From Acidimicrobiaceae bacterium (GTDB taxonomy: Bacteria > Actinomycetota > Acidimicrobiia > Acidimicrobiales > JAUTXP01), in assembly GCA_030837965.1 (NCBI GenBank), contig JAUTXP010000046.1, positions 1 to 38,325 of the forward strand: a stretch of DNA of 38,325 bases, given 5' to 3'. Made by a program: the position numbers and the translations under genes. Numbering within the stretch: the stretch's first letter is position 1; each line of letters starts with the position of its first letter. The notes under the pieces were generated by a model, which did no database searches, was not told the DNA's origin, and saw only the letters and a program-made list of their open reading frames with translations. This document shows positions 1 to 38,325 of the stretch, in pieces.

Positions 1-876
1 GCCGCGTCGGCGACGGGCGTGGCCCACAGCGTGGCGCTGGCCCCGGCCGTGGCCGTGACCACCCTGCGCTACGGCTTCGCCGGCCCCGGCGACTCGCCCG
101 CCCTCACCGTCGACGGGTCGGGCGCGCTCGAGCGGCTCCAGCCCCTGCTCGGCGGCGTGCTCGTGACCAGGCGGGCCGCGGCCGGGGGGGACGTGTGGAG
201 CTACCCCGGCGTCCACGGCGACGTCGTGGCCCTGGCCGACGGGGCGGGCGCCAAACAGGGCCCGACGCGCACGTACGACCCCTTCGGCGGCGCCCTCGCG
301 GGCGTCCCCGACAACACCGGCGGCAGGGTCGACTACGGCTGGCTGGGCCAGCACCAGCGGGGCTACGAGGCCGACGCGGGCGGCGGCGTCATCGAGATGG
401 GCGCCCGCATGTACGTGCCCGGCCTCGGCCGCTTCCTCGAGGTCGACCCGGTCGAGGGCGGCTCAGCCAACGACTACGACTACGTCAACGGCGACCCGGT
501 CAACAATCTCGATCTGGCGGGCACGATGTGCTTCGTCAAGTGCGGGTGGGGACACGTCACTAGGGGCGTTAAGCATGTAGCTCTCAATTTCGCAGCAGTT
601 CCGCCGTATCTCGCCTACTACGCCTCGTACAAGACGCGACGGGCGGCGCCTCACTGGATGCGCGGACCTCTCGTGCCGCTGAAGGCCAGCGAATCACTCG
701 GGCTGTGGGGTGATCAGGTGATCGATCGGTGGAAGGGCGAGTCCGTTCGAGACGAAGGCACGAAGGGCTACATTACGCCTTGGCATTCGTGGACGAATGG
801 ACCTATTCGGTTCCTTCGTGGCCCATACATCTACCTGCCCGGGATCCACGGTGACGGTCGTCGTGACTACGTGTGA
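1..876 (+). CDS. RHS/YD-repeat protein, C-terminal end (5' truncated), with variable tail
   Basis: The frame is open to the left edge, so this is the last 291 residues of a larger protein. Residues around 95-175 form the RHS-associated core: a YDPFGG motif, then GARMYVPGLGRFLEVDP, then a Y-Y-N-DPVNN-D-G pattern. In polymorphic toxin systems this core marks the end of the conserved shell, and everything after it is an exchangeable toxin tail. Here the tail starts near base 530 and has about 115 residues rich in Trp, Tyr and Gly; I do not recognise its fold. Base composition changes at the junction: line 61-120 has 47 of 60 G+C, line 541-600 only 33 of 60, which fits tail replacement by recombination. 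A small lipoprotein gene starts 4 bases downstream. The RHS call is firm; toxin activity is inferred. Confidence 0.85.
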   Translation, partial: AASATGVAHSVALAPAVAVTTLRYGFAGPGDSPALTVDGSGALERLQPLLGGVLVTRRAAAGGDVWSYPGVHGDVVALADGAGAKQGPTRTYDPFGGALAGVPDNTGGRVDYGWLGQHQRGYEADAGGGVIEMGARMYVPGLGRFLEVDPVEGGSANDYDYVNGDPVNNLDLAGTMCFVKCGWGHVTRGVKHVALNFAAVPPYLAYYASYKTRRAAPHWMRGPLVPLKASESLGLWGDQVIDRWKGESVRDEGTKGYITPWHSWTNGPIRFLRGPYIYLPGIHGDGRRDYV

Positions 877-880
877 TCGG

Positions 881-1231
881 GTGAGGCGGCTGTTCGTTGG
901 CGGTTCGGTGGGGTTGCTCGCAGCTGTGTTGGCCGCGTGCAACCCCGATCCGACGTCCGGCGGGTTTACATTCAAAATCGTCAATGACCGGTCTGGTGCC
1001 GTTGTTGTCAAGTACTGCGACAATCGAAGTTGCTCACGAGTTGACTGGAAGGCGACAGTGCCAGCCGGCGGGGTCGAGCCGGCGAACACGTCGGCTGAGG
1101 GACACGACGAGTGGTATCAGTTCGCTGACGCTGACACTGGTGCCGTGCTCGGTTGTACGACGGTGAACTTCCACGGACGGAAGAAGGGTGTCGTCCTTCG
1201 CGTCTCGAGCGCCACGCCGTGCGCCGCTTGA
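881..1231 (+). CDS. Small Cys-containing lipoprotein, candidate RHS immunity protein
   Basis: A 116-residue protein. The frame is open further upstream, but the GTG at 881 gives a clean lipoprotein signal: VRR, then a hydrophobic stretch, then the lipobox LAAC. It lies 4 bases after the RHS stop, so the two genes are probably cotranslated. The mature part has four further Cys residues, which could form disulfides outside the membrane, and no family I recognise. Position directly after a polymorphic-toxin tail is the usual place for an immunity gene, and a lipid-anchored product would act at the outer face of the membrane. The gene shares the lower GC of the RHS tail. Immunity function rests on position only; it may simply be an unrelated lipoprotein. 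Confidence 0.6.
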   Translation: MRRLFVGGSVGLLAAVLAACNPDPTSGGFTFKIVNDRSGAVVVKYCDNRSCSRVDWKATVPAGGVEPANTSAEGHDEWYQFADADTGAVLGCTTVNFHGRKKGVVLRVSSATPCAA

Positions 1232-1346
1232 CGCTGCCCGTCGGATCCTGGCCACCGACACGACAACAACTCGCGCCGGCATCGCGTCAACCCCTCGCAT
1301 TGCCTGTCGTGCGCTCTGTGATCGACCCGACTCCCGGGTACTACGA

Positions 1347-1538
1347 ATGACGGGACGGCGGCTACGTAGGGTCAGTCCGCTCCTGGCGTGCCTCGTGGGC
1401 TTCGGTTGCGGTTCGAGACCCGTGGCGCATTCCCAACAACCTGATGCCCGTGTCTGCGACTCCGATCAGGTTCGTTCGCCAGCGAAGGCTGTGAGGCGTC
1501 GACCGAGCGGTAAATGCGCCCGTTCTCATGGCTGCTGA
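1347..1538 (+). CDS. Doubtful short lipoprotein-like ORF
   Basis: A 63-codon frame from ATG 1347. Its first 25 residues look like a lipoprotein signal: basic MTGRRLRR, a hydrophobic run, then GFGC. The remainder is Arg/Ser/Cys-rich, has no recognisable domain, and its last third lies opposite the XRE remnant, so it may be a truncated lipoprotein whose 3' part has been replaced. No strong ribosome-binding site was seen. It could equally be chance coding. Confidence 0.2.
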   Translation: MTGRRLRRVSPLLACLVGFGCGSRPVAHSQQPDARVCDSDQVRSPAKAVRRRPSGKCARSHGC

Positions 1539-1644
1539 CGCGTTGGCTGTCGGTGCCGATGCGCTCGCCGAGCTCACCTTGGTACCAACCGGCTTGCGCG
1601 TCGGTCCCGCGACCGGCGGCCTCGTGCCGAAGGCGACGGGCCAT
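1495..1644 (-). pseudogene. Remnant of XRE-family helix-turn-helix regulator
   Basis: On the minus strand, ATG 1644 opens with MARRLR and, after a poorly conserved stretch, reads QGELGERIGTDSQRVSSHENG and then an RI-x-x-SVDA motif. That is the typical core of a Cro/C1-type HTH (helices 2-4 plus the ENGR motif). After SVDA the expected L-x-x-I-A-x-A-L segment and the rest of the protein are absent in all three frames I inspected. The conserved stretch is about 50 codons, against 100 or more for intact members. The gene is therefore probably broken. The HTH resemblance is seen in the translation; pseudogene status is inferred. Confidence 0.5.
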
Positions 1645-1698
1645 CGGAAGGGCCACGCCCGCAGAGGCGCAACGCCCGACCGCCAACCCGCGGGCGAT

Positions 1699-4017
1699 CT
1701 ACGGCGCCCACTGGGAGCGGAAGCGGCGCAGGCGTAGCGAGTTGGTGACCACGAAGACGCTGGAGAAGGCCATGGCCCCGCCTGCGATGAGCGGGTTGAG
1801 CCTGCCCGACGCGGCCAGCGGCAGGGCGGCCACGTTGTAGGCGAAGGCCCAGAACAGGTTGCCCTTGATGGTTCGCAACGTGGCGCGCGACAGGCGGATG
1901 GCGTCGGCCGCGGCTCGCAGGTCGCCCCGCACCAGGGTGATGTCCGACGCCTCGATGGCCACGTCGGTTCCGGTTCCCATGGCCACGCCCAGATCGGCTT
2001 GAGCGAGGGCGGCGGCGTCGTTGACACCGTCACCCACCATGGCCACAACCCGGCCATCGCGTTGCAGCCTCCTGACCACGTCCACCTTGTCCTCGGGGCG
2101 GACCTCGGCGACCACGTCGGCCTCGTCCAGCCCCACGCCGTGGGCCACAGCCAACGCGGCCCTTCGGTTGTCGCCGGTCAACAACAGTGGGCGCAGCCCC
2201 AGCCCCCGCAACGCCGTCACCGCCTCGGCCGACGTCGCTTTGACGGCGTCGGCCACGGCCAACACGGCCCGAGCCTGGCCGTCCCACGCGACCACCACCG
2301 CCGTGCGGCCTTCGGCCTCGGCCGCCTCCTGAGCGGCGGCCAAGGCGGGCGGCAGCCCAGGCCCGGGCGACAGCGCATCCACCACGAACGACGCCCGCCC
2401 CGCGATCACGGTGTGCCCTTCGACCACACCACGCACTCCGAAGCCCTGCGTGCTGAAGAACTCGGCCACACCGGGCAGGTCAGCGCCGCCAACCGTGCCG
2501 CCGCCAGCCGCCCCGCCGGCCCCAACCCCGCCGCCATGCCCACGCGCCCCTTCGACCACGGCCCGCCCGATGGGGTGCTCGCTGGCCGACTCCACCGCGG
2601 CGGCCAGGCGCAAGGCCTCACCCTCGGTCACACCGTCGACGACCACATCGACAAGGGTCATGCGGCCGGTCGTGATGGTGCCGGTCTTGTCCAGCACCAC
2701 GGTGTCGATCCGACGGGTCGACTCCAGGATCTCCGGACCCTTGATGAGGATGCCGAGCTGCGCGCCCCGCCCGGTACCCACCAACAGCGCGGTCGGCGTG
2801 GCCAGGCCGAGGGCGCACGGGCAGGCGATGATCAACACGGCAACGGCCGCGGTGAATGCCGACTCGACTCCATGCCCGGTCACCAGCCACCCCGCCAACG
2901 TGAGCCCGGCCAAGACGATGACGGTGGGTACGAACACGGCCGAGATGCGATCGGCCAGACGCTGCACGGGTGCCTTGCCGCTCTGGGCGTCCGCCACCAG
3001 TCGGGCCATGTGGGCCAAGGCCGTGTCCGATCCAACGCGTATGGCCCGCACGATGAGCCGCCCGCCCGCGTTGACCGTCGCCCCCGCGACCTCGTCGCCC
3101 GGCCCCACCTCGACGGGCACGCTCTCGCCGGTCAGCAGCGAGGCGTCGATGGCCGACGTGCCGTCCTCGACCACACCGTCGGTGGCCACCTTCTCACCCG
3201 GTCGCACGACGAAGCGCTCGCCGACGGCCAACTGCTCGACGGGGACCCTGGCCTCCACGCCGTCCCGAAGCACAGCCACGTCCTTGGCCCCCAACTCCAT
3301 GAGGGCCCGCAAGGCCGCGCCCGACGAACGCTTGGCCTTGGCCTCGAAGTACCGGCCGGCCAGAAGGAATACGGTCACACCTGACGCCACCTCGAAGTAC
3401 ACGGCGTCCGCACCGTGCCCGTTGGACACGCCCAACGAGAAGCCCATCCGCATGGCCGCGTCCCCAGCGTCGCCGAAGAACAACGCGTACAGCGACCATC
3501 CGAAGGCGGCAAGGACGCCCATGGAGATGAGGGTGTCCATGGTGGTGGCCCGGTGCTTGAGGTTCACCCACGTGGCCCGGTGAAACGGCAGCGCGCCCCA
3601 AACGGCGACCGGTGCGGCCAGCACCAGCGAAGCCCACTGCCACCCGTCGAACTGAAGGCGGGGCACCATGGCCAACACGACGACCGGGATGGACAGGCCG
3701 AGCGAGACGAGCAGCCGGCGTCGCAGCACCTGGGTCTCCGCGTCGCTCAGGTCATGGTCGTGCTCATGCCCGCCGCCGTGCTCGCCGCCATGGTGCGGGC
3801 GGGGGAGGGCGGCCGAGTAGCCCGCGGCCTCCACTGTCTCGATCAGCGTGGTCGCGTCGATGTGCGACGGCGCCTGCACCACGGCCTTCTCGGTCGCGTA
3901 GTTGACCGACGCCTGCACGCCCTCGATTCGGTTGAGCCGCTTCTCGACTCGCGCCGCGCACGACGTGCACGTCATGCCCCGGATGTCGAGCTCGACCCGC
4001 TCGACGGCGTCGGTCAC
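1699..4017 (-). CDS. copA: Copper-exporting P1B-type ATPase
   Basis: A 772-residue P1B-1 ATPase that exports Cu(I) using ATP. In order: an N-terminal heavy-metal domain with GMTCTSC (Cys17, Cys20), a His-rich linker at about residues 78-92, paired transmembrane helices, the TGES actuator motif, the membrane Cys399-Pro-Cys401 copper site, phosphorylated Asp443 in DKTGT, the SEHP motif, GDGVNDAAAL, and final helices with NSLRLRRFR, typical of CopA. The frame is open 56 codons further upstream, but that extension is the copZ gene read in another frame. The GTG at 4017 overlaps the copZ stop as GTGA and places the metal domain at the N-terminus. It is last in csoR-copZ-copA and presumably derepressed by copper through CsoR. 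Specificity for Cu over Ag is not resolvable. Confidence 0.95.
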   Translation of the reverse strand: MTDAVERVELDIRGMTCTSCAARVEKRLNRIEGVQASVNYATEKAVVQAPSHIDATTLIETVEAAGYSAALPRPHHGGEHGGGHEHDHDLSDAETQVLRRRLLVSLGLSIPVVVLAMVPRLQFDGWQWASLVLAAPVAVWGALPFHRATWVNLKHRATTMDTLISMGVLAAFGWSLYALFFGDAGDAAMRMGFSLGVSNGHGADAVYFEVASGVTVFLLAGRYFEAKAKRSSGAALRALMELGAKDVAVLRDGVEARVPVEQLAVGERFVVRPGEKVATDGVVEDGTSAIDASLLTGESVPVEVGPGDEVAGATVNAGGRLIVRAIRVGSDTALAHMARLVADAQSGKAPVQRLADRISAVFVPTVIVLAGLTLAGWLVTGHGVESAFTAAVAVLIIACPCALGLATPTALLVGTGRGAQLGILIKGPEILESTRRIDTVVLDKTGTITTGRMTLVDVVVDGVTEGEALRLAAAVESASEHPIGRAVVEGARGHGGGVGAGGAAGGGTVGGADLPGVAEFFSTQGFGVRGVVEGHTVIAGRASFVVDALSPGPGLPPALAAAQEAAEAEGRTAVVVAWDGQARAVLAVADAVKATSAEAVTALRGLGLRPLLLTGDNRRAALAVAHGVGLDEADVVAEVRPEDKVDVVRRLQRDGRVVAMVGDGVNDAAALAQADLGVAMGTGTDVAIEASDITLVRGDLRAAADAIRLSRATLRTIKGNLFWAFAYNVAALPLAASGRLNPLIAGGAMAFSSVFVVTNSLRLRRFRSQWAP

Positions 4018-4223
4018 TTCACCAACTCGTAGCCCGCCTCGTCGACGGCGGCCCGCATCTGTTCGTCGGTGACAGGAAGCGAGCTGGTGACGATGACGTC
4101 GCCGCTGGCCAACTCGACCTCGATCCCTTCGACACCATCGAGCTTGGCCACCTCCTCGGTGACGGCCCGAACGCAGTGCTCGCACGTCATCCCCTGCACC
4201 TTGTAGGTGGAGGTCGTCGTCAC
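4014..4223 (-). CDS. copZ: Copper chaperone, heavy-metal-associated domain
   Basis: A 69-residue single HMA domain (ferredoxin-like fold) with the Cu(I)-binding motif GMTCEHC near residues 11-17, the usual length for CopZ. It would carry cytosolic Cu(I) to the N-terminal domain of CopA. The start is GTG 4223, preceded by a strong AAAGGAG at good spacing. Its stop overlaps the copA start by 4 bases (GTGA), so the two are translationally coupled. It begins 16 bases after the csoR stop, in the same operon. Confidence 0.92.
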   Translation of the reverse strand: MTTTSTYKVQGMTCEHCVRAVTEEVAKLDGVEGIEVELASGDVIVTSSLPVTDEQMRAAVDEAGYELVK

Positions 4224-4239
4224 GATTCGCTCCTTTCCC

Positions 4240-4521
4240 TCAACTCTTCAGCAGCCGCTCGACGGCCGCGGTGGCCTCGGTCAGCTTGCGGTCGGCGTCG
4301 GCGCCGCCTGCGGCCACGGCATCGGCCACGCAATGGCGCAGGTGGTCGTCGAACATGCCCACGGCCACGCTCTGCAAGGCCTTCGTGGCGGCCGAGATCT
4401 GGGTCAGCACGTCGATGCAGTAGCGGTCGGCCTCGACCATCTGGGCGATCCCCCGCACCTGCCCCTCGATCCGACCCAGCCGCCGCAGCAGGTCGTCCTT
4501 GTTCATCTCGTAGCCCGGCAT
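4240..4521 (-). CDS. csoR: Copper-sensing repressor CsoR
   Basis: A 93-residue all-helical CsoR/RcnR-family repressor. With the start at ATG 4521 (MPGYE) the copper ligands are Cys35, His60 and Cys64, each one lower than the Cys36/His61/Cys65 triad recalled for M. tuberculosis CsoR. The conserved RRLGRIEGQVRGI segment near the N-terminus is present. A longer form from ATG 4533 is possible, but that ATG lies inside the probable operator, and family members usually begin with a MPGY-like sequence. It is the first gene of csoR-copZ-copA. Apo-CsoR should bind upstream and release when Cu(I) binds, giving autoregulation. Confidence 0.92.
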   Translation of the reverse strand: MPGYEMNKDDLLRRLGRIEGQVRGIAQMVEADRYCIDVLTQISAATKALQSVAVGMFDDHLRHCVADAVAAGGADADRKLTEATAAVERLLKS

Positions 4522-4532
4522 GCTCGGAACCA

Positions 4533-4547
4533 TACCCCCCTAGGGTA
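4533..4547. promoter_or_regulatory. Probable CsoR operator
   Basis: An imperfectly spaced inverted repeat TACCC-N5-GGGTA (TACCCCCCTAGGGTA) sits directly upstream of csoR and resembles GC-rich pseudo-palindromic CsoR operators with flanking TAC/GTA. A second palindrome, AGTCTT-CGC-AAGACT, abuts it at 4547-4561. It would control the leftward csoR-copZ-copA operon. Binding is inferred from position and symmetry. Confidence 0.6.
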
Positions 4548-4559
4548 GTCTTCGCAAGA

Positions 4560-4602
4560 CTGGAGGACATACCCTGCGGATTCCACGGCCTATGTCCTCC
4601 AG
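4560..4602. repeat. Dispersed 43-base palindrome, copy 1
   Basis: Arms CTGGAGGACAT (4560-4570) and ATGTCCTCCAG (4592-4602) pair perfectly over 11 bp. The inner part pairs imperfectly. A second copy with a perfect 17-bp stem lies at 16447-16489; including flanks, about 42 of 49 positions match. This copy lies between the divergent csoR and response-regulator genes, so it is not a simple 3' terminator. Confidence 0.75.
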
Positions 4603-4634
4603 ACGGGAGGGCATGAGTGGGAATCCGCAGCCGG

Positions 4635-4652
4635 CTCACAGGAAGCTCACAG
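4635..4652 (+). promoter_or_regulatory. PhoP-like direct-repeat box upstream of response regulator
   Basis: Two copies of CTCACAG separated by 4 bases (4635-4641 and 4646-4652) give an 11-base repeat period, the usual spacing for OmpR/PhoB-family dimers. Actinobacterial PhoP boxes have a similar TCACAG-type direct repeat with a 4-base spacer. The box lies 22 bases before the response-regulator start, which suggests autoregulation. Binding is inferred. Confidence 0.5.
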
Positions 4653-4674
4653 ACATGTGCGCAACAGTGGACCC

Positions 4675-5394
4675 ATGAGCACCGCGTCCCAGGCCCAGCC
4701 CGCGGCCAGCGCCCAACGGCCCAACCGCATCCTGGTGGTGGACGACGAGGAGAACATCAGCTTCCTGCTCGACTCGGCCCTGCGCCACTTCGGGTACGAG
4801 GTGCGCACGGCGGCCACGGGACGCGAGGCCCTGCGCCAGATCGAGCAGTTCGCCCCCGACCTGATGCTGCTCGACGTGATGCTGCCGGACCTCGACGGGT
4901 TCGAGATCGTGCGCCGCATGCGCATGGACGGCATCAAGGTCCCCGTCTTGTTCCTGACCGCCCGCGACGCGGTGGACGACAAGGTGCGAGGCCTGACCCT
5001 TGGCGGCGACGACTACGTCACCAAGCCCTTCAGCCTGGAGGAGGTGATGGCCCGCATCCAAGTCATCCTGCGCCGACAGGGCGTTGTCGCGGCCTCGTCC
5101 AAACTGGCGCTGTCCGACCTCGAGATGGACGACGACGCCCATACCGTGCGACGGGCGGGCGAGCTCATCGACCTGTCGCCCACCGAGTACAACCTGTTGC
5201 GCTTCCTGCTCTTGAACACCGGGCGCGTCATGTCCCGCAACCAGATCCTCGACCACGTCTGGCAGTACGACTTCGGTGGCAACGCCACGGTTGTCGAGAC
5301 GTACATCAGCTATCTGCGCAAGAAGGTCGACCGGCTGGGCCCGCCACTCATTCACACCGTGCGCGGCGTCGGCTACAGCCTCAGGGTCTCGTAG
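4675..5394 (+). CDS. OmpR/PhoB-family response regulator
   Basis: A 239-residue regulator. The N-terminal receiver has the acidic pair Asp23/Asp24, phospho-acceptor Asp67 in LLDVMLPDLDG, Thr95 and Lys117 in YVTKPF. The C-terminal winged helix carries the LSPTEYNLLRFLLLN and VETYISYLRKKVD motifs of the OmpR DNA-binding domain. ATG 4675 is chosen over GTG 4657, which only adds RNSGP-type sequence before the conserved region. The stop is immediately followed by the histidine kinase ATG. The signal sensed is unknown; the box 4635-4652 suggests it controls itself. Confidence 0.93.
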   Translation: MSTASQAQPAASAQRPNRILVVDDEENISFLLDSALRHFGYEVRTAATGREALRQIEQFAPDLMLLDVMLPDLDGFEIVRRMRMDGIKVPVLFLTARDAVDDKVRGLTLGGDDYVTKPFSLEEVMARIQVILRRQGVVAASSKLALSDLEMDDDAHTVRRAGELIDLSPTEYNLLRFLLLNTGRVMSRNQILDHVWQYDFGGNATVVETYISYLRKKVDRLGPPLIHTVRGVGYSLRVS

Positions 5395-6900
5395 ATGTCG
5401 CTGCGTCGACGCATCCTTCTCGGGTTCGTCGTCATAGCCGCCGTGCTCGTCGTCACCAACGTGGCCTTGTCCGGCACGTTCCGCTCCTTCCTGCTCGAGC
5501 GGGTGGACCAGCAGTTGGCCGACGTGTCCAGCAGGCCAGTGTTCCGCGGCGACCCCAGGGGGAGGCCGGGTGAGCGGCCCCAAGACCGGCCGGGCGAGAC
5601 GGTCAGCGAGTACTACATCGCCTTTGTCGATCCCGCCACCGGGGCCTACACGCCGGTCAGTTCCGCTCTGGACACCGGCGCGACCCCGCCGCCCAGGATC
5701 GACGCCGAGGCCGTGGCCCGCCACACGGCAAGCAACGCCGAGGACGCCCGACCCTTCACGGCCCAGTCGCAATCGGGTACCGGCCGATGGCGCCTCATCG
5801 TGGTGGAGAGCGGGCCCGGCAACCGCACCGCGGTGGTGGGCATCAGCCTCAACGAACTTCAGGCCACCTTGCGCCGCGTCCGCTTCGTGCAAGCGGCGGG
5901 CACGTTGGCGGTGCTGCTCGCCTTGGGCATCGTGTCGTGGTGGATGCTGCGGCTGGGCGTGCATCCCTTGGAGGACATGGCCACAACGGCCGACGCCATC
6001 GCCGCGGGCGACATGTCCCGGCGCGTCCAGCACCCGAGCGAGGTCACCGAGGCGGGCCGACTGGGTGTGGCCATCAACTCGATGTTGGAGCGCATCGAGG
6101 AGGCCTTCAGAGCCAGGGAGGCGTCCGAGGAGCGGGTGCGTCGGTTCGCGGCCGACGCCTCGCACGAGCTGCGCACGCCCCTCACCTCCATCCAGGGCTA
6201 CACCGAGCTGTGGCGGGCCGGGGCGTTGAGCTCCAAGCCGAAGCTGGCCGACGCCATGCGCCGCATGGAGCAGGAGTCGCACCGCATGGCCGCGCTGGTC
6301 GAAGACCTGTTGGTGCTCGCCCGCCTCGACCAGGGCCGCCCGCTCGACAGAGGCCCGGTGCGACTCGACCTGATCGCGCACGACGGCGTGCGCGACGCCT
6401 TGGCCGTGGAGCCCGACCGGCCCATCTCGATCACGGCCCAGCCCGTTGTGGTCCAAGGCGACGACGGCCGCCTCCGCCAGATCGTGGCCAACCTGTTGTC
6501 CAACGCCAGGGTCCACACCCCCGCGGGAACGCCCGTGCGCGTCAGTGTGACGTCGACCAATGAGGGCGCCAGTCGCACGGCCCGTCTGGAAGTGGCGGAC
6601 GACGGGCCCGGCCTGGCGCCCGAGGCCGCGGCCAAGGTGTTCGAGCGCTTCTACCGGGCCGACCAGTCCAGAGCCCGGGCGGCAGGCGGCAGCGGGTTGG
6701 GACTGTCGATCGTGGCCGCCGCGGCCGAAGCACATGGGGGCCGGGCGACCGTTCATTCCGGGCCGGGCCAGGGCACGCGGTTTGTCATCGACCTGCCTGC
6801 GGACGAATCCGCATCAGATTCCGAGACGTTTCACAGAAACGGCGGTCATGGTGATGGTGAGGCCCGAGAGCCGGGCCCGATCAACAAGGAGTTCCGATGA
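5395..6900 (+). CDS. Membrane sensor histidine kinase
   Basis: A 501-residue kinase. It has an N-terminal transmembrane helix (about 8-28), an extracytoplasmic sensor region rich in Arg/Pro/Gly (about 30-160), a second helix (about 165-185), a HAMP linker, HisKA with phospho-accepting His257 in ASHELRTPLTSI, the N-box NLLSNARVHTP, G1 DDGPGLAP, F-box and G2 GSGLGLSIV. All catalytic motifs are intact. The start abuts the response-regulator stop with no gap. A polar tail follows the ATPase domain and overlaps the next gene by 4 bases. It presumably phosphorylates Asp67 of the preceding regulator. The ligand cannot be inferred. Confidence 0.93.
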   Translation: MSLRRRILLGFVVIAAVLVVTNVALSGTFRSFLLERVDQQLADVSSRPVFRGDPRGRPGERPQDRPGETVSEYYIAFVDPATGAYTPVSSALDTGATPPPRIDAEAVARHTASNAEDARPFTAQSQSGTGRWRLIVVESGPGNRTAVVGISLNELQATLRRVRFVQAAGTLAVLLALGIVSWWMLRLGVHPLEDMATTADAIAAGDMSRRVQHPSEVTEAGRLGVAINSMLERIEEAFRAREASEERVRRFAADASHELRTPLTSIQGYTELWRAGALSSKPKLADAMRRMEQESHRMAALVEDLLVLARLDQGRPLDRGPVRLDLIAHDGVRDALAVEPDRPISITAQPVVVQGDDGRLRQIVANLLSNARVHTPAGTPVRVSVTSTNEGASRTARLEVADDGPGLAPEAAAKVFERFYRADQSRARAAGGSGLGLSIVAAAAEAHGGRATVHSGPGQGTRFVIDLPADESASDSETFHRNGGHGDGEAREPGPINKEFR

Positions 6901-7544
6901 ACGTGGACACTGCGAGCGACCCCACCGGGCCCGACCGGGATCGAAGTCGCCGCCTTCGGGCCGGGCTGGTCGCGGGCGGCGCCGCCGTGGGGCTGACGTT
7001 GGCCGGTCTGGGCGTGGCCGCGGGCCAGACGGGCGACACCACGACGCCGCCGCCTGCGGCCCAGGCCCCGGCCGCGGGCCAGGCCGATCCGGGGCCGCGG
7101 CCTGAAGGACGGGGCGGCCCCCATCGGGGAGAGAAGGGCCTCGGCATGGGCATCCACGGCGAGTTCACGACCCGTGCCCCGGCCGGCGGCTATCAGACCA
7201 TGGCCAGCCAGGTCGGCGAGGTCACCGACGTGAGCGCATCGGCGGTCACGGTCAAGAGTGAGGACGGCTACAGCCGGACCTACGTCGTCGACGACAACAC
7301 GTTGGTCAACGCGGGCAACGAGGGCATCGCCGACGTGAAGAAGGGCGACAACGTCAGGGTGCTGGCCATCGTCAAGGACGGCAAGGCCAACGCCGTCGAG
7401 CTCCAGGACGGGACGCAGGTCGGCCAGCTCAAGGACAAGTGGCGGCCGCGTCGGCCCGCCCCTGCCCCTGCCCCCGGCACCGCGCCGAACGGCAGCGCAC
7501 CGAGCAGCGGCGCCCCGAGCGCGAGCGGCGGCTCCTCGTCATAG
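6897..7544 (+). CDS. Exported DUF5666-like protein of the two-component operon
   Basis: A 215-residue protein. It has a basic segment (DRSRRLR), a hydrophobic stretch to about residue 45 (signal peptide or anchor), a Pro/Ala/Gly-rich linker, a small beta-rich domain (about 100-165), then a Pro/Ser-rich tail. The domain reads VGEVTDVSASAVTVKSEDG and later KKGDNVRVLA, resembling DUF5666-type OB/beta-barrel repeats. ATG 6897 overlaps the kinase stop (ATGA) and follows AAGGAG at 6-base spacing. It may be an envelope protein that is the output of, or accessory to, the two-component system. The function is unknown. Confidence 0.75.
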   Translation: MNVDTASDPTGPDRDRSRRLRAGLVAGGAAVGLTLAGLGVAAGQTGDTTTPPPAAQAPAAGQADPGPRPEGRGGPHRGEKGLGMGIHGEFTTRAPAGGYQTMASQVGEVTDVSASAVTVKSEDGYSRTYVVDDNTLVNAGNEGIADVKKGDNVRVLAIVKDGKANAVELQDGTQVGQLKDKWRPRRPAPAPAPGTAPNGSAPSSGAPSASGGSSS

Positions 7545-7562
7545 CCGCAGTCCCTACTGCGG
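7545..7562 (+). terminator. Weak hairpin after the two-component operon
   Basis: CCGCAGT-CCCT-ACTGCGG forms a 7-bp stem right after the stop codon. The 15-base sequence around its left arm (7539-7553) is repeated at 7568-7582. There is no T-tract, so terminator function is uncertain. Confidence 0.35.
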
Positions 7563-7627
7563 ACTGGTCATAGCCGCAGTCCTGCCTGCGTGCATCCGCG
7601 CCGGGGAGGATCTCCTTGGTGGCCTCC

Positions 7628-7678
7628 GCTTCTGGGCACGTTTTCTTCGCCCAGGGCCAAGTTTTCGTGCCCAGAAGC
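7628..7678. repeat. Perfect 13-bp inverted repeat with 25-base loop
   Basis: Arms GCTTCTGGGCACG (7628-7640) and CGTGCCCAGAAGC (7666-7678) are exact complements. Both inner edges carry a TTTT run. It lies between two convergent genes, so a bidirectional terminator or transcript 3' structure is possible. No second copy was noticed. Confidence 0.6.
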
Positions 7679-7779
7679 GAGAATCACCGAGGAGTTGGTT
7701 GCCCACAGGGCGAAACGGCGTGACCTATCAGCGCGGCCAAGGCTGCGCAGCGCCGAATGCGCAGCGTCCTCGGTTGCTT

Positions 7780-8427
7780 TCAACGGGCGACCGCGGCGCG
7801 GTCGGTCAGCACGCCGTGCAAGGCCAGCAAGGCCTCGACCCGCGTGATCTCCGACGTGGTGAACCGCAGCGCGAGCGGCCGGGTGGCGAAGGCGACCAGC
7901 GCAGGCTCGAGCCTGCCGTCGGGCACGGCCAGCAGCCACACCGCGCCCCGCACGTCCCATTTGACCGACGCGGGCAGGTCGGCGGTGCGCATGACAATGG
8001 GACCGTCGTGGGCCATGGCCCGTCGACCCGCCTCATACGCGGCAGCCTCGGTCCGGGTGCTGACCCATGCCGCGGTGGCCGACGTCAGCTCCAACACGGC
8101 TCGTCCGAGTTCGAGTGTGTCTCGCGACGGGTCTGAAGCCACCAGCGCGCCCGCGTAGCGCAGGCCTCTGACCATGGGGTCCATGCGGTCCTCGGCCAGG
8201 CCGCAGGACAACAGCTCAGCGCCCGCCTCCGCCAGTTGCCGGGCCAGCCCCGTGGTGTCCCAGTCCGGCGGGCCGTCGACGACGATCTCGTCGACCGCCT
8301 TGGCCCCGTCCAACTCGTGGATGTCGATGGACACGACATTGCCGTCATGGGCGGCGATGGACCCGGCCACCAGGGCCAACGCCCCAGGCTGGTCGGGAAG
8401 CTCGACGCGGAGTCGGTAGGCGGCCAT
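7780..8427 (-). CDS. ACT-domain protein
   Basis: A 215-residue protein. Residues 1-70 form an ACT domain (LRVELPDQPGALALVAGSIA, then VVSIDIHELDG), a fold that usually binds an amino acid and regulates an attached or partner enzyme. The remaining 140 residues have no catalytic domain I recognise; the final part (about 165-210) may be another alpha/beta sensory region. The reading frame is open far upstream, but that is antisense to the dioxygenase gene. ATG 8427 directly precedes the ACT domain. It is a single gene divergent from the dioxygenase with about 80 bases between starts. The ligand is unknown. Confidence 0.75.
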   Translation of the reverse strand: MAAYRLRVELPDQPGALALVAGSIAAHDGNVVSIDIHELDGAKAVDEIVVDGPPDWDTTGLARQLAEAGAELLSCGLAEDRMDPMVRGLRYAGALVASDPSRDTLELGRAVLELTSATAAWVSTRTEAAAYEAGRRAMAHDGPIVMRTADLPASVKWDVRGAVWLLAVPDGRLEPALVAFATRPLALRFTTSEITRVEALLALHGVLTDRAAVAR

Positions 8428-8508
8428 GGTCGAACCCTGCCCTGCCCACATTGCCTGCGGGTTACAGGCCGGCAAACGGCCTGTTGATCCGTGGGTAGGG
8501 TCGACATC

Positions 8509-9378
8509 GTGACCGACGTGATGCCTGCCGTGTTCTTCGGGCATGGCAGCCCCATGAACGCGTTGGAGCGGAATCGATACAGCGATGCATGGCGCGCCTT
8601 CGGCCAGTCCGTGCCCCGGCCGCGCGCCATCGTCATGGTGTCGGCCCACTGGTACGTGAACGCCACCGCGGTCACGGCCATGGCCCGGCCTCGCACCATC
8701 CACGACTTCTACGGCTTCCCCGACGAGCTGTTCGCGGTGGACTATCCGGCGCCGGGCGCGCCGGACGTGGCCGAGGAGGTGGCCGACGTCGTCAACCCGG
8801 TGTGGGTGGGCATCGACCACGACAGTTGGGGGCTGGACCACGGCACGTGGTCCGTGCTCGTCCATGCCTTCCCCGACGCCGACATCCCGGTGGTCCAGAT
8901 CGCCATCAACGCCATGAAGCCCCTCGAGTACCACGTGGACCTGGGCGCCAGGCTGGCGCCGCTGCGCGAGCGGGGCGTGCTGCTGGCGGGCAGCGGCAAT
9001 GTCGTCCACAACCTGGGCCGGATGGACTGGCACCAACCCGACGCGGGCTTCGACTGGGCCCAGCGCTTCAACCAGGCGGCCCGCTCGGTCATGCTCGAAG
9101 CGCCGGACGCCGTGGCCCGACTGGCTGACGACCCCGACTTCGATTCGGCCGTGCCCACGCCCGACCACTTCATCCCGCTGCTGTACCTGGCCGGGGTCGC
9201 GGCTGCGTCAGGGGAGCGGGCCGAGGTCCTGGTCGACGGCTACACCTACGGCTCGCTGTCCATGGCGTCGTACACGGTGGGTGGGGGCACGATGCCCGCG
9301 GGCGTGCGGTCAGAAACGGGGAATGCCGCGCCGGTGCCGGACCCGTCGGTGGTGCCACCCGAGGACACCAACATCTAG
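8509..9378 (+). CDS. LigB/DODA-type extradiol dioxygenase (YgiD-like)
   Basis: A 289-residue member of the LigB superfamily, close to 4,5-DOPA-extradiol dioxygenase/YgiD (about 270 residues). The expected metal and active-site histidines are His12 (FFGHGSPMNAL), His47 (VSAHW), His167 (NVVHNLG) and His220 (PTPDHFIPLLYL). The spacing of the first three matches His22/His57/His177 as recalled for E. coli YgiD. It should open catechol-type rings in the cytosol, but the substrate is not predictable. GTG 8509 has an AGGG 9 bases upstream; ATG 8521 is an alternative. The C-terminal 35 residues after the fold are Pro-rich and unusual. Confidence 0.88.
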   Translation: MTDVMPAVFFGHGSPMNALERNRYSDAWRAFGQSVPRPRAIVMVSAHWYVNATAVTAMARPRTIHDFYGFPDELFAVDYPAPGAPDVAEEVADVVNPVWVGIDHDSWGLDHGTWSVLVHAFPDADIPVVQIAINAMKPLEYHVDLGARLAPLRERGVLLAGSGNVVHNLGRMDWHQPDAGFDWAQRFNQAARSVMLEAPDAVARLADDPDFDSAVPTPDHFIPLLYLAGVAAASGERAEVLVDGYTYGSLSMASYTVGGGTMPAGVRSETGNAAPVPDPSVVPPEDTNI

Positions 9379-9540
9379 GCCCTGACGCCATCTGGGCGTG
9401 CTTGACCACCGAGGCGGTGGCGAACTGCGCCCAAATGCAAGGGGGGGCGGTGGGGCGGGGGTGGTGGGGCGGGGCGGGACTGAACGGGAATGCGTGCGGC
9501 CGCCAGATAGTTGACTGTGCAAATACTTGAGGAGAACAAG
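9379..9540. other. Intergenic stretch with G-run tract
   Basis: The non-coding stretch between the dioxygenase and pirin genes contains at 9441-9480 at least five runs of three or more G separated by 1-3 bases, a pattern able to form a G-quadruplex on the plus strand. A GATAGT at 9506-9511 could be a -10 element for the pirin gene, which has a good AGGAG before its start. Confidence 0.4.
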
Positions 9541-10305
9541 ATGCCTGCTGCCACCCTCGAACCGATGGTCGACATCCGGAGGGCCGACGACCGCTTCAAG
9601 ACCCAGATCAGTTGGCTGGACTCGAAGCACTCCTTTTCGTTCAGCAGCCACTACGACGCGGCCAACACGCACCACGGACTGCTGCTCGTCAACAACGACG
9701 ACGTCATCGACCCTGGCACCGGCTTCGAGACCCATCCCCACCGGGACATGGAGATCGTGACGTGGGTGCTCACGGGCTCCCTCGTCCACCAGGACTCGAC
9801 GGGCAACACCGGCGTCATCTATCCCGGGTTGGCCCAGCGCATGAGCGCGGGCACGGGCATCCTTCACTCGGAGAAGAACGACTCGTGGCGGCTCAGCGGG
9901 GAGCGTCATCAGGACCCCGTGCACCTCGTCCAGATGTGGGTCGTCCCCGACGAGCAGGGCATCACGCCCGGCTACGAGCAGCTCGAGATCGACGACCGCG
10001 ATCTCCGAGGCGCCTTGGTGCCGGTGGCGTCCGGCATGGCCAAGCACGAGGGCAATGCCGCCATCCGAATCAAGAACCGGTACGCGGCCCTGTACGCGGC
10101 CCGCCTGGCGCCGGGCGAGAGTGTGGTGCTGCCGGAGGCGCCGTTCCTCCACCTGTTCGTCCCTCGGGGCCGGGTCGAGCTGGAGGGCGCGGGCCCGCTG
10201 GAGCAAGGCGACGCTGTGCGCTTCGCAGGCACGGGCGGACAACGGGTCAGCGCGCTGGAGGGCGCGGAGATCCTCGTGTGGGAGATGCACGCCGACCTGT
10301 CATAG
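9541..10305 (+). CDS. Pirin-family bicupin protein
   Basis: A 254-residue YhhW-like pirin. The N-terminal cupin has FETHPHRDMEIVTWVLTG, LVHQDSTGN and GTGILHSE, giving the usual three His and one Glu metal ligands. A second cupin-like domain (about 160-250) lacks obvious ligands, as in other pirins. Bacterial pirins have been reported as metal-dependent quercetinases or redox-sensing regulators, so the role here is open. ATG 9541 has AGGAG six bases upstream; the upstream extension is rejected. The gene is convergent with the MEDS regulator, with 62 bases between them. Confidence 0.88.
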   Translation: MPAATLEPMVDIRRADDRFKTQISWLDSKHSFSFSSHYDAANTHHGLLLVNNDDVIDPGTGFETHPHRDMEIVTWVLTGSLVHQDSTGNTGVIYPGLAQRMSAGTGILHSEKNDSWRLSGERHQDPVHLVQMWVVPDEQGITPGYEQLEIDDRDLRGALVPVASGMAKHEGNAAIRIKNRYAALYAARLAPGESVVLPEAPFLHLFVPRGRVELEGAGPLEQGDAVRFAGTGGQRVSALEGAEILVWEMHADLS

Positions 10306-10367
10306 GACGAGCCGACGACAGGGCGGCCCGCCGAGGCAGCAGACAGGGGAGGCCGCGCAGGCGGTTG

Positions 10368-11330
10368 CTAGGCCACGGCCAAGCGGACCCGTACGACGCT
10401 GCCGCCGTCGCCGGTGCGCACCTGCACCAGGTCACAGAGCTGGTTGACCAGCCACAGCCCCCGGCCCCGCTCGCTGTCGTGGGGCGGGGGCAGGCGGCCG
10501 ATCAGCGGGTCGGAGATCAGGCCGCCGTCGGTCACCTGGCAGATGACCGTTTTGCCGTCGCTCCACGTCTCCACTGCGCCCCGGCCGCCGCCATACCGCA
10601 ACGCGTTGGTGGCCAGTTCGTTGACGGCCAGCACCAGTTCGCCCTCACGCATGGTGCCCATGCCCGCCCGGGCCGCGGCGTCGCGGATGAACTGGCGCAC
10701 GGCGATGAGGGCATCGGGCCCGAAGTCGAGACGCAACGCCTCGGCGGGCGGATCGGCGAGGGGCCTGCTGAACGGGGCCACCACTTCGTCCAAGCCCATG
10801 TAGTCGCCGCTCTCGGCCCGTCGACCGTTCACCACGACGACGGGATGGGTGCGGTGGGCACCTTCCACCACGGCCGGGTCGAGGCCGTTCACGTCGTAGG
10901 GGCACAGCAGCTCGAAGTCGCCCGCGTCGGCAAAGGCCAGGTTCAACAGGGCTTCGTGCCGCTCGCACTCCACGAACTCGTCGAATGAGCGTCCAGGCCA
11001 CGCGGGCTCGCCGATGCCCCGCATGGGCCGATCCACGTCCTTGTGGTCCTCGACGAACTGGTGCCACGCCGGAATGATGCGGGCCGGATTGTGGCCCACC
11101 TTCTCCATGTCGACGTAGCGGATGGCCCTCCCGCCCTCGCCCAACGCAGCGCGCAGCATGTCGATCTTGCGCTGGGGCAGCGCCACCAGCGCGGGCTCGT
11201 CGTTGTCGATGCCCACTTGGAGGAAGGGGACGGTGCCGGCGAGGAAGGCGGCGTCATCTCCATAGAAGAGCGCCTCGTGCACAAAGCCTTTGCGGGCGGC
11301 GCGAAAGGTCTGACTCGGAGGCGGCGCCAT
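10368..11330 (-). CDS. MEDS-domain plus HATPase anti-sigma-type regulator
   Basis: A 320-residue two-domain regulator. Residues 15-170 match the MEDS (DcmR-type sensory) domain: FVHEALFYGDD, VPFLQVGIDNDEPALVAL and the LCPYDV motif. Residues 195-320 are an RsbW/SpoIIAB-like ATPase with N-box LAVNELATNALRYGGG and G2 GRGLWLVNQLCD. There is no HisKA region, so it probably acts as an anti-sigma or Ser/Thr switch kinase instead of a classic histidine kinase. Actinobacterial proteins of this layout are often annotated as RsbA-like anti-sigma regulators. No sigma or anti-sigma-antagonist gene is adjacent. Partners are unknown. Confidence 0.85.
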   Translation of the reverse strand: MAPPPSQTFRAARKGFVHEALFYGDDAAFLAGTVPFLQVGIDNDEPALVALPQRKIDMLRAALGEGGRAIRYVDMEKVGHNPARIIPAWHQFVEDHKDVDRPMRGIGEPAWPGRSFDEFVECERHEALLNLAFADAGDFELLCPYDVNGLDPAVVEGAHRTHPVVVVNGRRAESGDYMGLDEVVAPFSRPLADPPAEALRLDFGPDALIAVRQFIRDAAARAGMGTMREGELVLAVNELATNALRYGGGRGAVETWSDGKTVICQVTDGGLISDPLIGRLPPPHDSERGRGLWLVNQLCDLVQVRTGDGGSVVRVRLAVA

Positions 11331-11461
11331 TGCACCCAGTGTTGCACGCCCCTTGTCCGCTGACGAACCTCAGAGCACCTTGTCCCATAACGCCGATCAA
11401 GGGCTTTGGCAGGCGTTTGACCCCCAGGGGCCAGTGGCCGTCCATCCCCCGGCAGCGGCCT

Positions 11462-11794
11462 TCAGCGCGTTGGCCCAGCCTCGCCGAACAGGCCACTGAC
11501 GAGGTCGGCCGCCTCCTTCGGAGCGCGGACATCGAGCATGACCACGGCACTTGTGATGTGCAGGCTGAAGTCGAAGAAGGAGCAGCACCCCTGCTCGGCC
11601 GCGGCCAGCCGGGCCACGTCGGCTGCGGTGTCGGGACCGGGCGGAAAGGCGATGCGCAGCCCGCCGTCGATGGCCTGACGGTCCGTGGCCAGCGTCAGCA
11701 GGCTTCGCCATTGCTCGACCCGCTCGGCCACCGCGTCGGCGCCGTCGAGCGTGCACGCCATCGGAGCGGCGTGGAGGGGAATGTGCTGTCTCAC
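11462..11794 (-). CDS. Small conserved protein with EQGCCSFF Cys-pair motif
   Basis: About 110 residues. A conserved-looking segment AAAEQGCCSFFDF carries adjacent cysteines, preceded by a predicted helix and followed by a hydrophobic strand. A similar AEQ-CC-FF segment occurs in the C-terminal region of some actinobacterial MerR-type regulators and their stand-alone relatives, so a metal- or thiol-sensing role is possible. There is no DNA-binding domain here. GTG 11794 (VRQHIPL) is preferred; GTG 11812 would overlap the MarR gene by 8 bases. It lies downstream of, and probably in one transcript with, the MarR gene. The function is unknown. Confidence 0.6.
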   Translation of the reverse strand: MRQHIPLHAAPMACTLDGADAVAERVEQWRSLLTLATDRQAIDGGLRIAFPPGPDTAADVARLAAAEQGCCSFFDFSLHITSAVVMLDVRAPKEAADLVSGLFGEAGPTR

Positions 11795-11804
11795 TGGGGC
11801 CAGG

Positions 11805-12245
11805 TTACGCACCTGTCTTCGCCCGGCCGCCTCCGGGTCGGCGACGAGCAGTGGACCATGTCGGCAGGAGGTCGGGGCCGACGCGCTGGAGCTCGTCGAT
11901 GTGGGCCCCGGCCAGCTTGGCCAGGCGGCGGGCGCCCTTGGCCGTGAGGTGGACGCGCACGTTGCGCTGACTGTCCTTGTCCGCCTTGCGCACGACCAGG
12001 CCCGCCTTCTCGGCCCGGTCGATCAGTCCCACCACGCTGTGGTGGCGCAACAGCAAGTGCCCGGCCACCTCGCTGATGGTCGGCGGCCCGGCCGCGTGGC
12101 CTCGCACGGCCAAGAGGAGTTGGTGTTGGGCGGGCGTGATGCCGGCGTCCAATGCCTGCTGCTCGCTCCAGTAGAGGAACTGGCGCAATCGGTCGCGGAA
12201 CGCGAGGAGGTGTTGGTAGTCGTCGACAGCCGGGTCGGTAGACAT
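11805..12245 (-). CDS. MarR-family transcriptional regulator
   Basis: A 146-residue winged-helix regulator. Dimerisation helices flank a DNA-binding core with LTPAQHQLLLAV-like helix, ISEVAGHLLLRHHSVVGLIDR recognition region and the wing KADKDSQRNVRVHLTAKG. The His pair in LLLRHHSV is typical of one MarR subgroup. The C-terminal end is short, basic and Arg/Gly-rich. It is divergent from, and by my start overlaps, the ClC gene. The inverted repeat 12240-12264 could be its operator. Likely targets are itself with the Cys-pair gene, and the ClC transporter. The ligand is unknown. Confidence 0.88.
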   Translation of the reverse strand: MSTDPAVDDYQHLLAFRDRLRQFLYWSEQQALDAGITPAQHQLLLAVRGHAAGPPTISEVAGHLLLRHHSVVGLIDRAEKAGLVVRKADKDSQRNVRVHLTAKGARRLAKLAGAHIDELQRVGPDLLPTWSTARRRPGGGRAKTGA

Positions 12246-14009
12246 CTCGCACTACGATATGTCTTCATCGTCGCCGCCACCCCGCCCCGTCGACTCTTCC
12301 TTCTGGCCGGCCTGGCCGCCGTCATCGGCGCGGCCGGGGGCGCGGCCGCGTACGTGCTGGTGCATCTGATCGCGCTGTTGACCAACCTGGCCTTCTTCCA
12401 CCGAGTGCGGTGGACCTTGCCGTCCTTCACCCACCTGCACCGCTCGCCCATGATCCTGGTCGTCGCCGTGACCGGCGCGCTGCTGGTGTCGCTCCTGGCC
12501 CAGTGGGCGCCCATCATTCGAGGCCACGGCATCCCGGAGGCGATGGAGGCCGTGCTCACCAAGCAGAGTCGGATCGCGCCGCGCACGGCCGTGGCCAAGC
12601 CCTTGTCGGCCGCCATCGCCATCGGCAGCGGCGGCCCGTTCGGCGCCGAAGGGCCGATCATCGTGACCGGGGGCGCCATCGGCTCGTTGCTCGGACAAGT
12701 GGTTCCCGTGTCGCCCAGCGAGCGCAAGATCCTGCTGGCCTGCGGCGCGGCGGCGGGCATGGCCGCCACTTTTGGCGCGCCGCTGGCATCCGTCGTCCTG
12801 GCCATCGAACTGCTGCTGTTCGAGTTCTCGACGCGCGCCTTCGTCCCGCTGGCGGTGGCGGCCAGCGTGGCCGCGGGCATGCACTCGGCCTTCTTCGGCA
12901 GCGGGCCCCTCTTCGCCGTTCCCCATCACGACTTCGCCGGGCTGGGCCAGCTTCCGCTGTACCTGCCGCTCGGGTTGGCGTGTGGGCTGCTGGCCGTCGT
13001 CATCAACAAGGGCCTGTTCTTGGTGGAGGACGGGTTCCGCCGCCTGCCCATCGGCCAGTTCTGGTGGCCCGCCTTGGGCGCCATCGGCTTCGCCTCAGTG
13101 GGCATGGCCGTGCCCCGCGTGCTGAGCGTGGGCTACGACCAGATCAGCGAGGTGCTCACCGGCAGGCTGGCGGCCAGCACGCTCGCCGTGCTGGTGGTCG
13201 CCAAGCTGGTGGCTTGGTGGCTGGCGCTCGGGTCGGGAACGTCGGGCGGAACGCTCGCGCCCATCCTCCTCATCAGCGGGTCCTTCGGCGCCTTGATGGG
13301 ACGGCTGGCCGAACAGGTCCCCGGAGTGCATGTCTCGCCCGGCGCCTTCGCCCTTGTGGCCATGGCCGCCACGTTCGGCGCGTCGACCCGAGCCGCGTTC
13401 GCGTCGATCGTGTTCCTGTTCGAGTTGACCAGGGACTACAACGCCATCCTGCCGCTCATGCTGACAGCGGTCATCGCCGACCTGGTGGCCTCGGTCTTGA
13501 TGCGCGACAGCATCATGACGGAGAAGCTCAGCAGGCGGGGCCTGCGCGTGCCTTCGGACTACCACGCCGATGTGCTGCGCACGACCACGGTCGCCGCGGT
13601 CATGACGGCCGACGTCGAGACGGTGGGCCAGGACGTGTCCGTAGGCGAGCTGGCCCGGCGGTTCCAGGGCGGCGGGCACGGGGCGTATCCCGTCGTCGAC
13701 CAGTCGGGCCGGTGCGTGGGGATGATCGCCCGAGGGGACCTGTTGCGGGACGGGGCGTGGACTGACGAGAGCCCGGTCGAGAACGTGGCCTCGCCCGACA
13801 TCGTGAGCGTGGCGCCGACCGACACCGTGAGCGACGCGCTCGAGCGCATGCTCGAAGAGCACATCGAGCACCTGCCGGTGATGGACGGCGACCGGCTGGT
13901 GGGCATCTGCACCCGGACCGACATCATGCGCGCCCGCCGGGTGCAGTGGGCCCACGAGCAGCCCGAGCCGGGTTGGCGGCCGCGTGGGCGAAAGCTGCGT
14001 CAGGAGTAG
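12210..14009 (+). CDS. ClC-type chloride channel/antiporter with CBS domains
   Basis: About 599 residues from GTG 12210. The membrane part has the ClC filter motifs GSGGPFGAEGP, including gating Glu147, and GTSGGTLAP, with 10 or more further hydrophobic helices. The retained gating glutamate favours a Cl-/H+ exchanger over an open channel. Residues about 460-590 form two CBS domains (VAAVMTADVETV and VENVASPDIVSV onward), which often bind adenine nucleotides. The start is unclear: the transmembrane domain begins near 12290, and the only GTG/TTG starts in this frame (12210, 12213) lie inside the divergent marR coding region. A hairpin repeat follows the stop. Confidence 0.88.
   Translation: MLVVVDSRVGRHLALRYVFIVAATPPRRLFLLAGLAAVIGAAGGAAAYVLVHLIALLTNLAFFHRVRWTLPSFTHLHRSPMILVVAVTGALLVSLLAQWAPIIRGHGIPEAMEAVLTKQSRIAPRTAVAKPLSAAIAIGSGGPFGAEGPIIVTGGAIGSLLGQVVPVSPSERKILLACGAAAGMAATFGAPLASVVLAIELLLFEFSTRAFVPLAVAASVAAGMHSAFFGSGPLFAVPHHDFAGLGQLPLYLPLGLACGLLAVVINKGLFLVEDGFRRLPIGQFWWPALGAIGFASVGMAVPRVLSVGYDQISEVLTGRLAASTLAVLVVAKLVAWWLALGSGTSGGTLAPILLISGSFGALMGRLAEQVPGVHVSPGAFALVAMAATFGASTRAAFASIVFLFELTRDYNAILPLMLTAVIADLVASVLMRDSIMTEKLSRRGLRVPSDYHADVLRTTTVAAVMTADVETVGQDVSVGELARRFQGGGHGAYPVVDQSGRCVGMIARGDLLRDGAWTDESPVENVASPDIVSVAPTDTVSDALERMLEEHIEHLPVMDGDRLVGICTRTDIMRARRVQWAHEQPEPGWRPRGRKLRQE
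12240..12264. promoter_or_regulatory. Possible MarR operator
   Basis: AGACAT at 12240-12245 and ATGTCT at 12259-12264 form an inverted repeat with a 13-base spacer, spanning the MarR start codon and the region before the ClC membrane domain. Position suits a MarR dimer controlling both directions. The arms are short and the assignment is tentative. Confidence 0.35.
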
Positions 14010-14039
14010 ACCCCGACGCCCGCCGGCCCGCCCCCCCAA

Positions 14040-14074
14040 ATCTTTTCCACAGCAGCAGGTGCTGTGGAAAAGAT
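14040..14074. repeat. Dispersed 15-bp-stem hairpin, copy A
   Basis: Arms ATCTTTTCCACAGCA (14040-14054) and TGCTGTGGAAAAGAT (14060-14074) pair perfectly around a 5-base loop. Flanking C-run and G-run can extend the stem past a small internal loop. It follows the ClC stop. The related copy B at 20694-20728 differs in one base pair of the stem in a compensatory way. It may end transcription of the ClC gene, although there is no U-tract. Confidence 0.8.
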
Positions 14075-14105
14075 CGAGGGGGAAATGGGAGGGCCACTGG
14101 GATAG

Positions 14106-14115
14106 TGGTATACCA
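14106..14115. promoter_or_regulatory. TGGTATACCA operator, site 1 (PhyH-FAD oxidase)
   Basis: A perfect 10-bp palindrome TGGTATACCA lies 31 bases before the PhyH start. GntR/FCD regulators typically bind short palindromes with TGGT/ACCA- or TTGT/ACAA-type half-sites. A gntR/FCD gene lies in the same island at 21590, and three further copies mark its other transcription units. Confidence 0.75.
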
Positions 14116-14146
14116 ATGCTGGAAGGCTCGCGCTACGCTGGCTGGC

Positions 14147-15016
14147 ATGCCCGCCGGCGGCCACGATGCGGCGCTTGCCCTGGAGCGAGACGGCTTCGCC
14201 ATCCTCCCGGGCTTCCTCGATGCGGCCGAGGTCGCAGCCGGTCGAGCCAACCTGGCCCGCTACTTCCCGACGCCCGAGGAGTTCTTCGCCGCGGCCCCGG
14301 AGAAGTTCGCCTGGCTGCGGGCGGGCCAGTTCGCAGGCCTGATCGACTTCCCCTTCGTCGACGACGCCCTCAACGACCACCTCACCCATCCCCGGCTGGT
14401 CGCGCTGGCCCGGGAGTTGGTGGGGGCCGACGACGTCCGCCTGGTCCAAGGGCGGGCCTGGGCCAAGTACGGAGGCAACGTCGACTTCGACCAGCCCCTC
14501 CACCGCGACTACCCGAACCACACGCTCGCCTACCCGAGCGCCAAGCCAGGCCTGCGCGAGCTGATCGGCTTCATCTACTACTCCGACGTGACGGCCGACA
14601 GCGGGCCGACGTGCCTCCTGCCCCACCGGTACGCGTCGGACGTGCCCGTCGGCACGCGTCACCTGGCCGAGGGCACCCGTCGCCAACAGGAAGTGCAGGC
14701 CGTGGGGCCCGCGGGCACCGTGGTGCTGTATTCGCCGTTGACGTTCCATCGAGGCTCGGCCCTCGGCCCGCCGCCCGCTTACCGCTGGATCACGGGGTTC
14801 TCGTATCGGGCCGCGGGGGTGGACTGGACGGCCAACCAGTGCTGGCCGCCCGCAGGGACCACCGACGAACTGCACCGGTTCATGGCGCGGGCCACAGTCG
14901 AACAGCGCAACGTGCTCGGCTTCCCTCCTCCCGGCCATCCGTACTGGGACGACGACACCCGGGCCGGAATCGCGGCGCGCTATCCGGGCATCGACCTGTC
15001 GCCGTATCGGCAGTGA
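14147..15016 (+). CDS. PhyH-family Fe(II)/2-oxoglutarate dioxygenase
   Basis: A 289-residue member of the phytanoyl-CoA dioxygenase family. The double-stranded beta-helix iron site is visible as His119-x-Asp121 (LHRDYPNH) and His201 (LTFHRGSA), with Arg near YRWITGFSYR as a candidate 2-oxoglutarate ligand. It would hydroxylate a small molecule in the cytosol, consuming 2-oxoglutarate and O2. ATG 14147 is the only in-frame start close to the domain. No clear ribosome-binding site was seen. Its stop overlaps the FAD-oxidase start as GTGA, so the two are coupled. Operator site 1 lies upstream. The substrate is unknown; the island suggests a hydroxy- or amino-acid-like compound. Confidence 0.85.
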   Translation: MPAGGHDAALALERDGFAILPGFLDAAEVAAGRANLARYFPTPEEFFAAAPEKFAWLRAGQFAGLIDFPFVDDALNDHLTHPRLVALARELVGADDVRLVQGRAWAKYGGNVDFDQPLHRDYPNHTLAYPSAKPGLRELIGFIYYSDVTADSGPTCLLPHRYASDVPVGTRHLAEGTRRQQEVQAVGPAGTVVLYSPLTFHRGSALGPPPAYRWITGFSYRAAGVDWTANQCWPPAGTTDELHRFMARATVEQRNVLGFPPPGHPYWDDDTRAGIAARYPGIDLSPYRQ

Positions 15017-16374
15017 CGATCGCCGCCGCGGTGGCCGCCGTCGTGGGGGACGGCGCCGTGATCACCGACCCCGATGTGGCCGACGCCTATCGGCACGACC
15101 AGACGCCGATGCTCGACGCGGGCCGCCCTGCTGTCGTGTGCTTCGCCTCGTCCACGCAAGAGGTGGCCGCCGTCATGCGGATCGCATCGGAGACCCGCAC
15201 GCCCGTCGTCACCCGCGGCGCCGGCAGCGGGCTGGCGGGTGGGGCCAACGCGGTCGACGGCTGCATCGTGCTGGTCACCACCCGCATGGACCGGGTGCTC
15301 GAAGTCGACCCGCTCAACCAGCTCGCGCGCGTGCAGCCCGGCGTCCTCAACGCGGCCGTGAAGGCGGCCGCGGCCCAACACGGGTTGAGCTATCCGCCCG
15401 ACCCGGCCAGCTACGCCTTTTCCACCATCGGCGGGAACATCGCCACCAACGCGGGCGGGCTGTGCTGCGTGAAGTACGGCGTCACCGGCGATTACGTGCT
15501 GGGGTTGGAGGCCGTCTTGGCCGACGGCCGCGTGCTGCGCACGGGCCGGAGCACGGTGAAAGGCGTGGCCGGATACGACCTGACCTCATTGCTGGTGGGG
15601 TCCGAGGGCACGCTGGCCGTCATCACCGAGGCCACGCTGCGCCTGCGGCCCGCGCCGGGCCGCACCAGCACGATGGTCGCCGTGTTCCCGACCCTTGTCG
15701 CCGCGGGCCGGGCCGTGGTCGAGATCAGCCGAGCGGGCGTCGTCCCTTCACTGCTCGAATTGATGGACCACACGACGATCGTGGCCGTGGACGACTGGCA
15801 GCACATGGACCTCGACAGGGACGCGGCCGCGTTGCTGCTGGCCCAGTCCGACAGTGCCGACGGTGGAGGAACGGCGGCCATCGCCGCGGCCTGCTCGCAG
15901 GCGGGCGCCGACTTCGCGGTGGAGACCGACGACCCGGACGAGGGCGAGATGCTGCTGGCCGCCCGCCGCTTCGCGTATCCGGCGTTGGAGCGGCTCGGGG
16001 CCACGCTGTTGGACGACGTGTGCGTGCCTCGCAGTCGAATCCCCGAACTGGTCGAGGGCGTCGAGGACATCGCCCGCAGCCACGCCGTCACTGTGGGCAC
16101 GTTCGGCCACGCGGGCGACGGCAACCTGCATCCGACGTTCGTCTACGAACGGGGGAGCGAGGCGGCCGAGCAGGTCGTGCTTCGAGCCTTCGACGACGTG
16201 GTGCGACTGGCCCTCTCTCTGGGCGGCACCGTGTCGGGCGAGCACGGGATCGGGCTGTTGAAGCGGGGTCATCTGGCCGACGAGCTGGGCCCGGTCTCCG
16301 TCGACGTGCACCGGGCGGTCAAGGCTGCCTTCGACCCGCTGGGCATCCTCAACCCCGGCAAGTCCATCCCCTGA
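15013..16374 (+). CDS. FAD-linked oxidase, GlcD/D-2-hydroxyacid dehydrogenase type
   Basis: A 453-residue flavoprotein. The PCMH-type FAD-binding domain has VTRGAGSGLAGGAN (diphosphate loop) and STIGGNIATNAGGL with YGVTGDYVLGLE. The C-terminal FAD-oxidase domain has FGHAGDGNLHP and SGEHGIGLLKR, hallmarks of the GlcD/D-lactate dehydrogenase group. It likely oxidises a D-2-hydroxy acid to a 2-oxo acid. GTG 15013 overlaps the PhyH stop by 4 bases. The GlcE and GlcF partners of glycolate oxidase are not in the window, so it resembles the single-subunit dehydrogenases. Coupling to PhyH suggests sequential hydroxylation and oxidation; that order is inferred. Confidence 0.88.
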   Translation: MTIAAAVAAVVGDGAVITDPDVADAYRHDQTPMLDAGRPAVVCFASSTQEVAAVMRIASETRTPVVTRGAGSGLAGGANAVDGCIVLVTTRMDRVLEVDPLNQLARVQPGVLNAAVKAAAAQHGLSYPPDPASYAFSTIGGNIATNAGGLCCVKYGVTGDYVLGLEAVLADGRVLRTGRSTVKGVAGYDLTSLLVGSEGTLAVITEATLRLRPAPGRTSTMVAVFPTLVAAGRAVVEISRAGVVPSLLELMDHTTIVAVDDWQHMDLDRDAAALLLAQSDSADGGGTAAIAAACSQAGADFAVETDDPDEGEMLLAARRFAYPALERLGATLLDDVCVPRSRIPELVEGVEDIARSHAVTVGTFGHAGDGNLHPTFVYERGSEAAEQVVLRAFDDVVRLALSLGGTVSGEHGIGLLKRGHLADELGPVSVDVHRAVKAAFDPLGILNPGKSIP

Positions 16375-16446
16375 CCCGCCCCGCTCCCGCCGCAACTCGC
16401 CGGCTGGCCCCGCACCCCGCCTTGCCCGGCCCCCCACAACGGCGGA

Positions 16447-16489
16447 CTGGAGGACATGGCCTGCGGAAACCACAGGCCATGTCCTCCAG
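16447..16489. repeat. Dispersed 43-base palindrome, copy 2
   Basis: A perfect 17-bp stem: arms run 16447-16463 (CTGGAGGACATGGCCTG) and 16473-16489, with a 9-base loop. It matches copy 1 at 4560-4602 at about 42 of 49 positions including flanks, and both are followed by ACGGG. It lies between the FAD-oxidase stop and operator site 2, so it may terminate the upstream transcript. Confidence 0.8.
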
Positions 16490-16516
16490 ACGGGCTGTCG
16501 AGCGGCTTTCCAAATG

Positions 16517-16526
16517 TGGTATACCA
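16517..16526. promoter_or_regulatory. TGGTATACCA operator, site 2 (MlrC paralogue 1)
   Basis: The second perfect copy of the palindrome lies only 8 bases before the chosen start of the MlrC-like gene, where a bound repressor would cover the start region. Flanking bases (TG before, AT after) resemble site 1. Confidence 0.75.
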
Positions 16527-16534
16527 ATCTTGGC

Positions 16535-18019
16535 ATGACCATGCGGGTGGCCATCGGGGGGATCTGGCACGAGACCAACACGTTCGCGTCCACGGTGACG
16601 ACCGAGCGCGACTTCCGCCGATACCAGTTGGCCGAGGGCGAGGGCCTTCACGCATACGCGGGCGTGCGCAACGAGATCGGCGGCTTCCTGGCCGCGGGCG
16701 CGGACGCGGCCCACGGGTTCGAGGTCGTGCCCACGCTCTTCGCCGCAGCCGTGCCCAGCGGCCTGGTCGAGCGGGCCGCCTACGACGCCTTGAAGGGCCG
16801 GCTCCTGGGCCGCTTGGTTGACGCCGCCGCGGACGGCGGCCCGGTGGACGGCGTCCTGCTGGCCCTGCACGGCGCCATGGTCGTGGCCGGGATCGAGGAC
16901 CCCGAGGCCGACCTGGTCGCGGCTGTGCGCGCCGTGGTCGGTGACGTCCCCGTGGTGGCCACGCTCGACTTCCACGCCAACGTGTCGCCCGAGCTGTTCG
17001 AGTCCACGGACGCGTTGTTGGGCTACGACACCTACCCCCACGTCGACCCGTATGACCGGGCCGTGGAGGCGGGCCGACTGGTGGCGGCCATGGTCGAGCG
17101 GGCGGCGCGGCCGGCCAAGTCGTTCCGCAAGCTGGCCTTGGTGACCCCGCCCTTGGCCCAGGAGACGTCGGTCAGTCCCATGGCCGATGTCACCACTGAG
17201 ATGTGGCGGCGCGAGGCGGCCGACGGCATGGCGTGCATTACCACGTCGCCCGGCTTCGCCTACGCCGATGTGGCCCGGCTCGGCTTCTCGGTCGCCGCCT
17301 ACGCGTGGTCGGGCCAGGCCGCGGCCGACGAGGCCGCGGACGCGGTGGCCCAGGCCGCGTGGGACCGTCGACATCTGTTCACGGTCGACCACCTGGACCC
17401 GGCCGACGCGGTCGTGCAGGCCATGGCCGAGGCCGCCGGGCCCGTCGTGCTGGTCGATGTGGCCGACAACATCGGGGGCGGCTCACCCGGCGACGGGACG
17501 GTGCTGCTCGCGGAGCTGCTGGCCCGTCGTGCGCAGGGCGCAGTCGTCGTCGTGGCCGACCCAGAGGCAGTGGCCGCGGCCGTCGCCGCGGGCGTGGGGG
17601 CGACGGTCGACTTGATGGTGGGGGGCAAGATCGACCGCAGGCACGGCGACCCCGTCCCCATGCGCGCCACCGTGTGCTCGGTGAGCGCGGGCGAGTACGT
17701 GCACAGCGGCTCGTACATGACCGGCCAGCACGTGAGCATGGGGCGCACCGCGGTGGTGCGCTCGGGCGGCGTGGAGGTGGTGCTGACCGAGCGGGCCACC
17801 ATGCCCTTCGACACGGAGCAGCTCCGTTCGCAGGGCATCCACCCCGAGGCCTGCCGCATCATCGTGGCCAAGGCGGCCATCGCCTGGCGTGCCGCGTACG
17901 GTCAGATGGCGGTTCGGGCCATCGCCGTGAACACGCCTGGCGTCTGCACCAACGACCTGTCCGAGCTGGGCTACCGCAACGCCCCGGTCGACATGGTGCT
18001 GGCCCCCGTCCCCGCATGA
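16535..18019 (+). CDS. M81-family (MlrC-like) metallopeptidase, paralogue 1
   Basis: A 494-residue protein of the MlrC/M81 family, named for the zinc enzyme that degrades linearised microcystin; most relatives have unknown amide substrates. Motifs in order: GGIWHETNTF near the N-terminus, LALHGAMV, LDFHANVSPELF and YDTYPHVD, supplying Glu, His, Asp and His candidates for the metal site, then the C-terminal MlrC domain with DNIGGGSPGDGT and a GxYMTGxxVSMG segment. ATG 16535 is chosen; ATG 16541 is an alternative. It has its own operator (site 2). A second paralogue sits at 22497. It probably cleaves a small amide or peptide-like substrate in this pathway. Confidence 0.85.
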   Translation: MTMRVAIGGIWHETNTFASTVTTERDFRRYQLAEGEGLHAYAGVRNEIGGFLAAGADAAHGFEVVPTLFAAAVPSGLVERAAYDALKGRLLGRLVDAAADGGPVDGVLLALHGAMVVAGIEDPEADLVAAVRAVVGDVPVVATLDFHANVSPELFESTDALLGYDTYPHVDPYDRAVEAGRLVAAMVERAARPAKSFRKLALVTPPLAQETSVSPMADVTTEMWRREAADGMACITTSPGFAYADVARLGFSVAAYAWSGQAAADEAADAVAQAAWDRRHLFTVDHLDPADAVVQAMAEAAGPVVLVDVADNIGGGSPGDGTVLLAELLARRAQGAVVVVADPEAVAAAVAAGVGATVDLMVGGKIDRRHGDPVPMRATVCSVSAGEYVHSGSYMTGQHVSMGRTAVVRSGGVEVVLTERATMPFDTEQLRSQGIHPEACRIIVAKAAIAWRAAYGQMAVRAIAVNTPGVCTNDLSELGYRNAPVDMVLAPVPA

Positions 18020-18098
18020 CGCTCACGGGGCGCGGGGCTGGACGAGGCCGACCAACGTCCCCCTCCGGCTGAGCCTGTTGGCCCCCGTCGCGCGGCCG

Positions 18099-18108
18099 TG
18101 GTATACCA
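18099..18108. promoter_or_regulatory. TGGTATACCA operator, site 3 (aminotransferase operon)
   Basis: The third perfect copy lies 30 bases before the aminotransferase start. Flanks are CG before and AG after. The distance to the start is nearly the same as for site 1. Confidence 0.75.
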
Positions 18109-18138
18109 AGGTGTGCCCCGAAGAGAGCGAGCGCCTTC

Positions 18139-19440
18139 GTGACGTCCTTTGAAGCATCCCGCCGCCGCGTCGAGGAAGGCGCGGCCTGGCTGACCCATGG
18201 AGTGGGAAGCGACTTCCGACTCGGCATGTCGCCCCACCCTCTCGTGATCGAGCGGGCCGAGGGGCCGTACCTGTTCGACGCCGACGGCAACCGGCTCATC
18301 GACTACTACCTCGGGATGGGCCCGATGGTGCTGGGCCATCGGCCCGCAGAGGTGGTGGACGCGGTGGTCGCCGCTCTCGGGCGGGGTGTGCTGGTGGCGG
18401 GGCAGACCGACCTCGAGTACGAGGCGGCCCGGCTCGTCACCGAGATGGTGCCGTGCGCCGAGTCGGTGCGCTTCGGGTCTTCGGGCAGCGAGGTCGTGCA
18501 CGCCGCCCTGCGGTTGGCGCGCGGCGTCACCGGGCGCCAGACAGTGGTCAAGTTCGAGGGCCACTACCACGGCTGGTTCGACACCATCTTGTGGAGCACG
18601 GCCCCTTCGCTGGACGAGGCCGGGCCGCGTGAGACGCCTCACCGCGTGGCGGGCAGCGCGGGCCAGGACCCGGCCGCGGGGGAGCACGTGGACGTGCTGG
18701 CGTGGAACGACTTGGACCTGTTGGCCGCCCGCGTGGAGCGGGGCGACGTGGCCGCGGTGATCATGGAGGCGGCCATGTGCAACACCAGCGCGGTGCCGCC
18801 TGCGCCGGGCTACTTGGAAGGCGTGCGCGAGCTGTGCGACCGCACCGGGACGATCCTGATCTTCGACGAGGTCATTACCGGCTTTCGGCTGGCGCCGGGT
18901 GGGGCCCAGGAGCTGTTGGGCGTGACTCCGGACCTGGCCACCTTCGGCAAGGCCTTGGCCAGTGGCTTCCCCATCGCCGCGCTGGCGGGTCGACGCGACC
19001 TGATGGAGCAGCTCAGTCGGGCCGCGGGGGGCACGGTCATGCACGCGGGGACGTACAACGGCGGCCTGCCCGTCGCCGCGGCAACGGTGGCCACGTTGCA
19101 GGCGCTGCGTCAGCCTTCGGTGTTCGGCTCGTTGGCCGCCGCGGGCGAGCGGCTGCGGTCGGGCATCACGTCGGCGTTGGCGCAGTCGGGCATCCCGTTT
19201 CGAGTGCAGGGCTGGCCCCAGGTCTTCCACGTCGCACTGGGCACGTCCGACCCGATCACGGACTACCGCACCTCGCTGGCTGCGGACAAGGGGCTGTACG
19301 TCAAGCTGTGCACGGCGTTGCTGGAGCGCGGCGTTCGGGCCTTGGAGCGGGGGGCGTGGTTCGTGTCCACGACACACGACGACGCTGTGATCGACGAGAC
19401 GGTCGCCGCCTTCGAGGACGCGCTGGCGGTCGTGGCGTGA
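18139..19440 (+). CDS. Class III PLP aminotransferase, glutamate-1-semialdehyde-aminomutase-like
   Basis: A 433-residue fold-type I PLP enzyme. It shows the early YLFDADGNRLIDYYLGMGPM segment, a GSSGSEVVHAALRLAR phosphate region, FEGHYHGWFDTILW, Asp243 in IFDEVITGFR (binds the pyridine nitrogen) and Schiff-base Lys271 in TFGKALASGFP. This matches the GSA-aminomutase branch of class III, but the setting in a regulated catabolic island, without other heme genes, argues against a hemL role. It probably moves or transfers an amino group in the pathway. The GTG start fits; operator site 3 lies upstream. It is followed after 30 bases by the dehydratase-like gene. Confidence 0.88.
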   Translation: MTSFEASRRRVEEGAAWLTHGVGSDFRLGMSPHPLVIERAEGPYLFDADGNRLIDYYLGMGPMVLGHRPAEVVDAVVAALGRGVLVAGQTDLEYEAARLVTEMVPCAESVRFGSSGSEVVHAALRLARGVTGRQTVVKFEGHYHGWFDTILWSTAPSLDEAGPRETPHRVAGSAGQDPAAGEHVDVLAWNDLDLLAARVERGDVAAVIMEAAMCNTSAVPPAPGYLEGVRELCDRTGTILIFDEVITGFRLAPGGAQELLGVTPDLATFGKALASGFPIAALAGRRDLMEQLSRAAGGTVMHAGTYNGGLPVAAATVATLQALRQPSVFGSLAAAGERLRSGITSALAQSGIPFRVQGWPQVFHVALGTSDPITDYRTSLAADKGLYVKLCTALLERGVRALERGAWFVSTTHDDAVIDETVAAFEDALAVVA

Positions 19441-19476
19441 AGTGGGTTGTGGCGTGAAGGCGGTCGTGGCGTGAAG
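19429..19476 (+). repeat. Three tandem 14-base repeats at a stop/start junction
   Basis: GTCGTGGCGTGAAG occurs at 19429-19442 and 19463-19476, with GTTGTGGCGTGAAG at 19446-19459, giving a 17-base period. Copy 1 contains the aminotransferase stop TGA; copy 3 contains the GTG start of the next gene. Each copy carries a potential stop and start, so slippage or duplication may have remodelled the coupling. Confidence 0.85.
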
Positions 19477-20679
19477 ATCGTCGACGTTCGGGTCACCCCC
19501 GTCTACGTGCCCATGCGCCACCCGCTGCGGTGGTCGTTCGGCGTTGAGCCGGGGCTGACCCGCTGTGTGGTGGAACTGGTGACGGACGAGGGCATCGTCG
19601 GGCTGGGCGAGTCCAACGGCGGGCGGGGGCTGGCCGAGGCCATCGTCGAGGCCAAGCCCTTGTTCATCGGCATGGACCCGCTCGACGTCAGCAGGCTGGC
19701 CCAGCGGTTCGGGTTCTACCGGGTCACCAGCGAGCAGCTCGCCCGCTCGGCCCAGTTGAAGCTGGCGGGCGCGGCCATCGAGATGGCGTGCTGGGACATC
19801 GTCGGCAAGATGCTGGGCAAGCGCTGCGGCGACCTGTGGGGCGGGATCGACCGCGAGCAGGTGGAGTTCGCGGCCTACGTGTTCTACCGCTACGAGTCGA
19901 TGGAGCGCGAGGGCGGCTACAGCGATCCGCAGGCCGTGGCCGACCTCACCGTCGAGCTCATCGAGGAGCATGGCTTTCGGGACGTGAAGCTGAAGAACGG
20001 CGTGCTCGAGCCGTCGTTGGAGATCGACACGGTCCGGCGCATGCGGGACACGGCCGGGGCGCGGATGCGTGAGCTGCGCGTCGACCCGAACCAGGCCTGG
20101 TCGGTCGAGACGTCGATCCGCGTGCTGCGCAAGCTCGATCGGTACGACATCGAGTTCTGCGAGGACCCGACGTGGGGGATCGAGGGCATGGGGCTGGTGC
20201 GCCAGAGCCAGCCCATCCCGCTGGCCACCAACATGTGCTGTATCAGCTTCGAGCAGATCCCGCTGGTGGTCAGGGCCCGGGCCTTGGACGTCATTCTGGG
20301 CGACATGCACTTCTGGGGCGGGCCGACCCCGCTCATGCAGTTGGCCAAGGTGTGCGAGACGTTCAACCTCGGGCTGAGCCTGCACAGCGACCGGGAGCTG
20401 GGCATCTCAACCGCGGCCATCCTGCACCTGGCCGCGGCCCAGCCCATGGTGAGCCACGCCATCGACTCGCACCTGCCCGAGCAGACGGGCGACGTCATCA
20501 CCGAGCCGATGGTGTTCAAGGACGGCTGCCTGCCCGTGCCTACCGGGCCGGGGCTGGGTGTGGAGCTGGACAGGGACGAGTTGGAGCGCTGGCACCGGCT
20601 GTACTTGGAGGTCGGCGAGCGCGATGAGTTCCAAGACGAGGCCCGCTCGGGCTGGCGCCCCCACCTCCCCCTCTGGTGA
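19471..20679 (+). CDS. Enolase-superfamily acid-sugar dehydratase, glucarate-dehydratase-type
   Basis: A 402-residue member of the enolase superfamily. The barrel carries Lys173-x-Lys175 (VKLKNG), Asp205 and Asn207 (VDPNQAW), Glu231 (CEDPTWG), Asn254 (ATNM), Asp278 (GDMHFWGG) and His305 (LHSDRE). Asp-Glu-Asn as metal ligands, with a KxK base and an Asp-His dyad, is the glucarate-dehydratase layout; the spacings Glu-Asn (23) and Asn-Asp (24) equal those I recall for E. coli GlucD. It likely dehydrates an aldaric or related polyhydroxy acid. The length is somewhat below GlucD (about 446). GTG 19471 is chosen within a triple repeat; an upstream start is possible. It is probably cotranscribed with the aminotransferase. 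Confidence 0.85.
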   Translation: MKIVDVRVTPVYVPMRHPLRWSFGVEPGLTRCVVELVTDEGIVGLGESNGGRGLAEAIVEAKPLFIGMDPLDVSRLAQRFGFYRVTSEQLARSAQLKLAGAAIEMACWDIVGKMLGKRCGDLWGGIDREQVEFAAYVFYRYESMEREGGYSDPQAVADLTVELIEEHGFRDVKLKNGVLEPSLEIDTVRRMRDTAGARMRELRVDPNQAWSVETSIRVLRKLDRYDIEFCEDPTWGIEGMGLVRQSQPIPLATNMCCISFEQIPLVVRARALDVILGDMHFWGGPTPLMQLAKVCETFNLGLSLHSDRELGISTAAILHLAAAQPMVSHAIDSHLPEQTGDVITEPMVFKDGCLPVPTGPGLGVELDRDELERWHRLYLEVGERDEFQDEARSGWRPHLPLW

Positions 20680-20693
20680 ACCCCACCCCCTCG

Positions 20694-20728
20694 AACTTTT
20701 CCACAGCAACAGGTGCTGTGGAAAAGTT
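20694..20728. repeat. Dispersed 15-bp-stem hairpin, copy B
   Basis: Arms AACTTTTCCACAGCA (20694-20708) and TGCTGTGGAAAAGTT (20714-20728) pair perfectly around ACAGG. Compared with copy A the second pair of the stem is A-T instead of T-A, so pairing is kept. The left flank CCCCCTCGA matches the reverse complement of copy A's right flank, so the two lie in opposite orientation. This copy sits exactly between two convergent genes, as expected for a bidirectional terminator. Confidence 0.85.
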
Positions 20729-20734
20729 GGGATA

Positions 20735-21583
20735 TCAGCCCGCGTAGGGGTGGGCGGGGCGGCCGACAGGGCCGGGAGTACAGGCGAAGACGCCGCCCGC
20801 GTGGGGCTCCGCGGCCAACGCCTCGGGCGACAGGCCCGCGGCCGCGGTGGTGATGTAGAGCACGTCCAGCCCAGGCCCGCCAAAGGCGCAACTGGCGGCC
20901 TGCGACACCGGCACGCGAACGACGGTGTCGAGCGCGCCGTCGGCCGTGTACCGGTGCACGGCCCCGCCGCCCCACAGCGCGACCCACACCGCGCCCTCGC
21001 TGTCGACCGTGAGCCCGTCGGGCAGCACCTCGTCGGGCACGGTGACCCACGGTCGTCTGCCCGTCATCTCGCCGGTGTCCGGGTCGAAGTCGAAGGCGTC
21101 GATGCGATGCGTGGGGCTGTCGATGTAGTACATCGTGCGCCCGTCCAGGCTCCAGTCCAGCCCGTTGGGGATGGTCAGTCCGTCCAGCCGAACGGCCACG
21201 GAGCCGTCCGCCTCGACGCATACCAGCCTGCCCGCACCCGGCGCGGCGCCGTCGTCCATGAGCCCGGCCCACACCCGCCCGGCCCCGTCGCACTTGCCGT
21301 CGTTCAAGCGGGTGCCAGGCTCGTCCGCGCCCAGCGGGACGACCAGCGCGCCCGAGGCCAAGTCGTACAGCCCGCCCACGGCGCCGACGACGAACCCGCC
21401 GCCCGCTCTCGGCACCACGAACCCGACGGCCCGGCCCATCGACACGGGCTGGTCGCCGGCTCCGTAGACCAGCCCGGCAGGGATGTCGACCCAGCGAAGA
21501 ACGCCGCCGTCCGCGTCCCACAACGGCCCCTCGCCCACTTCGGCGTGGGCATCGAGCACGAGGTCGGCGTCCAGGGTTCGCAT
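20735..21583 (-). CDS. SMP-30/gluconolactonase-family lactonase
   Basis: A 282-residue six-bladed beta-propeller of the SMP-30/regucalcin family. Metal-site residues are Glu18 (VGEGPLW), Asn140 (IPNGLDWS) and Asp189 (LPDGLTVD), with Asn94 (RLNDGKCD) as the substrate-binding residue, all expected for an active sugar lactonase. It would open an aldono- or aldarolactone to the free acid, which fits a neighbouring acid-sugar dehydratase. ATG 21583 starts 6 bases after the gntR stop, so the two share a transcript and the gene should respond to operator site 4. No signal peptide; cytosolic. Confidence 0.9.
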   Translation of the reverse strand: MRTLDADLVLDAHAEVGEGPLWDADGGVLRWVDIPAGLVYGAGDQPVSMGRAVGFVVPRAGGGFVVGAVGGLYDLASGALVVPLGADEPGTRLNDGKCDGAGRVWAGLMDDGAAPGAGRLVCVEADGSVAVRLDGLTIPNGLDWSLDGRTMYYIDSPTHRIDAFDFDPDTGEMTGRRPWVTVPDEVLPDGLTVDSEGAVWVALWGGGAVHRYTADGALDTVVRVPVSQAASCAFGGPGLDVLYITTAAAGLSPEALAAEPHAGGVFACTPGPVGRPAHPYAG

Positions 21584-21589
21584 CGAAGC

Positions 21590-22339
21590 TCAGCTCGCGG
21601 ACGGCGCGGTGGCGAGCGGGGCCGGAGCGGGCGAGTCCTCTTCGGCGGCGAAGGCGTCGGGCAGGCGTCGGGCCAGGTCGCCGAACAGCTCGGTGGCCGA
21701 TCGGATGTGGCCGCGCATGGCCGCTTCGGCTCGGTCGGCGTCCGCGGCCTTGACCGCGGCCAGGATCTCCGCGTGCTGCTTCACGCTGCGCCGCATGGCC
21801 GTGCGTCCGGGCGGCTCCAAGTACCGCGGTCGGTTGATGTGGACCCACGCCTTGCGCAGCGGCTCCATGGCCCGCTCGTTCCCTGACGCCTCGGCCAAGG
21901 CCAGGTGGAACTGCTCGTCCGCCTCCAGGAACGGGCGCGGGTCGGTGCCCCTCGATGAACTGCGCATGACGGCGACCAGCTCCTCCAGCCTGCGCACGTC
22001 GACGGCCAGACCGCTCTCCAACGTCAAACGCACCAGCGCCACTTCGAGCGCGATGCGGACCTCGAGGTTGTCCTGGATGTCGGGCAGGTCGATGCGCGTG
22101 ATCTGGACCCCTCGCCGGCCGACGCTGACCAACAGCCCCTCCAAAGCCAGTCGGTGCAAGGCCTGTCGGAACGGGGTGCGGCTCATGCCCAGGGCGGCCG
22201 AGGCCTCCCGCTCGTTGAGCCAGGAGCCGGGCTGAAGCTCACAACGCTCGATGCGGTCCGAGAGGAACGCGTACGCATGGTCGCTCAGGTGCAGCCCGCC
22301 GCCGCCGTCTTCAGGGTCTGCAGCCGAGCTCCTCGTCAC
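21590..22339 (-). CDS. GntR-family (FCD/FadR subgroup) regulator of the island
   Basis: A 249-residue regulator. The N-terminal winged helix (about residues 15-85) has LSDRIERCELQPGSWLNERE, AALGMSRTPFRQALHRLALEG and a GRRGVQIT wing. The C-terminal FCD domain (about 95-225) is helical with ADEQFHLALAEASGNERA and KQHAEILAAVKAADADRAE, whose Asp/His residues often hold a metal and an organic-acid ligand. GTG 22339 is the only start that fits between the operator and the HTH. It is divergent from the second MlrC gene with site 4 between them. It most likely represses all units carrying TGGTATACCA, including itself, until a pathway acid binds. Confidence 0.88.
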   Translation of the reverse strand: MTRSSAADPEDGGGGLHLSDHAYAFLSDRIERCELQPGSWLNEREASAALGMSRTPFRQALHRLALEGLLVSVGRRGVQITRIDLPDIQDNLEVRIALEVALVRLTLESGLAVDVRRLEELVAVMRSSSRGTDPRPFLEADEQFHLALAEASGNERAMEPLRKAWVHINRPRYLEPPGRTAMRRSVKQHAEILAAVKAADADRAEAAMRGHIRSATELFGDLARRLPDAFAAEEDSPAPAPLATAPSAS

Positions 22340-22397
22340 CGGGGGGAAGGTAGCGGGCCACGGGTGAAAGGCCCGCCTTGCCCAGTGTGTCCGGGCC

Positions 22398-22407
22398 TGG
22401 TATACCA
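22398..22407. promoter_or_regulatory. TGGTATACCA operator, site 4 (gntR / MlrC paralogue 2)
   Basis: The fourth perfect copy lies in the divergent region, 58 bases from the gntR start and 89 bases from the second MlrC start. One site can control both directions and gives the regulator autoregulation. Confidence 0.75.
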
Positions 22408-22496
22408 AGAGCAGGCAAGGGCTCGCCGACGCCGAAAACGGCGGCGGCGGAAGGAACGCTTCGGGGCCCACCCCCTCTCGGAAGGCCAATCGGCAC

Positions 22497-23963
22497 ATGG
22501 CTCGCATCGGCATCGCCTCGATCATGCAGGAGACCAACACGTGGTCGCCGCGGGCGTGCGAGCTTGACGACTTCGCCTGTCACGGACTGGCCGCCGGCCC
22601 CACGGTCATGGACGGGTTCTGGGGCACCAACACAGAGCTGGCCGGCGCGGCCGAGGCCGTCGCCGCTCGGGGCCACGAGCCGGTGCCGCTGGTCAGGGCA
22701 TGGGCCTCGTCGTCCGGTCGGTTGACGGTCACGACGCTGGACGAGCTGTGCGCGCTGTTGGTCGAGCAGATCAAGGATGCGGCCCCGCTCGACGGGCTGG
22801 TGCTTGCCTTGCACGGCGCCATGGCCGCCGAAGGCGTGGACGACGCCGACGCGGCCGTGGTCGACGCGGCCCGAGCGGCAACGGGCGTGGCCACCGTGAT
22901 TGGCGTCTGCGTCGACCTGCACGCCAACGTGACGCCGGCCATGCTGCGCAACTGCGACAGCCTGGTGGGCTACCGCACCTATCCGCACACCGACCAGGCG
23001 AGCACGGGTGCCCGGGCCGCCGCCCTGGTGGTGGACGCGGTCACGGGCAGGGCCCGACCGACCACGGTTTTGGCCAAACGGCCAATGCTCGTCCCGGCTG
23101 AGGCCCAGTCGTTGGACGACGGGCCCATGCGCAAACTGCGGGCCGCGGCCGACGCCTTCATGGGCGACGGTGTCCTCGACATCTCCCTCTTCCCCGTCCA
23201 GCCGTGGCTCGACGTCGAGGGGCTGGGCTTCGGCGTGACGGTCACCGTTGAGGGCGACCGGGAGCGGGGCGTGGCCATCGCCGAGGAACTGGCCGACATG
23301 GCGTGGGACTGTCGCCACGACTTCTCGGTCGACCTGCTCGCGCCCGCCGACGCCATCGCCTTGGCCCGGGCCAGCGATGTGCGGCCTTTCCTGTTGAGCG
23401 AGTCGGCCGACTCGCCTACGGCCGGCGCGGCGGGCGACAGCCCCCGCATGCTTCATGAACTGGCCAAGCACGGCAAGGGATTGCGGTCCTACGTCACCGT
23501 GGTCGACCAGGCCGGCGCGGGTCGCTGTCACGAGGTGGGCGTGGGCGGCTCCATCTCCATGAAGGTGGGCGCGTCCATCGACCACCGTTTCTGCCAGCCG
23601 TTCCTGCTCGAAGGCCGGGTGGCGTGCATCGGTGACGACCCGGTGGTGCTGACCGGACCTTCCTTCACCGGCATGAAGGTCTCGATGGGCCGCTACGCAG
23701 TCGTGTGGTCGGGCGACATGGCCGTGCTCCTCACCGAGCGACCGGCGCTAACGATCGACCCGGCCACGTTCGTGCATGTGGGGCTCGACCCGGCCGACGC
23801 CGACGTGGTGGTCGTGCGCTCGGCCACCCTGTACCGGGCGGCCTATCCGCCCGCGTCCGCCGCGGCATCGGTCACCCTCGACGTGCCCGGCGCCAGCACG
23901 CCCCGATTGGACCGTCTGGAGTTCACCCGCGCGCCGCGCCCGCTCCACCCGGTGGACGCGTGA
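22497..23963 (+). CDS. M81-family (MlrC-like) metallopeptidase, paralogue 2
   Basis: A 488-residue MlrC-like protein, clearly a distant paralogue of the gene at 16535. Shared motifs: QETNTWSP in place of HETNTF, LALHGAMA, VDLHANVTPAML, YRTYPHTD, and a late FTGMKVSMG segment. The Glu, His, Asp and His metal-site candidates are all kept, but the first His is Gln here, so it is probably not a ligand. In the middle, the DNIGGG-type loop of paralogue 1 is replaced by a SADSPTAGAAGDS-type loop, suggesting a different substrate pocket. ATG 22497 directly precedes the first motif. It is divergent from gntR under site 4. Confidence 0.85.
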   Translation: MARIGIASIMQETNTWSPRACELDDFACHGLAAGPTVMDGFWGTNTELAGAAEAVAARGHEPVPLVRAWASSSGRLTVTTLDELCALLVEQIKDAAPLDGLVLALHGAMAAEGVDDADAAVVDAARAATGVATVIGVCVDLHANVTPAMLRNCDSLVGYRTYPHTDQASTGARAAALVVDAVTGRARPTTVLAKRPMLVPAEAQSLDDGPMRKLRAAADAFMGDGVLDISLFPVQPWLDVEGLGFGVTVTVEGDRERGVAIAEELADMAWDCRHDFSVDLLAPADAIALARASDVRPFLLSESADSPTAGAAGDSPRMLHELAKHGKGLRSYVTVVDQAGAGRCHEVGVGGSISMKVGASIDHRFCQPFLLEGRVACIGDDPVVLTGPSFTGMKVSMGRYAVVWSGDMAVLLTERPALTIDPATFVHVGLDPADADVVVVRSATLYRAAYPPASAAASVTLDVPGASTPRLDRLEFTRAPRPLHPVDA

Positions 23964-24286
23964 CCGGCGGCCGCCACACGGCGGTGGCCCCGGCCGACGA
24001 CTGGCCCCGGTGCCGGCCTAGGCGGACGCAGACCCGACGCTCGGCCCGTCGACCGATCTGCTCGACAACCGCTTCCACCAGTTCGCCGAATGAGTCCCGG
24101 GGATTTGGGCGGCCTTGTGTCGAATAGGTACGGAAGAGGCCGCCACTCCCGAGCGCGGCGTCTTGGCCCGATGGCAGTGCGCGCCGGGCAGGCCACCACG
24201 CAGCTTGGGCCCGCGCGCGCCTCGTTTCCCTCGCGAGACGGAGTCGGCGACATGATCACAGCGGCCTTGGGCCCGGAGCGGCTTGG
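23964..24286. other. 323-base gap before the transporter operon
   Basis: No convincing gene. A 66-codon frame from ATG 24090 ends in a GTGA overlap with the next gene, but its Arg/Gly-rich translation looks non-coding. A short protein-like stretch, 24022-24093, ends in TGA after an in-frame TAG and may be gene debris. The promoter of the long rightward operon must lie here, but no -10/-35 pair could be assigned. No TGGTATACCA copy is present, so the transporter seems outside the GntR regulon. Confidence 0.4.
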
Positions 24287-26704
24287 GTGATTGAAGGCCG
24301 GCGCGCCCAAGTCGAGAAGGCCGCGCGCGGCCTGGTTCGGTCGCGCCCGGAGGTGCTTGTCGCCGCGGGGATTCTGCTCGCCGTGCTGTCGTGGACCTGG
24401 CCTGTCCCCGCCGGCATCCACGTGCTCGGGCTCATCGCGGGCGGGTCGCTGGCCTTGCACGCGCTGGGAATCAGCCTGGTGTACCGGGCCAACCGCATCA
24501 TCAACTTCGCCCAGCTCTCGATGGGCGCGGTGGCGGGCGTCCTGTTCGTGCAACTGGTCGAGCGGCGGACGTTCGTGTCGGCCTTGCGCCGAGTGTGCCC
24601 GCCGTGCGTGTCGCCGCCCGCGTTCGTCGACCGCCTCTCGCCCGGTCAGCTCGACGCGTTCATCAGCCGCTCACCCGACCTCTCGACCGCCATCAACCGC
24701 ACGACCTCGGTGTCGTCCCAGCGCCACGCGTTGGCCGACATCCTGGCTGTGGGCCATCCGTCCGGGTGGATGGTGCAGGCCAACTACTGGCTGGCCGCGC
24801 TGGTGTCGCTGGCCTTCGCCGTGTTCCTGGTCTGGGCCTTCTACTCGTTGGTCATCAAGCGGTTCAACCAGGCGCCGCGCCTGGTGTTGACCGTCATCAC
24901 CATCGCCGCGGGCTTCGCCATCAACAGCGTGGCCGCCTTCGTCCTGGGCACGTTCTTCGGCGGCGGGTCGTACTACCGGTTCAGCCGGGGCGCGGAGCCG
25001 CCGTTGAACTGGACGCTGCACATCGCGCCGGCCACGCTGCATGCGGCCCAGGTGTTGAGCCTGGTGGCCATCGTCCTCGCCGTCGTCGGACTCGTCTTCT
25101 TCTTCCGACGCAGCGCGCTTGGTGTGGCCCTGCGGGGCTCGGCCGAGAACCCGCAGCGGGCATCGACCCTGGGCATCCCCGTCGACGCGGTGACGGGCCG
25201 GGCCTGGGCCCTGGCCGGCGCACTGGCCGGGCTGGCCTCACTGCTGGCCGCCGCGGGCGCGGGCACGGTCGCATCGGCTGCGACCGACATCAGGCCGCTG
25301 GTGCGGATGCTGGCTGCGGCGTCGATCGGCGCGCTGGTGAGCCTGCCCGCCACGCTGTTCGGGGCCTTGGCCATCGGGCTCATGGACCAGAGCTTCCTCT
25401 GGCACGCCAAGAACAACGACGCCATGGTGGGCGTGCTGCTGGTGCTGGTGGTGGCCGCGCTGCTGGTCCAGCGCATGCGCTACAGCCGGGCCGAGGTCGA
25501 CGCCCAAGGCAGTTGGGAGGCGAGCCGCGAGATGCGGCCCATCCCGCCCGAGCTCCGCCCACTGCCCGCGGTTCGCCGGGCCCTGGGCGCGCTGGCCGCG
25601 CTGGTTGGCCTCTGGGTGTTGGCCTACCCGTGGGTCATGTCGCCCAGCCAGACCAACTTGGCCGTGTCGACCATGGCCCTCGGCATGGTGGGCCTGTCCC
25701 TGCTCGTGCTCACCGGTTGGGCGGGGCAGATCAGCCTCGGGCAGATGGGCTTCGCCGCGGTGGGGGGCTGGGTCGCGTTGGTCAGCGGCCTGCCTCTGTT
25801 GATCGGGCTCGTCGCGGGCGGCGTGGTGGCGGGCGCGTGCGCGGTGGCCGTCGGCATCCCCGCTCTGCGCCTGCGCGGCCTGCACGTTGCCATCTCCACT
25901 CTGGCCTTCGGATTGGCCGTCAGCTCTATCGTCCTCGACCGCCGCCACCTCGGCGGCCACGTGCCCTCGGCCGTGAACCGGCCCGTCCTGCTGGGCCTCT
26001 CGCTCGAGGACGAGCGGGTCTTCTACTACTTCGCACTGGTCGTGGTGGCCTTGGCCGTGGCCGCCGTCGCGGGCCTGCGACGAAGCCGGACGGCTCGCGT
26101 CCTGATCGCGTCCAAGGACAACGAGCAGGCGGCCCAGACGTTCGGCATCAGCGTGCGGGCGGCGCGCCTGCGGGCCTTCGCCATCTCCGGCTTCATGGCG
26201 GGCGCGGCGGGCGGGCTGTTGGCCTACGGCCAGCACACGCTCGACCCCTCGTCGTTCTCGCCCAGCCGCAGCCTGGACGTGTTCCTCGCCACGTTGATCG
26301 GCGGCATGGGCTCCATCGCTGGACCCCTGTTGGGCGCGGGCTACCGCGGCGCGGTGCAGATGGCGTCGACGTCTTCTCTCGGGGCCTATATCCAGCTCTT
26401 CCTCGACCCCGGCCTGGGCGTGCTCATCGTCTTCCTCGTGCTGCCCGGCGGGCTCACCCAAGCCGTGTTCGGCGTGCGCGACGCGTGGCTGCGCAGGCTG
26501 GCATCGCGTCTCCGCATCACCGTGCCCAGCCTGGCCGGCGACCGGGAGCAGACCAAGGGCGAGCGCCTGCCCATCGCCCCCAAGGTGTGGCCTTCGACCA
26601 CGCTGCCGATGTTCGTCCCCCAGCGCTACCGCCTCGACCGGCAGTGGGCCCGCACGGCCCGCGCCCAGCGGGTGGCCAAGGGCAAGGAGCTCGAACGTGC
26701 TTGA
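24287..26704 (+). CDS. LivH-LivM fusion permease of a branched-chain-amino-acid-type ABC importer
   Basis: An 805-residue fusion of the two permeases that are normally separate. Residues about 25-400 are LivH-like: NRIINFAQLSMGAVAGV and the ATPase-contacting loop SAENPQRASTLGI (about 281-295). Residues about 430-745 are LivM-like: GWAGQISLGQMGFAAVGGW and loop SKDNEQAAQTFGIS (about 605-618). A cytosolic tail of 60 residues follows. The LivH half contains an unusual 60-residue polar insert (about 100-160) with a CPPC motif, probably extracytoplasmic. The GTG 24287 start has GGAG about 9 bases upstream. Its stop lies 8 bases inside the next gene. The cargo is unknown; HAAT-family members import amino acids, urea, amides and other small molecules. 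Confidence 0.9.
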   Translation: MIEGRRAQVEKAARGLVRSRPEVLVAAGILLAVLSWTWPVPAGIHVLGLIAGGSLALHALGISLVYRANRIINFAQLSMGAVAGVLFVQLVERRTFVSALRRVCPPCVSPPAFVDRLSPGQLDAFISRSPDLSTAINRTTSVSSQRHALADILAVGHPSGWMVQANYWLAALVSLAFAVFLVWAFYSLVIKRFNQAPRLVLTVITIAAGFAINSVAAFVLGTFFGGGSYYRFSRGAEPPLNWTLHIAPATLHAAQVLSLVAIVLAVVGLVFFFRRSALGVALRGSAENPQRASTLGIPVDAVTGRAWALAGALAGLASLLAAAGAGTVASAATDIRPLVRMLAAASIGALVSLPATLFGALAIGLMDQSFLWHAKNNDAMVGVLLVLVVAALLVQRMRYSRAEVDAQGSWEASREMRPIPPELRPLPAVRRALGALAALVGLWVLAYPWVMSPSQTNLAVSTMALGMVGLSLLVLTGWAGQISLGQMGFAAVGGWVALVSGLPLLIGLVAGGVVAGACAVAVGIPALRLRGLHVAISTLAFGLAVSSIVLDRRHLGGHVPSAVNRPVLLGLSLEDERVFYYFALVVVALAVAAVAGLRRSRTARVLIASKDNEQAAQTFGISVRAARLRAFAISGFMAGAAGGLLAYGQHTLDPSSFSPSRSLDVFLATLIGGMGSIAGPLLGAGYRGAVQMASTSSLGAYIQLFLDPGLGVLIVFLVLPGGLTQAVFGVRDAWLRRLASRLRITVPSLAGDREQTKGERLPIAPKVWPSTTLPMFVPQRYRLDRQWARTARAQRVAKGKELERA

Positions 26705-29700
26705 GCACGAGGAGTCCTTCGACGAGCAGGTGCGCCGCTTCACGGCCACGACCCAAAAGCGCGACCAGATCCCCTCGGTGCGCGAACTGGCATGGGGCCT
26801 GGCCCCTGACGGCATCGTCTACCGGCCCGGCGTGCCCGAGCCCAAGGCGCCTCGCCGTTCGTTGCGCGAGCGGACCACCGAGGCCCTGGCCAACCTCGAC
26901 CCGCGTGGTATCGCAGTCGACCGGCGCGGTTTGTACGCGTTGATCTGTCTGGCCCTGCTCAACACGGTCGCCATCTGGGACGACCTGATCATCAGCACCG
27001 CGCTGCCGGTGATGAAGGTCGACATGGGCTTCGACTTCCAGTTCATGCTCACCCTCACCGCGGTGGTGACGTTGATCGGCACGCTGCTGCTGCCCACCCT
27101 CGGCCACCTGGCCGACCGGGTGAAACGGACGCGCATGGTGCAGCTCGGCGCCGTGATCGCCAACGTCAGCTCCGCCTTCGTGGCCGTGGCCCGCACGCCG
27201 GGTGCGCTCGTCGGGGCGCGCGTGGCGGGCAGCGTCGGCCCTGCGATTCAGGACTCGGCCAAGGGGTCGCTGTCCGTCGACTACTTCCCGGTCGAGAAGC
27301 GGGCCCGGGCCATCGGCTTTCTTCAGATGGCCAGCATGCTCGGCGGCTTCGTGGCCACGGTCGGGATCATCTTCCCGATGTTCGTGCTCGGCTGGTTCGG
27401 TTGGCGGGTGGGCATCATGGCGTCGGCCATCGGCGCCATGGCGGCCACGGTCACGTTGTTCTGGCTCCGCGAGCCCGTCAGGGGCGAGTTCGAGCGCCGG
27501 GCCATGGGCGTGTCCGAGGAGCAGGCCAAGATCGCGCAGAAGCCCGTGCCCTGGGCCGAGGCCTGGCGCTCCATCGGCGCCATCCGGACCCTGCGGCGCA
27601 TGTGGTACGCCCAGCCCTTCTTGACCGGTGGAACGTCGGCGGGCGGGCTGGTCCTGTTCGTGATCCAGGAGCGGGCGGCCAGACATGGGGCCGCGTCACT
27701 GGGGCCGGGCGCCCGCTTCATCTACACCCCGATGTTCATCCCGCTGCTCCAGACCGTGCCCACCCTGCTGGCCTTCGTGGCCACGCTGTACTCAGTGCCG
27801 TTGGCCGATCGGCTGATGCGCAACAACCCGGGGCGCATCATGGTGCTGACCGGGGGCGTGCAGCTCATGTCGGTGACGGGCATGTTGCTCATGGCCGTGA
27901 GCCCGTGGCTGATCTCGTCCATCGCCTTCGGGTGGCTGGTGGGCATGGGCCCGCCGCTCGTCGGAGTGGCCCAAGGGGTCCTGTTGGCCGTCATCATCCC
28001 GCCGCGCGTGCGCTCCTTGGGCATGGCCTCCATCGCGCCGTGGGCCGTGTTGGGTCTGCTCGTCTCGCCGCTGGTCGGCGGCTTCGCCGACGTCTTCGGG
28101 CCCACGGCCGCGGTCTTGGTGGCTGTGCCCATCTGGCTCACCGGCGCCTTCATCTACATGTCCGGCGGGGCCACCGTGGCCGCCGACATCCGCGCTGCCG
28201 TCGCCGCCAGCGCGGCCGACGACGAGGCTGCCGCCGCCCGCCGCAAAGGCGCGTCCAAGACCCTCGTGTGCAGGGACGTGGACGTGACCTACGAGGGGAC
28301 GCAGGTGCTGTTCAACGTCGACTTCGACGTGGACGAGGGCGAGCTGGTGGCCGTGCTCGGCACCAATGGCGCAGGCAAGTCCACCTTGTTACGGGCCATC
28401 TGCGGCTTGCAGGAGGCATCGAACGGGGCCGTGTTCCTCGACGGCGAGGACGTCACCCACAAGCCGCCCCACCTGAACGCGCGCGACGGCATCGTCTTCC
28501 TCCCCGGCGGCCGAGCCATCTTCCCGACGCTGACCGTGGACGAGAACCTGCGGGCCGCCCTCTGGCTCTACAAGGACGACGACGCCTACGTGGCCGAGCG
28601 CACGGCGCGCGTCCTCGACTTCTTCCCTGTGCTGGCCGAGCGCATGGGGGAGCGGGCCGGGAACATGTCCGGCGGCGAGCAGCAGATGCTGGCCTTGAGC
28701 CAGGCCTTCTTGATGCGCCCCAAGCTGTTGATGATCGACGAGCTGTCGCTCGGCCTGGCCCCCGCGGTGGTCGAGCAGTTGCTCGGGATCGTCAAGGCCA
28801 TTCGGGACGAGGGGACCACCGTCATCGTGGTCGAGCAGTCGATCAACGTGGCCCTCACACTGGCCGAGCGATCGGTCTTCTTGGACAAGGGCCGCAAGCT
28901 GTTCGACGGGCCGACCGACAAGCTGCTCGACCGGCCTGACCTGGTCCGCTCGGTGTTCCTGGGCGGCGCCGCGGCCGGAGGCGTCCGGGCGCGGGGTGCG
29001 GCCGCGTGGCGGGCCGAGCAGGCGGATACGGGCAGTGCCGCCGGCGCGGACGGTGCCGAGGCCGAGCCTGCCCTTCAAGCGGTTGACCTGCACGTGCGCT
29101 TCGGCGGCGTGAGGCCCCTCGACGGTGCTTCGGTGTCCGCCGCGGCGGGCGAGGTGGTCGGCATCATCGGCCCCAACGGCGCGGGCAAGACGACGCTGTT
29201 CGACGTCCTGAGCGGCTTCGTGGTCCCCGAGTCGGGCACGGTGCGCATCGAGGGCGCCGACGTCACCGCGCTCTCGCCGGACGCACGCGCCCGGTTGGGG
29301 CTGGGCCGGTCGTTCCAGAACACCCGGCTGTTCCCGTCCATGACGGCGCGCGAGAACATCGCCACCTCGCTCGAGCGTCAGGCCACCGTGCGCAGCTCGG
29401 TACTGGGCGCGGCCTGGGCGCCGAACGCGCGCCGGGTCGAGCGCCGCATCGGCCGCAGGGTCGAGTACTTCATCGACCTGCTCAACCTGGGCCGCTTCGC
29501 CAACAAGTTCGTCAACGAGCTGTCCACGGGGTCCCGTCGGATGGTGGAGCTGGCCTGCCTCATGGCCGCCGAGCCCCGCGCCCTGCTGCTCGACGAGCCG
29601 TCGTCGGGACTGGCCCAGGCCGAGATCGAGGTGCTGGGCCCAACCATCCAGCGCTTGGCCAGGGAGACGAGCGCGGGCGTCCTGGTCATCGAGCACGACA

Positions 29701-29925
29701 TGGCCCTCATCACCGAGGTGGCCGACCGGCTCGTGGCCATGGAGCGGGGTGTGGTGATCCTCGACGGCGAACCGTCAGAGGTCATCTCGCACCCACGCGT
29801 CGTGGAGTCCTATCTGGGCGCCGACCCGGCGGCCATCAACCGATCAGACGGCGGGGTGTTGGGGCGGGCTGTTGCCGCCCTCGACCTGCCCTCGCAAACC
29901 GATGAAGCACAGGAGAGCCGTGGCC

Positions 29926-29936
<11 letters not shown>
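26697..29936 (+). CDS. Triple fusion: MFS transporter - LivF ATPase - LivG ATPase
   Basis: A 1079-residue protein in one uninterrupted frame. Residues about 80-510 are a 12-helix-type MFS domain with GHLADRVKRTRM (the conserved loop 2-3 motif) and RARAIGFLQMASMLGG. Residues about 520-757 are a LivF-type ABC ATPase: Walker A GTNGAGKST (about 555), signature MSGGEQQML, Walker B LLMIDE. Residues about 792-1065 are a LivG-type ATPase: Walker A GPNGAGKTT (about 825), signature-like LSTGSRRM, Walker B ALLLDEPSSGLA. Both ATPases appear catalytically complete and would serve the LivH-LivM permease. The MFS part may be a second permease, an anchor or a scaffold. GTG 26697 overlaps the previous stop by 8 bases. 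Confidence 0.9.
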
Positions 29937-31104
<1,168 letters not shown>

Positions 31105-31108
31105 CCAA

Positions 31109-32386
31109 TTGGCTGAAGGGGTGTCGGCCCGGCTGCGCAGACTCGGGGGAGCGGGAGCCGCAGGTGGCTCTGTGCTCGTCGCCTGGGTTGAAAAGGCGCG
31201 CCTGACGATCCATGGCGCGGGCTTGATCGCCATCGCCGTGGCCGGCTGGTTCGTGGCCAAAGCCACCGGAAGCCGCACCCTTTACCTGATGGTCTACGCG
31301 GCCGCGGCCGTGGTGCTGATGGCCTGGTTCGCGGCCCGCCGCAAACTGGCGCTGTCGGTCGACCGCTCCAATCTTCCCACCCGCATGCGCGTGGGCCAGG
31401 AGCAGGAGGTCGCGTTGCGGGTCTCGTCCCGTCGGCGCGTCTCCACCATCCTCGTGCAAGAGGCGCTGCCCGAGCGGCTGGGCCGCACCGCGCAGATCCC
31501 GGTGGCGTCGTTGGGCGCGGGCGAGGAGGTCGAGCACGTCTATCGCGTGCGGCCCACCTTGCGTGGCGTGTACGAGATCGGTCCGGCCACCGCGGTGTGG
31601 TCCGACCCGTTCGGGTTCACCACCCACAGCCAGGTCTTGGCCGAGCCGGTGAAGATCATCGTCCACCCCTCGACCGAGATGGTGCACGATCGGGTGGTCA
31701 CGCGCATGTGGGAGGACCCGCCTGTGCGCCCACCCGTCTCCAAGCCGTGGCCCACCGGCTTCGAGTTCTACGGCATGCGCGACTACGTGCCCGGCGACGA
31801 CCTGCGCAGAGTGGTGTGGAACGCGCTGGCCAAGACCGGCCGCCTGCTCGTGCGCGAGTCGGAGCAGGGCATCACCGACCGTGTGGTGGTGTGCTTGGAC
31901 ACGGGCGGCGAGCGCCACAGTCCGGGCGATCCCAGTGCCACCTTCGAGACCGGCATCCGGGTGGCCGCGGGCGTGGGCGTGAAGCACTTGGCCGACGGCT
32001 TCAGCGTCACCCTCATCACCAGCGAGGGTCTGGCCCTCAACAGCGTGCGCGGGACCCGGGCCCGGCTGACCTACCTGGATGAGATGGCCCGATTGCAGCC
32101 CGTGCCCACGCCCTTCATGAAGGCGGGCCAACAGCTCATCGAGCAGGCCAAGTCAGGCGCCCATTTCGTCGTCGTCACCCCGCACGTCGACCGCGAGGTG
32201 GCGTCCCGGCTCCGGCTCCTTCTCGAACGCGGCGCGTCGGTGGTAGTGGCCCTCCTGATGTGGGAGGAGTCGGACCCGATGTCCACCAACCGGGCCGTCG
32301 CCCTCGGGTGCCGGGTGGTGCAGGTGCCGTTGGTGGGCGCCCTCGACGCCGTGTTCGCCCACAACGTGGGCGCGGGAGTGCGATGA
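31109..32386 (+). CDS. DUF58-domain membrane protein
   Basis: About 425 residues. Two hydrophobic helices (about 30-75) precede a beta-rich region and the DUF58 domain with its signature FYGMRDYVPGDDLRRVVWNA (about residues 220-240), then a VWA-like fold with VVVCLDTGG, where the DxS of a full MIDAS is DTG. DUF58 proteins are standard MoxR partners. The start is probably TTG 31109, placed 10 bases after AGGAGG; GTG 31121 is the alternative. The stop overlaps the next start (ATGA). The protein probably links MoxR to the TgpA-like protein at the membrane; the precise role is unknown. Confidence 0.88.
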   Translation: MAEGVSARLRRLGGAGAAGGSVLVAWVEKARLTIHGAGLIAIAVAGWFVAKATGSRTLYLMVYAAAAVVLMAWFAARRKLALSVDRSNLPTRMRVGQEQEVALRVSSRRRVSTILVQEALPERLGRTAQIPVASLGAGEEVEHVYRVRPTLRGVYEIGPATAVWSDPFGFTTHSQVLAEPVKIIVHPSTEMVHDRVVTRMWEDPPVRPPVSKPWPTGFEFYGMRDYVPGDDLRRVVWNALAKTGRLLVRESEQGITDRVVVCLDTGGERHSPGDPSATFETGIRVAAGVGVKHLADGFSVTLITSEGLALNSVRGTRARLTYLDEMARLQPVPTPFMKAGQQLIEQAKSGAHFVVVTPHVDREVASRLRLLLERGASVVVALLMWEESDPMSTNRAVALGCRVVQVPLVGALDAVFAHNVGAGVR

Positions 32387-35352
32387 CCATCGCGCCCGAG
32401 CACCTGCGCTCGCTCGACGAGTTGGACGTCGACCTTTCCCGCGACCTCCCTGCGGACCCGTTCGAGTCGGCCGCGCCCAGCGGCACCGAGCCAGGCGGCA
32501 CCGGGACCAACCGCGACTCGGCGCCGTCAGGCAAGTCGGTCAACCCCGCGTTGGTCGCGGCGGCCACGTTCTTGGCGACTGCCGCGGCTGGGTGGATGGT
32601 CGGCGGGATGTTCCGCAACGCTCTGATCGCCCGGGCCCTGTGCCTGGCGGGCGCGGCCATCGGCGTGGGCGTCATCCATCTGTCGCATCGGCTCTTGCGG
32701 GCGGGCGTCCTGCCGTACGCGGTCATTCCCCTCGCCGCGTTGGCCGGGGCCGCGGCGGTGGCGCCCGAGGCCACTGGGGGCACGGCCAACCTGCCCGGCC
32801 TGGTGGCGGACGCGCTGCGGGCGGGCGGCCTGCGCCAGCCTCCCGTTGCCTTCGACCCAGGGTGGCGCTTCATCCTGGTCGTGCTCTTTGCTGTCATCGG
32901 CGCGGGCGCGTTGGCCAACGCCGTGCGCATGGCCCGACCGCGCATCGGCGTCGTCGTCCCCGGCGTGGTCACGCTCGGAGCCGCAGTCATCCAGCCGCCC
33001 GGCCACGAGCTGGTGGCCAGCACGGTGGCCATCTTCTTGGTCGTGGCCGGCTTCGCCGTGGCCTACGGGGCGGACATGGCCGCCGACGGCGCGGTCGGCG
33101 CCAAGTACGAGATGCGCAGGCTGGCCAGAGGCGTGGCCTTGCTGGTGGCGTTGATGGCGGCCATGTTGGGGATGGCCCGGCTCGGCTTCCTCTTCCCCGA
33201 CACGCAAGAGGACAAGGTCCTGCCGCCGCAGAAGCCGCCGCAGGCCCCGCTGGAAAAGGACCGCGAGCTGTTCCGGGTCAAGTCGCCTCGGCCTGGGCCA
33301 TGGCGGGTCGGCACCCTCGACGTCTACGACGGCAAGTCGTGGCTGTTGCCGCCGTACGACCCGCGGCGCGTGAAGCCGATGGTGAATGCGTCGGGGGTTC
33401 AGACGTACAAGGCCGAGTTCGACCTGGTCGATGTGCGCGGCCACAACCTGCCCGTGCCCGCCAACGTGCTGGCCGTTCGGGGCGACGCCAAGCCGGAGTA
33501 CGACCCGCGCACGCAGGTGCCCCGCCTTCCCTCGCGCATCCCGCGTCACTTCCGCTATACGGCCGAGGCCGTGGTCCCGCCCAACGGCAAGGACATGAAC
33601 GCCAGCCCGCCGCCCAACGCCAAGGTGGCGGCCGAGTTCGGGCGCATCCCCGCAGCGCCGGGCGAGGTGCTGGCCTTGTTGGCCGACGCGCCGACCGTGC
33701 CCTTCGACCGGATGCAGTTCCTGCGGGACCGGCTGTACGCCAACGTGGTGGCCGCGGGCAGCGGCCAGCCCGTGGACGTCACTCCGGCGCGGGTGGCCCA
33801 GATGCTCCAGCCCAACGCCGAGGCCACCCCGTACGAGATCACCGCGGCCGAGGCCATGCTGGCCCGCTGGGCAGGCGTGCCCTCGCGCATCGGGTTCGGC
33901 TTCCATGGCGGCGACCCGTTGCCTGACGGCACCTCGAGCTTCCGGCCCCGGCACGGCGCGGCCTGGATGGAGGCCTACTTCGAGGGCTTCGGCTGGGTGC
34001 CGCTGGTGGGCACGCCGCCCCGTGCCAAGTCGTCGCTCACCGCGGACCAGAAGAACGACGACCCGCGGGTGAAGCCCACGGACGACTTGGCCATGGTCCT
34101 CTACCTCCCGGCCCGTCGGCTCACCTTCAAGCTGCTGTACGAGATCGTGCGCTACTGGGTCCTCGTGCTGTTGCCGTTCGCCCTGTTGGGACTGGCCGTG
34201 GTCGTGCTGGCCCCGTGGCTCACCAAGCAGGCGCGGCGAGTGCGGCGCAGGCGTTGGGGCGCAGGGCGCGGCCCGATCGGGCAGACGCTGGCTGCGTATG
34301 CCGAGCTTCGGGACCGGTGCCACGACTTGAACCTGGGCGACGTGCGGTCGTCGCCGTTGGAGTTCGTCGACTCGTTCGCGGCCGACGGCGAGCACGACGA
34401 GCTGGGGTGGCTCGTGACCCGCGTGCTTTGGGGCGACCTGCGCCGCGATGTGCGAGCCGAGGACGCGGCGGCGTGCGGCGAGATGTGCCGATCGGTGTGG
34501 CGGCGCATGGTGTCCGAGCAGACGCCAGTGAACCGCTTCCTGGGCGCGGTGTCGCGCGCCTCGCTGCGAGACCCGTACAGCGACGACGTGCCCAACCTGT
34601 GGGTGTCGTGGTCGCTGGGCCGCGGGCTGCGCAAGCTTGGTCGGCAGGCGCGGCGCGTCGGCCGTTCCTTGACGCCCCGGCGTCTGGCCGAGGCGCGCGG
34701 TGCAGCCATGCTGGTCGTCGTCGTGCTGCTGCTCACCACGTTGACCGGCTGCGTGCGTCAAGGCGGTCTGACTGGCGCGACCGTCGCCGTGCGCCTGCCC
34801 GCAGTGCTTCCCTCGCAGACGCTGCTCGGGTATGGCGTGCAGCCCGAGCCCGCGGTCGAGGCCAAGTACCGGGCCAAGAGCAAGACCAAGCTGCTGGTGG
34901 ACGACGGACGCGTGGTCACGTTTCACGAGGGCCACATCACCCAAGGCGCGCTGCAAGTCGCGCTGTTCAAGCCCGAGGTCGACTCGCAGGACCCCGGCAT
35001 CCAGCGCGATGTGGAGAAGTCGATCGCCGGGACGTTCACGACCTACCGGTTCGGCACCGTCCGCGTCCGCCTGCACGAGTCGCCGCAGCAGCGGATCTTC
35101 CTGTGGTTCCCGCCCGACTCGAACACCATGGAGGTCTTCGTGATGCGAAAGCAGTTCGCCGACGCGTTGCGGGTCGTGCGCGCTGCGATCGCCCAACAGC
35201 GGGGGCTGTCGCCGGAGCTGCTGGCCGGCCGCACGCTCTTGCCCGTACCGCCTCCGGCACCCGACGCTCCGGTGCCGCCGTCGTCACCGGGGTCGACACC
35301 GGGATCGGCCTCAGCGTTCCCCGCTGGCGCGGCGTCAGGAGCCACGCCGTGA
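32383..35352 (+). CDS. TgpA-like transglutaminase-fold membrane protein with dead triad and added C-terminal tail
   Basis: A 989-residue protein. Residues 1-55 are polar; six or so helices follow (about 55-280); an extracytoplasmic region contains a transglutaminase-core fold (about 450-550), then a helix near 590-615 and a DUF4129-like cytosolic part. The core is recognisable from LARWAGVPSRIGFGFHGG and AAWMEAYFEGFGWVPL, yet the positions of catalytic Cys, His and Asp hold Pro483, Ala526 and Val542. A His two residues before Ala526 is the only nearby alternative. From residue 776 a new hydrophobic segment ends in a lipobox-like LTGC (Cys790), followed by a 200-residue domain with a Pro/Ser-rich end. 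Starts and stops overlap neighbours by 4 bases. Confidence 0.85.
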   Translation: MTIAPEHLRSLDELDVDLSRDLPADPFESAAPSGTEPGGTGTNRDSAPSGKSVNPALVAAATFLATAAAGWMVGGMFRNALIARALCLAGAAIGVGVIHLSHRLLRAGVLPYAVIPLAALAGAAAVAPEATGGTANLPGLVADALRAGGLRQPPVAFDPGWRFILVVLFAVIGAGALANAVRMARPRIGVVVPGVVTLGAAVIQPPGHELVASTVAIFLVVAGFAVAYGADMAADGAVGAKYEMRRLARGVALLVALMAAMLGMARLGFLFPDTQEDKVLPPQKPPQAPLEKDRELFRVKSPRPGPWRVGTLDVYDGKSWLLPPYDPRRVKPMVNASGVQTYKAEFDLVDVRGHNLPVPANVLAVRGDAKPEYDPRTQVPRLPSRIPRHFRYTAEAVVPPNGKDMNASPPPNAKVAAEFGRIPAAPGEVLALLADAPTVPFDRMQFLRDRLYANVVAAGSGQPVDVTPARVAQMLQPNAEATPYEITAAEAMLARWAGVPSRIGFGFHGGDPLPDGTSSFRPRHGAAWMEAYFEGFGWVPLVGTPPRAKSSLTADQKNDDPRVKPTDDLAMVLYLPARRLTFKLLYEIVRYWVLVLLPFALLGLAVVVLAPWLTKQARRVRRRRWGAGRGPIGQTLAAYAELRDRCHDLNLGDVRSSPLEFVDSFAADGEHDELGWLVTRVLWGDLRRDVRAEDAAACGEMCRSVWRRMVSEQTPVNRFLGAVSRASLRDPYSDDVPNLWVSWSLGRGLRKLGRQARRVGRSLTPRRLAEARGAAMLVVVVLLLTTLTGCVRQGGLTGATVAVRLPAVLPSQTLLGYGVQPEPAVEAKYRAKSKTKLLVDDGRVVTFHEGHITQGALQVALFKPEVDSQDPGIQRDVEKSIAGTFTTYRFGTVRVRLHESPQQRIFLWFPPDSNTMEVFVMRKQFADALRVVRAAIAQQRGLSPELLAGRTLLPVPPPAPDAPVPPSSPGSTPGSASAFPAGAASGATP

Positions 35353-36464
35353 GGCGGGACCTAGGCCGGGCTGCGGCCGTGGTTGCCCTCGCCCTGCTGC
35401 TGGGTGGGTGCAGCGGGCCGACCGTCCCGCTGGGCCTCTTCGTCAAAGAGGAGAAGGTCGACATCGTTCTGGGCAGCGACCAGAAGGAGCAGCGGGTGCC
35501 CGCGGCCCGTCCGCCGGGCGCCGACCCCATCAACCCCGGTTTCCCCAGCTTCGTCTCGCCCCCGCCGCCCCCAGTGCGGCCCACCGGGCCGGCTTCGGCG
35601 CCCGGCGATCAAGGCCCTGGCGACGACTCGATGCAGGACCTGCCCCCGCCGCCCGCGCCGCTGGTTGCCTGTCCCAGGCCGCGCGCCGACCAGCCGCCGG
35701 AACTGGTGGCCGGGTCGAACATCGAAGGCCCCCCCAAAGAGGGCGACTACACGTATCGCCGCACCGGCGCAGCGCGCGTCGGGGGCACGACGACGTCCCT
35801 CGACGCCGAGGTCGTCCGGCGCATCAACAAGGTCGCCACCATCACCATGGCCGGTCGTTCAGTGTGGCGCTACGACTCGACGCAACGGGAGTCCAACGTG
35901 GTCGCCGGGTCGAGCGGCCACGTCAATGCCGTGACCACGACGACGTACGAGTTGGACCAGAACGCCACCGTCGAAGGGTCCGAACAGGTGGCCGGCATCA
36001 AGATCGTCTCCGTCAACACCAGCAGCGGTGACGGCCAGGACTCGTTCTCGCCGCAGCCGCCCGTGCGCATCATGACCCTTCCTGCATCGGCCAAGTCCTA
36101 CGACGAGCAGGGCTCGGGTACGGACCCGCTGAGCGGCACCCACCTCGACACCATGTTCCGCACCTTGGAGCGGGTCGAGGTCGAGGGGTGCGGCGTGGCC
36201 TACCAGGCCTGGCGACAGGAAGTGTCGGGCGTCTACTACAACGCGTCGCAGACGCCCGGCGTGGCAGAGGGCGCGCTGTACTTCACGTCGATCGTCTACA
36301 TCGCGCCTCAATACGGCGGCATCGTGCTGCGGGACGAGCTGCACCTGAGCGACCAGGCCCCGCCGGACATGAAGACGTCCGACTGGGCGCTGCCCGAAGG
36401 CAAGAACATCGACGTGCGCAGCGTCTCCACCATCAACTCGGCCGTGCCCAAGGGCGCGTCATGA
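35349..36464 (+). CDS. Lipoprotein of unknown function
   Basis: A 371-residue predicted lipoprotein: MRRDLGR start, hydrophobic run, lipobox LGGC at about residues 18-21. The mature part begins with a Pro-rich linker (about 60-110), then a beta-rich domain starting near DYTYRRTG and continuing to the end, with repeated Thr/Val-rich strands and two isolated Cys. I recognise no family. GTG 35349 overlaps the TgpA-like stop by 4 bases, and its own stop overlaps the next gene by 4 bases. It is probably an extracytoplasmic part of the transporter/MoxR complex, by context only. Confidence 0.8.
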   Translation: MRRDLGRAAAVVALALLLGGCSGPTVPLGLFVKEEKVDIVLGSDQKEQRVPAARPPGADPINPGFPSFVSPPPPPVRPTGPASAPGDQGPGDDSMQDLPPPPAPLVACPRPRADQPPELVAGSNIEGPPKEGDYTYRRTGAARVGGTTTSLDAEVVRRINKVATITMAGRSVWRYDSTQRESNVVAGSSGHVNAVTTTTYELDQNATVEGSEQVAGIKIVSVNTSSGDGQDSFSPQPPVRIMTLPASAKSYDEQGSGTDPLSGTHLDTMFRTLERVEVEGCGVAYQAWRQEVSGVYYNASQTPGVAEGALYFTSIVYIAPQYGGIVLRDELHLSDQAPPDMKTSDWALPEGKNIDVRSVSTINSAVPKGAS

Positions 36465-37114
36465 GACGCGTCCTGAGGTGCGTCGTGGCGGCCGTCGTCG
36501 CCGCGGTTGCGCTCATGGGGCTCGGCGGCTGTACGTCCGGGGGCGGCGGCAAGGGGAGCGGGGCCCACATCGGCTCGTCGCCGTCGACCGTGGTGCCCGC
36601 AGCCGGCGTCGTGAGCGCCGCCGTGCCCGACATCCCGCCCAAGGAGTTGATCGAGCCCGAGCCCAAGACGGACAGAGAGCGACTGCTGGCCAAGGCCGGT
36701 CAGATCTACGACTTCTGCCAGGATTGGAACATCATCGAGGGCATCCCGGAGCCTCGACCGCACGACGCGGACGACCTGGTTCGCTTCGGGGCCAAGTACT
36801 ACGAGACGCTCAAGTACCTGGACCCCACGCGCAAAGTGCTCGAGCGGGTTCCGGCTCCGGGCGGCGGCCCGCCGCAGTTGAAGGCGGTGAGCCTCTCGCC
36901 CCAGACGCTGACCGATCTCGTTCGTCTGCGTCTCGAGGCGTTCGCCTACTTCAAGCGGGTGTCAGTCACCCGCATCGCCATGAGGCGCAAGGAGATCGAC
37001 GCGGCCAAGGCGCAAGCCCGTTATGACGACGCCTTTCGGAGATTGGCCGAAGACGACGTGCAGGCCGTCTACCAACGACTCTTGGAGTATTCCAATGGCC
37101 ACTGCCACCTCTGA
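36461..37114 (+). CDS. Lipoprotein of unknown function
   Basis: A 217-residue predicted lipoprotein: MRRVLRC start, hydrophobic segment, lipobox LGGC at about 21-24, then a Gly/Ser-rich linker. The remainder (about 65-217) is mostly helical, including AKAGQIYDFCQDWNII and a long C-terminal amphipathic helix with FAYFKRVSVTRIAMRRKEID. No recognised family. ATG 36461 overlaps the preceding stop (ATGA), and its final 20 bases overlap the next gene. The helical character differs from the preceding beta-rich lipoprotein, so the two may be different subunits of one surface assembly. Confidence 0.8.
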   Translation: MRRVLRCVVAAVVAAVALMGLGGCTSGGGGKGSGAHIGSSPSTVVPAAGVVSAAVPDIPPKELIEPEPKTDRERLLAKAGQIYDFCQDWNIIEGIPEPRPHDADDLVRFGAKYYETLKYLDPTRKVLERVPAPGGGPPQLKAVSLSPQTLTDLVRLRLEAFAYFKRVSVTRIAMRRKEIDAAKAQARYDDAFRRLAEDDVQAVYQRLLEYSNGHCHL

Positions 37115-38325
37115 CCGCGACGGGTCGCGGCGCAACCAGCGCGGGCCGAGCGTCTTGTACGGCGGCGCGACCGCGTGCCTGCTCTTGGTGATCCTGCTGG
37201 TGGCCATGAGCGCGCCTCGCATCGCGCCGCCCGCCGTCGCTGAGATCGCCCCGCAGGCCGTCGAGCAGATCAAGGACGCGCCCGAGGAGCAGGCGAGCAC
37301 GGTCGGGACGGGTGAGGGCCAGGGCGGCGACGGTCTGGGAGACGACGGGTCGGGCACCACTGGCGACCCCAAGAAGCCGAGCGACAAGCCGCCGCGCGTC
37401 TCCGACGACCCCGAGGCCCTCGACCGGTCGTCGGTGCTGCACTGCGTCGGCAACCCGCCCCGCCAGATCGAGGACCCGCAGTCGCCGCCGTGCATCGCCA
37501 TCTGGGAGGGCGACAACGGCGGGGCCACTTCGCGCGGGGTGACGGCCGACGAGGTGACGGTGGCCGTGGGCGATCCCGCGGGCGCGGGCGCGTATCCGCA
37601 GGCCTTGCTGGACGACTTCGCCACCTTCTTCAACAAGCGCTTCCAGTTCTACGGCCGCAAGCTCCGGCTGGTGTCGTTCCCCACCGCAGGGCAGGGGGCC
37701 AAGATCGAGGAGATGCAGCGCGACGCGTCGCGCGTGGCCGACGAGATCGGCGCGTTCGCGGCGGCGTCGTACGGCTACGAGGAAGGGCGCGAGAGCCTGT
37801 ACTTCGACGAACTGGCCCGGCGCAAAGTGGTGTCGGTGATGCAGGTGTCGTTCGGGCTGCCTTCGGTGGACGAGGCCCACATGCGCCGCAATGCGCCCTA
37901 TCAATGGAACTACACCCCGTCGGCCGACATCTTGTTGCGGGACTACGGGACGTTCCTGTGCTCGACGCTGGCCCACAAGGGCGCGGCCTATTCAGGCGGG
38001 GCCGAGCTGTTCAAGCTCCGCAAGTTCGGGATCATCGTGGACACCACCACCAAGGACCAGTTGCCGCCGGTCGACATCCGGCCGCTGCAAGAGGTGCTGC
38101 GAAGCTGCGACAGCGAAGCCGACGTGGTCGAGTGGTCGGCGGGGGAGCAGGCGTCGGCCATGCTCGTCGGGCTGCGCAACGACGGCGTGACCAGCATCCT
38201 CTACACCGGCGCCACGCCCACGCTGTCCACCACGATCATGCCCGCGGCCACGGGCCAGGGTTACCAGCCCGAGTGGCTGATCTCGAACTTCGGGCACCAG
38301 GACGACGACGACGCCGCCACCTACT
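37095..38325 (+). CDS. Membrane-anchored periplasmic-binding-type protein (3' truncated)
   Basis: An open frame from ATG 37095 to the window edge, at least 410 residues. A basic start (SDRDGSRRNQR) precedes one hydrophobic helix (about 20-40) without lipobox, so it is probably an uncleaved anchor. A long Gly/Asp/Pro-rich linker follows (about 60-110), then a Cys-bearing segment CVGNPPRQIEDPQSPPC and GDNGGATSRGVTADEVTVAV, which is how many actinobacterial HAAT-type substrate-binding proteins begin their type I periplasmic-binding fold. Later parts (FFNKRFQFYGRKLRLV, FGIIVDTTTKDQ) fit that fold. It is the likely substrate receptor for the LivH-LivM/LivF-LivG system, placed last in the same operon. 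It overlaps the preceding gene by 20 bases. Confidence 0.82.
   Translation, partial: MATATSDRDGSRRNQRGPSVLYGGATACLLLVILLVAMSAPRIAPPAVAEIAPQAVEQIKDAPEEQASTVGTGEGQGGDGLGDDGSGTTGDPKKPSDKPPRVSDDPEALDRSSVLHCVGNPPRQIEDPQSPPCIAIWEGDNGGATSRGVTADEVTVAVGDPAGAGAYPQALLDDFATFFNKRFQFYGRKLRLVSFPTAGQGAKIEEMQRDASRVADEIGAFAAASYGYEEGRESLYFDELARRKVVSVMQVSFGLPSVDEAHMRRNAPYQWNYTPSADILLRDYGTFLCSTLAHKGAAYSGGAELFKLRKFGIIVDTTTKDQLPPVDIRPLQEVLRSCDSEADVVEWSAGEQASAMLVGLRNDGVTSILYTGATPTLSTTIMPAATGQGYQPEWLISNFGHQDDDDAATY

Follow-up and report, generated by a model that had tools for sequence, protein, structure and literature searches.

A TgpA-like membrane protein, here called psTG, has non-reactive residues at all three positions of its transglutaminase triad, and a whole group of homologues has the same kind of loss, nearly all of them beside genes for a LIV-type importer. 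Catalytic death of psTG is nearly certain, and its status as a pseudoenzyme is strongly supported by alignments together with a structure model. The protein (989 aa) was translated from the open reading frame at 32383..35352 on the forward strand of the window, by which we mean the whole stretch of 38,325 nucleotides analysed from an Acidimicrobiaceae bacterium. Operons of the MoxR-DUF58-transglutaminase type occur widely, and little is known of what they do. One would naturally expect their transglutaminase to supply an enzyme activity. That a large clade is dead, and yet conserved and inherited together with a single transporter, suggests that this third component can matter as a structural partner. 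The clade also offers the LIV-type importer as a concrete candidate client for the MoxR machine, so that the question can be put to a test.

Domain layout, fold and catalytic positions of psTG

Hydropathy and an AlphaFold2 model place an N-terminal transmembrane bundle at residues about 55-266 of psTG, a transmembrane part after the ectodomain at about 584-615, a cytoplasmic helical region at about 620-740, and a further transmembrane segment with a lipobox-like LTGC at 767-796. The ectodomain with the transglutaminase fold covers residues 283-551 (33229..34035, forward strand) according to VIA-align and Foldseek. The model also contains a C-terminal domain (residues about 802-941, window 34786-35205), whose VIA-align matches to the LpqN, MTC28, PsbP and Mog1p folds were middling (Z 7-8). 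A short separate ORF matching psTG residues 703-927 was seen at locus L022 of genome G003.

Pfam placed Transglut_core (PF01841) on residues 467-541 (28.6 bits; the cut-off is 23), and all 28 psTG relatives matched this family at E<=1. The TgpA N-terminal membrane domain, PF11992, was matched by 20 of the 28 relatives (best 2.3e-15); on the psTG of the window it reached 42 bits for a portion of the model (positions 216-330), and it was absent from the hmmscan listing for this psTG as a single protein. When psTG was compared by profile with five intact TgpA proteins, 591 columns were aligned with a probability of 99.8%, a span which indicates that the relation includes the membrane part too. 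psTG is a TgpA-like membrane protein.

The ectodomain was modelled confidently by AlphaFold2 from 28 sequences, with block means mostly >90 pLDDT. Its top VIA-align match was TgpA 6g4h (Z 20.0, 245 residues, rmsd 3.8, 17% identity, model residues 283-551), and the next entry that was not TgpA was a putative cysteine protease, 3isr, with Z 10.1. Foldseek matched the ectodomain to 6g49 with an E-value of 1.1e-9. The ectodomain thus retains the TgpA fold.

The sequence-only reading had put Pro483, Ala526 and Val542 at the Cys, His and Asp positions, and alignments both to intact TgpA and to 6g49 bore this assignment out. Pro483 (codon ccg, 33829..33831) stands at the catalytic Cys position, Ala526 (gcg, 33958..33960) at the His position and Val542 (gtg, 34006..34008) at the Asp/Glu position, all on the forward strand. 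The GYCEQF/HAW/FEPT motifs of intact TgpA from the same order align onto TPYEIT/AAW/LVGT of psTG. In the alignment of the psTG family profile with Pseudomonas aeruginosa TgpA 6g49, the Cys of GFCAHYAG falls on the Pro column and the His of DAHAW on the Ala column; this alignment stops just before the Asp, and the third position rests on the alignments with intact TgpA of the same order. Pro483 opens the helix 483-496 of the model, which in active members bears the nucleophile.

The replacement extends to the relatives, which excludes chance and sequencing errors as its source. All 28 aligned psTG relatives have Pro at the Cys position; the His position is Ala in 25, Ser in one, Ile in one and a gap in one; the Asp position is Ile in 14, Val in 10, Leu in two and a gap in two. 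A productive triad formed by another cysteine together with His524 was also looked for among the 28 relatives. Residue 524 was His in only 11 of them (Asn in 10, Asp in 7), and no ectodomain cysteine was found in 27, so that no replacement triad is plausible and this candidate was rejected. With non-reactive residues at the triad, no other cysteine in the ectodomain, an intact predicted fold and a clade-wide loss within the same operon, the suspicion that psTG is a pseudoenzyme held up.

The gene cluster around psTG

In the window, psTG is preceded and followed on the forward strand by genes of a transporter and of a MoxR/DUF58 pair. A fused LivH-LivM permease of a LIV-type ABC importer is encoded at 24287..26704 (PF02653 in two stretches, E 2.9e-50). 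It is followed at 26697..29936 by a protein of 1079 aa in which an MFS part (PF07690) is joined to LivF-like and then LivG-like ATPases (two PF00005 stretches); the ATPase parts matched LivG/LivF/Urt ATPase models. The N-terminal half of this fusion was matched in 32 of 298 genomes of the same order. A MoxR AAA+ ATPase lies at 29929..31104 (PF07726, E 4.8e-62), and motif alignment showed that Walker A and B are kept in the cluster MoxR copies compared. Next to it, at 31109..32386, is a DUF58 protein with an uncertain start codon (PF01882, E 6.7e-8). MoxR, DUF58 and the transglutaminase-fold gene are therefore adjacent in that order (29929-35352), and the arrangement recurs in relatives.

In motif alignment, the DUF58 protein of the window has LDTGGERH where the VWA metal motif DxSxS would stand, and the DUF58 proteins of the cluster have LDTDRxxHS or similar at this site, without DxSxS. 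The idea of a metal-site loss unique to the cluster was dropped, because no difference from the DUF58 proteins beside intact TgpA could be demonstrated.

Downstream of psTG, two predicted lipoproteins are encoded. The one at 35349..36464 (signal/lipobox-like MRRDLGRAAAVVALALLLGGC) had no Pfam or NCBIfam match, and weak homologues of it adjoin other psTG copies; the one at 36461..37114 (MRRVLRCVVAAVVAAVALMGLGGC) had no Pfam match above the cut-off. The last gene, 37095..38325, continues past the window end and encodes a membrane-anchored substrate-binding protein with a LivK/LivJ fold, which is complete in L062 (ORF to 1780). Its identity came from fold comparison, while sequence comparison with the PDB did not identify it: the model (m58bafb985399) matched LivK 3td9 with a VIA-align Z of 24.1 and a Foldseek E-value of 1.7e-13, and showed an N-terminal membrane helix, a low-confidence linker and then a confidently modelled LivK fold. 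Peripla_BP_6 was matched in two of 15 relatives. The cluster thus holds the parts of a LIV-type importer, namely BPD_transp_2 permeases, two ATPases and a LivK-fold binding protein.

According to the neighbourhood tables, LivHM, MFS-LivFG, MoxR and DUF58 were all present at 20 of the 22 psTG loci that had enough flank on both sides. In one gene order, that of the window, the transporter lies upstream of psTG; in the other it lies downstream and the binding protein is divergent. The two exceptions were L049 and L121. Locus L049 is the second of two tandem psTG clusters (L044 and L049, JAHWKU010000002.1) and is without its own MoxR/DUF58, whereas L044 on the same contig has both genes; this suggests that the two copies may share a single MoxR/DUF58 pair. 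At L121 (G336:C169:1-19000), psTG was accompanied by a short DUF58 match, and no MoxR or Liv genes were found in the stretch; a breakdown of the cluster is possible there. One further psTG copy, C61:28, stands at the beginning of its contig, and the genes that are probably its partners terminate contig C81 (L113); we infer that this copy belongs with them.

LivHM/MFS-LivFG was also found at eight loci (L107-L112, L114, L115), most of them with a binding protein, that carry none of MoxR, DUF58 and psTG. The module is therefore not required for transport as such. In the transporter tree, which is unrooted, the eight module-free transporters formed one group with support 100, suggesting that there was, among the transporters sampled, a single gain or a single loss of the module.

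Distribution, co-inheritance and constraint

Triad residues were tallied for the psTG set and for TgpA_N proteins from up to 59 genomes of the same order. Cys-His-Glu was found in 47 rows and Cys-His-Asp in 11, Glu thus being the commoner third residue in these actinobacterial TgpA relatives, and the triad was kept by 58 of about 60 non-psTG TgpA_N proteins. Pro stood at the Cys position in 41 rows, equal to 33 distinct sequences. All 33, from uncultured Actinomycetota, had Pro-(Ala/Ser/Ile)-(Ile/Val/Leu) at the triad positions; whether orthologues in the same operon share the loss had been raised beforehand, and they do throughout.

The four remaining rows showed other triad losses, all outside the psTG clade. 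Here the Cys was replaced by Ala in L166 (G039:C11:97900-101549) and L174 (G011:C202), by Glu in L165 (G023:C25) and by Ser in L176 (G032:C56), with the His also lost in two of them. These four belong to ordinary MoxR-DUF58 operons without the transporter. Inactivation of TgpA therefore seems to have occurred more than once.

In a careful tree of 40 rows, the Pro group was split off by one branch with support 100/100 that was present in 100% of bootstrap trees, and a quick tree of 94 rows gave the same branch with support 100 and all 33 distinct rows. The stem of the group is long (2.7-3.5 changes per column). These trees are unrooted, and calling the group a clade presupposes a root outside it, which is likely; on this basis, the triad loss was a single event.

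psTG was matched at E<=1e-20 in 12 of 298 genomes of the same order and in 7 of 396 sampled across the phylum. A scan of named genomes with the psTG pattern, which covers fairly close relatives, found 18 loci, all in uncultured Actinomycetota. The plasmid search gave one partial match of 28%, to a Nonomuraea record of 11.85 Mb. In the genome of the window, seven copies are dead and a single TgpA (C5:62345, L030) is intact, so that the activity is kept elsewhere in that genome.

Distance matrices of psTG and of its neighbours were correlated with r of 0.87-0.90 over 24-28 loci, and none of 5000 permutations was as high. Since species history inflates a correlation across genomes, the test was repeated within one genome on seven copies with all 5040 permutations, the C61:28 psTG being paired with L113. 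The correlation was strongest for the binding protein (r=0.89, 1 permutation as high), followed by DUF58 (r=0.80, 10 as high), MFS-LivFG (r=0.79, 5 as high), MoxR (r=0.74, 3 as high) and LivHM (r=0.74, 26 as high). This showed that psTG, MoxR, DUF58 and the LIV-type importer are passed on together as one block.

The dN/dS of the psTG core was 0.10-0.42 in seven close pairs, which are rough values (NG86, GC-rich genes). The membrane and cytoplasmic parts were likewise under purifying selection, and the core was more constrained than the transmembrane part in about half of the close pairs. Columns 306, 483, 485, 504, 526 and 543 were fixed differently in psTG and intact TgpA. The new conserved residues of psTG are P483, E485 (Glu485, 94% conserved), W496, G504, A526 and G543; the newly fixed ones include W496, F533, P540 and A457/G459/G461/P463 (A-x-G-x-G-x-P, 457-463). 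The conservation of psTG is a new pattern of constraint and not decay.

Comparison with known systems and the proposed role

TgpA of P. aeruginosa (PA2873; 6g49, 6g4h; PF11992 + PF01841) has, like psTG, a membrane anchor and a transglutaminase-fold domain in the periplasm; the domain is active when purified, and the protein is important for viability (PMC3507681). TgpA keeps the triad, whereas psTG has Pro/Ala/Val and lies in a transporter cluster. psTG is homologous to TgpA, yet without the triad that defines a transglutaminase it should not be classed as one. The gene order MRP-DUF58-transglutaminase is already known, and the aaa-atp/duf58/tgm genes of the Bifidobacterium PFNA cluster have the same three-gene order as the psTG cluster (PMC6803598). 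Intact TgpA genes of the same taxonomic order also have MoxR/DUF58 neighbours. The psTG cluster differs from such operons in that it is duplicated and joined to a LIV-type importer, and in that its transglutaminase is dead. Eukaryotic EPB42 and FBXO21 are inactive transglutaminase-fold proteins as well (PMC10318531), but they belong to an unrelated lineage and have no MoxR or transport link. The transporter resembles LIV/HAAT-type branched-chain amino acid importers in its LivHM permease, LivF/LivG ATPases and LivK-fold binding protein, and differs from them in its fused permeases, its ATPases fused to MFS, its membrane-anchored binding protein and the attached module. In the literature searched, we found no description of the dead psTG clade or its transporter link, and no inactive TgpA or MFS-LIV fusion, which does not prove absence.

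The enzyme fold of psTG probably persists because it serves some purpose other than catalysis. A repurposing for binding or structure fits the purifying selection, the new conserved residues and the co-inheritance with the transporter. On balance it seems probable, if only slightly so, that the ectodomain is a docking part linking the MoxR/DUF58 remodelling pair to the LIV-type importer. In this reading psTG is a catalytically dead descendant of TgpA, a membrane transglutaminase normally found in a MoxR-DUF58-transglutaminase operon, and would act as the membrane adaptor of MoxR/DUF58, which would be an ATP-driven remodelling or assembly machine on the cytoplasmic side. The ectodomain would hold an outside partner without modifying it, the simplest candidates being the tethered binding protein, the neighbouring lipoproteins and the permease, and the cytoplasmic C-terminal helices would relay the connection to DUF58/MoxR. 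The module may thereby assemble, gate or regulate its particular transporter, though linkage of genes and shared inheritance are no proof of binding. The module-free transporter loci and the exceptions L049 and L121 also count against this reading. Action of MoxR and DUF58 on an importer is proposed by analogy with the MoxR/VWA pair NorQ/NorD, which uses ATP to remodel a membrane enzyme complex (PMC9976466); because the DUF58 proteins of the cluster have no DxSxS, the analogy with NorD is loose. We tentatively suggest that this may be a previously undescribed transporter-control module of Actinomycetota, in which a dead transglutaminase adaptor and MoxR/DUF58 assemble or gate an MFS-fused LIV-type importer. 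It is equally tentative that up to seven paralogous sets of it per genome are each matched to their own transporter.

Other readings account for part of these observations. The ectodomain might chiefly be a ligand receptor with the transporter as its output, its old cleft binding a peptide, a glutamine-bearing protein or a wall fragment and signalling inward to MoxR/DUF58. The retention of the fold and of the motifs framing the cleft with loss of the nucleophile is what binding without cutting predicts, and the strongest co-variation of psTG is with the binding protein; however, non-polar Pro, Ala and Ile/Val at the catalytic positions do not suggest a polar pocket, and we regard this reading as rather unlikely. 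It also appears improbable that the ectodomain is a passive remnant needed for folding alone, with the function residing in the membrane-spanning and cytoplasmic parts. What has been conserved is certainly not catalysis, and those parts are themselves under purifying selection, but the core is the more constrained part in about half of the close pairs and the ectodomain gained fixed residues of its own, which is unexpected for such a remnant.

It is very improbable that psTG is still an enzyme with an unusual active site built on Glu485, His524 or another acid/base. Active sites do migrate in the papain-like superfamily (PMC10318531) and Glu485 is highly conserved; against this stand the lack of any ectodomain cysteine in 27 of the 28 relatives, the restriction of His524 to a minority of relatives, and the Ala at the His position. 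Residue 482, which is Thr/Ser in 27 of the 28 relatives, directly abuts the invariant Pro at the helix start. An assembly, frameshift or alignment artefact would find some ground in the fragmented genome assembly (88 contigs, 4.18% contamination), and we give it practically no credence, for 33 distinct sequences, taken from many independently assembled genomes, show the same residues within conserved motifs of an unbroken reading frame.
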